From the NCBI GenBank assembly GCA_016125275.1, contig WGMB01000003.1, forward strand, positions 992,001 to 1,056,000: a DNA stretch of 64,000 bases. Direction: 5' to 3'. Positions 1-64,000 of the stretch are shown here, piece by piece; position 1 is the stretch's first letter, and every line of letters starts with the position of its first letter. The position numbers and the translations under genes are program-made. The DNA is from Acidobacteriota bacterium. Its GTDB lineage: Bacteria; Acidobacteriota; Terriglobia; Bryobacterales; UBA6623. The notes beneath the pieces were generated by a model. The model saw only the letters and a program-made list of their open reading frames with translations, was not told the origin of the DNA and did not search any database.

Positions 1-417
1 ATCCGGCCGGTCGGCGACTGGCTGGTGGTGGACGACTGCTACAACTCGAACCCGGCCGCCGCCGAGGCCATGCTGGACGTGCTGGCGGAGCTGCCTGGCA
101 AGCGCAAGGTAGCCGTGCTGGGCGAGATGCTGGAGCTGGGCGACAGCGCCGCGGCCCTGCACCGCCAAGTGGGCCGCAAGGCGGCCGGAGCGGCGGACCT
201 GATCGTCGCCGTGCGCGGCGCGGCGCGAGAGATCGCCGAGGGAGCCGCCGAGAGCGGCGCAGCCGACGGCGCCGTGAAGTTCTTTGAAGACGCCGACCAA
301 GCCGGAGCCGCCCTGCGCGGGCTGCTCCAGCCCGGCGACACGATCCTGTTCAAAGGTTCCCGGGGCGTGGGCCTGGAGCGCGCGCTGGCGGCGGCGAGCG
401 CCGGGGGAGGGCGGTAG
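1..417 (+). CDS. murF: UDP-MurNAc-tripeptide--D-Ala-D-Ala ligase, C-terminal part
   Basis: The reading frame is open from base 1 to TAG at 415-417, so only the last 138 codons are present. MurF adds D-Ala-D-Ala to the UDP-MurNAc tripeptide in the cytoplasm, the last soluble precursor step. The visible part is the C-terminal Mur-ligase domain: the DDCYNSNPAA motif near the left edge (family DxYNANPxS), then KRKVAVLGEMLELGDSA and the late GDTILFKGSRG motif. mraY follows 3 bp later, the usual murF-mraY order. The ATP-binding half lies outside the window. Confidence 0.95.
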   Translation: MRPVGDWLVVDDCYNSNPAAAEAMLDVLAELPGKRKVAVLGEMLELGDSAAALHRQVGRKAAGAADLIVAVRGAAREIAEGAAESGAADGAVKFFEDADQAGAALRGLLQPGDTILFKGSRGVGLERALAAASAGGGR

Positions 418-420
418 CCG

Positions 421-1554
421 ATGCTGTACCACCTCCTCTATGAACAGCTCTATCCGCTGTTCAGCCCGTTCCGGGTGTTCCAATACATCACCACGCGGAC
501 GGCGTTCGCGATGCTGACGGCGCTGGGGCTGGGCTTGATCCTGGGGCCCTGGTTCATCGGCCGCCTGCGCCAGTTCCAGATCGGCCAGCACATTCGCGCC
601 GACGGTCCGCAGTCGCACCTGTCCAAGGCCGGCACGCCCACGATGGGCGGGCTGCTGATCAACATTTCCATCCTCGTGCCCACGCTGCTGTGGACGAACC
701 TGCGCAACGCCTACGTCTGGATTGCGCTGTTCGCGCTAGTGGGCTTCGGCGCGATCGGCTTTGTCGACGACTACGCCAAGATCCGCAAGGCCCGCAACCT
801 GGGGCTGACGGCGCGAGGAAAGTTCGGCCTGCAAGCGTTGATGACGCTGGCGATCGGGTCGGTTCTCGCCTGGCTCTCTCTCCGCGGGGAGTACCAGCCT
901 GTGCTGGCGCTCCCCTTCTTCAAGCAGATCCGTCCGACGCTGGTGATCGAGCCGCTGCTGCACAACCCCTGGACGCTGCCGTTGGCCTTCTCCGGCTTTC
1001 TGGTGTTCCTGTTTCTGGTGCTGGTGGGCTCGTCCAACGCGGTCAACCTCACCGACGGGCTCGACGGGCTGGCGATCGGGCTGACGGTGGTATGCGCCGG
1101 GGCCTTGACGGCGCTGACGTACGTCGCCGGCCACCGCGAGATCGCCGCCTACCTCGACATTCCGCGCGTACCGCAGGCGGCCGAGCTGACGATCTTCGGC
1201 GGGGCCATGGTGGGCTCGAGCTTGGCCTTCCTCTGGTACAACTCGCACCCGGCGGAGATGTTCATGGGCGATGTGGGATCGCTCGGGCTGGGCGGCGCGA
1301 TGGGCATCATGTCGGTGCTGATCAAGCAGGAGGTCCTGCTGCTGTTCATCGGCGGGGTGTTCGTGGTGGAGACGCTGTCCGTGATTCTGCAGGTCGGCAG
1401 CTTCAAGCTGCGCGGCAAGCGAATCTTCAAGATGGCGCCGCTGCACCATCACTTCGAGCAACTCGGTTGGCCGGAATCGAAGGTGATCGTACGGTTTTGG
1501 ATCGCCGGCCTGGTGCTGGCGCTGTTTGCGCTGTCGACGTTGAAGCTGCGATGA
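421..1554 (+). CDS. mraY: phospho-N-acetylmuramoyl-pentapeptide transferase
   Basis: This integral membrane enzyme transfers phospho-MurNAc-pentapeptide to undecaprenyl phosphate, making lipid I. The 377 residues are close to the family length. Signature motifs are in order: the aspartate pair in GFVDDYAKIRK with GLTARGKFGLQ, then NLTDGLDGLAIG, then MFMGDVGSLGLGG, and the C-terminal histidine cluster HHHFEQLGWPE. About ten hydrophobic segments alternate with these cytoplasmic loops. ATG at 421 sits 3 bp after the murF stop, and its own stop overlaps the murD start by 4 bp (ATGA), which suggests translational coupling. Confidence 0.98.
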   Translation: MLYHLLYEQLYPLFSPFRVFQYITTRTAFAMLTALGLGLILGPWFIGRLRQFQIGQHIRADGPQSHLSKAGTPTMGGLLINISILVPTLLWTNLRNAYVWIALFALVGFGAIGFVDDYAKIRKARNLGLTARGKFGLQALMTLAIGSVLAWLSLRGEYQPVLALPFFKQIRPTLVIEPLLHNPWTLPLAFSGFLVFLFLVLVGSSNAVNLTDGLDGLAIGLTVVCAGALTALTYVAGHREIAAYLDIPRVPQAAELTIFGGAMVGSSLAFLWYNSHPAEMFMGDVGSLGLGGAMGIMSVLIKQEVLLLFIGGVFVVETLSVILQVGSFKLRGKRIFKMAPLHHHFEQLGWPESKVIVRFWIAGLVLALFALSTLKLR

Positions 1555-2903
1555 GGTACGACGGACAGAAGGTGCTCGTGGTGGGCCTGGGAGCTTCCGG
1601 GCAGGCCGCCGTGCGCTTCTTTGCCCGCCGCGGCGCCCGGGTGGAGGCGACCGACAGCAGCAATCCCGAGAGGCTCGGCGCGATCATCGAGTCGTTGCGA
1701 CCGTACCTGGCGGAGATCCACCTGGGCGGGCACCCGGACAAGGTCTTTCTGGAGCAGGACCTGATCGTCCCCTCCCCGGGCGTGGACTGGCGGCTACCGC
1801 AACTGCGGGCGGCGCGGCACAACGGCGTGAGGGTGGCCGGCGAGCTCGACTTCGCCGCCGACGAGCTGCGCGGCCGAGTGATCGGCGTGACCGGGGCCAA
1901 CGGCAAGACGACGACGGTGTCGTTGATCGGCCACATCCTGCGCGAAGCCGGCTTGCGGACCGTGGTGGGCGGCAACATCGGGCGACCGTTGCTGGACATG
2001 GTCGAGGAGTCGACCGACGACCAATGGTCGGTGCTGGAGCTGTCGAGCTTTCAGCTCGAAGCCGCTTCAGCCTTCCGCTGCCACATCGCGGCGATCCTCA
2101 ACATCACGCCGGATCACCTGGACCGCCACGGCAGCTTCGAAGCCTATGTCGCCGCGAAGGCCAAGATCCTGGCCTCGCAGACTCCGGATGACGCCGCCGT
2201 GCTGAATCGAGACGACGCTGCCACGGCGGCGTTGGCGGGGGACGTCAAGGGGCGGCTGGTGTGGTTCCAGCGGAGCCGGCCGGCCGACCGCGGCGCCTGG
2301 GCGGACGGCGGGCGCATCTGGTTCGAGGGCCGGCCGGTGGGCTCGACGGACCTGCCGATCCGCGGCGCGCACAACCTGGAAAACGCCCTGGCGGCTGCGG
2401 CCGTCGCGGCCCTGGCCGGCGTGCCCGACCACGCCATCGCCTCCGGGCTGCAATCGTTCCAGGCCGTCGAGCACCGCCTGGAGAAGGTCGCCACGATCGG
2501 CGGCGTCGACTACTACAACGACTCCAAGGCGACCAACGTGGACGCCACCCGCAAGGCCGTCGAGTCGTTCGCCGGCGGGCTCTGGCTGATGCTGGGCGGC
2601 CGGGACAAGCAGGGCGACTTCGCCTCGCTCGCCGACCTGCTGAGGGGCCGTGTGCGGGAGCTGCTGTTGGTGGGCGAAGCCGCGCCGACGATCCGCGCAC
2701 AGCTCGAAGGCGTGGCGCCGCTGGTCGACTGCGGAACCATCGAAGCCGCTCTGCGCTACGCCGCCGAGCGCGCTCAGCCGGGCGAGACCGTGCTGCTGTC
2801 TCCGGCCTGCGCCAGCTTCGACCAGTTCGAAAACTACGCGCGCCGGGGCCGTGAATTCAAACGTCTGGTGGCGGCGCTGGCCACCGAGCCGAAGGAGGAC
2901 TGA
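1551..2903 (+). CDS. murD: UDP-MurNAc-L-alanine--D-glutamate ligase
   Basis: Cytoplasmic ATP-dependent ligase that adds D-Glu to UDP-MurNAc-L-Ala. It has 450 residues, normal for the family. The N-terminal nucleotide-binding fold begins KVLVVGLGASGQA. The central ATPase P-loop is GVTGANGKTTTVSL near residue 110, followed by VLELSSFQLE, LNITPDHLDRHG, the C-terminal DYYNDSKATN and LSPACASFDQF. ATG at 1551 overlaps the mraY stop. The same frame stays open upstream to about 690, but that part is out-of-frame mraY sequence and shows no family similarity, so the longer start is rejected. Confidence 0.97.
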   Translation: MRYDGQKVLVVGLGASGQAAVRFFARRGARVEATDSSNPERLGAIIESLRPYLAEIHLGGHPDKVFLEQDLIVPSPGVDWRLPQLRAARHNGVRVAGELDFAADELRGRVIGVTGANGKTTTVSLIGHILREAGLRTVVGGNIGRPLLDMVEESTDDQWSVLELSSFQLEAASAFRCHIAAILNITPDHLDRHGSFEAYVAAKAKILASQTPDDAAVLNRDDAATAALAGDVKGRLVWFQRSRPADRGAWADGGRIWFEGRPVGSTDLPIRGAHNLENALAAAAVAALAGVPDHAIASGLQSFQAVEHRLEKVATIGGVDYYNDSKATNVDATRKAVESFAGGLWLMLGGRDKQGDFASLADLLRGRVRELLLVGEAAPTIRAQLEGVAPLVDCGTIEAALRYAAERAQPGETVLLSPACASFDQFENYARRGREFKRLVAALATEPKED

Positions 2904-2907
2904 GGGA

Positions 2908-3984
2908 ATGCCGCGACAACTGCACTACGATCGCCTGCTCTGCCTCACCATCCTGGGGCTGACGTTCTTTGGGCTGCTGATGGTCTTCAGCGTGACGGCG
3001 GCGGACGGCGATCCGAACCCGACGTTCATCATCAAACAGTCGGTGGCGGCGTTCATCGGGCTGGGGTTGATGCGGTTTCTGATGTTCCGGGACTACCACG
3101 AGCTGCGGAACCAGAAGGTGGTGTTCGGCGTGGTGGGCGCGGCGATCGTGCTGTTGGCGTTGGCGTTCGTGGTCGGCTCGGGGGCTCGGACCGGCCGCTG
3201 GCTCGATCTGGGCTTCTTCTCGTTCCAGCCGTCGGAGCTGGCCAAGCTGGCCGTAATCGTGTTCCTGGCCTACTACCTGGAGACCTACGGCGACCGCATA
3301 GACAACATCCGCTCGCTGGCCGGAGGGGCCATCGTGCTGGCGGCGGTCTGCCTACTGATCTTCGGCGGACGCGACCTCGGCACCGCCGTAGCCATCATGG
3401 TCATCGCCGCCGTGATGCTGTGGACGGCCGGCTTGCAGTTGCGCTGGTTCCTGGTCGGCATCGGCGTAGCGGTCCCGCTGGGCTACCTGGCGACGATCGT
3501 CGAGCCCTACCGCGTGCGACGCTTCCTGGTGTTCCTGGACCCGGAGGCCGATCCGCTCGGGGCGGGGTTTCAGGTGATGCAGTCGAAGATCGCCGTGGGC
3601 AGCGGAGGACTGCTGGGCCAGGGGCTGCTGCTGGGCCGCCAGAAGATGCGGTTCCTGCCGGAAGCCCATACGGACTTCATTTTCGGCGTGATCGGCGAAG
3701 AGACGGGCTTGGTGGGCTGCCTGCTGGTGGTGAGCGCCTTCGCCTTCATCCTCTGGCGGGGCCTGCATGCTTCGATGCGGGCGCCGGACGCTTTTGGGCG
3801 CTACCTGGCGGTGGGCGTGACGGCGATGATCGTCTGCCAGGCGATGATCAACGTCGGCGTGGTGCTGTCGATGCTGCCCACGAAGGGCTTGCCGCTGCCG
3901 TTCATCAGCTACGGCGGCAGCTCGTTGATGATGTCTCTGGCCGGGGCGGGACTCTTGTTGAATGTCAGTCAGCATGCAGATTGA
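2908..3984 (+). CDS. ftsW: SEDS peptidoglycan polymerase FtsW
   Basis: SEDS-family glycosyltransferase that works with a class B PBP at the division septum. The 358 residues contain about ten membrane segments. SEDS motifs are visible: the conserved GFQVMQSKIAVGSGG loop, the acidic EAHTDFIFGVIGEE segment and FISYGGSSLMM near the C-terminus. ATG at 2908 is preceded by GGAGG about ten bases upstream, across the end of murD. An open frame from 2650 exists but overlaps murD and adds no SEDS sequence. The 3' end overlaps the murG start by 23 bp. Confidence 0.95.
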   Translation: MPRQLHYDRLLCLTILGLTFFGLLMVFSVTAADGDPNPTFIIKQSVAAFIGLGLMRFLMFRDYHELRNQKVVFGVVGAAIVLLALAFVVGSGARTGRWLDLGFFSFQPSELAKLAVIVFLAYYLETYGDRIDNIRSLAGGAIVLAAVCLLIFGGRDLGTAVAIMVIAAVMLWTAGLQLRWFLVGIGVAVPLGYLATIVEPYRVRRFLVFLDPEADPLGAGFQVMQSKIAVGSGGLLGQGLLLGRQKMRFLPEAHTDFIFGVIGEETGLVGCLLVVSAFAFILWRGLHASMRAPDAFGRYLAVGVTAMIVCQAMINVGVVLSMLPTKGLPLPFISYGGSSLMMSLAGAGLLLNVSQHAD

Positions 3985-5131
3985 CCGAGAGCTGCGCACG
4001 GGGCGCCCGCAGCCGGCCTTGCCGCCGGCGCGCGGACTGTCGTTCCTGATCGCGGCGGGCGGGACCGGCGGCCACGTGCTGCCCGGGCTGCAGGTGGCTG
4101 CGGAGCTGCGGGCGCGCGGGGCCGAGTGCACGATCGTCGGCACGCCGCGCGGCATGGAGTCCAAGCTCGCTCCCCAGTTCGGCATTCCGCTGGAAATGCT
4201 GCAGATCGGCCCGCTCAACGGCGTGCCCTGGTCGCGACGGATCAAGACGCTGGTCGAGCTGCCGGCCAGCGTACGGCAAGCCGCGAGGCTGGTGGACCGA
4301 CACCGGCCGGCGGCCGCGCTGAGCCTCGGCGGCTACGCCTCCGGTCCGCTGGTTTTGGCCGCGATCGCCAAGAGAGTCCCCCTGCTCATCATGGAACCCA
4401 ACGCCTATCCAGGGCTGGCCAATCGCCTGGCCGCCCGCTTCGCCCGCCGCGCCCTGGTGGGGTTCGACGCCGCCGCCGAGCACTTGCCTTCGGCCGAGGC
4501 CGAGACCGTGGGGGTGCCCATTCGCGACGCCTTCTTCCGGCTGCCCCGCAAGCACCACGTGGGCGCTCCGCTGGTGCTGATCACCGGCGGCAGCCAGGGA
4601 TCGAGCCGCTTGAACCAGGCCGCCGTCGCGGCGGCGCAAACGTGGGCCAAACAAGGCTTTCCGGGCGGAATTCGACTGCTGCATCAGACCGGACCGGCGG
4701 ACTACAATGGTGTTCGAGCTGCTTACGACGCGCTGCGAGACGCCACGGAAATCGCCTGCGAGGCGGTGTCGTTCATTGACGATATGCCCGCCGCCTTCGG
4801 CCGGGCGGACCTCATTGTCTGCCGCGCGGGAGCTTCGACTCTGGCCGAGCTGGCCGCCGCCGGCAAGGCCTCCATCCTGGTTCCCTACCCTCACGCCGCC
4901 GACGATCATCAAATGCGCAACGCGCGTTCGATGGCCCAAGCCGGCGCGGCCCGCGTGGCGGCGGACGCCGAGTGGGACGGCGAGCGGATGGTGCGCGAGG
5001 TCGGTTGCATTTTCGGCGCTCCCGGGCGGCTGGAAGCCATGGAAGACGCCGCCCGCGGCTTGGCCAAGCCCGGAGCCGCGGCTCGCGTGGCCGACGCATT
5101 GATCGAAGAAGCCTTGAAAAGGAAGTCTTAG
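3962..5131 (+). CDS. murG: undecaprenyl-PP-MurNAc-pentapeptide GlcNAc transferase
   Basis: Peripheral membrane GT-B glycosyltransferase that adds GlcNAc to lipid I to give lipid II. It has 389 residues, with the N-terminal GGTGGHVLPGLQ loop, the ITGGSQGSSRLN loop at the start of the second Rossmann domain, and CRAGASTLAELAAAGKASI plus the PHAADDHQ donor-binding stretch. The first in-frame ATG is 3962; 3974 (MQIDRE) is an equally good start, and both overlap ftsW. The N-terminus carries roughly 20 residues before the family core, slightly longer than usual. Confidence 0.96.
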   Translation: MSVSMQIDRELRTGRPQPALPPARGLSFLIAAGGTGGHVLPGLQVAAELRARGAECTIVGTPRGMESKLAPQFGIPLEMLQIGPLNGVPWSRRIKTLVELPASVRQAARLVDRHRPAAALSLGGYASGPLVLAAIAKRVPLLIMEPNAYPGLANRLAARFARRALVGFDAAAEHLPSAEAETVGVPIRDAFFRLPRKHHVGAPLVLITGGSQGSSRLNQAAVAAAQTWAKQGFPGGIRLLHQTGPADYNGVRAAYDALRDATEIACEAVSFIDDMPAAFGRADLIVCRAGASTLAELAAAGKASILVPYPHAADDHQMRNARSMAQAGAARVAADAEWDGERMVREVGCIFGAPGRLEAMEDAARGLAKPGAAARVADALIEEALKRKS

Positions 5132-5137
5132 AAAGAA

Positions 5138-6550
5138 GTGCTGTTTCGAGAAGCCATCGTCAAACAACGCCGCATCCACTTCATCGGGATCGGCGGCATC
5201 GGCATGAGCGGCATCGCCGAGATCCTGCTCAACCTCGGGTACAAGATCTCGGGCTCGGACCTGACGCGGTCGCCGATCACCGAGCGGCTGGGGCGGATGG
5301 GCGCCACGGTCTTCGAGGGGCACGCTGTGGAGCACATCCGCGGGGCCGACGTGATCGTCTACAGCTCCGCCATCTCGCCGCAGAACCCTGAGTACGCCGG
5401 CGCGAAGGAGCAGGGCGTGCCGACGGTGATGCGCGGCGAGCTGTTGGCCGAGCTGATGCGGCTCAAGTACGGCATCGCCGTGGCCGGCTCGCACGGCAAG
5501 ACGACGACGACCTCAATGACGGCCGCCGTGCTGCACGGGGCGGCCAAGGACCCGACCGTGGTGGTCGGCGGACGCGTCGGCCAGATGGGCTCCAACGCGC
5601 GCGTGGGCAAGAGCGACTTTCTGCTGGTGGAGGCCGACGAGTCCGACGGCTCGTTCCTGCGGCTGGCGCCGATTCTCGCCGTGATCACCAACGTCGATCG
5701 CGAGCACCTGGATCACTACTCCTCCGATGAAGCGATCGAAGACGCCTTCGTGGAGTTCGCCAACAAGACCCCTTTCTACGGCTCCTCGATCGTATGCATC
5801 GACAACCCGGTGCTGCGCCGGCTGCTGCCGCGCATGGTGCGCCGGGTGAGGACCTACGGCGAGTCCGCCGACGCCGATCTGCGGGTGAGCGAGATCGAGA
5901 GCGCCGGGCTGTTCACGCGCTTCCGGCTGAGCCTCGAGGGCCGCGACCTGGGCGTGTTCGAGGTGCAGTCAGTGGGTCGCCACAACGCTCTCAACGCTGC
6001 CGCGGCGGCGATGGTGGGCCTCGAGCTCGACGCCACGCCGGAGCAGATTCGCGAAGGCCTGCGGGGCTTCATCGGCGTGGACCGGCGCTTCCAGCTCCGC
6101 GGCCGGCGCAACGACATCGCGGTGGTCGACGACTACGGCCACCACCCGACCGAGATCGCGGCGACCCTGGCGGCGGCCGCCACTTGCGGCTTCCGGAGCG
6201 TGCACGTGCTCTTCCAGCCGCACCGCTACAGCCGCACGCAGTTGCTGGCTGACGAGTTCGCGGCCTGCTTCGGCCAGTGCGACAGCCTGACCGTGGTGGA
6301 CGTCTACTCGGCCGGCGAGCAACCCCTGCCGGGCGCCGACAGCCCGGGGCTGACCGCGCGCATCCAGGCCGCCAGCCAGCCGGCCGCGCACTACGCGCCG
6401 TCGATGGAGGACGCCGTGGCGCGCTTGGCGACGCTGGCCGAGCCCGGCGACGTGGTGATTACGCTCGGCGCCGGCAACGTCTGGCGGGCCGGCGATCAGA
6501 TTCTGGAACGGCTGGAGGCCCGCGCCGCGGTGAGCGCGGCGGGAGATTAA
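5138..6550 (+). CDS. murC: UDP-N-acetylmuramate--L-alanine ligase
   Basis: Cytoplasmic ligase that adds the first amino acid to UDP-MurNAc. It has 470 residues. The dinucleotide-type HFIGIGGIGMSGIAE motif lies near residue 16, the P-loop VAGSHGKTTTTSM near 118, then EADESDGSFL, the NVDREHLDHY stretch, DDYGHHPTEI and the C-terminal LGAGNVW. The start is GTG at 5138, six bases after the murG stop. It is followed after 10 bp by ftsQ; in many dcw clusters murB and ddl lie here, and neither is present. Confidence 0.97.
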   Translation: MLFREAIVKQRRIHFIGIGGIGMSGIAEILLNLGYKISGSDLTRSPITERLGRMGATVFEGHAVEHIRGADVIVYSSAISPQNPEYAGAKEQGVPTVMRGELLAELMRLKYGIAVAGSHGKTTTTSMTAAVLHGAAKDPTVVVGGRVGQMGSNARVGKSDFLLVEADESDGSFLRLAPILAVITNVDREHLDHYSSDEAIEDAFVEFANKTPFYGSSIVCIDNPVLRRLLPRMVRRVRTYGESADADLRVSEIESAGLFTRFRLSLEGRDLGVFEVQSVGRHNALNAAAAAMVGLELDATPEQIREGLRGFIGVDRRFQLRGRRNDIAVVDDYGHHPTEIAATLAAAATCGFRSVHVLFQPHRYSRTQLLADEFAACFGQCDSLTVVDVYSAGEQPLPGADSPGLTARIQAASQPAAHYAPSMEDAVARLATLAEPGDVVITLGAGNVWRAGDQILERLEARAAVSAAGD

Positions 6551-6560
6551 CGCGAGGCTG

Positions 6561-7448
6561 ATGGCGAAAACCGCGTCCAGCAAGAGCTCGAGTCCGGAGA
6601 CGGGCGCTTATCGCCGCCGCAAGGGGCCGGTGCGCGTCCGGCGTTGGATCTTCGATTGGCGCAACTGGCCCTGGCGTCCGCTGCTGTTTACGCTGGCGTT
6701 CGTGGCGGTGGCGGCCGGCTCGGCCTATGCCGTGGACCAGTACGTGGCCCAGGGGCCGCGCTTCCGTTTCGAGCCCGGCGGCCTAGTGATCACGGGGCTC
6801 GACCGCGTGGACGAGGGCCGTATTCAGGCCGTTTTTGCCGACGACTTCGGCAAGAGTCTGCTGGACCCGCCGCTGGAAGCCCGCCGCATGGCGACGCTGG
6901 CCGTGCCGTGGGTGGCGGATGCGTCGGTCGTCCGGTTGTGGCCGAACCGCATTTGGGTGGACATCCAGGAGCGTCGGCCGCTGGCGTTCGTGCGCGTGCC
7001 GGCCAAGGGCGGCACGCTGGAGTTGCGGATGATCGACGATCGCGGCGTCTTCCTCGATCCGCTGGCCGGGGAGCAGTTCGACCTGCCGGTGATCGACGGC
7101 GTGGACCCGGCGGCCTCGCGCGAGGACCGCGAGGCGCGGGTGCGGCTGTTCGAGCGGCTAGTGCGAGACTTGGACGCCGAGGAGCCGCACTACAGCGAGC
7201 GCATCTCGCAAATCAACGTGGCGGACGACGGCAACGCCCGCGTGACGGTGGTGGACGGCGGCGAGGTGATCGAGCTGCAGATGGGCGACAAGCTGTTCCG
7301 CCATCGCTTCGAGGTCTACCTGGAGTACATCGATAGCTGGAAGCGCCAGTTCGGCAAAGTGGGCTGGGTGGACCTGCGCATCCGAGATCAGGTGGTGATT
7401 CTGCCCTACGCCGACGCCAGGAGGGGAGCCGGGCCGGTACAGCCCTGA
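6561..7448 (+). CDS. ftsQ: cell division protein FtsQ/DivIB
   Basis: Bitopic divisome protein that links the FtsBL subcomplex to early division proteins. The 295 residues show a basic N-terminal cytoplasmic tail, one membrane segment around residues 35-60 (PLLFTLAFVAVAAGSAYAV), a POTRA domain beginning FRFEPGGLVITGLDRVDEG, and the FtsQ/DivIB beta domain with the LWPNRIWVDIQERRP element and the late VGWVDLRIRDQVV strand. Position between murC and ftsA supports the call. Sequence conservation in this family is low, so the assignment leans on architecture plus order. Confidence 0.92.
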   Translation: MAKTASSKSSSPETGAYRRRKGPVRVRRWIFDWRNWPWRPLLFTLAFVAVAAGSAYAVDQYVAQGPRFRFEPGGLVITGLDRVDEGRIQAVFADDFGKSLLDPPLEARRMATLAVPWVADASVVRLWPNRIWVDIQERRPLAFVRVPAKGGTLELRMIDDRGVFLDPLAGEQFDLPVIDGVDPAASREDREARVRLFERLVRDLDAEEPHYSERISQINVADDGNARVTVVDGGEVIELQMGDKLFRHRFEVYLEYIDSWKRQFGKVGWVDLRIRDQVVILPYADARRGAGPVQP

Positions 7449-7462
7449 GGCCGACAATCGCT

Positions 7463-8671
7463 ATGCCGCGAAAACAGGACTACCTGGTGGGGCTTGACTT
7501 GGGCAGCGGCGCGACGCGTTGCGTCGTCGCGCTGGAAGAGGATTCCCGGCTGCGCTTCATCAGCCATGGCGTCGTGCCGACGGCCGGCGGCTGGGACAAG
7601 GGCGTGATCTCGGACCAGGATGTGGTGCTCGAGTCGCTGGAGAAGGCCATCGAAGACGCCGAGAAGAACGGCGGCATGATGGTGGAAGCGGCCGTGGTGG
7701 GCGTCGGCGGCCCGCACCTGCGCAGCAACGTGAGCCACGCGGCGCTGAACTTGAACTCCTGGGAGAACCAGATCGAACGGCGCCACGTGGACGAGGTCAT
7801 CAAGCGCGCCTCGCAGGCCCCGCTGAGCGAGGACCGCGTGGTGCTGCAGGCGGTGCCGCTCGAGTTCGCGGTGGACCAGCAGCCGGGCAAGCGCAACCCG
7901 CTGGGCATGAACGGCCGGCGGCTCGACGCGCACGTGCAGGTGGTTTCGGCGCTGGCCCAGGCGCATGACAATATTCAAGCGGTGGTCAACCGCGCCGGCG
8001 TGGTCGTCGAGGAGACGGTCTCGGAAGGCTTCGCCGCCGCCTACGCCGTGCTCGAGGAGCAGGAACGCGACATCGGCGTCGCGGTTTGCGACCTCGGGGC
8101 CGGGTCGATCGAGCTGGTGGTCTACCTCGACAACGACCTGCGGCTGACCACCGGCATTCCCATTGCGGGAGAACATTTCGTCTCGGACGTAGCCTCGGTG
8201 TTGCGCACGCCGCGCGAGGCCGCCCAGCGGCTCATCGAGCAGTACGGCTGCGTGCTGCCCGAGCAGACGCCGCCCAACGTCACCATCGAGACGCCGGATT
8301 TCCAAGGAGGGTCCCAGCAGCGCCCGCGCCGCCTGCTGAACCAGATACTCGAAGCGCGCGCGGAGGAGGTCTTCGAGCTGATCGGCGACGAGATCAAGCG
8401 GGCCGGCTTTGCCAACCGCTTGGTCGGCGGCGCCGTGCTGACCGGCTCGTTGGCCTGCATGGCCGGACTGTGCGACCTCGCCGAGAAATCGCTCGGCGTG
8501 GAAGCGCGGGTCGGACTGCCGCCGCGTATCGAAGACCTGCCGGACGAGCTCGATCATCCGGGGTGGGCGACCGCCCTCGGACTCGTGCTCTACGCCCAAA
8601 GGCTGCGTTTGCACAAGAAAAGGCGGAGAGAGTCGGTAGCCGAATGGCTCAAGGCGCTCTTCGAAGGATGA
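7463..8671 (+). CDS. ftsA: cell division protein FtsA
   Basis: Actin-like ATPase that tethers FtsZ filaments to the inner membrane. Of 402 residues, the first phosphate loop is [17 protein letters not shown], the SHS2/1C region follows, and the second nucleotide-binding loop is [16 protein letters not shown] near residue 208. The [15 protein letters not shown] motif lies in subdomain 2. The C-terminus [15 protein letters not shown] is a plausible amphipathic membrane-targeting helix. It lies 14 bp after ftsQ and 52 bp before ftsZ. Confidence 0.96.
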
Positions 8672-8723
8672 CGAACGGCCGCTAGAGCCGGGTATCCCAA
8701 CCAGAGCCAGGAGAGATCGAAAA

Positions 8724-10001
8724 ATGAGCGAATTCGAACACGATGAGCATCTCGAACGAGCCCGCCGGCGCGTCGAGCCCTCCGCTCCTCCCCGGCGCGA
8801 AGAGCGGCCGGCCGAGGAACCCATGTACGCGTTTGACGATGATATGAGACCCACGGCGCGCATCAAGGTGATCGGCGTCGGCGGCGGCGGCTGCAACGCC
8901 GTCAACCGCATGATCGAGGCCGGCGTGGAAGGCGTTCAGTTCGCCGCCGTCAACACCGACGAGCAGGCGCTGCGCGTTTCGCGGGCGCAGATCAAGCTGC
9001 AGATCGGCCAGAAGCTGACCAGTGGCCGCGGCGCGGGTTCGAACCCGAAGGTCGGCGCCAAGGCCGCGCTGGAGGATACCGAGCGGCTGATCGAGCTGCT
9101 CAGCGACTCCGACATGGTGTTCGTCACCAGCGGCCTCGGCGGCGGCACCGGCACCGGCGCCGCTCCCATCGTGGCGTCGCTGGCCAAGGAGCTCGGCGCG
9201 TTGACGGTGGCCGTGGTCACCAAGCCGTTCCAGTTCGAGGGCCCGATGCGCAAGCGTTCGGCCGAGGACGGCCTCAAGGAGCTGGCCGCCACGGTCGACA
9301 CGGTCATCACGATCCCGAACGAGCGGCTGCTCGAAGTGGTCGACCGCGGCACGAGCATCTTCGAGGCGTTCCGCAAGGCCGACGACATTCTGCGGCAGGC
9401 CGTGCAGGGCATCTCCGACATCATCACCATCCCGGGCATCATCAACCGCGACTTCGCCGACGTCCACACCATCATGGAGGGCATGGGCTACGCCGTGATG
9501 GGCACGGCCGTCTGCGGCGGTTCGGCGGCGGCCGTGGAAGCGGCTCGCAAGGCCGTCAACTCACCGCTGCTCGAGGACGCCTCGATCGAAGGCGCCCGCG
9601 GCATCCTCATCAACATCACCGGCTCGTCGAAGCTGGGCTTGCACGAGGTGCACGAGGCCTCGTCGATCATCCAGAAGGCCGCCGATCCCGACGCCAACAT
9701 CATCTTCGGCTGCGTTTTGGACGAAGAGATGGGCGACAACGTCAAGATCACGGTCATCGCGACGGGCTTCCGCACCGACCAGACCGCGACGGGTTCGGTG
9801 GAGCGGGCCGAGGCCGCAGCAGCGGCGGTGTCGAAGGTCCGCACCATGCCCTTGCGGGATGAGAGCGGCCGCCGCACGCTGACGCCGCTGGCCTCCAAGG
9901 CGGAGCCGCCGGCGCAGGCCGAGCCGCCGGACGAAGCGGCCCTCGATCCGGACGATTTGAACCAGCCGGCCTTCCTGCGTCGGCGGCTCGAACGCGACTG
10001 A
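8724..10001 (+). CDS. ftsZ: cell division GTPase FtsZ
   Basis: Tubulin-like GTPase that forms the Z-ring. It has 425 residues. An acidic N-terminal extension of about 45 residues precedes [17 protein letters not shown]; the tubulin signature [13 protein letters not shown] lies near residue 137, then TIPNERLL and the [11 protein letters not shown] region. A variable Ala/Pro-rich linker leads to the conserved C-terminal peptide [11 protein letters not shown], which binds FtsA. A good AGGAGA ribosome site lies before ATG 8724. It is the last gene of the dcw run; a new promoter follows before 10178. Confidence 0.98.
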
Positions 10002-10049
10002 CCGGGGTGCAAGACTCTCGTGGGGAGGCGGGCGCGACCGTTCGGGTTG

Positions 10050-10079
10050 TTGCCTGCCCCCCTGGCGTGCCAGTAAGAT
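10050..10079 (+). promoter_or_regulatory. predicted sigma70-type promoter for the DUF885-like gene
   Basis: TTGCCT at 10050-10055 and TAAGAT at 10074-10079 are separated by 18 bp, close to the consensus arrangement. The site is in the gap after ftsZ and before the lipoprotein gene at 10178. TAAGAT also appears as a candidate -10 box upstream of the lectin gene and the second Oar-like receptor. Confidence 0.5.
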
Positions 10080-10177
10080 AGGGGAGCTGTACCGGCCCGA
10101 GCAGGCCGAAAACTGTGCGCCACTGCACGCCCCAAACTGGAAGACTCGCGCCGAACCCAAAGCGCCCCAAGAAACTC

Positions 10178-11983
10178 ATGAAATCAACGAACCAGCGGCT
10201 CCTGTCGTGCGCCGTCCTTTCGATTGCGGCGATTCTCCTTGCCGGCTGCGGCCCCATTGGGCCAGTCCAGGAGAACATCGACCCGCTTGTTGCGGAGATG
10301 GCGACCCAGCCCTTGGTCTTTGACCCGGTCGAGGCGACCGCGGTCGGCTACCACCAGCACACCGCCGCCGCGGCCGAGGGCGAGAGCGGCGCCACGACCG
10401 ACCTCGATACGCTGCTCGGCGACTATTCCAGCTCCGCCATCGCCGCTCAGGTCAGCTTTTACAACGACATCAACGCGCGCCTACACTCCGCCGAGGACAT
10501 GCCGCCGCGGGAGAAGTTCAACAGCGAGCGCTGGATCAACTACGCGGTCGTTGAGAATCGAGTCGCCCGCGCGCTGTATCGACTGGAGAAGGAGCAACCC
10601 TTCAAGCACAACCCGGGCTTCTACGTGCGCGTGCTCGGCAACGGCTTGTTCACGCCGGTCGTGGTGGAGTACGCTCCCGAGGCGGACCGCTACGCGGACA
10701 TCATCGCCCGCTTGGGCCAGGTGCCGACTCTACTCGAGCAGGCGCAGGCCAACGTGACGAAGTCCTCCGAGCTGCAGATTGCGGCCGCCAAGGAAGGTGT
10801 GGACGGACTGATCGCGTTGATCCAGAAGGGCATCCCCGCCAAGCTTCCGGCCAGCCTGAAGGGCCAGTACGACGGCGCGGCCGGCCCGGCCGTGCAGGCG
10901 CTGCAGGGCTACAACCAGTTCCTCTCCGGCCTGGATTCGAGCGCCGACTGGCGCCTGGGCCGCACCCTCTATGAAGAGCGCATCAAGGTCTATTCGCGCT
11001 ACGAGGAGAGCCTGGACTCGGTTCTGGGCGGCCTGCAGGCCGAGTTCGACGAGACCTACGGCCAGTTGATCGAGACCGCGCGCCCGATCCACCGCGGCAT
11101 CTACGGCGGCCAGCGCGCCCCGAACGACTTCGCCCTGATGCGCGACATCCTCGATGTCGTCTCCGACGAGAACCGCCTTTCGAGCGGCGATGGCCTGGTC
11201 GAGCGCATCGAGCAGGACGTGGACGAAGTCAAGAAGTTCATGAAGAGCGAAGAGGTGATCGTAGTCCCTGATGTGAGCCTCACGATTGCCAAGACGCCGG
11301 AGTTCCTGAGCTTGACCAACCCGGTCGACGCCTTCCAGGCGCCGCCGCTGCTCGATCCGCAAGAGGGCGCTCAGTACTGGATCACGCCGATCCCGGCCGA
11401 CTGGTCGCGCGCCCAGACGCTCTCCAAGCTCCGCGAGTACAACAACTTCAAGCTCAAGATCGTGGCCATCGACGGCTACGCCCGCTATGCGCAGGCCGTC
11501 CTCAGCGCGCAGCTTCCGGACCGGAATGACCGCTTGCTGCGCAACGTGGACGGCAACCGCGGCTTTACGCGCGGCTGGAACTGGTACCTGATCGAGTCGT
11601 CGATCAACCTGGGCTTCCAGTCCGGCGGGCAGCAGTTCAAGCTCAACTGGCTGAAGTACAAGCTGGAGTTTCTGGCGAGCTGCATTCTCGACATCAAGCT
11701 GCACGCCATGGACATGCCGCTGGAGGAAGCGCGCGAGCTGCTGCGCCGGCAGGTCTTCATGGAAGCGGGCGCTATTGAGAGCGCGGTGCGCAAGATCCAG
11801 CTCACCCCTACTGACACGGCCCTGTCGTACATCGGCTCGAAGCAGTGGCAGCAGGTCAAGGAAGGCTACCAGGAAGCGACCACGGACTTCAGCTTGCAGT
11901 CCTTCCACGACAAGGCTCTGACGTCGGGCCCGATGCCGCCGGCCGAGCTGATTTACTCCACGGTCAATCGCCACAAGGACTAA
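10178..11983 (+). CDS. DUF885-family lipoprotein lacking the HExxPGH motif
   Basis: The 601-residue product begins with a lipoprotein signal peptide ending in LLAGCG, so it is probably anchored in the envelope with Cys24 acylated. The C-terminal half follows the DUF885 (COG4805) pattern: GFTRGWNWYLIES in place of the family's EGWalYaE, a LDIKLHAMDMPLEEA helix, TPTDTALSYIGSKQW and the final LQSFHDKALTSG. The position that normally carries the putative metal-binding HExxPGH reads IDGYARY, so metalloprotease activity is unlikely; a binding or scaffold role is inference. ATG 10178 is preferred over the in-frame 10115 because only it opens with a signal peptide. Confidence 0.8.
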   Translation: MKSTNQRLLSCAVLSIAAILLAGCGPIGPVQENIDPLVAEMATQPLVFDPVEATAVGYHQHTAAAAEGESGATTDLDTLLGDYSSSAIAAQVSFYNDINARLHSAEDMPPREKFNSERWINYAVVENRVARALYRLEKEQPFKHNPGFYVRVLGNGLFTPVVVEYAPEADRYADIIARLGQVPTLLEQAQANVTKSSELQIAAAKEGVDGLIALIQKGIPAKLPASLKGQYDGAAGPAVQALQGYNQFLSGLDSSADWRLGRTLYEERIKVYSRYEESLDSVLGGLQAEFDETYGQLIETARPIHRGIYGGQRAPNDFALMRDILDVVSDENRLSSGDGLVERIEQDVDEVKKFMKSEEVIVVPDVSLTIAKTPEFLSLTNPVDAFQAPPLLDPQEGAQYWITPIPADWSRAQTLSKLREYNNFKLKIVAIDGYARYAQAVLSAQLPDRNDRLLRNVDGNRGFTRGWNWYLIESSINLGFQSGGQQFKLNWLKYKLEFLASCILDIKLHAMDMPLEEARELLRRQVFMEAGAIESAVRKIQLTPTDTALSYIGSKQWQQVKEGYQEATTDFSLQSFHDKALTSGPMPPAELIYSTVNRHKD

Positions 11984-12012
11984 GGCGGGCGATTCACGGA
12001 ATCCGGGCAGGG

Positions 12013-12040
12013 AGGGGCGAGGAGAAATCCTCGCCCCTTT
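12013..12040 (+). terminator. intrinsic terminator after the DUF885-like gene
   Basis: An 11-bp perfect stem, AGGGGCGAGGA at 12013-12023 with TCCTCGCCCCT at 12028-12038, encloses a GAAA tetraloop and is followed by T residues. It lies 30 bp after the stop at 11983 and just before the 3' end of the opposing kinase gene. Confidence 0.85.
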
Positions 12041-12046
12041 CGCCTT

Positions 12047-12934
12047 TCAGGCCTCCAGCGACCAGGCTTCTTCCTCGGTCCACTCCGGCGTGGCCCCGGC
12101 CTTGGAGGCGATCAGCGCTCCCACCCGGTTGGCGAAGGCCGCCCGCGTGGCCAGCGGCCACCCTTGGCTAGTGGCGTGGGCCAACGCGGCCGAAAAGGCG
12201 TCGCCGGCGCCGACGGCGTCGTGGACCTTCACGGCGATGCCCGGCGCCTCCACCCACTCGCCCTCCCAGAACAGGGCGCAGCCGTCCTCGGCGCGAGTGA
12301 TGGCGACGCCCCGCAGGCCGTAGCGGTCAGCCGCCCGGCGCGCGAAGGATTCTTGGCCGTCATGGACGTCGCCGGCGGCCCTTTCGAGCTCCCAGACCTC
12401 GTCGGCGTTCACCTTCAACACGGTGGCGTAGGGCAGCAACTCGAGCAGCAGCTCCGGCGTGTAGGAGTCCGGGCGGAGGTTCACATCGAAGAAGCGCTCT
12501 CCCTCCGGCAAGGATTCGAAGGTCTTCTCGAGCAAGGCCTTGGGGCGCGGCTCGCGGGCAAACAGAGACCCGTAGTAGATCCAGTCCGGCGGATTCGACC
12601 GGAGGCCGGCGAGGTCTTCCGGCGAGAGTCCGGCAAAATCGTAGGCGGCCGGCCGGCGGATCTGGTACTGCGGCTGGCCCGCCTCGTTGAGCTGCACCTC
12701 GACGACGCCGGTGTCGGCCCAACGGGTGGTGCGGATGTACCGCTTCCCGACGCCGAGCTCCTGCGCTCGCTCGAGCGCTTTGCGGCCCCGCTCATCCTCT
12801 CCGACGGCGCTCACCAGCAAGGCTTCGTGGCCGAGGCGGGCCAATTGGGCCGCGAAATTGAAGGGCGCGCCGCCCAGGCGCTCGCCGTCGTCGAACACGT
12901 CCCAGAGAATCTCTCCCAATACCAGAGCTCGCAT
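12047..12934 (-). CDS. PfkB-family carbohydrate kinase (fructokinase-like)
   Basis: Cytoplasmic sugar kinase of the ribokinase/PfkB superfamily, 295 residues. The N-terminal substrate-binding part has VLGEILWDVF and ERLGGAPFNFAAQLARLGH; the C-terminal signature HDAVGAGDAFSAAL carries the catalytic aspartate and anion hole. The substrate cannot be read from sequence; the GGAPFNFA pattern is common in fructokinases. The gene is divergent from the TIGR03790 gene, with only 20 bp between start codons, so their promoters must overlap. Confidence 0.85.
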   Translation of the reverse strand: MRALVLGEILWDVFDDGERLGGAPFNFAAQLARLGHEALLVSAVGEDERGRKALERAQELGVGKRYIRTTRWADTGVVEVQLNEAGQPQYQIRRPAAYDFAGLSPEDLAGLRSNPPDWIYYGSLFAREPRPKALLEKTFESLPEGERFFDVNLRPDSYTPELLLELLPYATVLKVNADEVWELERAAGDVHDGQESFARRAADRYGLRGVAITRAEDGCALFWEGEWVEAPGIAVKVHDAVGAGDAFSAALAHATSQGWPLATRAAFANRVGALIASKAGATPEWTEEEAWSLEA

Positions 12935-12942
12935 CTGCCTTT

Positions 12943-12948
12943 TATGAT
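12943..12948 (+). promoter_or_regulatory. -10 box of an apparently leaderless transcript
   Basis: TATGAT is followed by exactly six bases and then the TTG start at 12955. There is no ribosome-binding site in that space. The spacing places the transcription start at or next to the start codon, which accounts for the TTG. Confidence 0.5.
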
Positions 12949-12954
12949 GAAGGC

Positions 12955-14067
12955 TTGCCGCGCCTTGTTGCTGCGTTCGTTGCTCTGCTGGCGAGCTTTG
13001 CGCCGGTCTGCCGGGCGCAAACCGGCGCGAACGTCCTGCTGATCGTCAACGCCGGGTCGCAGATCTCGCAGGAGATCGGCGAATACTACCAGCGCCGCCG
13101 GAAGGTTCCCAAAGAAAACCTCTGCCGCATTAGAACGGTCGAGAAGGAGACCATCGACCGGGCCACTTACGAGGCGCTGGAGGGAGCGGTGCGCGCTTGC
13201 CTGGACGCTCATCCGGAGCCCCAACGCATCCTCTATCTGGTCACCGCCAAGGGAGTGCCGTTGCGCATCGAAGGCACGGCCGGCGGCAAGGAGTCCGACG
13301 CCGCCGCCGTCGATTCCGAGCTGGCGTTGCTGTACGCCAAGCGGCAGGGCGACGCGTTCGCCGCCGCGGGTCCGGTGAACAATCCGTTCTTCGGCCAGTA
13401 CTTGCTGCCGTTCGATTTGGCGAAGTACCGCTTCTACCCGACCACGCGGCTGACCGGCTACACCCTGTCGGACGTGCGCGGTTTGATCGACCGTTCGCTG
13501 GCGGCGCGCAACACGGGGCTGTTCGTGTTCGACCTCACGCCGGGCAAGGACGGAGGCGGCGACCAGTGGATGAAGGTCGCCATGCGGGCTCTGCCCGGCG
13601 ACAGGGTGAAGGCCGAGACGACGCCCGCTGTGCAGTATGACGTGAAGAACGTGATCGGCTACGCGTCCTGGGGTTCCAACGACGGTCAGCGGGCGGCGGA
13701 CCATCGCCGCGACCCCAGCTTCACGTGGCTGCCGGGCGGCATCGCCACCGAGTACGTCTCCACCGACGGCCGGACCTTCCGGGAGCCGCCGGCGGACTGG
13801 CGCATCACGACCTGGGCCGACAAGACGGCCTACTTCGACGGGTCGCCGCAGTCGCTCACCGGAGATTTCATTCGCCAGGGGGCGACGGGGGCGTCCGGGC
13901 ACGTTTACGAGCCGTATCTGGCCGGCACGCCCCACCCCAACTACCTGTTCCCGGCCTACTACGGCGGCCGGAACTTGGCCGAGTCGTTCTACTTGTCGAT
14001 CCCGTTCTTGAGCTGGATGAACGTGGTGGTGGGCGACCCGCTGTGCTCCCTGGGCAAGCCGGAGTAG
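12955..14067 (+). CDS. TIGR03790-type exported protein
   Basis: The 370-residue product opens with a Sec signal peptide (LVAAFVALLASFAPVCRAQ). The body matches the pattern of the TIGR03790 family, known mainly from Acidobacteria and Planctomycetes and of unknown function: ANVLLIVNAGSQIS, the conserved YYQRRRKVPKENLCRI element, ILYLVTAKGVPLRI, SVDSELALL-like DSELALLYAK, VIGYASWGSNDG and the late GASGHVYEPYL. The start is TTG 12955. The ATGs at 12944 and 12947 are in another frame that gives no signal peptide. Confidence 0.75.
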   Translation: MPRLVAAFVALLASFAPVCRAQTGANVLLIVNAGSQISQEIGEYYQRRRKVPKENLCRIRTVEKETIDRATYEALEGAVRACLDAHPEPQRILYLVTAKGVPLRIEGTAGGKESDAAAVDSELALLYAKRQGDAFAAAGPVNNPFFGQYLLPFDLAKYRFYPTTRLTGYTLSDVRGLIDRSLAARNTGLFVFDLTPGKDGGGDQWMKVAMRALPGDRVKAETTPAVQYDVKNVIGYASWGSNDGQRAADHRRDPSFTWLPGGIATEYVSTDGRTFREPPADWRITTWADKTAYFDGSPQSLTGDFIRQGATGASGHVYEPYLAGTPHPNYLFPAYYGGRNLAESFYLSIPFLSWMNVVVGDPLCSLGKPE

Positions 14068-14074
14068 GGCTCTC

Positions 14075-14107
14075 AAAAAAAGAAAGACCCGGGACCGACG
14101 TCCCGGG
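14075..14107 (-). terminator. intrinsic terminator of the lectin-like gene
   Basis: The stem CCCGGGAC (14088-14095) with GTCCCGGG (14100-14107) has a four-base loop. On the minus strand it is followed by a long T-rich run (complement of 14075-14087). It lies 31 bp past the stop of the minus-strand gene and could also stop + transcripts from the TIGR03790 gene less efficiently. Confidence 0.8.
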
Positions 14108-14138
14108 CTCGGTTTGGCTTGGGCGACGGCGGGGCGCG

Positions 14139-14765
14139 CTACTTCACCGCGAAGCAGTAGAAGTAGCCGTTGCCGCCGGTGCCGATGAGGTTCTCTTGGC
14201 TGCAGCCGCGCGAGCCGTGCGCGGAGTTCCAGGAGGTCGGATTGGCGCCGCCGCCCTGCCGGTCGTGGTGGCCGACTTGCGCGGAGCCCTCGCCGCTGGA
14301 GGTCCAGTCGCTGCAGGTGTGGTCTTCTCCGTCGGCGAAGTGCGTGCCGTCGAGCTGCGAGCCGGTGAGGATGTCGTGGGTGTTCGGCTTATCCTGGCGG
14401 CCGTTGACCATCGCGCCCTTCTCGGTCAGCGAGTTCTCTTTGCCGAGCTTGTTGTTGTCGGAATGCAGGTCGGCCACGCTCTCGGCCACCTTTACGCCCT
14501 TGGCGTTGTACCAGGGGCCGGAACCGATGCGGTCCTTGGCGTTGACGGTCTTGGTGCTCAGGTAGGCGTGCCAAGTCTTGGAGCCGGCGCCGGCGGCGGC
14601 GGCCAGCTTCTGGCAGATGGCGTCCGCTCCGGCCAAGCCGCCCAGGTCCGCGCCCTTGCCCGAACCCTTGCTGGTGATGAAGAAGCTGAGATCCTGCGCC
14701 GCGGCCGAGGTCGCGCCGAGGACCGCGCAGGTCAAGAGGGAGACAACGAATTGCGTCTTGGTCAT
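14139..14765 (-). CDS. secreted lectin-like protein
   Basis: A 208-residue exported protein with a Sec signal peptide (MTKTQFVVSLLTCAVLGATSAAAQ cleavage region). The mature part has the motif series seen in proteins annotated as bacterial lectins of a C-type-lectin-like fold: FFITSKGSGKGADLGGL, ADAICQKLA, TWHAYLST, RIGSGPWYNAKGV, DILTGSQLDG, DHTCSDWTSS, SWNSAHGSRGC and the final GGNGYFYCF. Four cysteines in the mature part probably form disulfides. The ligand is unknown. A longer frame to 14969 exists but the ATG at 14765 begins the signal peptide. Confidence 0.75.
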   Translation of the reverse strand: MTKTQFVVSLLTCAVLGATSAAAQDLSFFITSKGSGKGADLGGLAGADAICQKLAAAAGAGSKTWHAYLSTKTVNAKDRIGSGPWYNAKGVKVAESVADLHSDNNKLGKENSLTEKGAMVNGRQDKPNTHDILTGSQLDGTHFADGEDHTCSDWTSSGEGSAQVGHHDRQGGGANPTSWNSAHGSRGCSQENLIGTGGNGYFYCFAVK

Positions 14766-14953
14766 GGTTGTTTCGTGAAACTCCTGGTCGAGTGATCTTA
14801 CTACGCCCGGCGGCGAAGACGACAACTTTCGCGATCTCTGCCGGCGGCCGCCGTCCGGCCCAACCCGCCCGTCCACGGCCCGGAAGGGTCCGCTGGCGCC
14901 CCGGCGCGGGAGCGCCCGGTGCGGGCTCGCTTGCGCCAAGATAGAGAGCGACC

Positions 14954-16366
14954 GTGCAAGCGCCCGCACAGCGTCGACAGGCTTGGCTCGTCCGCTCGGA
15001 CGGCCTGCACAGCGGTCTCCGCACGCTGCTGCGCGGCGACGTGACGCGCATCGGCCGCGACCCGCACAACGATGTCGCCGTGCGCGGCGCCAACGCCGCC
15101 GTGGTCTCGGCGCGCCACGTGGAGATCCGGCGCGAAGGCGAAGGGTTTCGGCTCTATGACCTGGCCAGCACGAACGGCGCCTGGGTGGACGGGCGGCGCG
15201 TGGAGACGGCGGAGCTCTCCGACGGGATGCGGATCACGCTGGGCGAGGGCGGCCCGGAGTGGACCTTCGAGCTCGAGTGGCTACCCGAAGCGCAACTGGC
15301 GGAGACGGTCGAGGTCGCCGCGGGGTCACTGCGACGCGCGCGCGGCGCGAGCCTGCCGGCCCTGGAGCGCACCCGGGTGGAGAAGCCTCCGACGGCGCCG
15401 CCGGACCGCAGGCTCGGCGGCGGCACGGCCGCCATCCTGCGAAGGGCGGTGACTCTCGCCCGGCACAGCGCGGGCCGACGCTGGCGGCGGCTGGCGTGGG
15501 CGTTGGCCCTGGCGCTGACGGGAGTGCTGGCTTGGGCCGGCCTCACGATCGCGAGCCTTCGCCGCCAGAAGGGCGACGTGGACCGCCAACTAGCCGCCAT
15601 CGAATCGCGGCTGCACGCCGGCGGACAGGATGCGCGCGAGATTCGTGACCTGCTCGAGCGGCTGGAGCGCTACCAGACGATCGCCCACAACCTCGAAGAG
15701 AGGGTGCTGTACCAGCTCACCGAGCCCGACCGGGAGCAGCTCTTCATCGAGAGCGAGCTCCGCCGCCTACTGCTCGAGTTCGGCGCGGAGCGCTCGGTGG
15801 CGCCGCCGGAGTTCGCGGCGCGCGTCGGCCACTACGTGGACCTCTACCAGACGGCGGACCGCCAGACGATGCGCCAGGCCCTGGACCGGGCGCGCGGCCG
15901 CTTCGAGCGGATGCAGAGCCAGTTCGAGGAGGCCAATCTGCCGCCCGATCTGGCCTATGTGGTGCTGGCCGAGAGCGCCCTGGTCAACCACCGCGAGAGC
16001 GGCGCCGGCGCGGTGGGCTTGTGGCAGCTCACCCCCGTGACGGCCCGGGAGCTGGGCTTGCGCGTGAACGCGGAGATCGACGAGCGGCTGGACCCGGACC
16101 GCTCGACCGAGGCCGCCGCCCGCTACCTCCGCTCGTTGATCCTGGAGTTCGGCTCGGGGAGCTCCGTGCTGTTGGCGCTGGCCGCCTACAACAGCGGCCC
16201 CACCCGCGTGAAACGGGCGGTGCTGCGGGTGGAGGACCCCATCGCGCAGCGCAACTTCTGGTACCTCTACGCCAGCGAGACGCTGCCCTCGGAGACCCGC
16301 GAGTACGTGCCGAAGATCCTGGCGGCCATCGTCATCGGCCGCAACCCCGAGCGATTCGGCTTCTAG
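14954..16366 (+). CDS. FHA domain-lytic transglycosylase fusion protein
   Basis: The 470-residue product has an unusual domain order. Residues about 10-110 form an FHA phosphothreonine-binding domain (RIGRDPHNDVAVRG, VSARHVEIRR, LYDLASTNGAWVDG). A Pro/Arg-rich linker follows, then one membrane segment near 180-200 (WALALALTGVLAWAGLTIA), a coiled coil, and a SLT-type lytic transglycosylase domain from about 330 with LAYVVLAESAL carrying the catalytic Glu, GAVGLWQLTP and LALAAYNSGP. Inference: the cytoplasmic FHA domain couples Ser/Thr-kinase signals to periplasmic peptidoglycan cleavage. Start GTG 14954. Confidence 0.85.
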   Translation: MQAPAQRRQAWLVRSDGLHSGLRTLLRGDVTRIGRDPHNDVAVRGANAAVVSARHVEIRREGEGFRLYDLASTNGAWVDGRRVETAELSDGMRITLGEGGPEWTFELEWLPEAQLAETVEVAAGSLRRARGASLPALERTRVEKPPTAPPDRRLGGGTAAILRRAVTLARHSAGRRWRRLAWALALALTGVLAWAGLTIASLRRQKGDVDRQLAAIESRLHAGGQDAREIRDLLERLERYQTIAHNLEERVLYQLTEPDREQLFIESELRRLLLEFGAERSVAPPEFAARVGHYVDLYQTADRQTMRQALDRARGRFERMQSQFEEANLPPDLAYVVLAESALVNHRESGAGAVGLWQLTPVTARELGLRVNAEIDERLDPDRSTEAAARYLRSLILEFGSGSSVLLALAAYNSGPTRVKRAVLRVEDPIAQRNFWYLYASETLPSETREYVPKILAAIVIGRNPERFGF

Positions 16367-17529
16367 CGGTCGACCGCGATGACGTTGCTGCCGCCCGCAG
16401 TCTCCATCGCCTCCACCAGTTGCTGCGTCGCCGTATCGACGTGGTAGACCGCTTTGCCGTTGATGTCGCTTGCGAACAGGTCGCGGCCGTCGCCGGTGAC
16501 CGTGAGCTTGGTCAGCGTCAGGGCCTGCTCGATCGGGATCTCGCCGGCCGCGGAGAACGTCGCCGTGTCGATCGCCAGGATTCCCTTGGGGAAGCCTCGC
16601 GCCGCGTACAGGGTGGAGCCGCTGGGGTGGATCGCGAGGGCGCTGACGGGGACCCCGGCGTAGATCCCGGCCGAAACCGTGTCCGTCAGCGTGTCAATGG
16701 CGTAGAGCAGGTTGCCGGAGGCGTACAGCACGGCGCCGTCGGGGCTCATTTGGAGTCCCGTGAACCTTCCGTCGTCGGTCGGATAGGGGATGCGGGCGAG
16801 GAGCGCGCCGGAGCCCGCATCGAAGTGGAGGATCTCGCTGTTGAAGCCCGGCGAGGTCTCAGAAGCCCTCCCGATGACGGCGACGTAGAGTGAGCCGCCG
16901 TCGGGCGACAGCGCCAGCGCGGCGGAGCCCACGGCCGGCCGGAGCCCGTCGGGCAGGTCGATGCGCCGCTCCACGCGCAGGGGGTTGCCGCGAATCCGCA
17001 ACACCGTGGCCGGGCGGACGGGGTCGCCGAACGAGCCGTCCTGCAGACCGTGCAGCAGATACAAGGCGGTGTGGTCCGGAGAAAGGGCCAGCCCCAGCGG
17101 GCTCCGCTGCGGCAGCTCGAGCTCGTCGAGGATGGCTGCGTCGGCGGGGTCGATCTCCAGCAGCCGGTCGGCGGCGAAGACGTCGAGAGCGTAGAGCAGC
17201 GGCCGGCGCTCCAGCAGAGCCGCCACGCCCGGGGCGCCCTCCTCGCGCAAGAAGGTCCTGGCGATGTCCTCGGAGACTTCCACTCCCTGCGCGTCAACGA
17301 GCTCGGCCAGCTTCGGGTCCTTGACCTTCATGAAGCGCCGGAAGGGGTCGTTGGGGTCCTGCATCCAGGTCTCGATGCGGGCCTCGCCGTCATCCTTGTC
17401 GAAATATTGGCGGTAGAGCTTGCCGCCGTAGACCTTCTCGACGAAGGGCCGCTCCTCCTCATCGCAGCCGGCGAGCGCCAGCAGCAGGAGGAGCGCCGTC
17501 AGCCCCGCGCGCCAAGCTCGCCTATTCAT
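16363..17529 (-). CDS. YncE-like beta-propeller lipoprotein
   Basis: A 388-residue product with a lipoprotein signal ending LLLALAGCDEEE, so probably anchored in the envelope. After an N-terminal region of about 100 residues of unknown fold come repeated propeller strands of the YVTN/YncE type: LGLALSPDHTALYLLHG, SAALALSPDGGSLYVAV, GLQMSPDGAVLYASG, ALAIHPSGSTLYAARG, KLTVTGDGRDLFASD. Function unknown. ATG 17529 overlaps the stop of the upstream gene by 8 bp, indicating an operon with the TIGR03437 protein. Its 3' end meets the end of the FHA gene tail to tail. Confidence 0.7.
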   Translation of the reverse strand: MNRRAWRAGLTALLLLLALAGCDEEERPFVEKVYGGKLYRQYFDKDDGEARIETWMQDPNDPFRRFMKVKDPKLAELVDAQGVEVSEDIARTFLREEGAPGVAALLERRPLLYALDVFAADRLLEIDPADAAILDELELPQRSPLGLALSPDHTALYLLHGLQDGSFGDPVRPATVLRIRGNPLRVERRIDLPDGLRPAVGSAALALSPDGGSLYVAVIGRASETSPGFNSEILHFDAGSGALLARIPYPTDDGRFTGLQMSPDGAVLYASGNLLYAIDTLTDTVSAGIYAGVPVSALAIHPSGSTLYAARGFPKGILAIDTATFSAAGEIPIEQALTLTKLTVTGDGRDLFASDINGKAVYHVDTATQQLVEAMETAGGSNVIAVDR

Positions 17530-19198
17530 CGGCCGCCTCCCGAACCTGCACGGAATTGGCCTGCCAAGCGCCGAACAGCGCGCCGGCGGCGTCCAACCCG
17601 TCAGCCGAGGCCGGCGAAGCGGCGACAGGCAGGCTGCCCAAGGCGATCCAGGCATCGAGCGTCCACAGGCGTCCGGCGGTCGGCGGCAGTTGCGCGGTGA
17701 CGAAGCCGGGGACCGTGAAGCCGCCGGCGGCCGCGTCAACCAAACAAAGGAAGCGCCCGGAGGCGTCGTGGCTCACCGCGTAGGACTCTCCCCAGAGGAC
17801 CGCGTAGCCGCCGGCCTCCCCGCCCTGCCAAGCCAGGGCGAGCGGCTGCCCAGGGGTCACCTGCGTCAGCTCGTCGCGGCTCGTCCAGTTCAAACCGGCG
17901 GCGGCGGTGAGCTCGGCGGACAGATTCGTGACGTCGGGTCCGCCGGTCGCGCTCAGGCTCACGGTCGCTCCCGGCGTGAGGAGGGCCTTGGAGGCGACCT
18001 GGGCGGCCGACGAAAGCCGGGCGGCGTAGAGCTGCGGGAAGGGCCCCGGCGTGAGCGAAACCGTCCGGCCGCCGACGCTGAGGCGCAGCTCCGAGCCGGC
18101 GTCGAGCGGCTGCCCCGCGACTGGATTCGGTCCGCGGCCCCGAAACAGGTCGCCGCGCAGGGCTTGCGTCGTGCAGGAGCCGGCCGGAGGCAGCACGAGC
18201 TGATTGTGAAAGTAGTCCGAGGGCGCCGACTGAGCCAGCAGCCCCAGGGCGATCTCGGTCACGAACGGCTCGGCGGGATCGGGGTCGACGTCGAGCCGGA
18301 TGTCGAACCGCTGAGCCAGCAGCAGCCCCGTGCGGCGGCCCGCGGCCAGCGAATCGACCAAGGGGTTGAAGGCGTCCCGGCAGGCCGAACCGTCCGCGCT
18401 GACGGCCATCGACACAGCGTTGCTGACAATGCCGCCTCGGGTGCGCACCTGCACGGGCGTGTAGCAGCCCAGCGGCGCATCGGCGGGGACCTCGAAGACG
18501 AGCTGGTCGACGCCCGAGCAGCAAGGGCTGCGTCCGGCGTAGAGGCGCCGGCTAACGGCCTTGCCGCCCACGTAGATCTCGACGTCAGCCGGCAGATCGC
18601 CGGGCTGCGGGGCGTCGCGGTCGGCGTTGAGGCCCGCGCCGAGCCCCGTGCCCCACAGCGTGACGATCTGCCCGGGCCGGGCGGCCAGACGCCGGGAGTT
18701 GAGCGGCTGGTCCGTCTGCGAGACGAAGTTCTGCGTGATGCCGGGCCCGGAGCCTGCGCTGTTGACGGCGAACAAGCCCACGCTCGACTCGACGACGGTG
18801 ACCGGAACCCAGTTGCCGGCCTCTTCGCCGAACGTCACCCGCAACGCCACGCGGCCCAGGGGCGCGTCCGACGGCAGGATCGCGTTGATCTGACGGTCCA
18901 GGACGAAGAGCGGAATCGCCGCTTTGCAGGCGCCGGCCTGGCAGACTTCGATGGAGACGCCGGCCAAGGAGTCCTGCAACGGAAACGCGGAAACCGTGGC
19001 GGGCTCGGCCGGCCCGAGACCTCGGCCGAAGAGAGTGAAGATGGAGCCGCGCGCCACGGCGCCGTTGGGCAGGCCCTGCGGGGCGAAGCTGGCGGCGTTG
19101 ACTACGCCACGATAGAAGATGAACGGCTTGGCTGCAGCCGTGGCCGCAAGCAAGGCCGGCAGGACGGCGGCGCACACCGCTCGTTGCCAACGCGTCAT
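17522..19198 (-). CDS. exported protein with TIGR03437 (Solibacter-type) domain
   Basis: 558 residues with an N-terminal signal peptide (ALLAATAAAK). Residues about 30-250 match the roughly 215-residue TIGR03437 domain, described from Candidatus Solibacter proteins: GVVNAASFAPQG, GSIFTLFGRGLGP, AIPLFVLDRQINAILP, a second RPGQIVTLWGTGLG element and VFEVPADAPLG. In that family the domain is usually C-terminal; here it is N-terminal with about 300 further residues of no recognised fold. Probably a surface or secreted protein. The frame stays open to 20035 but ATG 19198 begins the signal peptide and is preferred. Confidence 0.75.
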   Translation of the reverse strand: MTRWQRAVCAAVLPALLAATAAAKPFIFYRGVVNAASFAPQGLPNGAVARGSIFTLFGRGLGPAEPATVSAFPLQDSLAGVSIEVCQAGACKAAIPLFVLDRQINAILPSDAPLGRVALRVTFGEEAGNWVPVTVVESSVGLFAVNSAGSGPGITQNFVSQTDQPLNSRRLAARPGQIVTLWGTGLGAGLNADRDAPQPGDLPADVEIYVGGKAVSRRLYAGRSPCCSGVDQLVFEVPADAPLGCYTPVQVRTRGGIVSNAVSMAVSADGSACRDAFNPLVDSLAAGRRTGLLLAQRFDIRLDVDPDPAEPFVTEIALGLLAQSAPSDYFHNQLVLPPAGSCTTQALRGDLFRGRGPNPVAGQPLDAGSELRLSVGGRTVSLTPGPFPQLYAARLSSAAQVASKALLTPGATVSLSATGGPDVTNLSAELTAAAGLNWTSRDELTQVTPGQPLALAWQGGEAGGYAVLWGESYAVSHDASGRFLCLVDAAAGGFTVPGFVTAQLPPTAGRLWTLDAWIALGSLPVAASPASADGLDAAGALFGAWQANSVQVREAADE

Positions 19199-19281
19199 GT
19201 CGAAAGTCCTCCCTGCTTCGACGAGACTTCGTTCCGAGTATACTCGCCGGGCGCCGCTCCGCCGCCCGCTTTCCCGTGTGT

Positions 19282-19287
19282 TAAATT
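19282..19287 (+). promoter_or_regulatory. candidate -10 box, leaderless transcript of the first RraA-like gene
   Basis: TAAATT lies seven bases before the ATG at 19295, with no ribosome-binding site between them. The spacing supports 19295 over the ATG at 19289. Confidence 0.35.
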
Positions 19288-19294
19288 CATGCCC

Positions 19295-20175
19295 ATGCAA
19301 AAGCTGGTGATAGCCCTGTTGCTCCTGTCCGCGCCCGCCTGGGCCCAGCTCGAAGGCTTCGGCAAGGAAGAGCTGATCAAGTACACGGCCAAGAATCCGT
19401 TCGACCGCTTCGAGGACGGCCGGCCGAAGGTCCCCGACAAGTACTTGGAGATGCTCAAGGGCTCCTCGTCGGAGATGCTGTGGGGACCGCTGCGCGGCGC
19501 CGGCTACGAGCACCAGTGGGTGGGCGGCTGGCAGATCGTGCACCCGGAGAAGAAGCTCGTCGGGCGGGCCTTTACGGCCGTGTTCATGCCCGTGCGGCCG
19601 GACCTGGACGAGGTGATCGAGGCTGACGCCAAGGCCAAGGGGCTGGGCAAGAATGACAACCAGCGCGTGATCGACGCGTTGCAGCCCGGCGACGTGCTGG
19701 TGGTGGATCTGTTCGGAAAGATCGAAGGCGGCACCTTCGCCGGCGACAATCTTTCCACGGCCATCATTACGGCCACCGGCAACGGGTATGTGATCGACGG
19801 CGGCGTGCGCGACCTCGACGGCATCTACCCGCAGAACATGCCGATCTACGTGCGTGGCTTCGATGTCTCGGCCATCAAGGACGTGATGCTGATGGGCATG
19901 AACGTCCCGATCCGCATTGGCGGCACGACCGTGATGCCCGGCGACGTGGTGGTGGGCGACCGCGAAGGACTGAGCTTCATTCCGCCGCACGTGGTGGAGG
20001 AGGCGGCCAAGCGCTCGAAGATTCTCGAGCTGCATGACATCTGGACCAAGGGCAAGCTCGCCACAGGCAAATGGAAGGCCAGCGAGCTCTACCCCAGCCC
20101 GGCGACCCCAAGCTCAAGCAGGAGTACGAGGAGTGGCTGGCGAAGGAGAAGAAGAAGTACGGCATCGACGACTGA
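19295..20175 (+). CDS. exported RraA-family protein, frameshifted near the 3' end
   Basis: The product begins with a Sec signal peptide (LVIALLLLSAPAWAQ) and carries an RraA/HMG-aldolase fold: GDVLVVDLFGK, YVIDGGVRDLDGI with the Arg-Asp pair used by HMG/CHA aldolases, and MPGDVVVGDREGL. RraA proteins are normally cytoplasmic, so export is unusual. The frame breaks in the C run at 20098-20100: adding one C gives a C-terminus SPGDPKLKQEYEEWL ending with TGA at 20173-20175 (293 residues), whereas the sequence as given reads on in a low-complexity Ser/Arg frame to 20209. A homopolymer sequencing error is the simplest explanation; a true frameshift is possible. Paralogue at 21625. Confidence 0.75.
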
Positions 20176-20209
20176 TGTCCCTGGGTCGAGTCATCTTCGC
20201 CTGAAATGA

Positions 20210-21620
20210 CAAGACTGCTGCGATTGAGCCTGGCCCGCGGATTCTACGCACGCTAAGGAGGACTACAGTGACAAGAAAATGCTTCGTAATCAGCCCGATT
20301 GGACCGGACGGGAGCGAAACGCGAAAAAATGCGGACAAACTCCTGGAGTTGATACTTAAGCCGGCACTCGAGAAGTACGAATTCGAAGTTGTCAGGGTTG
20401 ACCACATTGCAAAATCTGGCTCAATTACAGCCGACATAATCGAGCTCGTGCAAACCGCAGAATTGTGCGTTGCCGATGTGACGGGCGGCAATCCAAACGT
20501 ATTTTATGAACTTGGACGGCGAAACGAGACAGGAAAACCCTGCCTGCAGCTTGCCCGAAAAGACGAGGTGTCGATACCATTCGACGTTTCCGTAATCCGA
20601 ACAATACCGTACGATTACAGTTCGGCGGAGGCTGCCCTAGACTGCGTCAAATCGATCAGGAAATTCGTTGACGAGTTCGAAAAAAATGGCTATGGCGAAT
20701 CGGGGAGCGGCGTCTCACTAGCGACTTTGTCGGCAACCGTAGACCGGATCGAGCGCAAGCTTGGCGCGCTGCAGGTCGCAGGGGGAGGAGGTTCTGGGCT
20801 GAGGCCCCAAATAGACGCAGCATTCGGCACCGACGAGTGGACTGCACAGTTGCAGTCCGCAGCCAATCCGAGGAATGCCTTCATGAAGGCGATCGCTGGC
20901 GGTGACCTCGAAAGTGCCTCGGGTCTTCTACCAAGATTGGCAAAACTCTATTCAGGAAATCCAGACTTGGTGGTCAGTTACGCAGGCATCCTTGCAGGTT
21001 TTGGAGACGAATCAGCCAAGGACTTGGCTCTCCGCCTCCTTGAGCAACACGCTTCAGGACTGCCCTTGGACACACTTAAGAATGCCATCGGATCGATCAT
21101 TCACTTCTATTCTGTGACTGATCGCGAGAATGAAGCGATACCGCTAGTGGAGCCCTTCATCGATAAGGCACTTCAACGCCCTGATCTCGACACTGACGAC
21201 AAGGCATTTTTCAATAATCAACTCGGGAAGCTATTTTATGGAGCCAAGGATTACAAGGCAGCCATAATTCGACAAAAAGCAGCGGTAGATCTCGCACCAG
21301 ATGAACCGGCCTATCTATATAACCTCTCTCTTGATTATCAGGCCGATGAACAGACAGCCAAAGCGGAAAAGATGGTCGATGAATATATCTCGCTGGGCGC
21401 GACGAGCGCCGACCAACTTTCCCACGCAGTTGAGATATATCGAGAGGTAGGGCGAATTGAAGATGCCGAGCGCGCCCTGGATAACCTGCGATCCATGGAT
21501 CCCGTCAAGGCCATTTTGATTAACTCGATGCGAGGTCTCAAATAGACCCAGGCAAGCAAGCCACACAGATACAAGACTTAGATTGATCCCAACCGCGAAG
21601 ATATCACAGGTTGGCACTTA
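20210..21620. other. AT-rich segment between two RraA paralogues
   Basis: From just after the first RraA gene to just before the second, the sequence is visibly richer in A/T, with codons such as AAA, AAT, ATA and TTT that are rare in neighbouring genes. It holds one gene. No inverted-repeat ends, target duplication or recombinase gene were seen, so the route of entry is unknown. Confidence 0.7.
20268..21545 (+). CDS. deoxyribosyltransferase/TIR-like domain protein with TPR-like repeats
   Basis: The 425-residue product has an N-terminal domain of about 130 residues of the nucleoside 2-deoxyribosyltransferase/TIR-like superfamily: KCFVISPIGPDGSETRKNAD, VVRVDHIAKSGSITADI, then CVADVTGGNPNVFYELGRRN, whose Glu is the candidate catalytic residue. 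Such domains recur in predicted bacterial conflict systems as nucleotide- or NAD-cleaving or sensing modules. A helical stretch at about 150-170 leads to TPR-like repeats (FFNNQLGKLFYGAKDYKAAI, YLYNLSLDYQADEQTAKAEK). GTG 20268 has a perfect AAGGAGG at 20255-20261. Codon use differs sharply from its neighbours, indicating transfer. Function not established. Confidence 0.75.
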   Translation: MTRKCFVISPIGPDGSETRKNADKLLELILKPALEKYEFEVVRVDHIAKSGSITADIIELVQTAELCVADVTGGNPNVFYELGRRNETGKPCLQLARKDEVSIPFDVSVIRTIPYDYSSAEAALDCVKSIRKFVDEFEKNGYGESGSGVSLATLSATVDRIERKLGALQVAGGGGSGLRPQIDAAFGTDEWTAQLQSAANPRNAFMKAIAGGDLESASGLLPRLAKLYSGNPDLVVSYAGILAGFGDESAKDLALRLLEQHASGLPLDTLKNAIGSIIHFYSVTDRENEAIPLVEPFIDKALQRPDLDTDDKAFFNNQLGKLFYGAKDYKAAIIRQKAAVDLAPDEPAYLYNLSLDYQADEQTAKAEKMVDEYISLGATSADQLSHAVEIYREVGRIEDAERALDNLRSMDPVKAILINSMRGLK

Positions 21621-21624
21621 TCTG

Positions 21625-22386
21625 ATGTTCAGTATTGCTCAACGATGCTGCCCTCTCGGTTTCGCCTTGCTGCTGACCGCTGCCCAAGCGTCGGCCCAGC
21701 TCGCGGGCTTCGGTCCCGACCAGCTTCGCAAGTACACGCCGCTCAACCCCTATGAGCGCCTGGCGGACGGACGCCCCGCGATTCCGGAGTATTGGCTGGA
21801 GAGGCTGCGCGAAGCCAGCACGACCCTCGCCCAGGAAGTGCTGGCGGAGCACGGCTACCCGAACCAGTTCGAGGGCGGCTGGACGAATCACGAGGCCGGA
21901 AAGAAGCTCGTTGGACGGGCGTTTACGGCGCAGTTTCTGCCCGATCGCCCGGACGTGATGGAGATCGCCGAGGCGGATTCGAAGGCGCGCGGCGAGGACG
22001 CCCATCCCACCAAGCGCGTGATCGACCTGCTGAGCCCCGGCGACGTGCTCGTGGCCGACATCATGGGCCGGGTGGAGAAAGGGCAGTTCGGCGGCGACAA
22101 CCTGATTCTGGGCCTGTTTCTGCAAACGGGCAGAGGGTTCGTGATCAACGGCTCCTTCCGCGACCTGGACGGGGTGGCCGAGCACGGCATGCCCGTGTTC
22201 GTGCGCGGCTACCACCCGGGCGTGCGTGAGGACGCGATGCTGAGCGGGGTGAACACGCCGATTCGCATCGGCCGCGTCACGGTGATGCCGGGCGACGCCG
22301 TGCTGGGCGACCGCACGGGCGTCGTGTTCATCCCGCCACATCTGGTGGAAGCGGTGGCGCGCGCGGCGTTCGAACGGCGGCAGTGA
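21625..22386 (+). CDS. exported RraA-family protein, second copy
   Basis: 253 residues with a signal peptide (PLGFALLLTAAQASAQ). It is clearly paralogous to the product at 19295: both start their mature region with QLxGFG and KYTxxNPxxRxxDGRP, share GGW near residue 80 and KKLVGRAFTA, and end the fold with VMPGDAVLGDRTGVVFIPPH. The GSFRDLDGV stretch keeps the Arg-Asp pair of RraA-type aldolases. It lacks the C-terminal tail of the first copy. ATG 21625 starts the signal peptide; an upstream in-frame TTG at 21583 lies in AT-rich sequence and is less likely. Confidence 0.8.
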   Translation: MFSIAQRCCPLGFALLLTAAQASAQLAGFGPDQLRKYTPLNPYERLADGRPAIPEYWLERLREASTTLAQEVLAEHGYPNQFEGGWTNHEAGKKLVGRAFTAQFLPDRPDVMEIAEADSKARGEDAHPTKRVIDLLSPGDVLVADIMGRVEKGQFGGDNLILGLFLQTGRGFVINGSFRDLDGVAEHGMPVFVRGYHPGVREDAMLSGVNTPIRIGRVTVMPGDAVLGDRTGVVFIPPHLVEAVARAAFERRQ

Positions 22387-22422
22387 ACTTTCCTCTCCTG
22401 GTCGCGTTCTTCGAGAGGAGCC

Positions 22423-22548
22423 ATGATGTTCGAAGCGGCCGGGAGCCTGATCGAGCTCTTCATCGAGATCGCCGCCATCCTCTACCGGCTGGCGGACCAT
22501 TTCGCGACTCGGAAACTGCAATCCGAGACCGACAAACCTTCTCCTTGA
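22423..22548 (+). CDS. small 41-residue hydrophobic-helix protein
   Basis: A short frame with two adjacent ATG codons (22423 and 22426) preceded by a strong GAGAGGAG ribosome site. The predicted product has one amphipathic to hydrophobic helix (GSLIELFIEIAAILYRLADH) and a polar C-terminus. It is not recognised. It starts 36 bp after the second RraA gene, and its stop codon overlaps the TTGACA of the padR promoter. The good ribosome site is the main evidence; it could be a chance frame. Confidence 0.45.
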   Translation: MMFEAAGSLIELFIEIAAILYRLADHFATRKLQSETDKPSP

Positions 22549-22591
22549 CAGGCTAGGAGAGCCCGCGTTACTCTCCTAGCTCAACTAGGAG
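22545..22591 (+). promoter_or_regulatory. padR promoter with overlapping palindromic operator
   Basis: A perfect TTGACA lies at 22545-22550. A perfect inverted repeat, CTAGGAGAG (22553-22561) and CTCTCCTAG (22571-22579) with a 9-bp spacer, spans the spacer and -10 region. A third half-site CTAGGAG at 22585-22591 contains the AGGAG ribosome site of padR, whose ATG is at 22596. No good -10 hexamer is visible. The layout fits autorepression by PadR, which would block both transcription and the leader. Confidence 0.7.
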
Positions 22592-22595
22592 TCCC

Positions 22596-22937
22596 ATGGC
22601 ATCCACCGCGGAGCTGCTGCCCGGCACGCTCGACTTGCTCATCCTCAAGGCCGTCTCGCTGGGACGCCAGCATGGCTACGGCGTGCTGTTGCGCATCGGC
22701 CAGATCTCCGGCGACGCGCTGCAGGTGGAACAAGGGTCGCTGTACCCCGCCCTGCACCGATTGGAGCACCAGGGCCTGCTCGACGCCGAGTGGGGCGTCT
22801 CGGAGAACAATCGTCGGGCCAAGTTCTATGGCCTGACTGAGGCCGGGCGGCGTCGGCTGGAGCAGGAATCGGCCAGTTGGAACCGGCTGGCCGCCGCCAT
22901 CGCGGCCGCGCTGGCCGCCGGGCCGCAGGAGGCCTAA
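22596..22937 (+). CDS. PadR-family transcriptional regulator
   Basis: A 113-residue winged-helix repressor. The PadR core is clear: LPGTLDLLILKAVS, HGYGVLLRI, VEQGSLYPALHRLEHQGLLDAEW, NNRRAKFYGLTEAGRRRLEQE. The short C-terminal helix is of the dimerising PadR-s2 type. It is followed after 3 bp by the ADOP permease gene, the typical acidobacterial arrangement, so its target is probably its own operon through the palindrome at 22553-22579. The inducer is unknown. Confidence 0.92.
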   Translation: MASTAELLPGTLDLLILKAVSLGRQHGYGVLLRIGQISGDALQVEQGSLYPALHRLEHQGLLDAEWGVSENNRRAKFYGLTEAGRRRLEQESASWNRLAAAIAAALAAGPQEA

Positions 22938-22940
22938 CCG

Positions 22941-25601
22941 GTGCGAGTGCGGCTCCGTTCGTTCGCCAAGGCTTTGTTCCGAGGCCGCCGAGAGCGCGCC
23001 GACTTGGCCGACGAGATCCGCTTTCATCTGGACTGCCGGGCGAAGGATCTGGAAGAAGCGGGCGTTCCGCGGGAGGAAGCGCGCCGCCGCGCCCGCGTGG
23101 AGCTGGGTTCGGCCGCGGCGTATGTGGAACAAGCGCGGGAGGCGCGAGGGATTCGGCTGTTCTCGGAGCTGGCGCAGGACTTGCGCTACGCCGCCCGGTC
23201 CGTCCGCCGGAATCCCGGGTTCTCAGCGGCTGTCGCGGCGACCCTGGCGCTCGGCATCGGGGCCAATGTCGCGGTCTTTTCGGTGGTCAACGCCGTTTTG
23301 CTGCGACCCGTCGGCGCGCCGGACGCCGATCAGGTGGTGGTCTTCGGCACGGCCCGGGAGGGGCTGCCGCCGTCCGGCGGGTCGCCGACGCGCTTCAACG
23401 CCTGGCGCGAAATGGACGACCTGTTCGAGGACGTCTCGGCGTACCGCTACGCCGACATGAACCTGACCGGGGGCGCATTCCCCGAGCAGGTGCGCGTCGG
23501 GCAGGTTTCGGCCGGCTACTTTCGGCTCTTCGGGCTGACGGTCGGGCGAGGTCGGCTGTTCGGCCCGAGCGAGGACCTGCCCGGCGCGGGCGGGTACGCC
23601 GTGATCAGCGACGCCTTCTGGGAGCGGCGCTTCCAACGCGACACGGCGGTCCTCGGACGGGCCCTGGAGCTGGGCGGCGAGATCCATCAGATCCTCGGCG
23701 TGCTGGCGCCCGGCGCCGACGGAGACGCTTGGAACCCGGTGGATGTCTGGATCCCTTTCCAGATCGACCCCGCCAGCATGGACCAGGGGCACTTCTTCAG
23801 CGTCGCGGGACGCATTCGCCCGAGCGTCGGGCAGGACTTGATCGAGCGGCGGCTCGCGCTGGCCTCGGACGCCTTTGCCGGGAAGTTCCCCGACATCGGC
23901 GGACGCTTGGGCGGCTCTCGCTTCGTCGTCCGCCGCATCCAAACCGTAGTAGGAGGCGACGCCGAGCGGCCCCTGCTCATCTTGACCGGCGCCGTGGCGT
24001 TCGTGCTGCTGATCGCCTGTGCGAACGTCGCCAACTTGCTGCTGGTCCGGGGCGTGGGCAGGGCGAGGGAGATCGCCATTCGGGCGGCGATTGGGGCGGA
24101 TAGGAGCCGCCTGGTGCGGCAGATGCTGACCGAGAACCTGGCCCTGTGGCTGCTTGGCGGCGCTTTGGGCGTGGGCCTCGGGCTGGCCGGCATCCGCGCC
24201 GTGCTGGCCTTCGACACCGGCGGCCTGCCGCGGATCGGCGCGGACGGCGCCGCCGTCTCGGCCGACTGGCGGGTGCTGTTGTTCGCCGCGACCGTCACGC
24301 TCGGTACGGGCCTCATGTTCGGGATCGTTCCAGCCTGGAGGGCCGCTCGCCCGAACCTCAACGCGATGCTGCATGCCGCAGGCGGCGTTTGGCAGCAGAT
24401 CGCCGGCCGGCGGGTGGACGGCAAGAGCGTTCTGGTGGGAGCCGAGGTCGCTCTGGCGCTGACGTTGCTGGTGGGAGCCGGCTTGCTGATCCGGACTTTC
24501 GTCGCCATGCGGTCCGTCGACTTGGGCTTCGAGCCGCGGCAGGCTCTCGCCATCCAGCTTTCGCTGGCGGGCGGCAAGTACCAGCGGACCGAGGCGGTGA
24601 CGAACCTCTTCGAGGGCTCCTTGGAGCGGATCCGCGCGATTCCGGGCGTCGCCGAGGCCGCGGCGGGATGCTGCCTGCCCACTGGGGGCGCGCCCAACGC
24701 CTCGTTTACGATCGAGGGCCGGGAACCGGACGGGGCGTACCCACGAGCCAACATGCCCACCGTCACCCCGAGCTACTTCGACGCGCTCGGGATTCCGCTC
24801 GTGCGGGGCCGGTTCTTCGGTGACCACGACCGCGCCGGGGCTCCGGCGGTGGCCATCGTCAGCCAGGCCTTGGCGCTGCGCGACTGGCCCAACGGCGACG
24901 CCTTGGGCGCCAGGGTCGCCATCGGCCCGGCCGCCAAGGCCAACTATCTCGAGATCGTCGGCGTCGTGGACGACATCCGTTCCCCGGCGGACGGCAACCC
25001 GGCCCCGATCCTCTATATTCCGGCCGCCCAGAACCCGGACGGCGCGACAGCCTACTATGTGCGGCAGCCGACCTCCTGGATCATCCGCACGAACGGCCCA
25101 CCGGCCGCTTTGGCGGACCGGGTGCGAAAGGAGCTCGAGACGACGAGCGGACTGCCGGCGGTGGGGATGCGGTCGATGCGGGAGGTGGTCGCCGAATCCA
25201 CCCGGCGCGAGGACTTCAACCTGCTGTTGATGAGCCTGTTCGCCGCCGTGGCGCTGTTGCTGGCGGCGGTGGGGACGTTCGGCGCGATGGCCTACTCGGT
25301 CCGACAGAGAGAGCGGGAGATCGGCGTCCGGCTGGCGTTGGGGGCAACCTCGGGCCAGATCGTCCGCGAGTGCACGCTCCGTGCGATGCGTCCGGCGCTG
25401 GCCGGGCTGACGGTCGGGGTCGCGGCGTCGCTCGGCTTGGCGCGGTCGTTAGAGAGCCTGCTGTTCGGCGTGGAACCGCTGGACCCGGCCGTGTTCCTCG
25501 CCGCGCCGCTGGCGCTGGGCTCGGTGGCGCTGGCGGCTGCGTGGCTCCCGGCGCGGAGGGCGAGCCGAGCGGCGCCCAGCCGAGCCCTGCGCTGCGAGTA
25601 G
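22941..25601 (+). CDS. ADOP/MacB-like ABC transporter permease
   Basis: 886 residues with the architecture of the acidobacterial duplicated orphan permease family (TIGR03434). The N-terminal part of about 80 residues (LADEIRFHLDCRAKDLEEAG and EEARRRARVELG) is followed by a membrane segment and a MacB-type periplasmic core, three central membrane segments (ILTGAVAFVLLIACANVANLLLVR onward), then a second core and the C-terminal permease with GVRLALGATSGQIV. These permeases lack a nearby ATPase; none is seen here. The start is GTG 22941, with AGGAGG upstream. Probably cotranscribed with padR and repressed by it. Confidence 0.92.
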   Translation: MRVRLRSFAKALFRGRRERADLADEIRFHLDCRAKDLEEAGVPREEARRRARVELGSAAAYVEQAREARGIRLFSELAQDLRYAARSVRRNPGFSAAVAATLALGIGANVAVFSVVNAVLLRPVGAPDADQVVVFGTAREGLPPSGGSPTRFNAWREMDDLFEDVSAYRYADMNLTGGAFPEQVRVGQVSAGYFRLFGLTVGRGRLFGPSEDLPGAGGYAVISDAFWERRFQRDTAVLGRALELGGEIHQILGVLAPGADGDAWNPVDVWIPFQIDPASMDQGHFFSVAGRIRPSVGQDLIERRLALASDAFAGKFPDIGGRLGGSRFVVRRIQTVVGGDAERPLLILTGAVAFVLLIACANVANLLLVRGVGRAREIAIRAAIGADRSRLVRQMLTENLALWLLGGALGVGLGLAGIRAVLAFDTGGLPRIGADGAAVSADWRVLLFAATVTLGTGLMFGIVPAWRAARPNLNAMLHAAGGVWQQIAGRRVDGKSVLVGAEVALALTLLVGAGLLIRTFVAMRSVDLGFEPRQALAIQLSLAGGKYQRTEAVTNLFEGSLERIRAIPGVAEAAAGCCLPTGGAPNASFTIEGREPDGAYPRANMPTVTPSYFDALGIPLVRGRFFGDHDRAGAPAVAIVSQALALRDWPNGDALGARVAIGPAAKANYLEIVGVVDDIRSPADGNPAPILYIPAAQNPDGATAYYVRQPTSWIIRTNGPPAALADRVRKELETTSGLPAVGMRSMREVVAESTRREDFNLLLMSLFAAVALLLAAVGTFGAMAYSVRQREREIGVRLALGATSGQIVRECTLRAMRPALAGLTVGVAASLGLARSLESLLFGVEPLDPAVFLAAPLALGSVALAAAWLPARRASRAAPSRALRCE

Positions 25602-25619
25602 CCGGGCGCCGGTCCGGCT

Positions 25620-25625
25620 TATAAT
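25620..25625 (+). promoter_or_regulatory. TATAAT box of a leaderless transcript
   Basis: A perfect TATAAT is followed by six bases and then the GTG start at 25632. There is no ribosome-binding site. No consensus -35 was found 16-18 bp upstream. Confidence 0.55.
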
Positions 25626-25631
25626 CGAGCC

Positions 25632-27194
25632 GTGGCGTTAACGAGAATCCTGGCGGCGCTGCTCGCCCTCCCCCTCTGCTTGGCGGCCCAGGCCGCGCGG
25701 CCAGTCGTCGCCATCGGCGGCATCGTCCATGAGACGAACACCTTCAACCCCAAGAAGACTACCTTGGCCGGCTTCGAAGAAGGCATCCGCGGCGCCGAGG
25801 GCATCGTGCGCGGGCAGAAGATCATCGAGGAGTTCTCCGACGCCAACAGCACCACCAGCGGATTCATCAAGGGCGCCAAGGAAAACGGGCTGGAGCTGTT
25901 TCCGACGATCATCGCCGGCCCGCAGACCATCGGCACGGTGACCGACGAGGCTTTGGACACGTTGACGCAGGAGCTGATCGAGCGGCTGCATGCGGCGCCG
26001 AAGCTCGACGGCATTCTGCTGTTCCTGCACGGCACGATGGTGGCCGAGAGCTACCCGCACGCCGACGCGGAGGTCGTCCGCCGGGTGCGGGCGGCGTTCG
26101 GCAATGACATCCCGATCGTGGTGACCTCGGATTTCCACGCCAACGTCTCCGAAGAGATCGTGAAGCTGACCACGGCGGTGGTGACCTACAAGGAGAACCC
26201 GCACCTGGACGCCATGCAGGCCGGAGAGCTCGGCGCGAAGATCCTGGCCCAGACCATCGCCGGCAAGGTCAAGCCGGTGCAGGCGATCGCAAAGCCGCCG
26301 ATGAACTACAACCTCATCTTCCAGAACACGGACGAGGAGCCCTTCCGCACGGTGACCGAAGAGAGCCGCAAGCTCGAGAAGAACCCGAAGGTGCTGGCGG
26401 CCAGCGTTTCGGGCGGCTACCAGTGGGCGGACATCCCGGCCATGGGTCCGAGCGTGGTGGTGGTGACCGACAACGACCCCGAGCTGGCCCAACGCGAAGC
26501 CAAGCGCCTGGGAGACATGCTGTGGGCCACGCGAGATCGCCTGAATCTCGACCTGCCCGACGCCGCCGAGGCGGTCCGCTTGGCGATGGCTGCGCCCGAA
26601 GGCCCCATCACCTTGATGGACACCGGGGACAACATCGGCGGCGGCTCCTCCGGCGACAGCACGTTCATCCTCGACGAGCTCCTGAAGCAGAAGGCGACCG
26701 GCTGGGTGGTGGTGATCTCCGACGCCGAGGCCAACCAGGCGGCGTTCCAAGCCGGCATCGACGGCAAATTCGACATGCTGGTCGGCGGCAAGACCGACGA
26801 CATGCACGGCAATCCGGTACGGGTGAGGGGCCGCGTGAAGCTGCTCAGCGACGGCCGGTTCATCGAGACCGAGGCACGCCACGGCGGCGGACGCTACTGG
26901 GACATGCTGCCCACGGCCCTGATCGAAGTGGAAGGCTCGACGCGCGACCTGCCGAATCTTTTGATGCTCACGCGCAAGCGGGTGATCCCGTTCAGCCTGC
27001 ACCAGCTCATCAGCCAGGGCGTCTCGCCGGAGCGCCAGAAGATCCTGGTTGCCAAGGGCACCATCGCGCCGCGCGCGGCCTACGGCCCGATCTCCAAACA
27101 GGTGATTGCGGTGGATACTCCGGGAATTACGGCGGTCAACCCAAAACACTTCCAGTACAAGCACGTGCGGCCTGGGCTGTTCGGCATCGAGTAA
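25632..27194 (+). CDS. M81-family (MlrC-like) metallopeptidase, exported
   Basis: 520 residues beginning with a signal peptide (ILAALLALPLCLAAQA). The MlrC N-terminal domain shows GGIVHETNTFNP, ILLFLHGTMVAESY, VTSDFHANVSEEI and VVTYKENPHLDA; the C-terminal domain shows MDTGDNIGGGSSGDSTF and VGGKTDDMHGNPV. MlrC was named for microcystin breakdown, but most homologues have unknown substrates. The signal peptide suggests periplasmic action, which is not universal in the family. Start GTG 25632 is supported by the TATAAT spacing. Confidence 0.85.
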   Translation: MALTRILAALLALPLCLAAQAARPVVAIGGIVHETNTFNPKKTTLAGFEEGIRGAEGIVRGQKIIEEFSDANSTTSGFIKGAKENGLELFPTIIAGPQTIGTVTDEALDTLTQELIERLHAAPKLDGILLFLHGTMVAESYPHADAEVVRRVRAAFGNDIPIVVTSDFHANVSEEIVKLTTAVVTYKENPHLDAMQAGELGAKILAQTIAGKVKPVQAIAKPPMNYNLIFQNTDEEPFRTVTEESRKLEKNPKVLAASVSGGYQWADIPAMGPSVVVVTDNDPELAQREAKRLGDMLWATRDRLNLDLPDAAEAVRLAMAAPEGPITLMDTGDNIGGGSSGDSTFILDELLKQKATGWVVVISDAEANQAAFQAGIDGKFDMLVGGKTDDMHGNPVRVRGRVKLLSDGRFIETEARHGGGRYWDMLPTALIEVEGSTRDLPNLLMLTRKRVIPFSLHQLISQGVSPERQKILVAKGTIAPRAAYGPISKQVIAVDTPGITAVNPKHFQYKHVRPGLFGIE

Positions 27195-27324
27195 CGGAAG
27201 GCCCGGCGCAGGGCTCTCCCTGGTGTCGCCCGGCCGCTGGACCTGTGCGCGCGACGCCCGAAAAAAGGGGCGCTGCGGCAGTTTACCCTGCTAGGCTCAG
27301 GGAGGGCCTAGGGCCGGGAAGGGA

Positions 27325-28095
27325 ATGCGGGAGCTCATCGCCAATTTCTTCGATGACGCCGGACGAATGGGCCTGTTTGGCCTGCGCGGTTTTCGCGACG
27401 CCTTCCGGAAACCTTTCGAAATCCCCGAGATCATCGTCCAGCTCGGCTCGCTGGGCGTCCGTTCGACGCCGCTGATCGCTCTATCGGGCTTGGCGGTCGG
27501 CGTGGTGATGTCGATGCACACCCGCAGCTCGCTGGAGCGCTTCGGCGCCGAGGCGCTGATCCCCAATGTGCTGGCGATCGCAATGATCAAGGAGACGGGG
27601 CCGCTGGTGACGGCCCTGCTGTTGGCCGGCCGCGTGGGCGCGGGCATCGGCGCGGAGCTCGGCGGCATGCGGGTGACCGAGCAGATCGATGCGCTGGAAT
27701 CGTTGGCCGTCGACTCATTCAAGTATCTGGTCTCCACGCGCGTCGTCGCCTGCATGATCGCGCAGCCCCTGCTGACGACCGTCTTCAACTTCATGGCGAT
27801 CTCGGGCGGGTTTCTGGCCGAGACCATGCTGAGCGGCATCTCGTTCGAGCTGTACTTCCAGCGGGCGTTCTCGAGCGTGCCTTTCCGGGACTACATTCCG
27901 GCCACGCTCAAGACGGCCGTATTCGGGTTTCTGATCGCCGCGATCTCGTCCTATTTGGGATACAACGCTCGCGGCGGGGCCGAGGGCGTCGGCCGCGCCT
28001 CCACGCAGAGCGTGGTGGCGTCGTCGATCATCTTGATCATCGTGGACGTGATCCTGGTGCGCATCATCTTCTTCGCGTTCCCGGAGGGCTCTTGA
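27325..28095 (+). CDS. mlaE: MlaE-type lipid ABC transporter permease
   Basis: 256-residue inner-membrane permease of the MCE (Mla) phospholipid transport system. Typical features are an N-terminal amphipathic region (DAGRMGLFGLRGFRDAF), LGVRSTPLIALSGLAVGVVM, the family signature IKETGPLVTALLLAGRVGAGIGAELG with MRVTEQIDALESLAV, and a final hydrophobic helix. The ribosome site GGGAAGGGA precedes ATG 27325. Its stop overlaps the TTG start of the ATPase gene, so it is the first gene of a three-gene operon. Confidence 0.93.
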   Translation: MRELIANFFDDAGRMGLFGLRGFRDAFRKPFEIPEIIVQLGSLGVRSTPLIALSGLAVGVVMSMHTRSSLERFGAEALIPNVLAIAMIKETGPLVTALLLAGRVGAGIGAELGGMRVTEQIDALESLAVDSFKYLVSTRVVACMIAQPLLTTVFNFMAISGGFLAETMLSGISFELYFQRAFSSVPFRDYIPATLKTAVFGFLIAAISSYLGYNARGGAEGVGRASTQSVVASSIILIIVDVILVRIIFFAFPEGS

Positions 28096-28835
28096 GCGAG
28101 GCGGCGATCCGGTTCGAGAAGGTTTCGAAGTCGTTTGGCTCGAGAACGATCCTCAAGGAGCTCTCGTTCGAGATCGGCAAGGGCGATTCGGTGGCGATCC
28201 TGGGCCGCAGCGGAACCGGCAAGAGCGTGACGCTCAAGCTGATGATCGGACTGCTGGAACCCGACGCCGGCGACGTGTTCGTGCTGGACCGCAACGTGGC
28301 GGACTTGGACGCGTCGGGGCTGAGCGAGCTGCGCCGCGAGATGGGCTTCCTGTTCCAGAGCGCCGCGCTGTTCGACTCGATCTCCGTGGGCGAGAACATC
28401 GCCTTCCCGATGCGCCGGCAGAGCAAGGTGGACGAGAGCGAAATTCGCGACCGCGTGGAGGAGCTGCTGCGGCAGGTGAAGCTCGACGGGGAGTACGACA
28501 AGATGCCGGCGGATCTCTCCGGCGGAATGAAGAAGCGGGCGGCGCTGGCGCGCTCCTTGGCGTTGCGTCCCTCGGTGTTGCTGGTGGACGAGCCCAGCGC
28601 GGGGCTCGACCCAATCACGTCGGAGGAGATCGACGAGCTGTTGATTTCGATCGGCGAGGAGGACGAGACGACCATCGTGATCGTCACGCACAACATTCCC
28701 AGCGCGCGGCGGATCTGTGACGAGATGATCTTGCTCGATGGAGGACTCATTCGGGCTCGCGGGGATTTGGCGGCGCTCGAGGCCAGCGACGACGAGGTCG
28801 TGAAGAAATTCTTGAGCTCACAAAGTGGAGGTTGA
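28092..28835 (+). CDS. mlaF: MlaF-type lipid ABC transporter ATPase
   Basis: 247-residue ABC ATPase that powers MlaE. Walker A is LGRSGTGKSVTLKL, the Q-loop is GFLFQSAALFDS, the signature is LSGGMKKRAALARSLA, Walker B is VLLVDEPSAGLDP and the H-loop is VIVTHNI. The GFLFQSAALFDSISVGEN stretch is typical of the Mla/Ttg2A branch. The start is TTG 28092, overlapping the mlaE stop; coupling replaces a ribosome site. Confidence 0.94.
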   Translation: MSEAAIRFEKVSKSFGSRTILKELSFEIGKGDSVAILGRSGTGKSVTLKLMIGLLEPDAGDVFVLDRNVADLDASGLSELRREMGFLFQSAALFDSISVGENIAFPMRRQSKVDESEIRDRVEELLRQVKLDGEYDKMPADLSGGMKKRAALARSLALRPSVLLVDEPSAGLDPITSEEIDELLISIGEEDETTIVIVTHNIPSARRICDEMILLDGGLIRARGDLAALEASDDEVVKKFLSSQSGG

Positions 28836-28840
28836 TCGGT

Positions 28841-30298
28841 ATGGGCAAGGGTGACAAGAGCGGCGTGGGCGTCTTCCTGGTGGGAGGCTTCCTGCTCTTT
28901 GCTCTCGGACTGTTCATGATCGGCGACCGCCGACAGATGTTCACCGAGAGCATCGACGCCTATGCGGACTTTGCGGACCTGGCGGGACTGCAGAACGGCG
29001 CGACGGTGCGGGTCTCCGGCATGGACGCCGGCGAGGTGACCTCCATCGAAGCGCCGCCGACGCCGGAGGGCAAGTTCCGCGTACGGTTCCGCATCATCGA
29101 GAAGCTGCAGCCGATCGTCCGCGAGGATTCCGTGGCGTCCATTCAGACCGACGGCATTGTGGGCAACATGTTCCTGCAGGTGGAGGCCGGGACCTCCGGC
29201 GCGCCGCAGATCGAGAACGGCCGCGGCGTGAAGAGCGTGGAGCCCTTCCAGATTTCCGACTTTTTGGACCAGGCCAAACAGATTGTGGAGACGGCCGACG
29301 AACTGCTCGACGAGGTCAAGCAGGACCTGGTGACGATCGTCCGCAACGTGAACGACGTGGCCGAGGAAGCCGAGACCCTGGTGGCCGAGGCGCGGCCGAA
29401 CATCACCTCGATGACTGCCAGCGCCAAGAACATCGCCGACGACGTGGAAGGCGTGATGAACGACATCAACGCCGGCAAGGGAACGGTGGGCAAGCTATTC
29501 AAGGACGAGAAGGTCTACGAGGATCTCAAGAGCACGACCGAGACGCTGAAGAAGGTCTCCGAAGACGTGTCGAAGATCAGCTCGTCGGCGGGAGAGATCA
29601 TCGACGACGCCAAGCAGAAGGACGTGGTCGGCAAGGTCGACCAGACCGTCGCGAACGTGCGCGACCTGACGGCCAAGGCCAACGATCTGCTCGACAAATT
29701 CCAGAAAGAAGGCGACGACGGCGAGCCCAGCATGACGGACGACGTGCGCCAGACGATGGCTTCAGCGCGCGAGACGATGACCGACTTCGCCGAGGACGCC
29801 GAGGCGCTCAAGCACAACTTCCTGCTGCGAGGCTTCTTCAAGAAGCGCGGCTTCTATGACCTCAACGAGATCTCCCCGGCCGAGTACAAGGCCGGCGAGA
29901 GGGCTCCGGGGTATCCGCTCGACCGAGTCTGGCTCCACTCCCAGAGCCTGTTCGATCCGTCCACGGACCTGATCAAGCTGACCGATGAGGGCAAGCGGGC
30001 GATCGACCGGGCCTTCGGCGAGTTCATCGACCACGTGAAGGACGATCCGGTGATGGTGGAAGGCTACGCAGGCGTCGACAACCCCTCGGAGGCCTATCTG
30101 CTCTCCCAGCGCCGGGCGGCGGCGGTACGAGGGTACCTGATCAACAAGTACGGACTACGGCCGAACTACGTGGGAGTGATGGAGATGGGCCGGGTGGAGT
30201 CGACGGCCAAGGACGGCAAACCGTGGGACGGGGTGGCCTTGGTGCGGTTCCTCGACAAGAAGGAAAAGAAGGCGCTCGACAAGGAGCAGAAGAAGTAG
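28841..30298 (+). CDS. mlaD: MCE-domain lipid-binding protein with C-terminal OmpA-like domain
   Basis: A 485-residue periplasmic substrate-binding component. One N-terminal membrane anchor (GVFLVGGFLLFALGLFMIG) leads to a single MCE domain at about 35-120 (FADLAGLQNGATVRVSGMDAG, IQTDGIVGNMFLQV), then a long helical region to about 330. The last 100 residues resemble an OmpA-type domain: LTDEGKRAIDRAF, VEGYAGVDNPSEAY and the diagnostic LLSQRRAAAVRGYLINKYG. OmpA-type domains bind peptidoglycan, so this may anchor the shuttle. The GGAGG at 28827-28831 fits ATG 28841 rather than TTG 28832. Confidence 0.85.
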   Translation: MGKGDKSGVGVFLVGGFLLFALGLFMIGDRRQMFTESIDAYADFADLAGLQNGATVRVSGMDAGEVTSIEAPPTPEGKFRVRFRIIEKLQPIVREDSVASIQTDGIVGNMFLQVEAGTSGAPQIENGRGVKSVEPFQISDFLDQAKQIVETADELLDEVKQDLVTIVRNVNDVAEEAETLVAEARPNITSMTASAKNIADDVEGVMNDINAGKGTVGKLFKDEKVYEDLKSTTETLKKVSEDVSKISSSAGEIIDDAKQKDVVGKVDQTVANVRDLTAKANDLLDKFQKEGDDGEPSMTDDVRQTMASARETMTDFAEDAEALKHNFLLRGFFKKRGFYDLNEISPAEYKAGERAPGYPLDRVWLHSQSLFDPSTDLIKLTDEGKRAIDRAFGEFIDHVKDDPVMVEGYAGVDNPSEAYLLSQRRAAAVRGYLINKYGLRPNYVGVMEMGRVESTAKDGKPWDGVALVRFLDKKEKKALDKEQKK

Positions 30299-30302
30299 GG
30301 CG

Positions 30303-30530
30303 ATGTCGTCGATCGGCCGAATCCTGCGGCACGCCGTGCAGGGCAAGCGCGAGACCTGCGAGGCCTGCGGCGAGAGCTTCGAGTGCGGCCCCTTGCTGGG
30401 TTGCTGGTGCGGCAAGGAGAGCGTTCCGGCTGAAGCCCGGCGCGAGCTCCAGTGCAACTACTCCCGTTGCCTGTGCCAAGGCTGCTTGCGGGCCGCCGCC
30501 GAAGCCGCCGCCCGCCCCGCGGCGGACTGA
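30303..30530 (+). CDS. small cysteine-rich CWC-type protein
   Basis: A 75-residue product with eight cysteines: CEACGESFECG, GCWCG, then CNYSRCLCQGC. The CxxCG...C...CWC order matches the Cys_rich_CWC family, a predicted metal-binding domain without known function. It starts 4 bp after the mlaD stop, so it is probably translated from the end of the MCE operon message. Its stop lies 4 bp from the stop of the opposing tail-tube gene. Confidence 0.7.
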   Translation: MSSIGRILRHAVQGKRETCEACGESFECGPLLGCWCGKESVPAEARRELQCNYSRCLCQGCLRAAAEAAARPAAD

Positions 30531-30534
30531 AGGG

Positions 30535-31041
30535 CTAGCCCAGAGCCTCCACGCTCTGGCAGACGAAGGTCGCCTCTTCGATCCCCGCTCCTCCCTCGGC
30601 CTGCGTGCGAAAGGCGGCGGGTCGATTGTTGGGGCCCGGCGATGGAGCTTGCGAGCCGACGTTCCATTTGCGCGGCGTGCAGCCGACGAGGTTGTAGCGA
30701 ATCGTGCTCTGCGTCGCCAAGTTACGCACGACGAGGGTCAAGTTCTTCCGGGCTCCGCCGCCGACGCCGGGCGTGGCCTTGTACCAGTCGTAGAGGGCGG
30801 CGGCGCCGAATCCGCTGGTCGGCGTCAGCCCGTAGAGCGAGACGGTTCGCGGCAGGCGGGCCGACGAGAGGACGCCGCGCTTGAGCGTCACGTTGGAGAC
30901 CTTGTGCAGGCCCGGGATTTTGGCGGCCTGCGCGCTCTCGAGCTCGGCGCTCAATCCGTCCACTGACCGGAACCATCCGGCTTCGACGCCGGAGATCTCC
31001 ACGCGGAAATTGAAGTTGCCGTAGGGGGTTGTGCGGGGCAT
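30535..31041 (-). CDS. orphan phage T4 gp19-like tail tube protein
   Basis: 168 residues of the contractile-tail tube family (gp19/TIGR02241-like): NFNFRVEISGVEAGWFRSVDGL, KIPGLHKVSNVTLKRGV, ALYDWYKATPG, TLVVRNLATQSTIRYNLVGC and WNVGSQAP. Such proteins form the inner tube of phage tails and extracellular contractile injection systems. No sheath, baseplate, spike or ATPase gene is nearby, so its role here is unclear. Start ATG 31041 has GAGGAGAG upstream on the minus strand; the longer frame to 31095 adds nothing family-like. Confidence 0.75.
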   Translation of the reverse strand: MPRTTPYGNFNFRVEISGVEAGWFRSVDGLSAELESAQAAKIPGLHKVSNVTLKRGVLSSARLPRTVSLYGLTPTSGFGAAALYDWYKATPGVGGGARKNLTLVVRNLATQSTIRYNLVGCTPRKWNVGSQAPSPGPNNRPAAFRTQAEGGAGIEEATFVCQSVEALG

Positions 31042-31113
31042 GCGGGTTTCTCTCCTCGCCCGTTCCCAGCGACAATTCGCGCCGATCCCCGACACGAAGA
31101 TTAACGAATCAAT

Positions 31114-31151
31114 AAAAAAACCGGGGACCAGCTCTTCGAGCTCGTCCCCGG
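31114..31151 (-). terminator. intrinsic terminator of the first Oar-like receptor gene
   Basis: CCGGGGAC (31121-31128) pairs with GTCCCCGG (31144-31151), and inside it AGCTC pairs with GAGCT around a three-base loop. On the minus strand the stem is followed by seven T (complement of 31114-31120). It lies 45 bp past the receptor stop codon. Confidence 0.9.
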
Positions 31152-31195
31152 CGCCCAGTTGAGGCTTGGGGGTTAGGGGGTTAACAGGGTCAGGG

Positions 31196-34100
31196 TCAGT
31201 AAGTGATGCGCAACATCAGCTCGGACTGCCTCGGAAGGTTAGCCTGCGAGCCGATGGTGCCAAAAGCTCCTGCGCCGAAGGTCGTGTTGGGGTTGCCGAA
31301 CACGGGCTTGTTGAGCAGGTTGTAGGACGCCGCGCGAAGCTCGAACTGCACGCGTTCCTTGACGGAGAACTTCTTCGACAGCGTGAAGTTCCAGTTGTTC
31401 ATGCCCGGGCCGCGGATCGAGCCGACGCGGCTGGCCAGATTGCCGAAGTGGAAGTCGGCCGGCTGCGCGAAGGCCTGGATGTTGAAGTAGCGGTTGAGCC
31501 GATCGACATGTGCTACGCCTTCGACGCCACTGCTGGGATCGCCGACGGCGTCCGGGCGCTGGGAGCCTTCGCCCACGCCGAAGATGTTGGGCCGCTGCAC
31601 GCCAAACGTCAGCGGGAAGCCGCTCTGGTAGGTGTTGAACATCGAGATCTGCCAGCCGCCGATGACCTTGTCCGCAACCGGATGGATGTCGTTGAGGAAC
31701 TTTGCGCCCTTGCCGAACGGCAACTGGTAGGCGAAGGTCACCGTGAGCCGCTGCGGCACGTTGAATTCGGCCACGGCCCGCTCGGCCTGCCGGTTGTAGT
31801 TGTTCTGGGCGGGCGAGATGTCGCCGATGTTCTTGGAGAACGTGTAGGAGATCAACGCGGTGAGGCCGTCCGTCATGCGCTTCTGGTACTTCATCTGCAG
31901 CGAGTGGTAGACGGAGTTGCCGAAGGCCGGGTTGTCGCGAATGATGTTCTGGAACTGCGGATAGGGCCGTAGCAACTGTTTCCGCTGTACCGTCGCGCCG
32001 CTCAGGGCGCCGGTGGTGATCACGCCGTAGAAGGGGTTGGCAACCTGTTCGTTGAGCGCCGAGCCCAGCGAGAGCAGGTCCGCCGGAAGCTGGTTGATGT
32101 TCTCCGAGTAGCCGGTTTCGGCCTGATCGGTGGCCAGGTGAATGCCGCGGCTGCCGGTGTAGCCGATCTCGAAGACAGACTGCCCGGGCAGCGCCTGCTG
32201 GATGTTGAAGGTCCAGGTGTGGAACGACGGCGTGCGGTCGGAGGGCTCCACGAAGCGGATGTTCTGGCCCAGCAGGGTCCCGAGCCCGTTCGATGAGCCG
32301 GTGATCGGCAGGTGGCCGTCGGGGAACGGATTCGACAGAGTGTTGAGCGGCGTGATGCCGTCGGTGGAGGTCACCCAAGGCGTTTGCGCGTCAAAGCCGG
32401 GCGACTCCACCGATCCGATGATCGGGATGTAGTAGAGCCCGTATCCGGCGCGAAGCACGGTCTTGGGGAGGATTCGGTAGGCCAGGCCGATGCGCGGCGA
32501 CCAGTTGTTCTTGTCGGGGTTGTAGATGCCGCGGGGGTTGCCGTCCTGGCCGGCGAAGGTCAAGCCGCCGCGCAGGTTCATCCCGGGGACGAGGGCGTTG
32601 ATGGGGCTCTCGCAGGAGAAGCAGAAGCCGCGAGTGGCCCGGTCGAAGCGCTCGGTGCGGGGCGTCTCGTACTCGTAGCGCAGCCCCAGGTTCACCGTCA
32701 GCTTGTTGGTGACCTTCCAGTCGTCCTGCACGTAGCCGGAGAAGTACTTGTTCAGGATCGACAGGCCGGTGGCCTGCGTGATCGTGCCGGAGCCGAGGCC
32801 CACCATCAGGGACGCGATCGGGAAGCCCGAGCCCGTCGCAGGCTGGTCGGCGCGGGGACCGTCCGTCCAGGCGTTGTTGAAGCTGAAAGCGCCCGACGGC
32901 TGCTGGTTGCTGAAGAAGTTGCCGTAGATCAGGCGCGCGTCGCCGCCGATCTTGATCAGGTGTGCGCCCCGCATCATCGAGACGCTGGGTTGCAGCGTCC
33001 AGGTGTTGCCGGGGTTGCTCTGCCAGTCCGTGGTGGACAGGCCCTGGAAGCCGCTGAACGACATCTGCGGGAAGGCCGCCCGCTGCACCATGCCGGCGAA
33101 CTGCTGTGAGAAGCCGAGGCTGGTCAAGTCGAAGCCGTCCGAGTAAGGCAGCCGGTTCTCCGTGCCCCAGGTGTAGCCGAGGCGCACGTCGAACGTGGTG
33201 CGCGGGTTGAGCAGGATCGTGTTGCCGATGGAGGCGCCGAAGTGCGGACGATCGACGACGTTGCGGCCCGGCGAGGCGATGCCGTCGAACTGGTGAGGGA
33301 AGATCAGCGTGCCCGTGCCGCGGTTGACGCGCACGAACATGTTCCAGTTGTCGCTGAACTTATGGTCGCCCTTGCCGATGAAGGCGTCGTAGTTGCGGGG
33401 CCACTTGTCAGAGAAGGTGAAGTTGTTGACCCAGGGCTGGGTCGGGTCGGCCGGCGCGGTGTTCTGGTCGGGGAAGTACGTCACAGCGTTGAGGCCGACG
33501 GGGTCGATCCGCGAGGACGGAATGACGTTGTTGGCGAAGCGCGTCCGAGTGGGCGCTCCGTTCACCATTTGCACGGAAAAAGGGTCATAAAGCGGGCGAT
33601 TCACTTCGGAGAAATCGCCCGCCCGCATCAGCGGCGTCGGGACCGACGCGCGGCGGTTGAGACCGTTGCCTTCGCGGGCGCCCTCGTAGCTGAAGAAGCC
33701 AAACGTCCGATTCTTGATGATCGGCGCGCCGACGGTCGCGCCGAAAGTGCTCGCGCCGAAGGCCGGCAGCGGCTGGCCCTGGCCCCGCGCGAAGAAGTTG
33801 TTGGCGTCGAGGGCGGAGTTCTTGAAGTACTCGTAGAACGAGCCGTGCACCTCGTTGGTGCCGGACTTGATGACGATGTTCATGAAGCTGCCGCCGGTGC
33901 GCCCGAACTCGGCGGGCAGAATGCCGGTTTGCAGTTTGAACTCGCCCACCGCGTCCACTGACGGCACCCACTGCGAGATGTTCACGTCGCGGTTCACGTT
34001 GACCGTGTTGATGGTCCCGTCGACGGCCACATCGCCGGAGGCGACGGGCGAGCCGTTGGCGGAGAAGAGCACGTTCGTGATGGTGTCGTTGGGGCGGGTG

Positions 34101-34615
34101 TCCTCGCCGAAGCGGTTGGTGACCACGCCGGGCGCGAGGTTGAACATGAACAAGCTGCTGCGGCCCTTGAGCGGCAGGTTGTCCTTGATTTCAGAGCGGA
34201 TGACGGCCCCGGTGGAGGCTTCGTCGGTCTGGATGAGGCTGACCTCGCTGGTGACCTCGACGGTCTCGGTGACCTGACCGAGCTCGAGGTTGATGTCGAT
34301 GCGCTGGTTCTGGCCCAAGCTCAGATCGATGTTGTCGACCACGTCGGTCTTGAAGCCTTCCGCCGTTACGCTGAGGCGGTAGAGGCCGGGCGGCAGGAAC
34401 TGGAACGAGTAGAGACCGGACTCATTCGTGGTCGTCGTCTGGACGACGCCGGTCTTCGTATTGGTGAGCTCGACGCTGGCCCCAGGGATGCGGGCGTCGG
34501 ACTGGTCGCCGACGCTGCCTTGCAGCGTGGCGCGAAATTCCTGCGCGCCGAGGGGTGACAGGCCCCACACGAGCAGGAGAGCGGCGCAATGAATGAGCCG
34601 TAGAGTTTGGTTCAC
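31196..34615 (-). CDS. Oar-like TonB-dependent outer-membrane receptor
   Basis: 1139 residues. A signal peptide (CAALLLVWGLSPLGAQ) is followed by a carboxypeptidase-regulatory-like beta-sandwich (LQGSVGDQSDARIPGASVELTNTKTG, GLYSFQFLPPGLYRLSV), a plug region (GRSSLFMFNLAPGVV, VKLQ-type FKLQTGILPAEFGRTGG, GTNEVHGSFYEYFKNS) and a large beta barrel ending in an aromatic residue (LMLRITY). This type is very common in Acidobacteria and probably imports large or complex substrates; the ligand is unknown. Start GTG 34615 has GAGGAG upstream and fits the signal peptide better than ATG at 34735. It is divergent from a GntR regulator. Confidence 0.88.
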   Translation of the reverse strand: MNQTLRLIHCAALLLVWGLSPLGAQEFRATLQGSVGDQSDARIPGASVELTNTKTGVVQTTTTNESGLYSFQFLPPGLYRLSVTAEGFKTDVVDNIDLSLGQNQRIDINLELGQVTETVEVTSEVSLIQTDEASTGAVIRSEIKDNLPLKGRSSLFMFNLAPGVVTNRFGEDTRPNDTITNVLFSANGSPVASGDVAVDGTINTVNVNRDVNISQWVPSVDAVGEFKLQTGILPAEFGRTGGSFMNIVIKSGTNEVHGSFYEYFKNSALDANNFFARGQGQPLPAFGASTFGATVGAPIIKNRTFGFFSYEGAREGNGLNRRASVPTPLMRAGDFSEVNRPLYDPFSVQMVNGAPTRTRFANNVIPSSRIDPVGLNAVTYFPDQNTAPADPTQPWVNNFTFSDKWPRNYDAFIGKGDHKFSDNWNMFVRVNRGTGTLIFPHQFDGIASPGRNVVDRPHFGASIGNTILLNPRTTFDVRLGYTWGTENRLPYSDGFDLTSLGFSQQFAGMVQRAAFPQMSFSGFQGLSTTDWQSNPGNTWTLQPSVSMMRGAHLIKIGGDARLIYGNFFSNQQPSGAFSFNNAWTDGPRADQPATGSGFPIASLMVGLGSGTITQATGLSILNKYFSGYVQDDWKVTNKLTVNLGLRYEYETPRTERFDRATRGFCFSCESPINALVPGMNLRGGLTFAGQDGNPRGIYNPDKNNWSPRIGLAYRILPKTVLRAGYGLYYIPIIGSVESPGFDAQTPWVTSTDGITPLNTLSNPFPDGHLPITGSSNGLGTLLGQNIRFVEPSDRTPSFHTWTFNIQQALPGQSVFEIGYTGSRGIHLATDQAETGYSENINQLPADLLSLGSALNEQVANPFYGVITTGALSGATVQRKQLLRPYPQFQNIIRDNPAFGNSVYHSLQMKYQKRMTDGLTALISYTFSKNIGDISPAQNNYNRQAERAVAEFNVPQRLTVTFAYQLPFGKGAKFLNDIHPVADKVIGGWQISMFNTYQSGFPLTFGVQRPNIFGVGEGSQRPDAVGDPSSGVEGVAHVDRLNRYFNIQAFAQPADFHFGNLASRVGSIRGPGMNNWNFTLSKKFSVKERVQFELRAASYNLLNKPVFGNPNTTFGAGAFGTIGSQANLPRQSELMLRITY

Positions 34616-34689
34616 GAGACGTCTCCTCAACACGGACAAGACAGTGCAAACGCGGAAGTTTTGGCTGTTCTTCCTTAGCCTGGGAATCG

Positions 34690-34718
34690 ATAATAGAGTG
34701 TAGGCCGATGCATTGCAA
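34690..34718 (-). promoter_or_regulatory. predicted promoter of the first Oar-like receptor
   Basis: On the minus strand TTGCAA (34713-34718) and TATTAT (34690-34695) are separated by exactly 17 bp. The expected transcription start near 34683 leaves a leader of about 70 nt before GTG 34615. Confidence 0.6.
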
Positions 34719-34770
34719 GTGGTATTCGGCATCACAGGCCGCCGGCCGCCGAATTTTCAGTAGATGAACC

Positions 34771-34788
34771 TACAGGCAACCGCCTGTA
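34771..34788. promoter_or_regulatory. 18-bp palindrome, candidate GntR operator
   Basis: TACAGGC (34771-34777) and GCCTGTA (34782-34788) form a perfect inverted repeat around AACC. It sits 26 bp before the regulator's ATG at 34815 and about 50 bp upstream of the receptor's -35 box, the usual place for a GntR/FCD operator. Autoregulation is likely; control of the receptor is inference. Confidence 0.6.
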
Positions 34789-34814
34789 ATCTGTGGAACA
34801 ATGAGAGCGCTATC

Positions 34815-35492
34815 ATGGGAACCGCGCCCGAGCTCCCCTTCCTGCCGCCCCTCGAGCCGATCTCGACCTGCGACCGCATCATCGCCACGCTCAAGGACGC
34901 ATTCTTCGCCGGGGTGCTCAAGCCGGGCGAACCGATCGTCGAGCGGAGCCTGGCCCAACAGCTCGGAGTCGGCACGCCGCCGGTGCGCGAAGCGCTGGTG
35001 ATCCTGCAGGAGCAAGGCTTCGTCCGGCGGGTCGCCAACAAAGCCACCTACGTCACCGAGTACACGCCGGAGGAGGCCCGCCAGGCCTACGAGCTGCGCG
35101 TGGAGATGGAGCTGCTGGCGTTCCAGTGGGCTCGCCCGCGGGTGACCAAGACCGACCTGGCGCGGCTCGACGCCAAAGTGGAGATTCTGGTGGAGGCCGC
35201 CGAGCGAGGAGACACCCGGCGCTTTCTGGAACAGGATCTCGAGTTCCACCAAGCCTGCTGGGAGCTGTCGGGCAACCGCTATCTGACCGAGGCGCTGCGC
35301 CGCCACATGACGCCGCTCTCGGTGTTCGTGATTCTGGCCAGCGGCTTCCGCCCGACCAGCGAGATGGCGAAGGAGCACTACGTGCTGGTGAACGCCCTGC
35401 ACCGCCTGGAGGAGCCGGAGTTTTCCGAGACGATTCGGCGGACGATCACGAGCTTCGCGCACCACTGGCCGACGGTGGTTGCGGCGCCGTAG
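34815..35492 (+). CDS. GntR-family regulator, FadR/FCD type
   Basis: 225 residues. The winged-helix domain spans about 15-80 (CDRIIATLKDAFFAGVLKPGEPIVE, LAQQLGVGTPPVREALVILQEQGFV), and the all-helical FCD domain spans 90-215 with the acidic and histidine positions typical of metal/ligand binding (ELRVEMEL, DLEFHQACWELSGN, EHYVLVNAL). Ligands of this class are usually small organic acids; none can be assigned. An in-frame ATG at 34764 would include the palindrome inside the gene, so 34815 is preferred. Confidence 0.85.
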   Translation: MGTAPELPFLPPLEPISTCDRIIATLKDAFFAGVLKPGEPIVERSLAQQLGVGTPPVREALVILQEQGFVRRVANKATYVTEYTPEEARQAYELRVEMELLAFQWARPRVTKTDLARLDAKVEILVEAAERGDTRRFLEQDLEFHQACWELSGNRYLTEALRRHMTPLSVFVILASGFRPTSEMAKEHYVLVNALHRLEEPEFSETIRRTITSFAHHWPTVVAAP

Positions 35493-35636
35493 GGACGGGC
35501 AGCACGATCGGGCTCAACAACGGCTCCAGAAGCCAGTCGCACCAACAGACCGAATCGTCAACGCCAGGGACACTGGTTAGCCCTCCGAGCCCTCCCGGCC
35601 GTGCGGGTCTCGGAGTCGGCAACAAGAAGCCCGGCT

Positions 35637-36902
35637 TCAGATCCGCTGTTTGAGGGCTCGATCCTCAACGGCCTTTCGGAAAGATGCAGCTACAAGCGGC
35701 GAAAGTGCTCTGAGATCGTCGGGCTTGGCGATGGCTACGCGAAATGGAGCCCAAGGTGATGGGTTCATCACCTCGACGCCCGGTGGCAGAAGCGCGCGTC
35801 CAACAATCGAGTCGAGATTGAATCCGACCCACGGCGTTTTCGCTTCCACAACCAATCTCATTATCCACCAGGAGGGCTTGTTAAAGTATATTCCGAAGTA
35901 TCCGGTCGTATCCTTGTAAGCAATCTCAATCGGAACATCCCGACCAAGCGAGGGATCGTAGATCGACTCCCGAGCAATCGATGATAGATCGAATTGACTC
36001 TTGACGATGGCAAAGCATTCGAGCTCATTCTGGGTAGTAACGATCCCTGCTCGTTCCTCTCGCGACGTCATATTGTCTGAGAGTGACGGATCATCAACAT
36101 CAACGACATCAACAATAGAGGATATACTTGTTGAGTTATCATCCTCTGATGCCTTGGCCACAACTTCATCATCCAGAGCCGCAACACTTCGCCGCACGAT
36201 GTCTCGTAAGACGATCGTAAGAGCGTTCTTGACGATAGGAGACATCCGTTCGACCACGCCATACGTAACCCGGCGATCGTACATGGCGTCAGCGGCCAGC
36301 ACCCAGCGCACAAACCCTTCCCCGGGGTCCCTGTCACGAAGATCGAGCTCTTGCCTCAAGAACCTGACCATCTTAGATCGATAGTTCAACTCCGTGGCAA
36401 ACTCCCGAATCGCCTCGTGCGAAAAAACAGACTTCTGAAACTTAGATAAAATATCAAGTCCCGGATCGAATGAGTCAAGGCGGGCAACGTAAAATGGAGT
36501 CTGATCTAAAATATTGATCTCTTCACTATCCGTGAAAAATCGATACTCGATACCATTCGTAAGCACGGCCAGCGACACAGACGGAGTTGAGTTAAAATAT
36601 CTGGCGAGTTGACCCTCATGCCCCTGAAGATCCTGACTAAGGTCTTTCACCTCAAAGTAGATTCTAGGCTGATCGTTCAGAATGACAGCCAGATCAACTT
36701 TTTCCTTTTGACCAAATTTCTTAGTCTGAAAATCCGCATCATACTCGGGACACACTTCGGATGGATTCCAGATGTCGTACCCCAACGCGCTCACCATCGG
36801 CAACACCAATGATTGCTTGGTCGCCTGTTCGCCTTTGCCTCGGACGGCAGAAACGCGTCCAAGAATCTCATCAATCACAGACTTTAGTTTTTCTGTAGCC
36901 AT
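35637..36902 (-). CDS. HsdR_N nuclease-like domain protein (COG4748-like)
   Basis: 421 residues. The N-terminal 190 residues resemble the endonuclease domain of type I restriction HsdR subunits: a PD-(D/E)xK core with Asp in KVDLAVILND and the ExK in IYFEVKD, followed by QLARY, the QxxxY motif of that family. The remaining region is unrecognised, and there is no helicase motor and no hsdM/hsdS nearby. A role in defence or DNA metabolism is inference. Codon use is AT-rich and unlike both neighbours, suggesting transfer. ATG 36902 has GAGG upstream; the in-frame ATG at 36947 has no ribosome site. Confidence 0.75.
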   Translation of the reverse strand: MATEKLKSVIDEILGRVSAVRGKGEQATKQSLVLPMVSALGYDIWNPSEVCPEYDADFQTKKFGQKEKVDLAVILNDQPRIYFEVKDLSQDLQGHEGQLARYFNSTPSVSLAVLTNGIEYRFFTDSEEINILDQTPFYVARLDSFDPGLDILSKFQKSVFSHEAIREFATELNYRSKMVRFLRQELDLRDRDPGEGFVRWVLAADAMYDRRVTYGVVERMSPIVKNALTIVLRDIVRRSVAALDDEVVAKASEDDNSTSISSIVDVVDVDDPSLSDNMTSREERAGIVTTQNELECFAIVKSQFDLSSIARESIYDPSLGRDVPIEIAYKDTTGYFGIYFNKPSWWIMRLVVEAKTPWVGFNLDSIVGRALLPPGVEVMNPSPWAPFRVAIAKPDDLRALSPLVAASFRKAVEDRALKQRI

Positions 36903-37154
36903 CGGGAACGGCACCTCAAAGCGAGAAAGTGGTGGGTGTGTCGCCATTATCCATGGGGCTACGGATCACGTCAAGGTCGCAGGACGGCGACGGTCTCCCC
37001 GTGCACAGCCTGCAGGCCAACTAGGCGAGGGGCAGAGCTGCGGGTGTGAGGAGAAGAGGAAGGAATCCAAGGCAGCCTCGCTGTTCGTTCTTCATGGCTC
37101 CAGCGTTGGATCGATCCGCGTACTCCTCTCCAGAGGCGTCGCATCCCACCTCGG

Positions 37155-37160
37155 TACAAT
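37155..37160 (+). promoter_or_regulatory. candidate -10 box close to the PhoD-like start
   Basis: TACAAT lies eight bases before ATG 37169, with no ribosome-binding site between, so the transcript would be leaderless or nearly so. Confidence 0.4.
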
Positions 37161-37168
37161 AGCCCCGG

Positions 37169-39718
37169 ATGAAACGACGCGACTTCGCCAAGATCACCAC
37201 GGCAGCCGCTGCGGCCGCGGCGCTGCCCGCCGGGGCGCAGACCGCTGCCGAACCCAAGACCGTTGACGATTTCCAGCGCCCGGATTCCTTCTATGCCGGG
37301 CACGGTTGGCACTCGCTCAATCCCGGCTATTGGGAGATTCGCAACAAGGCTCTGCGGCGGCGCATCCACACGCGAGGCGAGCGCGGACGCAAGACAGGCT
37401 TTCCTTTCCATGGCTTCGTACAGACCGAGTACGACGTCCTGCCGCCCTACGGCATGATCTGGCGCCGTGACTGGAAGCTGGAGCGCAACTACGCCGTCGT
37501 CGCGGACTTCACCATCCACGAGCCGCCGCACCAGGCGCCCGAGCCCGGGTACTCTCTGGGCGGCGTGGCCTTCGGCTCGCGCACGATCTACGAGTCGTGG
37601 GACTTCAAGGCCAAGCGCGGCGACGCCTGCTGGTTCGCCGCTTGGCGCGACGACGGCCGCTTCGGGGTCTACGACCATGCGACCGGCAAGGCCGTCAGCC
37701 GTCTCGCTGAGCAGGCCGGACCGACGCCCCAGAAGGGCGACAAGGCGCGCATCGAGCTGACGCTCTCCGGCAGTAGCGGCAACATGGCGACCATCGACGC
37801 CAAGCTGGTGGTGAACGGCTCCGAGGCTGGAGCGGTCCATCTCGAAAACTTCGACCGCTCCGACTACACCAACGGCTATTTCGGCCTGGTGGGGCGCGGG
37901 TGGCTCGACTTCGAGGTCAACCGCGTGGCGCTCGACCCGCAGGCCAATGCGCCGATCGATGCGCCGGTCAACGAGCTGCGGGTGGCCTATCCGCTGGGCG
38001 ACTCCTTGAAGAAGGTCGGCGACCAGTGGACCTGCCGCTTCCTGGCGGTTTTCCGGCAAGAAGGCCGCCGCGCCGAGATCCGCATCAGTGACAGCGAAGA
38101 GCCCGAAGGCGGCTGGGGAGCGGTTCCGGCGGCCGGGACGGGGACGATCGACACCAACGGCTTCCGCCGTGCGACCGCCGTGGTGGACGTGATCCTGCCC
38201 GGCAATCCGGCCGAGAAGGCCTTCTACTACACGGTTTGGAAAGACGGCCAGGACGTGACCGTCGACAGCCGCAAGACCGCCCAGAAGTACGTGGGCTATT
38301 TGCCGCGCCTGGCGCCGCCGTACAAGTTCTGCGGCCTCTCCTGCCATGCGATCAGCGGCTCGAAGCCCGGCATGGAGCGCACGGCGGCTTACCAGGAGAA
38401 CTGGGTGCATCCGCAGCCGATGCGCGACGCCTACCTCTACCTGGAGCACTACGAGTTCCAGACGATGCTGTGGGAGGACGACGTCTGGTATCTGGAGTTG
38501 CTGCTCTACCCCACCTCCACCGACGACGCCTACCAGATCATCATGACCACGCTGGCCAACGAGACCACGCGTTGGCAGATGATGCGGCACTGGAACGTGA
38601 TCAACCCGGGCGACCATGACCACGGCATGGACGACGTGAAGGGCCCGGAGCAGATCGCCATCCGCAACCGCTCGGACCTGGGCCAGGACCCTGAGTACAT
38701 GCAGCGGAACTTTCAGATCGTGCAGCACCTGATCACCGGCGACGACTCGCCGTCCGGAACGGCCAACCCCAAGCGCTGGCGGCGCTGGAAGATGCCGAAC
38801 GGGGACTTTTCGCTGCTGATCATCGACGCCCGGCTGTGGCGCAGCTCGCAGGAGACGCACCTGTGGGTAACCGAAGGCTGGGGCGGGAAAGGCGACGTCT
38901 ACGACCGCAAGGACCCCACGCGCAGCCTGCTCGGCGAGGAGCAGTTCGCGTGGCTGCAGCAGACCCTGGCGACGGACTCGTCGCCGCTGATCTGCCTGAC
39001 CGGGCTGAACGGGTTGCATACGATCTGGCAGCCTTCGTCGGAGGCCGAGCCGCGCAACCGCATCGCAGCGGACTACGCCGGCTGGGTGAAGGCCGGCTCG
39101 GACCGCGTGCTCGAGCTACTGAGTCGGCGCGAGGGCGTGGTGGCGGTCTACGGAGACGTGCACGTGGGCTCGATCGTGCGCAATCGCGACCACGCCGTCT
39201 ACGAATGCTCGTTCGGGCCGATCGGCCGGACCGGCGGGCGGGCCGTGAAAGAGGGCTTCGGGCCGCTGATGGAGGACTACGACGGGCGTCCGCTGGAAGT
39301 GGTCGCTCTCTACCACCCGCGCTACGAGACGCCGGACCTGCAGCCGCAGACCAGCCCCGGCTACTGGAATTTCTTGGAAGCGGAGTTCGACCCCCGGGGC
39401 GCCGACCCGACGATCGCCCTGCAATTGCGGCGGCTGGACGACGTGCCTTCGCTGGCGGCGCGAGGCGGCGGCAAGGTCCGCGTGAAGGCCTCGGAAACCG
39501 GCCGCCGGCACGACGCCAAGCTGCCGGCGATCTCCACGCTGCCGAACGCCGAGGTCCGTTTCGCGCTGACCGATGGAACGCCCTTGCGAGGGGCCCGCAG
39601 CTTGGCTGACGGGACCGTGCCCGTGGCGGGACTGGTCGGCGTGGCGCCGGGGACGCGCGTCCTCGTCACAGCGTATGACGGAGACGAGGTCGAGTCGCAG
39701 GCCGTGGTCGTGACGTAG
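37169..39718 (+). CDS. TAT-exported PhoD-like phosphodiesterase/phosphatase
   Basis: 849 residues. A twin-arginine signal (KRRDFAKI followed by an Ala-rich stretch) implies folded export. Residues about 30-250 look like a concanavalin-type beta-sandwich (DDFQRPDSF, GYWEIRNKALRRR, GYFGLVGRGWLDFEVNRVALD). The C-terminal half has metallophosphatase-like elements: CGLSCHAIS, NPGDHDHGMDD, LLIIDARLWRSS, LLGEEQFAWLQQTL and VVAVYGDVHVGSI. The substrate is unknown. The PhoD assignment rests on motif order only. It is divergent from the HsdR_N-like gene across 266 bp. Confidence 0.65.
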   Translation: MKRRDFAKITTAAAAAAALPAGAQTAAEPKTVDDFQRPDSFYAGHGWHSLNPGYWEIRNKALRRRIHTRGERGRKTGFPFHGFVQTEYDVLPPYGMIWRRDWKLERNYAVVADFTIHEPPHQAPEPGYSLGGVAFGSRTIYESWDFKAKRGDACWFAAWRDDGRFGVYDHATGKAVSRLAEQAGPTPQKGDKARIELTLSGSSGNMATIDAKLVVNGSEAGAVHLENFDRSDYTNGYFGLVGRGWLDFEVNRVALDPQANAPIDAPVNELRVAYPLGDSLKKVGDQWTCRFLAVFRQEGRRAEIRISDSEEPEGGWGAVPAAGTGTIDTNGFRRATAVVDVILPGNPAEKAFYYTVWKDGQDVTVDSRKTAQKYVGYLPRLAPPYKFCGLSCHAISGSKPGMERTAAYQENWVHPQPMRDAYLYLEHYEFQTMLWEDDVWYLELLLYPTSTDDAYQIIMTTLANETTRWQMMRHWNVINPGDHDHGMDDVKGPEQIAIRNRSDLGQDPEYMQRNFQIVQHLITGDDSPSGTANPKRWRRWKMPNGDFSLLIIDARLWRSSQETHLWVTEGWGGKGDVYDRKDPTRSLLGEEQFAWLQQTLATDSSPLICLTGLNGLHTIWQPSSEAEPRNRIAADYAGWVKAGSDRVLELLSRREGVVAVYGDVHVGSIVRNRDHAVYECSFGPIGRTGGRAVKEGFGPLMEDYDGRPLEVVALYHPRYETPDLQPQTSPGYWNFLEAEFDPRGADPTIALQLRRLDDVPSLAARGGGKVRVKASETGRRHDAKLPAISTLPNAEVRFALTDGTPLRGARSLADGTVPVAGLVGVAPGTRVLVTAYDGDEVESQAVVVT

Positions 39719-39728
39719 CGCGGACGGC

Positions 39729-40412
39729 CTACTTGGTGACGAGCCAAGCGCGGCTCCAGATGCGGAACACCCGCCAATAGGCGTTCTCGACCAGCAGGCC
39801 GAAGCAGAGCTCTTCCTTGGCGTAGTCGCCGTCGCCGCCCATGGCGCCGCGCAGATTGGGGGCGTTCATACCGGTCCCCCAGAACTCCTGCTGGTCCTCG
39901 ACGAAGCGCCAGAGCAGCTCGGGCAGCTCGAGCCCCTGGCGGCACTCGTCGTCGCCGATCTTGATCTTGAATAGGTGGCCGAGGGCAAAGCGGCTCATTA
40001 CGCGAAGCTGGACGAGGTAGCGCTCGTCCTGGGGATCTTGGGCCTGCTCGGCGAAGACCAGGTAGTTGGAACCGTGAATCCAGACGCCCATCAGGCGAAG
40101 CAGCGTCAGGAAGTCTTCGCGCCGGGGCGTTCCCCCGAAGTAGACGCAGCCGCCGCTGGGCTCGGTCGCGGGCGCGCCCTTGAGAGGGTGAGCGGAGGGC
40201 TCCTGGTAGGCGTAGTACTGGCCGGGCGAGGGCCTGTCCAAGCTCTCCCAAGGGCGGATGGGGAAGACGGCCCCGCTGAGGCCCGATCCCATGGGGGTGA
40301 AGAGGTCGAGGTTGCCGGGCTGGACTTCGCGCTGATCGCCCGGCCAGACGCGGGGCGAGAGATCCACGAGATCCTCGATGGAAGACCACGTCAAACGTCG
40401 TTCGCCGGGCAT
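39729..40412 (-). CDS. hypothetical protein
   Basis: A 227-residue soluble protein that I do not recognise. It has no signal peptide or membrane segment. The N-terminus begins with a SSIEDLVDLSPRVWPGD stretch; the C-terminal part is mixed helix and strand with many acidic residues (IKIGDDECRQGLELPELLW). ATG 40412 is chosen because the open frame continues upstream to 41216 only as low-complexity Pro/Arg-rich sequence antisense to the TPR gene. Start codons of this and the TPR gene are 83 bp apart, divergent. Confidence 0.6.
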   Translation of the reverse strand: MPGERRLTWSSIEDLVDLSPRVWPGDQREVQPGNLDLFTPMGSGLSGAVFPIRPWESLDRPSPGQYYAYQEPSAHPLKGAPATEPSGGCVYFGGTPRREDFLTLLRLMGVWIHGSNYLVFAEQAQDPQDERYLVQLRVMSRFALGHLFKIKIGDDECRQGLELPELLWRFVEDQQEFWGTGMNAPNLRGAMGGDGDYAKEELCFGLLVENAYWRVFRIWSRAWLVTK

Positions 40413-40495
40413 CGACAAGAAGAATGCGCGAGCAGAGGGGGCGGCGTCAATCCCTCGGCGAAGAGACTTGCGCCGACGCGGCTCCGGCGGGGACG

Positions 40496-41638
40496 ATGAG
40501 GGACGTGCGACGGCTCTGGCTGGGATTGGCGCTGTGCGCGGCCTTGGCGGCGCAGCCCGACCCGCGTTTCGAGGCGCTCTCCAAGAGCCTGGCGGAGAAG
40601 GATTTTCCGCGCGCCGAAGCGCTGCTGCAAGAGCTGATCGGGGCCTATCCGGCCGAACCGGCCTTCCGGGAGCGGCTGGGCGTGGTGTTGCTACGCCGTG
40701 GCGCCCTGCCCGAGGCCGAGGCCCAGCTCGCCGAGGCCGTGCGGATGCAACCCCAAGCCGCCGCTCCACGCCTGGCCTTGGCGCGGGCTCACTGGCTGCA
40801 AGGCGAGCGGGACGAGGCCGAGGCGCTGCTGGCCGAAGCCGGCCGGTTGGGCGCCACGGACCCCGCCGTGCAGCAAGCGCTGGCGCTGTTTCGGGGCCAG
40901 ACCGGCGACGCAGAGGCCGCCGTGGCGGCTCTGGAGAAGGCCGTGGAGCTGGCGCCCCGCAACCGCGCGCTGCGGGCTCAGCTCGCCCAGCTCTACCTGG
41001 ATCACCGCACCCCCGAGGGAGCCCTGCGCGTGGCCGAAGCCGGCTTGGCCCTGACACCCGAGGATTCCGAGTTGCTGCGCTTGCGGGGGCTGGCGCAGTA
41101 TGGGCTCGGCGAGTCCCAGGCGGCGCTCGAATCGTTCCTCGCGGCCATCGACGCCGATCCGTCCTCGGAGCTCGCCCACGCCTCGCTGGAGACGCTGCTG
41201 CCCGAGGCGGGGCCACTGCTGCCGGCCGCCATCGAGCGGCTGGAGTCCTTCAGCCTGGACAGCACGCAGAGCCCCATCGGCCCCTATCTGCTGGCGCTGG
41301 CGACGCTGGTCCGGGACCCGCAAGCCGAGCGGGCCGGCCCCCTGCTGCGCGAAGCCGTGCGGCGGGCGCCGGAGTTCTGGCCGGCCTGGTTCGAATTGCA
41401 CCGATCGCTGGAGCGCCAGGGCGACGTGGCCGGGGCGATCGCGGCTCTCGAGAAGGTGACCGCGCTCAACCCGGACTTCCCCGCCGCCCACTACGCGCTG
41501 GCGAAGCTCTACGCCGAGGCCGGTGAGCGGGAAAAGGCCATGGCGGCTCGCAAGGAGCACCATCGCCTGATGACCGAGCGCCGGGCGGCCGAGCAGCGCC
41601 GTCGGCAAGCGCAGCCGAAGCTGGCCGTCAACGACTGA
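40496..41638 (+). CDS. exported TPR-repeat protein
   Basis: 380 residues. A short signal-like segment (LWLGLALCAALAAQ) is followed by tandem tetratricopeptide-type helix pairs over almost the whole length: FPRAEALLQELIGAYPAEP, LGVVLLRRGALPEAEAQLAEA, LALARAHWLQGERDEAEALL, AVAALEKAVELAPRNRALR and, near the end, AIAALEKVTALNPDFPAAHYALAKLY. It is a protein-interaction scaffold, probably periplasmic. Its last 11 bp overlap the convergent ASPIC/UnbV gene; TPR and ASPIC/UnbV proteins often occur together in Acidobacteria. ATG 40496 is preferred to 40424 for the signal. Confidence 0.8.
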   Translation: MRDVRRLWLGLALCAALAAQPDPRFEALSKSLAEKDFPRAEALLQELIGAYPAEPAFRERLGVVLLRRGALPEAEAQLAEAVRMQPQAAAPRLALARAHWLQGERDEAEALLAEAGRLGATDPAVQQALALFRGQTGDAEAAVAALEKAVELAPRNRALRAQLAQLYLDHRTPEGALRVAEAGLALTPEDSELLRLRGLAQYGLGESQAALESFLAAIDADPSSELAHASLETLLPEAGPLLPAAIERLESFSLDSTQSPIGPYLLALATLVRDPQAERAGPLLREAVRRAPEFWPAWFELHRSLERQGDVAGAIAALEKVTALNPDFPAAHYALAKLYAEAGEREKAMAARKEHHRLMTERRAAEQRRRQAQPKLAVND

Positions 41639-43394
41639 ACGGCCGCACGGACGGCTCGGCGGAGCCCTCGGTCAGTCGGATCGCCGCGTTCGCCGGCAGG
41701 TTCTCGAACGTTTGCTCCTCACCCGTCGGCCAGCGCACGGTCGCCTTGTCGACCTGCCGGGCGCCGCCGAGCCCAAAGTGCAGACGGAAGTCGCTTTGGG
41801 AGGCGTAGGAGCCGCCGCTGCGGACCGCGTCGGTCTGGATCGCGCCGCCGGCCTCGACCGTGACGCGGGCGCCGATGGCGCTGCGGTTCGACCGGGTTGC
41901 GACCAGCTCGATCAAGACGGCGGCTCCATCGGCGCGGTCGGTGCGGTACAGGGACGGAGCGCCGTTCATGTTCACCACGGCGATCTCCAGGCGGCCGTCC
42001 CCGTCGAGGTCGCCGACGGCGGCTCCGCGGCTGACCTGCGGCGCCGCGAGCGGCTCGCCGAGCTCCCGGGCAACCTCGCGAAACGCGCCGTTGCGGAGGT
42101 TCCAGAACAGCAGCTTGGCTTGCGCGAACCGCTCGCCCTTCCCCGCCCCGTCGAGCTCCGGGTAGATGTGCCCGTTGGCGAGAAAGGCGTCCTTCCAGCC
42201 GTCTTGATCGAAATCCACGAAGAGAGCCCCCCAGCCGACGCGGCTGGTGTCGACGCCCAGGCCGGCTTGGTAGGTCTCGTCGGTGAAGAAGAGCTCTCCT
42301 TCGTTGCGGTAGAGCGTGGGGGTCTCGTCGATGAAGTTGCTCACGAGCAGGTCGAAGCGGCCGTCGCGGTCGAAGTCGCCGGCGGAGACGCCCATCGAGC
42401 CCTCCTCCTGGCCTTCGGCCCCATAGGCCACTCCGGAGACCACTGATACGTCCTCGAAGGTCCCAGCGCCCCGGTTGCGGTAGAGAATGCTCGGCGTCGA
42501 GTCACAGGCCACGTAGACGTCCGGAAAGCCGTCGTCGTCGAAGTCTTCGGCGACCACGCCCAAGCCGTAGTGCAGCTCGCCTTCGAGCAGGATTCCGGCT
42601 TCACGGCTGACGTCGCGAAACGTCCCGTCGCCCTGGTTCTCAAAGAGCCAGTTGCGGCCGGAAGGGTAGCCGCGGGGTCCGCAGAAGACGTCGAGGCCGC
42701 GCCAGGAGCAGTTCCCGGAGTCACCCTTGCGGTCCGCCTCGTGGAGATCGAAGCCGACGTAGTTGGAAACGAACAGGTCGAGGTCGCCGTCGCGGTCGGA
42801 GTCGAAGAAAGCGCAGCCGGAGCCCCAGGCCTGTCCCTCGACGGGCAAGCCGGCCGCCGCGGTCGTCTCCTCGAAGCGCTTGCCGCCGGCGTTGCGGTAG
42901 AGGGCGTTGTGGCCGTAGTAGGTGACGAGCAGATCGGTGAAGCCGTCGTTGTCGTAGTCGCCGGCGCAGACGCCTTGGCCCCAGCCGCGGCGGGTCAACC
43001 CGGAGTCGGCCGTGGCGTCCTGGAACCGGCTGTCGCCAAGGTTGTGGTAGAGCAGTGCGCCGGGAGGGTCGTCTTCGCCGAGGCGGGTTCCGTTCACGAA
43101 GATCAAGTCGCGCCGGCCGTCGTTGTCCACGTCGATCACGCCCACGCCGTTGCCCGTCATCTCGAGGATGACTTTCTTGGAGGCGGCTCCGCCGTAGACG
43201 TTCGGACGCGTCAGGCCCCATGCGGCGGACACGTCCTGGAAGCGGATCGCCGGCGTCGGGCGGTCGACCTGCGCCTTGGGAGACTCGCGTGGCAGCACGC
43301 GACCGCCGCCCATGCCCTGGGCGGGCAACATGGCAGGCCAAAAAAGAATGACGGACAAGAATGTCCGTCTCCACTGGAAGTCCGGTCTGTGCAT
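41628..43394 (-). CDS. FG-GAP/ASPIC-UnbV (CRTAC1-like) exported protein
   Basis: 588 residues with a signal segment (TFLSVILFWPAMLPAQ). The body is a chain of FG-GAP/VCBS propeller repeats with calcium-binding DxDxDG loops: VIDVDNDGRRDLIFVNG, GDYDNDGFTDLLV, FFDSDRDGDLDLFVSN, EDFDDDGFPDVYVA, GDFDRDGRFDLLVSN, VDFDQDGWKDAFLANG, GDLDGDGRLEIAVVN. The C-terminal ASPIC/UnbV domain has SNRSAIGARVTVEAGG, SGGSYASQSDFRLHFGLG and VRWPTGEEQTFENL. Probably a surface protein. It starts 47 bp after the second receptor stop on the same strand, so likely cotranscribed. Confidence 0.88.
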   Translation of the reverse strand: MHRPDFQWRRTFLSVILFWPAMLPAQGMGGGRVLPRESPKAQVDRPTPAIRFQDVSAAWGLTRPNVYGGAASKKVILEMTGNGVGVIDVDNDGRRDLIFVNGTRLGEDDPPGALLYHNLGDSRFQDATADSGLTRRGWGQGVCAGDYDNDGFTDLLVTYYGHNALYRNAGGKRFEETTAAAGLPVEGQAWGSGCAFFDSDRDGDLDLFVSNYVGFDLHEADRKGDSGNCSWRGLDVFCGPRGYPSGRNWLFENQGDGTFRDVSREAGILLEGELHYGLGVVAEDFDDDGFPDVYVACDSTPSILYRNRGAGTFEDVSVVSGVAYGAEGQEEGSMGVSAGDFDRDGRFDLLVSNFIDETPTLYRNEGELFFTDETYQAGLGVDTSRVGWGALFVDFDQDGWKDAFLANGHIYPELDGAGKGERFAQAKLLFWNLRNGAFREVARELGEPLAAPQVSRGAAVGDLDGDGRLEIAVVNMNGAPSLYRTDRADGAAVLIELVATRSNRSAIGARVTVEAGGAIQTDAVRSGGSYASQSDFRLHFGLGGARQVDKATVRWPTGEEQTFENLPANAAIRLTEGSAEPSVRPFSR

Positions 43395-43405
43395 CAAGGA
43401 AGGCC

Positions 43406-43431
43406 GGGCGGCGGGAACAGCCCCGCCGCCC
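43406..43431 (-). other. intercistronic hairpin between receptor and ASPIC/UnbV genes
   Basis: GGGCGGCGGG (43406-43415) and CCCGCCGCCC (43422-43431) form a perfect 10-bp stem with a six-base loop in the 47-bp gap. No T-tract follows on the minus strand, so it is more likely an RNA-stabilising or attenuating hairpin than a full terminator. The ASPIC/UnbV gene has no clear ribosome site after it. Confidence 0.55.
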
Positions 43432-43441
43432 ACGCCCCAGC

Positions 43442-46400
43442 TTAAAACAGCAGCTTCAGCGCGAACTGGACCAGCCGCGCATTCACCGACGTATCGCGGA
43501 TCGTGCCGAACGAGCCCGTGTTGGTCACGTCCTGGTTCGGGTTGGCGAAGTTGGCATGGTTGAAGATGTTGAAGAACTCTGAACGGAACTGCATCTTGAA
43601 CCGCTCCGTGAGGGGAATGTTCTTGAACATCGAGAAGTCGACATTCCACTGGCCGGGCCCGTAGACATTGCCGCGGCCGGAGTTGCCGAAGCTGTACAAG
43701 CCCGGGTCGCTGAAGGCCCCATTGACGAAGTAGTGGTCGAGGTTGGAGCCCGCCGAACCCGGATTGGCCAGGTTGCCGGAGATGTTGACGTCAGCGAACA
43801 GGTTGTCGCCGTTCGGGTTGATGGCGCTGCCACCGATGCCGCGACCGGAGTTGCGGCTGACCACCGTGAGCGGGTTGCCCGTCTGGGTGACGAAGAAGCC
43901 GTTCAACTGCCAGTCATTGAGGACCCACTTGCCCACGCCCCCTTGGAAGGAGCTCGGGAGCTCTTGATTGAAGACCACCGAGAAGCGGTGGCGACGATCG
44001 AAGGCGGCCGGGCCCTTGGCGCGGCTCCAGTCGTTCCACGGCGTCACGAACAGGCTGGTGAAGAAGCGCGAGCCCTCGCCGCCGTTGCTGAGCGTCTTGC
44101 CCAGGGTGTAGGAGGCTTGGAAGAACGACTTCTTGTAGCGCTGCTTGAGCGAGGCCTGGAAGGAATGGTAGGTGGAGCTGCCGTTCTGGGAAGTGACGAG
44201 CATGTCGCCAAAGCCCGGGTAGAGGCGGGTCAGCTTGGTGCTCGAGTTCAGCGGCGCGTCAATGCCGTTGACCGGAATCAGCGGATTGAAGTTGCGGCGC
44301 GCCATCAGATTGGTGCCCTTGGTGCCCACATAGGAGACCTCCGCCACCATGCCCTGAACCAACTGCCGCTGGATCGCCAGGTTGTACTGCCAAGCGTTGT
44401 CGGTCTTGACGACGCGCTCGATACCTCGAATTTGGTTTTGGTCGGTGGGCTTGGTCGGGAAGGTCACGCCTCCCGGGATATGCCCGGGGTTGAGGTACGT
44501 CCAGTTGTCCTCCACGGCAAGCGAGCAGAGCTGATCCTGCTGGCAGTTGCCCGTCAACTGGGTGAAGGTCGGCGGATTGTTGAAGGCCTGCTGGGCGACC
44601 TGTCCGGTGCGCAGGTCATAGTACAGACCCATGCCCGAGCGGATGACCGTCTTCTCGTTCAGGCGGTAGGAAATGCCCAAGCGCGGCATGAAGTTGTCGT
44701 AGTCGCCCTGCACGGTGTTGCGGTTCACGCCGTCGTGGCCGCCCTGCACGATGCCGGTGGACTCGAGCGTGCCGTCAATGCCCTTGTAGCGGCTCGGCCA
44801 CCAGTTCACCATGTCCAGGTTGGTCGCGTGGGCCTGGATGTCGGCCTCGTAGCGGGCGCCCCAGTTCAAGGTGAAGCGGTTGGTGACCTTCCAGTCGTCG
44901 ACGAAGAAGAACGAGAAGTAGTTGGAGGTCATCTCGAGCTGACCGCCGATCTCGGCCACGTCGCCGGCGCCGAAGGCCTTGGTGGCGGGCAGGGTGAGCA
45001 GGTAGTCGGCGTAGGGATCGCCGGCGGCTCCGCCCTGGCCCGTGCCGAAGCCGCGGAAGCGCCACTGCCCGCGAGCGGTCTGGGTGTTCTGCGGATTGAG
45101 CAAGGCAAGCTGGTGCTCGGCGCCGAACTTCATGGAGTGGCTGCCCTTGATCCAGGTCATCGTCGGACCGTAGGTGTAGCGGTCGATGAAGTCCGACCAA
45201 TTGGCTTCGTTGCCGAAGTTCAGATAGTTGTCGATGAGAATGCGCGGCGGGCCGGACTGGTCGTCGGCGTAGGTCACGCCGTCAATCGGCTGCAAGCCGA
45301 ACTGCCGCGGATCGCCCTTCTGCAGCGGCTCGATGTACTGGCTCGTATAGTCGCCGCTGGCGCGCATCGACAGGATGAAGTTCGGCGTGAACACGTGCGT
45401 GCTGGTGACGCCCCACAGGTGCTTCTTGCGGTTGGAGACGCGGCCGAACCCGGGAGGGCCCCACCCGAACGGCGCCAGATCCTGCTGCAAGGACTGGAAG
45501 TAGCGGCCGTTCACCGAGTGCTTGGAGGTGAAGGTGTGGTCGATGCGGAACGTCATCTGATCCAGATCCGTGGAGAGATTCTGGTAAGCCTGGAAGTTGT
45601 TGTTCGAGCCCGGATCCACGAGGTTGGGCAGCGGGATCAGCGCGTTCTGAATGTTGAGCGAGATCGGATTCAGGCGGCTCTGCGGAATCGTGTTGTTGGC
45701 AAACAGGGAGCCGGCCAACGGATCGTAGAGCGGCTTGGAGAAGATGCCGTTGCGCTCATCGGCGTCAGGCACCTGCACCAGGAAGCGGGCGTCGTTGCCG
45801 TTGCCGTTGCGCTGCCGGGAGTACTCCATGCCGTAGAAGAAGAACGTCTTGTTCTTGATGATCGGGCCGCCGATGTTGCCGCCGAACTGGTTCTGGATGT
45901 TGGTTCGCTTCTCGGAGAAGAAGAAGGGACGGGCGTTGAGCTTCGTATTCCGCAGGAACTCATAGAGCTCCCCGTGGAATTCGTTGGTGCCGCTGCGAGT
46001 CGTCACGTTGATGACCGAACCCTGGTTACGGCCGTACTCAGCGCTGTAGAGGCTGGTGAGCACCTTGAACTCGCTGAGGAACTCGATCGAGGGCGTACCG
46101 TCGCCGTCGGGCGCGTTGTTGAGCTGGTTCGAGGTCGGCACGCCGTCCACGAGAATGTTGTTGGAACCGCGGCGGGCGCCGTTCACCGACACCGAATCCG
46201 AGCCGGTGCCCTGGCGATCGGCGTTCATGATGGAGCCGACGACGCCGGGCGAAGTTCCGAGAATTTGCGTGAAATTACGAGTTGCCAGCGGAATGGCCGT
46301 AATCGTGTCGGACTCGATCACGTGGCCCAAAGTCGGCTGGTCGGTCTGCAACAAAGGAGTTGCCTCGTTGACCGTGACGATCTCACTGACCACGCCCAGC

Positions 46401-46753
46401 TCGAGAGTGATGTCGGCGCGCACGGTTTCCGTGGAACGGATCTCCAGACCCGTGCGTTCGAGGGTGCGAAAGCCTTCGGCCGTCGCGGTGAGCTTATAGG
46501 GAGCGGGCCGCAGCAACGGGAACTCGTAAAGCCCGGCTGCATTGGATTGTGTGGTCGCCGTAGCGCCGGTGTTAGTATTGACGACTTCAATGGTGACGCC
46601 GGGGATCACGGCGCCGCTGTTGTCGGTCACGGTCCCCACGAGGGAGCCGGTCAGGCCTTGAGCGAAAGCGAGACTGGGTAGGATGCAGACTGCGCAGAGC
46701 GAAAAGCAGAGACGAATCAGCTTTCGCACGGCACTGCAACGGTACAGTTCCAT
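43442..46753 (-). CDS. second Oar-like TonB-dependent outer-membrane receptor
   Basis: 1103 residues with the same layout as the receptor at 31196: signal peptide (LCAVCILPSLAFAQ), carboxypeptidase-regulatory-like domain (LVGTVTDNSGAVIPGVTIEV, GLYEFPLLRPAPYKLTA), plug (GARRGSNNILVDGVPTSNQL, LYSAEYGRNQGSVINV, GTNEFHGELYEFLRNT, FGGNIGGPIIKNKTFFF) and a long barrel ending in LLF. The two proteins share domain order and short motifs but are clearly diverged, so different ligands are likely. ATG 46753 has AGGAGAAGG upstream on the minus strand. Confidence 0.88.
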   Translation of the reverse strand: MELYRCSAVRKLIRLCFSLCAVCILPSLAFAQGLTGSLVGTVTDNSGAVIPGVTIEVVNTNTGATATTQSNAAGLYEFPLLRPAPYKLTATAEGFRTLERTGLEIRSTETVRADITLELGVVSEIVTVNEATPLLQTDQPTLGHVIESDTITAIPLATRNFTQILGTSPGVVGSIMNADRQGTGSDSVSVNGARRGSNNILVDGVPTSNQLNNAPDGDGTPSIEFLSEFKVLTSLYSAEYGRNQGSVINVTTRSGTNEFHGELYEFLRNTKLNARPFFFSEKRTNIQNQFGGNIGGPIIKNKTFFFYGMEYSRQRNGNGNDARFLVQVPDADERNGIFSKPLYDPLAGSLFANNTIPQSRLNPISLNIQNALIPLPNLVDPGSNNNFQAYQNLSTDLDQMTFRIDHTFTSKHSVNGRYFQSLQQDLAPFGWGPPGFGRVSNRKKHLWGVTSTHVFTPNFILSMRASGDYTSQYIEPLQKGDPRQFGLQPIDGVTYADDQSGPPRILIDNYLNFGNEANWSDFIDRYTYGPTMTWIKGSHSMKFGAEHQLALLNPQNTQTARGQWRFRGFGTGQGGAAGDPYADYLLTLPATKAFGAGDVAEIGGQLEMTSNYFSFFFVDDWKVTNRFTLNWGARYEADIQAHATNLDMVNWWPSRYKGIDGTLESTGIVQGGHDGVNRNTVQGDYDNFMPRLGISYRLNEKTVIRSGMGLYYDLRTGQVAQQAFNNPPTFTQLTGNCQQDQLCSLAVEDNWTYLNPGHIPGGVTFPTKPTDQNQIRGIERVVKTDNAWQYNLAIQRQLVQGMVAEVSYVGTKGTNLMARRNFNPLIPVNGIDAPLNSSTKLTRLYPGFGDMLVTSQNGSSTYHSFQASLKQRYKKSFFQASYTLGKTLSNGGEGSRFFTSLFVTPWNDWSRAKGPAAFDRRHRFSVVFNQELPSSFQGGVGKWVLNDWQLNGFFVTQTGNPLTVVSRNSGRGIGGSAINPNGDNLFADVNISGNLANPGSAGSNLDHYFVNGAFSDPGLYSFGNSGRGNVYGPGQWNVDFSMFKNIPLTERFKMQFRSEFFNIFNHANFANPNQDVTNTGSFGTIRDTSVNARLVQFALKLLF

Positions 46754-46818
46754 ACAGATTTTCCTTCTCCTGGAGGCGTACTGATAGGGGGCCCCAAACC
46801 CGGGGGCCGTCTCAACCA

Positions 46819-46858
46819 CGGACCCACCCCGTGCGGGTCCGGTATCGAGGCTATCTTA
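46819..46858 (-). promoter_or_regulatory. -10 box and leader hairpin upstream of the second receptor
   Basis: On the minus strand TAAGAT lies at 46853-46858. No good -35 was found at 16-18 bp. The leader then contains a perfect inverted repeat, CGGACCC (46819-46825) with GGGTCCG (46835-46841). Its role is unknown. Confidence 0.35.
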
Positions 46859-46951
46859 TCCCTGTTTCACTTTGTTTACGAAGAAAAAATTCTCCGCAGT
46901 TGGGAATGGCGCGGGTTTTGCCGCCGCAGGGCTGGAGATGGGGCTCGGCGC

Positions 46952-48388
46952 TTATCGAGCCGCGCCGGTATTGACGGCGTTGCGGCCGGCTTCCTTGGCC
47001 GCGTAAAGCCGCCGGTCGGCCTGTTCGAGCAGCTCTTCGGGCTCCCTGCCCTTGGCGGGGATGCAGGCGGCGGCCCCGACGCTGACGGTCAAGGCAGGCT
47101 AGGCGACGGCCGCCTGTCCCTCGATCTGGCTGCGAACCTGGTCCAGAAGCGAGCGAGCGCCTTCGAGGTCCGAGCCCGGCAGCAGTAACACGAACTCGTC
47201 GCCGCCATAGCGCGCCAGGACGTCGGCCGGCCGGCGGGCGCCGCCTTGCAGCGCGGTCGCCACACGGACCAAGCACTCGTCGCCGACCTGGTGCCCGTGA
47301 CGGTCGTTGATCGTCTTGAAGTGGTCGACGTCGATCAGCGCCACGGCCAGCGGCCGACGCTCCCGCCGGCACCGAGCCCATTCCCGGCGCAGGGCTTCAT
47401 CGAAGAAGCGACGGTTCCGGACGCCCGTCAGGCTATCCACCGTCGACTGCTCGACGAGCAGCGAGTTGGCGACGGCGAGCTCTTGCATGGCGGCCTCGAG
47501 CGCGGCCGTGCGCTCGCTGACTTTTTGCTCGAGGGTGGCGATGTCCAGGCGGACGGCGCTGGACTGCGTCCGCACATAGAGATAGCCCAGCAAGACGACA
47601 CCGAGGGTCTGGGCCGTAGCCCCGTAGATCGAGTTGACCGGGGGCGGCGCCATCAAGAAGCGGTCCACCATGCCCATCGAGCCGCTGGGCGTAAGTGTCA
47701 AGCCGAGCAGGCGGACCAGATCTCCTGCGGCAAAGCAGGAGATGCCGCCCAGCATCATCAACCGCTGGCCGGCCGGCAAGTAACGCCCGGCAAGAGCGCC
47801 TCCGACCAGCAGCGTTAGCAGGGCGGCGGCCAAAGCGACCTGCGTCACCGCCGGCGGCTCCACCGGCGCGGGACGGATCCACGGATAGGCGACCGCATAG
47901 CCGAACGCGGCGATGAAGCTCCCGGCCAGCACGGAGAGGGCGGACTCCAGGTAGCGGCGGGAGGCCAGCGGAGGGGCGCCGAGTAGCCGAGCGAAGCCGG
48001 CAATGAGCAGAACCACCGCCAGTGAACCCAGCAGAGCCTCCGTCACATAACCGGCGCTGCCTGGCCGCAGCCATGCCAAGCGTCGCAGGCCCAAGGCTTC
48101 GACGGCCAGCATCAGGACCTGTCGAATCAGCCCCACGCCGAAACCGAGCGCCAAGAGCCGACGGCCGGGAGACGCCGCGTCCGAGCGATACCGAGCGCAG
48201 ACGAAGGTGAGCAGTAGGCCCCAAACGACCACGCCCACGACGTGCTGCGTGCCCGGAAAGGGCTGCATCATCGCGCCGTGCAGTCCGCCAAGGGGCGGGT
48301 GGCCTCCGGGAAGCGGACCGCCGCCGCCGAGCCATGGCGGCGGACGATGCAGCGGTCCGCCGATCTGAAGCAGGATGGGCCAGAACAT
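46952..48388 (-). pseudogene. membrane diguanylate cyclase interrupted by an amber codon
   Basis: The frame reads 429 residues from ATG 48388 to an in-frame TAG at 47099-47101, then continues without frameshift for 49 more codons to TAA at 46952-46954. The N-terminal 270 residues hold about seven membrane segments. The GGDEF domain has IDVDHFKTINDRHGHQVGD, an RPAD inhibitory-site motif and RYGGDEF. The part after the TAG (TVSVGAAACIPAKG, LLEQADRRLYAAKEAGRNAV) is the normal end of a GGDEF domain. Without it the truncated cyclase is probably inactive. Nonsense mutation, sequencing error or suppression are all possible. Confidence 0.85.
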
Positions 48389-48513
48389 GGAGCCTCGGCG
48401 GACCCTATTCTAGGCGCCCCCGAAGACACGGAAACCCAAGTTTTCCCCTTAGGGTTGCGGTTATTTTTCCGGTTGAGGCAAAAAACTCCGACGGGAACCC
48501 TGCCACGCCGGGG

Positions 48514-50958
48514 CTAACCGACCACGATATTCAGCATTCGGTCCGGGATCAGGATCACCTTTCGAATCGTTTTCCCGTCCAGATGGCGAGCGACGTTGTC
48601 GTCGGCGCGGGCCGCGGCCTCCACCGTCGCTTGATCGGCGCCCTTGGGCGCCAGCACCTTGCCCCGCATCTTGCCGTTCACCTGCACGGGGATTTCGACC
48701 TCGTCGACGGCGGCCAGTTCGGCGTCGTAGCGCGGCCAAGCGACGTCGAGCACGGGGCCCTGTTCGCCCAGCGCTTCCCACAGCTCCTCCACCAGGTGGG
48801 GCGCAAACGGGCTGAGCAGCAACACCAGCCGCCGCAGAACCTCCGCCAGCACGCCCGGCGAGAGCTGACTCTCGAGCGCATAGATCTCGTTGGTCAGCTC
48901 CATCACGCCGGCCAACGACGTATTGAAGTGCCAGCGGGAGTCGAAGTCGGCCGTCACGCGTTCGATGATTTGGTGCAGCTTGCGCAGCGCCGCCTTGTCC
49001 GCGTCGTTCTGCGCCACCGCGGACGGGGCCGCGCCGGAGTCGGCGTTGCGCGTCACCAGCCGGAACACGCGCGCCAGAAAGCGCGACATGCCCTCGACGC
49101 CGGACTCCTGCCAGTCCAGATCCTTGTCCGGCGGGGCCGCGAACAGCGAGAAGGCGCGGGCGGTGTCCGAGCCGTAGCGCTGCACCATCTCTTCGGGGCT
49201 GACGACGTTGCCCACGCTCTTGGACATCTTCTTGCCGTCCTTGATGACCATGCCCTGCGTGAACAGGCGGGACGCCGGCTCGTTCCAGGAGATCATGCCT
49301 AGGTCGCGCATCATCTTCGTCCAGAAACGGCCGTAGATCAGGTGCAGTACGGCGTGCTCCACGCCGCCGATGTATTGGTCGATCGGGAACCAGGCCGCAG
49401 CGGCCTCCGTGGAGAACGGCGCCTGGCTGTTGTGCGCGTCGGTATAGCGGTAGAAGTACCAAGACGAGTCGACGAAGGTGTCCATCGTGTCCGCTTCCCG
49501 CTGGGCTTTTTCGCCGCAGGCCGGGCAGTCGACGTTCACGAACTCCGGCACGGTCTTCAGGGGCGACTCCCCGGTTCCCGTCAGGTCGACGTTGGCGGGC
49601 AGCAACACCGGCAGATCCTCTTCCGGAACCGGCTGCACGCCGCAGCTCGGGCAGTGGATCATGGGAATCGGCGTGCCCCAGTAGCGCTGCCGGGAGACGC
49701 CCCAGTCGCGCAACCGGAAGTTCACAGCGCCTTCGCCGAAGCCCTGCTCCTGGGCGAAGGCCGTCATCTGCGCCTTGGCTTCCGCGCTGGGCAGGCCGCT
49801 CCATTGGCCGCAAACCTCGGCGACGCCGTAGGTCGCGTAGGCCTCCGTCATCTCTTCTTCGCGCGGCAACTCGCCGTCCAGCGGCCGAATCACCGGCTTG
49901 ACCGCGATGCCGAACTTGCGGCAGAACTCGAAGTCGCGTTGGTCGTGCGCGGGCACGGCCATGATGGCGCCGGAGCCGTAGCCCCACAGCACGAAGTTGC
50001 CGACCCAGATCGGCGCCTTCTCGCCGCTGTAGGGATTGACGGCGTAGCGACCCGTGAAGAAGCCGTCCTTGTCGAGCTCGTCGGCCGCCTTGTCCTTCTG
50101 CTGGTCGATCAGCGGCTTGGCTTGGTCGGCGAGACCGAACTTCTCCACCCAGGGATGCTGCGGCGCCAGGATCACGCAGGTTGCGCCGTAGATGGTGTCG
50201 ACGCGCGTGGTGAAGACGCGAACCTTCTCCTCGGAGCCGTCGAGGGTGAAGTCAACCTCGGTTCCCTCCGAGCGGCCGATCCAGTTGCGCTGCATCGCAA
50301 CGACTCGCTCGGGCCAGCCCGCCTCGAGCTCCTCGAGATCATCGAGCAGCTCCTGGGCGTAGGCCGTGGTCCGCAGGAACCACTGCTCCAGGTCCTTGAG
50401 CTCGACCGGAGTCGTCTCGTGCCGCCAGCAGCAACCGTTGACGACCTGCTCGTTGGCCAGCACGGTGGCGCACTCGGGGCACCAGTTGACTTGGCTCTTC
50501 TTGCGGAAGGCCAAGCCCTTCTTGAACATCTGGATGAAGAACCACTGGTTCCAGCGATAGTACTCGGGTTCGCAGGAGGAGATCTCACGATCCCAGTCAT
50601 AGCTGAACGAGAACGAGCGCAACTGGCGCTTCATGTTCGCGATGTTCGAACGCGTCCAGACGCCGGGATCCATCTTGTTCTTGATGGCGGCGTTCTCCGC
50701 CGGCAAGCCGAACGAGTCCCAACCCATCGGGTGCAACACGCGAAAGCCCTGCATGCGCTTGTAGCGAGCCAGCGCGTCGCCGATCGAGTAGTTGCGCACG
50801 TGCCCCATGTGGAGCGTGCCGGAAGGATAGGGCAGCATCTCGAGCACGTAGTACTTCGGCTTGGAAGCGTCGGTCGAGGTGCGGAAGAGTCCCTGCTCTT
50901 CCCAAATCTTCTGCCACTTGGGCTCGATCTCTTGGGGGGTGAATAGGCGTTCGGGCAT
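48514..50958 (-). CDS. leuS: leucyl-tRNA synthetase
   Basis: 814-residue class Ia synthetase that charges tRNA-Leu in the cytoplasm. The class I HIGH motif is HMGH in PYPSGTLHMGHVRNYSIGD near residue 40, and the KMSKS loop reads KKMSKSVGNVVSPEEM. Other features are the zinc-like cysteines in CPECATVLANEQVVNGCCW, the CP1 editing domain with YGATCVILAPQHP and MAVPAHDQRDFEF, a CPSCG pair with the WGTPIPMI element, and the C-terminal anticodon-binding helices. ATG 50958 gives the standard N-terminus. A monocistronic arrangement is likely. Confidence 0.98.
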   Translation of the reverse strand: MPERLFTPQEIEPKWQKIWEEQGLFRTSTDASKPKYYVLEMLPYPSGTLHMGHVRNYSIGDALARYKRMQGFRVLHPMGWDSFGLPAENAAIKNKMDPGVWTRSNIANMKRQLRSFSFSYDWDREISSCEPEYYRWNQWFFIQMFKKGLAFRKKSQVNWCPECATVLANEQVVNGCCWRHETTPVELKDLEQWFLRTTAYAQELLDDLEELEAGWPERVVAMQRNWIGRSEGTEVDFTLDGSEEKVRVFTTRVDTIYGATCVILAPQHPWVEKFGLADQAKPLIDQQKDKAADELDKDGFFTGRYAVNPYSGEKAPIWVGNFVLWGYGSGAIMAVPAHDQRDFEFCRKFGIAVKPVIRPLDGELPREEEMTEAYATYGVAEVCGQWSGLPSAEAKAQMTAFAQEQGFGEGAVNFRLRDWGVSRQRYWGTPIPMIHCPSCGVQPVPEEDLPVLLPANVDLTGTGESPLKTVPEFVNVDCPACGEKAQREADTMDTFVDSSWYFYRYTDAHNSQAPFSTEAAAAWFPIDQYIGGVEHAVLHLIYGRFWTKMMRDLGMISWNEPASRLFTQGMVIKDGKKMSKSVGNVVSPEEMVQRYGSDTARAFSLFAAPPDKDLDWQESGVEGMSRFLARVFRLVTRNADSGAAPSAVAQNDADKAALRKLHQIIERVTADFDSRWHFNTSLAGVMELTNEIYALESQLSPGVLAEVLRRLVLLLSPFAPHLVEELWEALGEQGPVLDVAWPRYDAELAAVDEVEIPVQVNGKMRGKVLAPKGADQATVEAAARADDNVARHLDGKTIRKVILIPDRMLNIVVG

Positions 50959-51067
50959 GTGTCGGTAAACCGGGAACTCTGAGCCGGGAATCGTGGTCGG
51001 CTGCCGTGATTGTTAGTGTATCGGGAAGGGTGAGCAGTGATGGGCTTGTGTCAGCAGACGCGGTGTC

Positions 51068-51445
51068 TCAGGAGCTGGCGCAAACGATGTCCGTCTGCGA
51101 GAAGTCATTGCCCTTGAACAGGAGCGGCTCACCCGTAACCTTCGCCAGAGCGTAAGAGAAGCAGTCGCCGTAGTTGAGCTTGGCCGGATGGTTGCCTTTG
51201 CCATACATCAGGTAGGCCGCCCTGGCGATCTTGGCCTGACCAAACGTTACCGGCTCCACCACAATCCCCATGAGCTCGATCAGTTGGTCAAGCCTGGAAT
51301 CCATGCCGCCCATCAGTTGATCCAAGCGGATCGAGGCTTCTACGTAACCAGCGCTTGACATGCGTGCGATGGGGGCCGCTGCAAGCTCCTCGCCATCGGA
51401 TTCCGCAAACACAACGGCGAGCAGCGCGGAAGGATCCACGATCAC
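51068..51445 (-). CDS. vapC: VapC-type PIN-domain ribonuclease toxin
   Basis: 125-residue PIN-domain protein. The acidic metal-binding residues are in place: Asp4 in MIVDPSALLAVVF, a Glu in SAGYVEASIRL, and Asp residues in LNYGDCFSYALAK and LFKGNDF. VapC toxins cleave RNA, often initiator tRNA or rRNA, when the antitoxin is degraded. The start is GTG at 51445, overlapping the vapB stop by 3 bp, so expression is coupled to the antitoxin. Confidence 0.92.
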   Translation of the reverse strand: MIVDPSALLAVVFAESDGEELAAAPIARMSSAGYVEASIRLDQLMGGMDSRLDQLIELMGIVVEPVTFGQAKIARAAYLMYGKGNHPAKLNYGDCFSYALAKVTGEPLLFKGNDFSQTDIVCASS

Positions 51446-51702
51446 TTTGGCATCCCGCGTTCGTCGTACAAGAACGCGGTGTGGTCCAGATCGGGCTGAT
51501 AGCCAAGATCTCGAACTACCTGCCGTCCGATCGCCAGGATCTCCTCCACTGTAGCCTTCTTGCGGGGCCGCGGCCGCGCTCGTTCCCGGTCGAGCCGCTC
51601 CTCCAGGGCCATGGTCACGGCGCGAGCCTGCGTCTCGCCGGTCAGCGCGGCGAGCTCCGCCGCCAACTCACAGGCCCGATCATCGGTGATATGCAGCACC
51701 AT
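51442..51702 (-). CDS. vapB: VapB-type antitoxin
   Basis: 86 residues of the Rv0623/PSK-type antitoxin family: an N-terminal ribbon-helix-helix-like region (ITDDRACELAAELAALTGETQARAVTMALEERLDRE) and a basic linker, then a C-terminal toxin-binding tail. Located immediately before vapC with overlap, the standard order. A TAGAAT on the minus strand at 51724-51729, inside the end of nfo, could serve as -10. Autorepression with VapC is expected from the family. Confidence 0.88.
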   Translation of the reverse strand: MVLHITDDRACELAAELAALTGETQARAVTMALEERLDRERARPRPRKKATVEEILAIGRQVVRDLGYQPDLDHTAFLYDERGMPK

Positions 51703-51726
51703 TGCACGGAACCCCTACTCCAAATT

Positions 51727-52632
51727 CTACTCTCGCTCCCGAGCACCGTCCATCATCCGCCGCAGCGCTGCCACTCCCTGCGTGTGCGTCCCGTCGTCGT
51801 CGTGCGGCGTCTCCAGAATGAACACTTTATCGGCCAGCTCCGGGCGCTGTACGATGCGTTCCATGGCGTCCCAGCCGAGCAGCCCTTCGCCCAATCGGGC
51901 GTGCCGGTCGATCCTCGAGCCCAGCTTGCCTTTCGAGTCGTTACAGTGGATCACGCGGACCGCGCCGAGCCCCAACAGGGCGTCCGCGGCGGCCAGGGTC
52001 TCTTCCAGGATGCAGCTCTCGCCGATGTCATAGCCGGCGGCGAACAGGTGGCAGGTATCGAGGCAGAAGCCCAGGGGCGCGCGGACCTTAGCGGCGGCGG
52101 CTTCTCGAATCGCAGCGAGCTCCTCGAAGCGGCGGCCCAGCGAAGCGCCGCCGCCCGCGGTGTTCTCGAACAGGATCGTCAAGCTGCCGCACTCAACGCC
52201 TTCGAGCGCCTCTGCCAACGCATCGGACAGAGAGTCGATGGCCTCCTCGGGCGTTTCGAAATCCTTGGCGCTGCCGGGATGGAAGACGAGATAGTCCGCG
52301 TCGATCGCCGCCGCCCGCTCGACCTCGTCGCGAAACCCGAGGATCGAGCGAGCGCGGTTGGCGGGGTCTCCAGCCGCCAGATTCAAGAGGTAACTGCCGT
52401 GGATGACCAGCGGCCGCAGGTCCCCCTCGCGGCGCAACCGGCCGAGCTCCGCCACGTCGGCCGCGTCGAGCGGCGGCGCGGCCCACATCCGCGGGCTGCG
52501 GGTGAAGATCTGAAAAGCGTTGGCTCCGAGCGCGATCGCCTCGCGGGCCCCGTTGGCGAGGCCGCCCGCCACCGAGGTATGCGCACCGAAGCGCCGGACG
52601 GCCTCAGCGCTCAGCGGTTCCCTCGTCAGCAT
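51727..52632 (-). CDS. nfo: endonuclease IV (apurinic/apyrimidinic endonuclease)
   Basis: 301-residue TIM-barrel AP endonuclease of base-excision repair. The metal-ligand motifs run in order: FGAHTSVAGGLANG, VIHGSYLLNLA, LVFHPGSAKDF, ILFENTAGGG, GFCLDTCHLFAAGYD, VIHCNDSKGKLGSRIDRHARLGEGLLG (His and Asp ligands within) and FILETPHDDDG. ATG 52632 gives about 13 residues before the core FGAH and overlaps the upstream OmpA-family gene by 29 bp, so the pair is probably cotranscribed. Confidence 0.95.
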   Translation of the reverse strand: MLTREPLSAEAVRRFGAHTSVAGGLANGAREAIALGANAFQIFTRSPRMWAAPPLDAADVAELGRLRREGDLRPLVIHGSYLLNLAAGDPANRARSILGFRDEVERAAAIDADYLVFHPGSAKDFETPEEAIDSLSDALAEALEGVECGSLTILFENTAGGGASLGRRFEELAAIREAAAAKVRAPLGFCLDTCHLFAAGYDIGESCILEETLAAADALLGLGAVRVIHCNDSKGKLGSRIDRHARLGEGLLGWDAMERIVQRPELADKVFILETPHDDDGTHTQGVAALRRMMDGARERE

Positions 52633-53476
52633 CGTAGGTGATGACGGTGTCGACCAGGCCGATCTCCACGCGGCGGTTCTTTTGGCGGGCGGCCTCCGAA
52701 GTTCCCTTTACGCGCGGGTTGGATTCGCCGAGTCCTTGCGAGGTCATGATGTCGGCCGGCACGCCGGCGTCGATGAAATACTTGCGCACGGCGTCGGCGC
52801 GGCGTTCCGAGAGGTTCTTGTTGTAGGAGGCCGGGCCCTGATCGTCCGTGTAGCCATAGATGGCCAGGCGATACCCGTGGGAGGCGAGCAGCACGCCGGC
52901 GATGCGGCTGAGCAGCTCTTTGTCCTGCTCCCGAATGGTGTCCTTGTCGAAGTTGAACTGCAGCGAGTCCTCGCCGAGGCGCATGACCATGCCCAGGGGA
53001 GTGCGCTCGGTCTCCACGATCGCCGACAGGGCGCGCTGCATGCGGTCGAGCTCCCGCTGGCGCGCCTGCTTGAGCTCGTCGTACTCCTTCGTGCTCTCGG
53101 CGGCGATGGCCTCAGCTTGCTGCGAGCGACGTTGGGCCTGCTCGGCCTCCACGCGAGCCAGCTCGCGCTCCCACTCGGCCTGCCCACGCTCCTGAGCAGC
53201 CCGCAGAGCTTCTTTCTGCGCCGCAGTGGCGTTCGCCTCGGCCAGTTCAGCGCGCTCGCGCGTCCCGGCGGCGCTGAGCGTCTCGTCGGCCACCTGCTTT
53301 TCCAGCGAGGCTTCCTGCTGGGCGGCGTCCGCGAGTTGGCGGTCGAGCTCCTCAGAACGATTCCAGGCGCGGAACAGCAAAAGAGCCGCGAACAGCAGCA
53401 GAAACCCTAAGACGCCGTACAGCAGCCAGTTCCGTTGACTGGGCGGCGGAGCGTCATCCCATCTTTCGTCACGCAT
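52604..53476 (-). CDS. OmpA-family envelope protein with long coiled coil
   Basis: 290 residues. One N-terminal membrane anchor (NWLLYGVLGFLLLFAALLLF) leads to a periplasmic coiled coil of about 120 residues rich in Ala/Glu/Gln/Arg. The C-terminal OmpA peptidoglycan-binding domain has LQFNFDKDTIREQDKELL, IYGYTDDQGPASYNKNLSERRADAVRKYF with the binding Asp and Arg, and GLGESNPRVKGTSEAARQKNRRVEI. It probably links the inner membrane to the wall. Motifs are complete, unlike the OmpA-like end of the MCE protein. Confidence 0.9.
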   Translation of the reverse strand: MRDERWDDAPPPSQRNWLLYGVLGFLLLFAALLLFRAWNRSEELDRQLADAAQQEASLEKQVADETLSAAGTRERAELAEANATAAQKEALRAAQERGQAEWERELARVEAEQAQRRSQQAEAIAAESTKEYDELKQARQRELDRMQRALSAIVETERTPLGMVMRLGEDSLQFNFDKDTIREQDKELLSRIAGVLLASHGYRLAIYGYTDDQGPASYNKNLSERRADAVRKYFIDAGVPADIMTSQGLGESNPRVKGTSEAARQKNRRVEIGLVDTVITYDADEGTAER

Positions 53477-53517
53477 TCCCGCCTTATTGTACGGGGCGGC
53501 GGACCCCTTCGGTTACC

Positions 53518-54738
53518 TCAGCGGGCCGGTTCGATGCGGTACAGGTCGGTTCCACTGCGCAGCAGCAGGGCCGTTCCGTCGACTGCAAAGGAAGCCAGCG
53601 TGTCCCCTTCGATCTGGTTCTTGGCCAGCTCGTGGTACTTGGGAGCGTCTTCGATCACCGTGGTCTCGCCGGTCTCGCTGGTGAAGTACAAGCGGTTGCC
53701 GGCCAGCAGCGGCGAGGCCGAGAAGTTGCCGCCCAGCCGGGCCTGCCACAGGCGCTGGCCCGTTAGAGCATTCAAGCAACTGGCGATGCCGTTGTCGCTC
53801 ACCATATAGAGGCGGCCGCCCGAAACGATCGGCGAAGAAGTCAGCGGCACGCCGCGAGTCTCCTTCCAAACGACCTTGGAGGCGGTCACGTCGCCCCGTC
53901 CGTCGGGCTTGACGGCGAATAGGATCGGGCCATAGAAGCCGGACGCAATATAGACGAGTCCGTTTGCATACACGGGGCGCGGCACCAGGGAGAAGCCGTC
54001 GTAGGTGATGCGCCAGATCTCCTCGCCGGTGGAGGGATCGTAGGAAGCCGCATAGTCCCCGCCCGGGCTGATGAGTTGCGGCCCCTGGTCGGTCTCGATG
54101 ATCAGCGGCGTGGCGTAGGACATGCGGGATTTGCCCCGGGACTTGGTCCAGCGCGTCTCGCCGGTGTTCTTGTCGAGCGCGGCGATGAACTGGCGGTCGA
54201 TGCCGTCGCAGTTGAAGATGATCAGATCCTTCCAAACCACCGGCGAGCCGCCGTTGCCGTGGCCTTGGACGAAGTGGTGCTCCTGATTGCGCCACAGGAC
54301 CTTGCCGTCGCCGTCGAGCGCAGCCGTGCCCTGCGACCCGAAATGGACGTAGACGCGGTTCTCCTCCAGGATCGGCGTGGGCGAGGCGTGCGAGTTCTTC
54401 TCGTGCTTCTTGGGCGGGGCTCCGCTGAGATTGAAGACTTCGACGTCGTGCAGGATCTTGCCGGAAGCGGCGTCGACGGCGATGGCCCGCAGCGAGCGGC
54501 CTGCGTCGGTGGCGGTGGTCATCCAGGCCTTGCCGTCGAGGATCGCCGGCGAGGACCAGCCACGGCCCGGGATGGGCGTCTTCCAGGCAATATTTTCGGT
54601 CTCGCTCCAGTGCAGCGGAAGCTCTTCGGCGAGGCTGACGCCTTGGCCGGTGGGTCCCCGAAACTCCGGCCAAGCCGGCGGAGCGGCCAGCGCACTTACA
54701 GAGCCGAGGAGCAGGAGGAGCGGACCGGCGCGGAGCAT
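53518..54738 (-). CDS. exported PQQ-type beta-propeller protein
   Basis: 406 residues with a signal peptide (GPLLLLLGSVSALA). Repeated PQQ-like blade motifs are visible: AIAVDAASGKILHDVEV, GTAALDGDGKVLWRNQE, FIAALDKNTGETRWTKSRG, AASYDPSTGEEIWRITYDG, ASCLNALTGQRLWQARLGG. The N-terminus WPEFRGPTGQGVS is typical of planctomycete and acidobacterial secreted propellers. No enzyme residues are seen, so the function is probably binding or unknown. ATG 54738 is preferred to 54774 because it leads directly into the signal; the gene overlaps the flippase end by 43 bp. Confidence 0.8.
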   Translation of the reverse strand: MLRAGPLLLLLGSVSALAAPPAWPEFRGPTGQGVSLAEELPLHWSETENIAWKTPIPGRGWSSPAILDGKAWMTTATDAGRSLRAIAVDAASGKILHDVEVFNLSGAPPKKHEKNSHASPTPILEENRVYVHFGSQGTAALDGDGKVLWRNQEHHFVQGHGNGGSPVVWKDLIIFNCDGIDRQFIAALDKNTGETRWTKSRGKSRMSYATPLIIETDQGPQLISPGGDYAASYDPSTGEEIWRITYDGFSLVPRPVYANGLVYIASGFYGPILFAVKPDGRGDVTASKVVWKETRGVPLTSSPIVSGGRLYMVSDNGIASCLNALTGQRLWQARLGGNFSASPLLAGNRLYFTSETGETTVIEDAPKYHELAKNQIEGDTLASFAVDGTALLLRSGTDLYRIEPAR

Positions 54739-55985
54739 CCGTTTAGTGTGGAGGATGCCTCCTCCGCCGGGCAATCACTAATCGCAACCGGTAGGCTTTT
54801 GCAGCGAATCCACAGCGCCGCGCCGGAAAACGTCGCGGCGGCCAGCCAGCACAGCAGGTTCGCCGCCGCCGCGCCGGGCACGCCGTGCTCCGGGATCAGC
54901 GCCCAGCAGGCGGCCAGGCCGACCAGACCGGAGGCGCCAAACGCCCCCAGTTGGGCCCGGCGCTCGCCTAGCGCCACCAGCGAGTACCCGAACACAGCGG
55001 TCAGAAAGGTGCACAGCGCTCCCGCCATCATCCAGGTCAGCGAAGCGGCCAAAGCCTCGATCTCCGGACTGTACAGCAGGGCCAACAGACGGGCGCCGAA
55101 CTGCCAGGACGCAGCCACTCCCGCCAGCCCGATCGCGACGCTGACCGCGGCCAGCCCGGCGGTCAACCGCAGAAAAGGCCCTCGGCCCTGCTCGGCTCGG
55201 GCGCCCAGCCGAGCCAAGGCGGCTACGCCCATCGCCTGCACGGGCAGGTTGCCCAGCAGCGCCACCTGCGAGAGCGCGGCGTAGTGGCCCACCGCGGCGG
55301 CGCCCACAGAGGCCTCGAGAGCATACCGCGGGAGGTTGCCGTTGAGGCTCACCACCGCCGCCGCCGCGCCGAGCGTCCAGCATTCGCCCAAAGTTCCAAC
55401 GGCGGCCCGCCAAGACCCGGACGGCCAACGCAAACCCCGAGCGTCGAGAGCGAGGGTCAGACCGAGCTGCCAGATCAAGTTGGCGGCCAGGCCGGTGTCG
55501 AACCGGCCCGTGAGCAAGGAGACAGCGATCACGGTCGCGGCTCCGCCCAGTCCCCGGAGAATCTGCGAGGCGGCGATCCGCGACCACTGATGGGAGCGCT
55601 GCCGTAGTCCGTACAGAAGGTCGCCGACATCTTCGACCGCCCGGGAAAGTCCGACGAGGGCCAGCAGGGCGGCGGTCTCGCTGGGAAGCCAAACCTGCGC
55701 AGCCAGCGCCAGAATGGCCGCGGTCGCCCCCGTCGCCAGCAATCGAGCGCGCAACAGGACACCCCAGTCCGCCTCCGGGCGAGCGGCCAGCAAGTACCGC
55801 AATTGCATCCTGGCGAACAGTAGAACCGGGGTGACGACGGCCAGCGACAGGGCGTAGCGGCCCAGGATTTCGCCTGTCGATGTTTTCGCCAACCAAACCA
55901 GAATCAGCGCCTGCCCCGCGGCCCCCCCGGCGGCCCCTCCGGCCGCCCTCGCCGCCTGAGAGGCAAGTCTCTGGGTCGATGACAC
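54696..55985 (-). CDS. polysaccharide flippase-like (Wzx/MATE-type) membrane protein
   Basis: 429 residues with about 12 hydrophobic segments distributed evenly, for example YALSLAVVTPVLLFARM, LLATGATAAILALAAQVWL, GLAAVSVAIGLAGVAA and GAFGASGLVGLAACWALI. The layout fits oligosaccharide flippases that move lipid-linked sugars across the inner membrane, but no glycosyltransferase genes are near, so the substrate and even the exact family are uncertain. The last 15 residues are polar and overlap the propeller gene start. Confidence 0.65.
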   Translation of the reverse strand: MSSTQRLASQAARAAGGAAGGAAGQALILVWLAKTSTGEILGRYALSLAVVTPVLLFARMQLRYLLAARPEADWGVLLRARLLATGATAAILALAAQVWLPSETAALLALVGLSRAVEDVGDLLYGLRQRSHQWSRIAASQILRGLGGAATVIAVSLLTGRFDTGLAANLIWQLGLTLALDARGLRWPSGSWRAAVGTLGECWTLGAAAAVVSLNGNLPRYALEASVGAAAVGHYAALSQVALLGNLPVQAMGVAALARLGARAEQGRGPFLRLTAGLAAVSVAIGLAGVAASWQFGARLLALLYSPEIEALAASLTWMMAGALCTFLTAVFGYSLVALGERRAQLGAFGASGLVGLAACWALIPEHGVPGAAAANLLCWLAAATFSGAALWIRCKSLPVAISDCPAEEASSTLNGCSAPVRSSCSSAL

Positions 55986-56057
55986 TTAGGGTCCATCGAC
56001 AGTCGCCCAGGTTACAAAGAGGGGGCAAACCCTTATCTCGCCACCAAAAACTTTCTA

Positions 56058-56087
56058 TTGGACCAAGGGCGCTGGGACGAATAGCGT
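56058..56087 (+). promoter_or_regulatory. promoter of an apparently leaderless GAF-ANTAR transcript
   Basis: TTGGAC (56058-56063) and TAGCGT (56082-56087) are separated by 18 bp; six bases later is ATG 56094. With normal promoter geometry transcription would begin at or beside the ATG. AAAAGG just before the ATG could instead be read as a very close ribosome site. Confidence 0.5.
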
Positions 56088-56093
56088 AAAAGG

Positions 56094-56846
56094 ATGACGG
56101 CAACAACCACCGCCCCTCTCCCGGGGGAACCAGTCGAGCACACGCAGGCGGTCGACTTCCTGCATGAAATCGGGAGCCGTCTGGCCGCGGCGGAAGCCCT
56201 GGACGGCGTGTTGGAGAGGATCGTTGATTTCCTCTTCGACGAGATCGGCCCGGATTCGGTCTTCATCTACGTCCTGGACGACGACGAGCTCGTTTTGCGG
56301 GCGTCCAAGAACCCCCACCCGGAGGTGCTGAATAGGCTGAAGATTCGCGTCGGCCAAGGCATCACGGGCTGGGTGGCCGAGCATCGCAAGCCGGTCGCCA
56401 TTGCGCGTAACGTGATGAAGGACCCGCGGTTCCTGGCCTTCACGGAGCTGCCGGAGGACGCCTACGAGGCCTTCCTGTCGGTGCCCTTGGTCAGCCGCGG
56501 AAAGCTCGTGGGCGTCATCAATCTGCAGCACCGCCTGCCGCACATGCACACCCGGCGCGAAATCGCCCTGGTGACGACGATCGGCTTCCTGGTCGGGTCG
56601 GAGATCGAGTTGGCGCGGATGGAAGACCGCGTCAGCGAGCTTCACGAGCAGTTGGAGACGCGGAAGTTGGTCGAGCGCGCCAAGGGTCTGCTGCAGCGCG
56701 ACATGGGTTTGACCGAGGAAGAAGCCTACCTGACGCTCCAGCGGCAGGCGCGGCAGCGGCGGTTGACGATGAAGCAGGTGGCCGAGGCGATCGTCTTGTC
56801 CGACGATGTTCGCCGCCTCCAGGCGCAGCGGGAGGAAGCGGGTTAG
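56094..56846 (+). CDS. GAF-ANTAR domain RNA-binding antitermination regulator
   Basis: 250 residues. The GAF sensor domain spans about 20-165 (IVDFLFDEIGPDSVFIYVLDDD, VGQGITGWVAEHRKPVAI, AFLSVPLVSRGKLVGVINLQH). A coiled segment leads to a C-terminal ANTAR domain (LVERAKGLLQRDMGLTEEEAY, LTLQRQARQRRLTMKQVAEAI). ANTAR proteins bind paired hairpins in nascent RNA and prevent termination. Here there is no receiver domain; control by a small molecule or redox ligand of the GAF domain is inference. No neighbouring operon is an obvious target. Divergent from the flippase gene. Confidence 0.92.
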   Translation: MTATTTAPLPGEPVEHTQAVDFLHEIGSRLAAAEALDGVLERIVDFLFDEIGPDSVFIYVLDDDELVLRASKNPHPEVLNRLKIRVGQGITGWVAEHRKPVAIARNVMKDPRFLAFTELPEDAYEAFLSVPLVSRGKLVGVINLQHRLPHMHTRREIALVTTIGFLVGSEIELARMEDRVSELHEQLETRKLVERAKGLLQRDMGLTEEEAYLTLQRQARQRRLTMKQVAEAIVLSDDVRRLQAQREEAG

Positions 56847-56900
56847 CCTCGCGGCCCCGGACCGCTGGCGTAGGTCTTCGTCAGCTTGGATGTTTTGACG

Positions 56901-56937
56901 CGCCGGCTCTCGAAAGGGAGCCGGCGTTCGTCATTTC
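56901..56937 (+). terminator. intrinsic terminator after the GAF-ANTAR gene
   Basis: CGCCGGCTC (56901-56909) pairs with GAGCCGGCG (56918-56926), with a small loop containing GAAA, followed by a T-rich tail. It lies 55 bp after the stop codon. Confidence 0.75.
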
Positions 56938-56944
56938 AACTCGC

Positions 56945-57226
56945 TCAGTAGTAGTTCGGGGACGGGCCGCGGCCCACGCGCGTGTCGCCGAAGTCGTTCC
57001 GAATCGAGTTCAGCAGGGAACGGTGGAAGTTGCACAACTTCCCATCCGGCGCCGGGTGGCCGCACTTAATGCAAACGCCCGGTGACGCAGCATCCTGTGC
57101 GCTCCGGGCGACGTTTCCGTTCCTCTCTCCGCCGACATTGGCCGAGCGGTCTCGGTTCTTCTTGCGCTTTCCAAACTTCTTGCGGCGTTGCGCCTGATCC
57201 TGCGGGTACGGTGAGGTCTCTCTCAT
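56945..57226 (-). CDS. small basic zinc-finger-like protein
   Basis: 93 residues, unrecognised. The first 40 residues are strongly basic (RRKKFGKRKKNRDRS). A CIKCG...LCNFH pattern (C-x2-C-x9-C-x2-H) around residues 52-68 is a plausible zinc site, followed by RSLLNSIRNDFGDTRVG. Such a basic, zinc-containing small protein could bind nucleic acid or ribosomes; this is inference. ATG 57226 opens the frame cleanly. Confidence 0.55.
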   Translation of the reverse strand: MRETSPYPQDQAQRRKKFGKRKKNRDRSANVGGERNGNVARSAQDAASPGVCIKCGHPAPDGKLCNFHRSLLNSIRNDFGDTRVGRGPSPNYY

Positions 57227-57650
57227 GCGGTTTCAGTTGTTCCTCGCGACATTCGTTACGTCGCCTCGAGATGTTACTTCTGAGCCGATCTTGGGCTCTG
57301 ACGGTTCACTGGGGAACCGTGCGCGCTATGGAAAAAGGGTCCGTTGAAGGGGGCGGACGCTAGCGACTCTCGGAAACTGAAGTTTGAGAATACATCAGCC
57401 CTTGGTCAAAGTTCAACATCGAACCTTTCTGTTTTTGGGCCGCCCGACGTATCGTTCGGAGCGGGCCGCCCATCGTATTGAGTAAGACGCTCGCTCGGTT
57501 CCCAACGTTGCGGGCGCAGCAAAAAATAGGCGCCTTTGGTCCCTTCCGCTCCTGCCGAACTCATCGGCTGGGACGGCGAGAGCCTACAGGGAGCGAGGCG
57601 GACCAACGGGATGCGGAGGCGCTGATACACTCAACCGAGAGTCTATTTTC
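57227..57650. other. 424-bp stretch without a convincing gene
   Basis: It separates the small zinc-finger-like gene from the nucleotide-carrier gene. It holds two adjacent hairpins on the + strand (57282-57320), a direct repeat GGGCCGCCC at 57437-57445 and 57463-57471, and a possible -10 TACACT at 57626-57631 for the carrier gene. The lower GC of parts and the length suggest a regulatory leader or a small RNA, but nothing is recognised. Confidence 0.5.
57282..57320 (+). promoter_or_regulatory. adjacent hairpins, possible ANTAR-type RNA element
   Basis: The first stem is GAGCC (57282-57286) with GGCTC (57294-57298) and a seven-base loop. Two bases later ACGGTTC (57301-57307) and GAACCGT (57314-57320) form a 7-bp stem with the hexaloop ACTGGG, having A at position 1 and G at position 4 as in known ANTAR targets. 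The first loop does not fit that rule, so the call is weak. Confidence 0.25.
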
Positions 57651-59033
57651 ATGCCATCCAGCGCACCCGCCGCCCCTCGCAGCGTTTTCCATCAAGTCTT
57701 GGACGTCCGGCGGAACGAGTGGCCGCAGGCGCTGCTGATGTCCTCGTACTTCTTCCTCGTCATCACCACGTTCTGGATCCTCAAGCCTCTCAAGAAGGGG
57801 CAGTTCGTGGAGTTCTACGAGAAGACCGGCGTCAACCTCGCCGGTTGGATGCTCAACGCCGCCCAGGCGGAGCAGATCGCCAAGGTGGCGAACATGTTCG
57901 TCGCGCTGGTCGCGGCCTGGACGTTCGCCGCCTTGGCGCGCAAGATGCGCCGCGAGAAGCTGACGTATGTGTTTTCGGCCGGCATCCTGGCCGCTTACGC
58001 CTTGTTTGCGTCGTTGCTGAGCAATCCCGGCGCCGTCACCGTTTGGTCGTTCTACTTTTTCGGCGATCTGTACTCGACGCTGATGGTGGCGGCGTTCTTC
58101 GCCTTCCTCAACGACAGCGTCGACTCCGACGCCGCCAAGCGGCTCTACGGTTTGATCGGCCTCGGCGGAGTGGCGGGCGGCGCCTTCGGCACCACCGTGT
58201 TGAGCGCGTACATCCGAGACGTCTCGATGCCGAGTTGGCTGTGGATCTGTTTTGGGATCGGCGTCGCCATCGTGTTGATCGCCGGCGCGGCGGCCCGCGC
58301 CTTCGGTCCGCGGCCCGCGGAGCGGTCCGCCGCCGGGGCTACGGCGGAGCCCTCTTCGTCGGCGCTCGAGGGCGCCGGCCGGGTGCTACGGTCGCGCTAC
58401 CTGCTGGCGATCGTGGCGATCGTCGGCCTGTACGAGATGGTCTCGACCATCATGGATTTCCAGTTCACCTCCACCGTCCTGCACTTCACCAGCGGGGAGG
58501 AGATCAGCCGACAGTTTGCCCAGGTCTTCGCGATCACCAACTGGGTGGCCCTGTTCGTCCAGCTCTTTCTGACCAGCTTTGTGATGACCCGCTTCGGCGT
58601 CGGCACGGCGCTGCTGGTCTTGCCAGGTGTGGCACTGTTCGGTTCGGCCGGCTTTTTGGTCTTCCCCGCCCTGTGGACGGGCAGCTTCCTCAACACCGCA
58701 GACAACGGCTTCAGCTACTCCATCAACCAGTCCGCGAAGGAGGCTCTCTACGTGCCGACCGGGCGGACGGAGAAGTACCAGGCCAAGGCGTTCATCGACA
58801 TGTTCGTGCAGCGCTTCGCCAAGGCGATGGCGGTGGGGTTGAGCTTGGCGATCACGACCTTCGCGACCGGCTTCGAAGGGGTACGCTGGCTCTCTCTGCT
58901 GACCGGGCTGATTCTGCTGGTCTGGCTGCAGGCGGCGCGCTTCGCCGGCAGGGAGTTCGACCGGCTGACGGCCGAGAAGCGGGAGCAGGAAGCGCAACCT
59001 GCGGAAGAGGCCGCCGCTCAAGTCAGCGTTTGA
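57651..59033 (+). CDS. ATP/ADP translocase (NTT)-like membrane carrier
   Basis: 460 residues with about 12 membrane segments. Similarity to the nucleotide-transporter family of obligate intracellular bacteria and plastids is seen in FWILKPLKKGQFVEFY near the N-terminus, GGVAGGAFGTTV in the middle and the conserved KEALYVPTGRTEKYQAKAFID loop with TxxxKYQAK near residue 370. In free-living bacteria the function of these homologues is not established, and energy parasitism should not be assumed. The C-terminal tail is Glu/Ala-rich. A long leader precedes it. Confidence 0.75.
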   Translation: MPSSAPAAPRSVFHQVLDVRRNEWPQALLMSSYFFLVITTFWILKPLKKGQFVEFYEKTGVNLAGWMLNAAQAEQIAKVANMFVALVAAWTFAALARKMRREKLTYVFSAGILAAYALFASLLSNPGAVTVWSFYFFGDLYSTLMVAAFFAFLNDSVDSDAAKRLYGLIGLGGVAGGAFGTTVLSAYIRDVSMPSWLWICFGIGVAIVLIAGAAARAFGPRPAERSAAGATAEPSSSALEGAGRVLRSRYLLAIVAIVGLYEMVSTIMDFQFTSTVLHFTSGEEISRQFAQVFAITNWVALFVQLFLTSFVMTRFGVGTALLVLPGVALFGSAGFLVFPALWTGSFLNTADNGFSYSINQSAKEALYVPTGRTEKYQAKAFIDMFVQRFAKAMAVGLSLAITTFATGFEGVRWLSLLTGLILLVWLQAARFAGREFDRLTAEKREQEAQPAEEAAAQVSV

Positions 59034-59063
59034 GATGGCGAGCCATCTCTGGCTCCAAACGCG

Positions 59064-59100
59064 AAGCGGGCGATCCCCTGATGGAGACCGCCCGCTTTCC
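59064..59100. terminator. bidirectional terminator between carrier and skp genes
   Basis: AAGCGGGCG (59064-59072) pairs with CGCCCGCTT (59089-59097) between two convergent genes. Short T runs follow on the + side (TTT) and, as AAA in CCAAAC, on the minus side. Confidence 0.65.
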
Positions 59101-59125
59101 GCTCCCGGATGGATCAGGCCGCGCC

Positions 59126-59701
59126 TTAGGGGGCCGGCTTGCCGGCCGCGCCGTCGCCGCCCGCCGCGGCGCCGCCGCCGGCGTCATAGGCGCTGATCAC
59201 GTCGTTGGTGATGTTCACTTCGTTCACCGCGTAGAGCACCGGGCTCTGGGGCGACGAGATGTCGAGAACGATGGAGTAGCCCTTCTCCTTGGCGAAGGTG
59301 TCGATCACCGCCATGAGCTTGCCGCCGATCTCGTTGAAGATCGTCTGCTGCTCCTGGTTGAACTCGCCGCGAGCGTCTTCCACGGCGCGCTGACCGTCGC
59401 GCTCCTTCTGCTGAATCTGGCGCACGAGGTCGCGCTTGGCTTCCTCGCTCATCGTGTTGGCGCCCTGGTTCAGCTTGGCCCGAAGGTCGCCGATCTCCTT
59501 CTGCATCGACTCGAGCTCCTTGGACTTGGGCTCGTAACGGTCCTGCAGGGCCTTGATCAGCTTCTGACCTTCCTGCGTCCGCGTGATCGCATCCTGAATG
59601 TTGATGATCGCGATCGTTGTCCCAGCGGACTGGGCCAGCATCGGCGCACAAGAAACAACCAGCGCGATCGCGGCCGCGCGCAAAGAGACAGGCATTTTCA
59701 T
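59126..59701 (-). CDS. skp: OmpH/Skp-family periplasmic chaperone
   Basis: 191 residues with a signal peptide (AAAIALVVSCAPMLAQ). The mature protein begins with the OmpH core strand TIAIINIQDAITRTQEGQKL, continues with a long coiled coil of about 80 residues (KSKELESMQKEIGDLRAKLNQ, RQIQQKERDGQRAVED) and ends with GYSIVLDISSPQSPVLYA. Skp binds unfolded outer-membrane proteins on their way to BamA. It lies 116 bp after bamA on the same strand, the conserved bamA-skp order. The Gly/Ala-rich end is extra. Confidence 0.9.
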   Translation of the reverse strand: MKMPVSLRAAAIALVVSCAPMLAQSAGTTIAIINIQDAITRTQEGQKLIKALQDRYEPKSKELESMQKEIGDLRAKLNQGANTMSEEAKRDLVRQIQQKERDGQRAVEDARGEFNQEQQTIFNEIGGKLMAVIDTFAKEKGYSIVLDISSPQSPVLYAVNEVNITNDVISAYDAGGGAAAGGDGAAGKPAP

Positions 59702-59817
59702 CAGGGAGATACTCCTCCGAACGGAGACTTAGCTATCTGTAAGTCTAGCACAGCCTCACGACTCCGCCAAATCGGCCGCCTTGCGGCCATTGAGCCCGAT
59801 TCCCGCCGCTCCGCCCC

Positions 59818-62805
59818 TTAGAAGGTGCGGCTGATGGTGAACCGGAACTGCGACTTCTTCTCGACGAACGGCAGGCCCGAACCGTACTGCGAAACACCGC
59901 TGATGAACGACGCCTGGTTCGGGAACAGGGCGCGGTCCGCCACGATCGGCGGCTGCAACAGCTCGGCGACGCGGGTCGGGTTGTAGGCCCAGTAGAAGCG
60001 GAACGGCGCGTTGACCACCGGCATCATCACCTGCATCTCGATGCCGGTCGAGGAGCGGAACTGCTGGGTGGCCTTTACGACATTGACCTTCTCCGCGAAT
60101 CCCGCCTGCGGGAAGGCGCTGTTGAGGTCGACCACGCGGTCCGGGTTCAGCCGCACCTGGTTGTTGAACATGATGCGGTTGAAGCCGATGTCGAAGAACG
60201 GCGCCAGCACGACCGGCCCGAAGATCTTGATGCGGTACTCGAAGTTGTAGACCGCGCGCGTGTCGCCGCCGGGCGAAACCAGGCGGTAGATCGGGATGTC
60301 CTGCGTGGCCGCCACGACCTGCTCCACACCGTCGACGACCTGCACCTGCGTCCGCGGCACGCCGTTGTCGTTGTAAAGGCCGACCGTGGCGGTGTCCGGG
60401 ATGTAGGCCATCGGGCTGACCGACCACAGCCGGAAGCCGCGAATGTCGTTCTCGCCGCCCATGTAGTTGCGGCGGAACGGCGGCGGAACGCTGCCGCCGA
60501 TGCCGGTCAGCATCGAGAACAGCCCGCGCATGGCGAACGTCGTGCGCTCAGTGTGCGGCTTGAAGAACTTGGCCTCGACCGTCGGCTGGATGAACCGTGT
60601 ATTGCCGCCCAGGCCGGCGAGCGACATGCTGGCGTACAAGCTCTTGCCGCGGGTCGGCGTGATCGGGTGGTCGACGGTGTTGTAGAAGTAGTTCGGCGTG
60701 ATCTCGCTGGTGACAATGCCCGACAGTGAGTTCGGTCCCGACACGCCCTGGAAGTTCAGGTACGTGAACAGGTTGTCGGCGGCCTTCGAAAACGTCGTGA
60801 CGTCGCTGGTGGAGTAGCTGTAGGTCAGGCCGACGCGCGCGAAGCTCTTGCGCAACTGCTTCGAGGCGAACATCGTGAAGCCCGAGCTCGACTGCCGGTA
60901 GTCGAGCAGGTTGTCCTGGCCCAACTGGTTGTACAGCGGCGTGAGGTTCTGGCCGGCGAAGATCGACGCCTCGCGCGCCTGGTTGAAGTTGAAGCGGCGC
61001 GTAAAGACCGTGAAGCCGGCCTGGATGGGCCGGTCGAACAGATACGGCTCCGTGAAGCCGAACATCAGCACGCGCTCGCGGGTGCCGAGCTGGGTATTGA
61101 ACGACAGCGTCTCGCCCAAACCCAGGAAGTTGTTCGTCGAGTAACCGAAGCCGATGAAGCTGCCGGAGAAGCCCGAGACGCCGCCGTTGAGGTTGACCGT
61201 GTTGCGGCCGCGCTCCTTGACGTTCAGGGTCAGGTCGACCAGACCGTTGCGCGTGTCGCGGCGGATGTCAGTGGATTCGTCTTCCTTGAGCGGCTCGAAG
61301 TAGCCGAGCTGGTTCAGACGCAGCACCGACAAGTCCCACAGCCGGGTGTTGAACATGTCGCCTTCGTCGAGCAGCAGCTCGCGGCGGATGACCTTATCGC
61401 GCGTGGTCGAGTTGCCGGAGAAGTTGATGCGGCGCACGAAGAACTGCTTGCCTTCGTCGACGGTCAGGTTCAAGTCGATGTGCGGCGGGTCGTCGGCGTC
61501 GCGGAACTCGAAGGTGGGCTCGGCCACGAAGTCGATGTAGCCGAACTCGCCGTAGAGCTTCTTGAGGTTCTCCAGGCCCTTGCGCAGCTTCTCGACGTCG
61601 AAGATGTCGTTGGGCTGCATCTGGAAGACCTGTCCGAGAACGACCTCCGGGGTGCGGAAGAGCTCCACGTCGGTGAAGCTGAGCCTTCCGAGGCTGTACT
61701 GGCGGCCTTCGTCGATATTCATCGTGACGTCGGCCTTCTTGCTGGTCTTGGTGGAGATCAGCGGAATCGGGAACAGAGCCCGGCTGGTCTTGTCGCGAAT
61801 CTCGAGGTCATGCGACGGCACCGAGGCGCGGAAGTAGCCGTTCTTCTGGTACTCGTTGCGGACCAGCTCCTTGTCGGCCTCGAGCTTGCGGATGTCGTAG
61901 GTCTTCTTGAAGATCGTCTCGAACAGCAGGCTGTTGGGGATGCCGATCGGCTTGAGGGCCTTCATCGCGCGCTTGAGCTGACGGTCCTTGATGACCGTGT
62001 TGCCCGAGAAGTCCATGTGGCCCATCTTGACCTTCGGACCCTCTTCGATCATGAAGACCAGCTCGACTGACGACGGCGGGATCTGCCGCACCTGCGGCTC
62101 GACCTTGGCGTACTGCCGGCCGCGCTCGCCCAGCAGCTCCTTGAGGGCCAACACGGCGCGCTGCACGGCGGTGGGATCGTAGCGGCTCTCGACCGACAGG
62201 CCGACGTTGCGCTCCTTGAAGCGCTCCAGGATGTCCGACACCGTGGCCGACTTGTTGCCTTCGTAGCGGATCGTACGGACGATGCGGCGCTCGACGACGA
62301 CGAAGCGGACGATCTTGCCGGACTCGCCGTCCTCGACCTCCAGGCGCAAGTCGTCGAAGTAGCCGCTGTTCCACAGCACCATGAAGTCGCGGCGCAGGCC
62401 ACCCGGGTCGAAGGGGTCGCCCTTCTTGGTGAAGATGCGCGCCATCAGGCCCTCGCGGGGAGTGCGCCGGTTTCCGCGAAACTCCACTTCTTCCACGAAA
62501 TCGCCGACGGCGCGCTGGGGTTTGTCCTGCACGTCCTCGAACGGCGAAGTCTGCCCGGGCTGGGCCTGGGGCACTTCCTCGAACGGGTTGGCGGGCGTGG
62601 CCGGCTGCTGCTGCGCATCCGGCACTTCCTCGAACGGGTTGGCCGGTTTCTGCGGATTGGAGGCCTGCGCGAGGACGACGATCCGCGAGTGCTTACGACT
62701 CTGGTCCCGGCCGGCCTCTTCCTGCTGTGCGTAGATAGCGGCGGCGCTGCACAGGAGCAGGCAGGCGAGGTTCGATAGCAGGCGCATCATGCGGAGAGCG
62801 GGCAT
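59818..62805 (-). CDS. bamA: outer-membrane protein assembly factor BamA
   Basis: 995 residues, longer than the roughly 800 of Escherichia coli. The signal peptide (NLACLLLCSAAAIYAQ) is followed by a low-complexity linker with three copies of a NPFEEVP-like repeat. Five POTRA domains can be traced (EEVEFRGNRRTPREGL, RTIRYEGNKSATVSDI, GHMDFSGNTVIKDRQL, LSFTDVELFRTPEVV, RRINFSGNSTTRDKV). The 16-strand barrel includes the lid-lock motif YMGGENDIRGF (family VRGF) and ends with the beta-signal FRFTISRTF. ATG 62805 is preceded by GAGGAAGG; 62787 is an alternative that starts the signal peptide more closely. Confidence 0.95.
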   Translation of the reverse strand: MPALRMMRLLSNLACLLLCSAAAIYAQQEEAGRDQSRKHSRIVVLAQASNPQKPANPFEEVPDAQQQPATPANPFEEVPQAQPGQTSPFEDVQDKPQRAVGDFVEEVEFRGNRRTPREGLMARIFTKKGDPFDPGGLRRDFMVLWNSGYFDDLRLEVEDGESGKIVRFVVVERRIVRTIRYEGNKSATVSDILERFKERNVGLSVESRYDPTAVQRAVLALKELLGERGRQYAKVEPQVRQIPPSSVELVFMIEEGPKVKMGHMDFSGNTVIKDRQLKRAMKALKPIGIPNSLLFETIFKKTYDIRKLEADKELVRNEYQKNGYFRASVPSHDLEIRDKTSRALFPIPLISTKTSKKADVTMNIDEGRQYSLGRLSFTDVELFRTPEVVLGQVFQMQPNDIFDVEKLRKGLENLKKLYGEFGYIDFVAEPTFEFRDADDPPHIDLNLTVDEGKQFFVRRINFSGNSTTRDKVIRRELLLDEGDMFNTRLWDLSVLRLNQLGYFEPLKEDESTDIRRDTRNGLVDLTLNVKERGRNTVNLNGGVSGFSGSFIGFGYSTNNFLGLGETLSFNTQLGTRERVLMFGFTEPYLFDRPIQAGFTVFTRRFNFNQAREASIFAGQNLTPLYNQLGQDNLLDYRQSSSGFTMFASKQLRKSFARVGLTYSYSTSDVTTFSKAADNLFTYLNFQGVSGPNSLSGIVTSEITPNYFYNTVDHPITPTRGKSLYASMSLAGLGGNTRFIQPTVEAKFFKPHTERTTFAMRGLFSMLTGIGGSVPPPFRRNYMGGENDIRGFRLWSVSPMAYIPDTATVGLYNDNGVPRTQVQVVDGVEQVVAATQDIPIYRLVSPGGDTRAVYNFEYRIKIFGPVVLAPFFDIGFNRIMFNNQVRLNPDRVVDLNSAFPQAGFAEKVNVVKATQQFRSSTGIEMQVMMPVVNAPFRFYWAYNPTRVAELLQPPIVADRALFPNQASFISGVSQYGSGLPFVEKKSQFRFTISRTF

Positions 62806-63036
62806 CTGTAACTTGAGTTCCTTCCTCGGAGGTTTCGATCGGGCTGGGCCGACCACGAGGAGTTGGTTGATGTCTGGGGCTAGTTACGCACCAAGATCGA
62901 GGGCGGTTTCAAAGCGCTGTGCCCGCTGAATCGGTCGGCCACCTTAGGCAAACCCCCATTCTACCCAACCCGAAGGCTCGGTTTCTCTTTCGCATCCGAA
63001 TTCACGATCTTGCGGCTCGAACGGGCCCGTCCGGGC
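62806..63036. other. intergenic gap upstream of bamA
   Basis: 231 bp between the bamA start and the stop of the upstream minus-strand gene. No gene, clear promoter or strong hairpin was found. Confidence 0.4.
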
Positions 63037-63678
63037 TCACTTGTCGAACTGCATCTGAGCTTCCCCGTATGGCCCATCGTAGTAGAACACCAGCCGTTTG
63101 AGCTTGTTCTTCGGGTTCACCTGGAAGTACAAGTAGCCGGAGATGTCCTGATTCGTCTCGTCGAGCGGCAACTCGAGCGCCTCGAGGCGTTCGACCAGAG
63201 TCTGCGTGCTGGCGTCGTGCTTGGCGTTCACCGTCGTCTCAGCCGTCCCGCCGCCGCCGTTGCCGACGCCGGTGGGCCGCTGGCCGATCCCCGGCAGGCC
63301 GCCGCCCAGCACGGGCCCGGCCTGGCCGAACACACCGCCGCCGGAGGTGCGCCCCTGGCCCAGCGCCAGGACCGAAGAACCGGCGATGCGGCTCGGCGAC
63401 TGGGCGTGCGAGGTCTCGTTGTCGGCGCGCGACTTGAGCAGAAAGTCTTCCCGGCTCAACTTCATGTGCGTGTCGTAGAACGGCCGCAGCTTCAGTTCGA
63501 TCAGGATGAACTCCTCGTCGAGATCGTCGCCCAGCATCTGCTCGATCTGGCGGACGTCATTGATCAGCCGCGCGCTGAGCTCGAGCTTCTCGAGACGCAC
63601 GGTGCGCCATTCCGTCTGCGCACACAATGGCGCGACGGCCGCCAGGGCTGTCATCGAGAACCAGAGCAAAGACCGCAT
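63037..63678 (-). CDS. exported hypothetical protein
   Basis: 213 residues with a signal peptide (SMTALAAVAPLCAQ). The N-terminal part is predicted mixed helix and strand (LEKLELSARLINDVRQIEQML, FILIELKLRPFYDTHMKL), the middle is a Gly-rich low-complexity stretch (GQGRTSGGGVFGQAGPVLGGG) and the end may form strands (DISGYLYFQVNPKNKLKRLVFYYDG). I do not recognise a family. It lies upstream of bamA and skp on the same strand, so an envelope role is plausible but not shown. Confidence 0.65.
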   Translation of the reverse strand: MRSLLWFSMTALAAVAPLCAQTEWRTVRLEKLELSARLINDVRQIEQMLGDDLDEEFILIELKLRPFYDTHMKLSREDFLLKSRADNETSHAQSPSRIAGSSVLALGQGRTSGGGVFGQAGPVLGGGLPGIGQRPTGVGNGGGGTAETTVNAKHDASTQTLVERLEALELPLDETNQDISGYLYFQVNPKNKLKRLVFYYDGPYGEAQMQFDK

Positions 63679-63789
63679 GGCGATCCCCTAAACCCGAGGG
63701 CGATTATGACACATGCCCGGCGGCTTCGCGGTTCGGCTCCATACATGGCGTGGAGGACGGCGCCCTTACGCTACGATCAGGCAAACGGC

Positions 63790-64000
63790 ATGTCGAAACA
63801 GTGGATGCTCGGCGTCGGCGTCGGCCTGGATCTGGGCGGGATTGCGCTGATCGTGCTCGGACTGGAGGAAGCCGGCTGGCAGTTGGCCTTGGGGCTGGCG
63901 ATGATGCTGGTCGGCACGGTGCTGGTCACCAGGGCCTTTCAAGGCGCGGAGGCGCCGGCCGAACCGGACGCCGCCACGGTCAGCCGCAAGCTGGACCGAT
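63790..64000 (+). CDS. small membrane protein, 3' end outside the window
   Basis: The frame opens with ATG 63790 and is still open at the right edge (70 codons). Two hydrophobic segments (LGVGVGLDLGGIALIVLGL and LALGLAMMLVGTVLV) are followed by an Ala/Pro/Glu-rich stretch. TACGAT at 63772-63777 could be a -10 box. Not recognised. Confidence 0.45.
   Translation, partial: MSKQWMLGVGVGLDLGGIALIVLGLEEAGWQLALGLAMMLVGTVLVTRAFQGAEAPAEPDAATVSRKLDR

Follow-up and report, generated by a model that had tools for sequence, protein, structure and literature searches.

The window, a stretch of 64,000 nucleotides from an Acidobacteriota genome, contains a lone gene of deviant composition between two tandem RraA-like paralogues. 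The features of the locus are as follows (residue numbers refer to the 425-aa product):

19295..20209 (+): upstream RraA-like paralogue (PF03737), with the frame shifted near its 3' end
20255..20261 (+): ribosome-binding site AAGGAGG, read directly, with a 6-nt spacer to the GTG
20268..21545 (+): lone gene, 425 aa, GTG start; the open frame was read directly and is intact, and full-length homologues exist
20268..20687 (+): predicted TIR/DRHyd (NDT/DNPH1-like) Rossmannoid domain, residues 1-140 (AlphaFold2 model, structural matches, profile)
20283..20285 (+): F6, invariant, placed by alignment start offsets at the site of DNPH1 Y24, NDT Y7 and MilB F17
20508..20510 (+): E81, predicted catalytic Glu in NPNVFYELG, invariant and aligned with GYELG of RCL/DNPH1
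20718..20783 (+): predicted linker helix, residues 151-172, followed by the low-confidence residues 173-187 (AlphaFold2 model)
20829..21536 (+): predicted TPR superhelix, residues 188-423, 14 helices forming 7 repeats, candidate sensor (AlphaFold2 model, structural matches)
21625..22386 (+): downstream RraA-like paralogue (PF03737)

Composition and context of the lone gene

The lone gene has a GC content of 0.518 and a GC3 of 0.545, versus GC3 values of 0.90 (RraA1) and 0.85 (RraA2) in the flanking genes and a mean of 0.83 (sd 0.10) across the open reading frames of the window; the sole other real-looking gene with a GC3 as low is located at 35637-36947 (see below). An earlier note, made from the sequence, had described a single gene with differing codon use and its own perfect ribosome site between two tandem RraA paralogues, and these values agree with that description. 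Both flanking genes match the RraA-like family PF03737 (E-value about 1e-24) and their mutual identity is 52%. Two genomes of the same family (G005 and G009) have both rraA orthologues head to tail, overlapping by GTGA, with zero genes between them. In a blastn comparison the two rraA halves were separated by 120 bp in a relative versus about 1.55 kb in the window, which corresponds to about 1.43 kb of extra DNA. Judged against this empty site, the foreign segment spans approximately 20176-21636; the proposed placement between the paralogues is thus retained, while the extent given earlier (20210-21620) has to be corrected slightly. The note had also suggested comparing the RraA locus of related genomes for an empty site; the site is empty in both G005 and G009, in agreement with horizontal insertion at the rraA locus. 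The 60 nearest genomes yielded no full-length homologue, and a sample of 396 genomes of the same phylum yielded one. The simplest interpretation is that the gene was inserted in this lineage; no tRNA, target-site repeat or adjoining integrase was seen at the site.

The upstream rraA gene is itself altered: at 20090-20175 (+) a frameshift lies some 25 codons ahead of its conserved end, and the alternative frame, which stops at 20175, encodes the C-terminus that is intact in G005 and G009. This frameshift reflects either an error in the sequencing or genuine damage to the gene next to the insertion.

Predicted structure and active site

Besides TPR-like repeats, the 425-aa protein contains the motifs CFVISPIG and NPNVFYELG. 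The N-terminal domain modelled alone with AlphaFold2 (pLDDT 92.9, pTM 0.87) revealed human DNPH1 as the top structural match of residues 1-140 (Z: 14.8, rmsd: 2.4, 125 aligned), followed by MilB (Z: 13.9) and the TIR domains of SPARTA (Z: 13.8), the bacterial STING SfSTING (Z: 13.7) and SARM1 (Z: 13.1), while Foldseek reported NDT, STING-TIR, DNPH1 and SPARTA as the top matches. We counted structural matches within 1 Z unit as tied, and therefore the fold hardly separates NDT-type from TIR-type domains. The structure prediction and fold search suggested in the note thus returned a related fold, in accordance with its assignment to the TIR/deoxyribosyltransferase group. On the sequence level the domain leans to the NDT branch: the comparison of the family profile with RCL (E-value 7e-5) placed E81 on the catalytic Glu, and PF05014 is matched by 19 of the 43 family members (best E-value 1.1e-6), the window protein itself not being among them. 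The PADLOC TIR effector model also matched (6e-10). Residues F6, N75, N77, Y80 and E81 are invariant across the 43 family members.

The position of F6 bears on the substrate. In the structural alignments residue 1, 2 or 3 of the model starts opposite residue 19, 20 or 21 of DNPH1, residue 2 or 3 opposite residue 9 or 10 of rat Rcl, residue 2 opposite residue 3 of Ct-NDT, and residue 1 opposite residue 12 of MilB. If the first strand is assumed to be ungapped, these start offsets (as opposed to a residue-by-residue superposition) place F6 on DNPH1 Y24, Rcl Y13, NDT Y7 and MilB F17. In DNPH1 and NDTs the Tyr makes a hydrogen bond to the catalytic Glu and ties the enzymes to 2'-deoxy substrates, whereas NADase TIRs exhibit Phe or Ala at this position (PMC11204291). 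The window family appears to carry an invariant Phe where the 2'-deoxy-specific enzymes have Tyr, which suggests that the substrate is likelier to be a ribonucleotide or NAD+ than a deoxynucleoside. Thus, the label "deoxyribosyltransferase/TIR-like" from the earlier note holds for the fold class and the catalytic Glu, but its first half probably names the wrong substrate class.

The full-length AlphaFold2 model (43-row alignment) obtained a mean pLDDT of 89.2 with a pTM of only 0.57, and therefore the arrangement of the domains is not readable from it. For the C-terminal part the structural matches included PilW (Z: 18.0) and the TPRs of OGT, LGN and PP5; several of these are protein- or peptide-binding superhelices. 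The TPR-like array noticed earlier thus corresponds to a predicted seven-repeat superhelix, for which the sensor role is a candidate one. Pairwise identity averages 0.52 in the N-terminal domain versus 0.23 in the TPR part, as expected for a constant effector combined with a diverging sensor; repeat arrays in general diverge fast.

Homologues and related systems

We found 13 full-length homologues (28-43% identity) across eight phyla, namely Chloroflexota, Myxococcota, Actinomycetota, Pseudomonadota, Planctomycetota, Bacillota, Verrucomicrobiota and the window's own phylum (one further genome). Among them are proteins from Dechloromonas (L091), Zoogloeaceae (L093) and Thiodiazotropha (L089), the sensors of which would be likelier to recognise phages of Pseudomonadota. 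The tree mixes the phyla and places the window protein together with a Chloroflexi sequence. Pairing it with the other protein of its own phylum is nonetheless not rejected (AU p 0.07), whereas a single clade of the pseudomonadotal members is (p 1.5e-4). The homologues are likewise solo genes amid unrelated, mostly housekeeping neighbours (including a RecN/SMC-like gene, an MgsA ATPase, a histidine-specific methyltransferase and an AMP-binding enzyme), which bears out the idea of a one-gene unit. Clustering and scanning of the neighbours revealed no conserved or defence family around the 13 full-length loci, the only recurrent families being transporter-like or otherwise ordinary ones; at one locus (L095) a TIR protein is encoded within about 2 kb. 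The PADLOC neighbour count at 1e-5 was left out as evidence, as generic models for kinases, phosphatases and ATPases make up most of it. A defence-island setting of the full-length homologues is therefore not supported.

The N-terminal domain is also carried by mobile elements. With a short C-terminal part it is common in temperate phages of Staphylococcus and Streptococcus (phrog_3634; E-value 7e-45, up to 46% identity), in proteins of about 220-237 aa that lack the TPR array of the window protein; these phage cousins sit against the direction of their neighbours or near repressor or integrase genes. Further cousins are encoded on plasmids. In Pseudomonas and Vibrio plasmids (L182, 2896-4542; L183, 5454-7206) the N-terminal domain is fused to TPR-S (PF20308) directly beside a TIR gene, which in the Pseudomonas plasmid is ThsB-type, and the pair looks like a two-gene signalling module. 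Another architecture, of 326-355 aa, is found in Lokiarchaeota, Chloroflexi and others (L131, 2195-3175; L134, L138, L146 and L128); the C-terminal domains of the two members tested (L131 and L128) gave no Pfam match.

The nearest described architecture is that of the plasmid proteins, i.e. the same N-terminal domain with TPR-S next to a TIR gene. The window protein shares with them a homologous N-terminal domain (hhalign 9e-18, with 36% identity over 119 columns) and the presence of a TPR array after it, but no homology beyond the N-terminal domain was reported. TPR-S is absent among its matches listed at E-values up to 1, whereas the plasmid cousins match it with 1e-23 to 6e-26. Moreover, the plasmid genes adjoin a TIR gene, while the window gene is flanked by RraA genes instead. 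Burroughs, Aravind and colleagues have reportedly linked proteins with DRHyd and TPR-S to the metazoan ASK signalosome.

DNPH1/RCL, the nucleoside 2-deoxyribosyltransferases and MilB have the fold and the catalytic Glu in common with the window protein, but DNPH1 and the NDTs differ in the Tyr at the 2'-deoxy gate (Phe in the window protein, as in MilB), and the window protein possesses the TPR fusion. TIR NADases (SPARTA TIR-APAZ, bacterial STING-TIR, SARM1) exhibit a similar fold, with Z scores of 13 to 14 that are close to those of DNPH1, and their combination of effector and sensor is alike, also in SpbK (the fold of which was not part of the comparison); the window protein is nearer to the NDT branch in sequence and its sensor domain differs. 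Swarozyc, described as a DUF4062 TIR-like NADase triggered by the phage portal (PMC13174449), likewise joins a TIR/NDT-like domain to a helical C-terminal part, but the latter forms helical stalks rather than a TPR superhelix. We did not assign the window protein to Swarozyc, as DUF4062 is absent among its matches listed at E-values up to 1. Membership in Thoeris, which pairs ThsA (SIR2-SLOG or TM-macro) with ThsB, was also rejected, as the immediate neighbours of the gene encode RraA, PadR, a permease-like protein and an M81-type protein. DSR2, SpbK and Swarozyc are, according to their descriptions, single-protein NADase defences triggered by a phage structural protein; judging from its anatomy the window protein would work like them, and we do not claim membership in any of these systems. 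We found no description of a TPR fusion of this kind in the open-access literature, and an earlier mention elsewhere is possible; the protein is of a generally known kind, with an architecture that we did not find described.

Proposed function and alternatives

We propose, with a probability of about one half, that the gene encodes a horizontally acquired two-part protein, in which a TIR/DRHyd-class N-glycosidase is joined by a helical linker to the seven-repeat TPR superhelix, and which would cleave NAD+ or a related ribonucleotide on a trigger and thereby halt the infected cell. The trigger, for which a phage protein or peptide is the likeliest candidate, would be bound by the TPR array. This contact would free the N-terminal domains or bring them together, and they would then cut the N-glycosidic bond of the nucleotide via E81, and the loss of NAD+ would stop the cell ahead of phage release, i.e. 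by abortive infection. The defence role, which the earlier note had put forward, is suggested by the domain class, the mobility of the gene and the carriage of the N-terminal domain by phages and plasmids, but not by an island context.

An alternative is that the N-terminal domain is a non-catalytic nucleotide receptor, which binds an ADP-ribose-type messenger produced by a TIR enzyme encoded elsewhere, with the TPR array relaying the signal. The plasmid fusions next to TIR genes and the presence of two ThsB_TIR matches in the host genome, both elsewhere than the lone gene, are in line with this possibility, and the TIR-DRHyd-SLOG class does include non-catalytic nucleotide sensors (PMC9503650). 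We nonetheless consider it unlikely, given the invariance of the catalytic Glu and the surrounding residues and the lack of an adjoining TIR gene, the one near L095 being the only case noticed among the full-length homologues. A catalytic alternative is an N-hydrolase of deoxynucleotides or deoxynucleosides, which would deplete or clean the nucleotide pool under TPR control. It would agree with DNPH1 and NDT as the best structural matches and with the profile match to RCL, but the apparent replacement of the deoxy-specific Tyr by an invariant Phe makes it rather improbable.

Much the same low probability applies to a regulatory or stress-signalling TPR protein that was acquired by transfer and has no anti-phage role, for instance one built on a plan analogous to that of ASK1. 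ASK1 likewise has an N-terminal domain followed by seven TPRs (PMC10972558), and a solo gene amid housekeeping neighbours would suit such a role; its absence among the top structural matches listed, as a homologue of the whole plan, excludes nothing. The window protein is, however, devoid of a kinase or other output domain, and the scattered distribution across phyla and the mobile elements carrying the N-terminal domain also argue against regulation. Finally, the un-ameliorated composition, together with a weak scan that found no sigma-70-like promoter on the strand of the gene, could indicate a recent acquisition without function in this host; this appears very improbable for an intact frame of 425 codons with a strong ribosome site and every invariant residue kept.

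Returning to the preferred reading of a triggered N-glycosidase, we further suggest, tentatively and with less confidence than for that reading as such, that it represents an undescribed one-gene anti-phage system, in which an NADase fused to a TPR superhelix recognises a phage protein directly and has spread solo across phyla outside defence islands. Such a distribution would explain why island-based discovery has missed it. If true, a self-contained sensor-effector NADase would be added to bacterial immunity, and such units could move by themselves and become lodged between metabolic genes. The N-terminal domain family also offers a testable hypothesis for the uncharacterised phrog_3634 gene, and the Phe/Tyr switch a simple prediction of NAD versus deoxynucleotide specificity.

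Other genes of the window

The second lone low-GC gene, at 35637-36947 (-), encodes a protein of 436 aa (GC 0.50, GC3 0.53) with an HSDR_N restriction-enzyme domain (PF04313, 1.8e-11), and is likely to be another transferred defence-type gene. At 51068-51445 (-) the window encodes a PIN-domain protein (PF01850, 8.8e-10; GC 0.59), which may be the toxin of a toxin-antitoxin pair.
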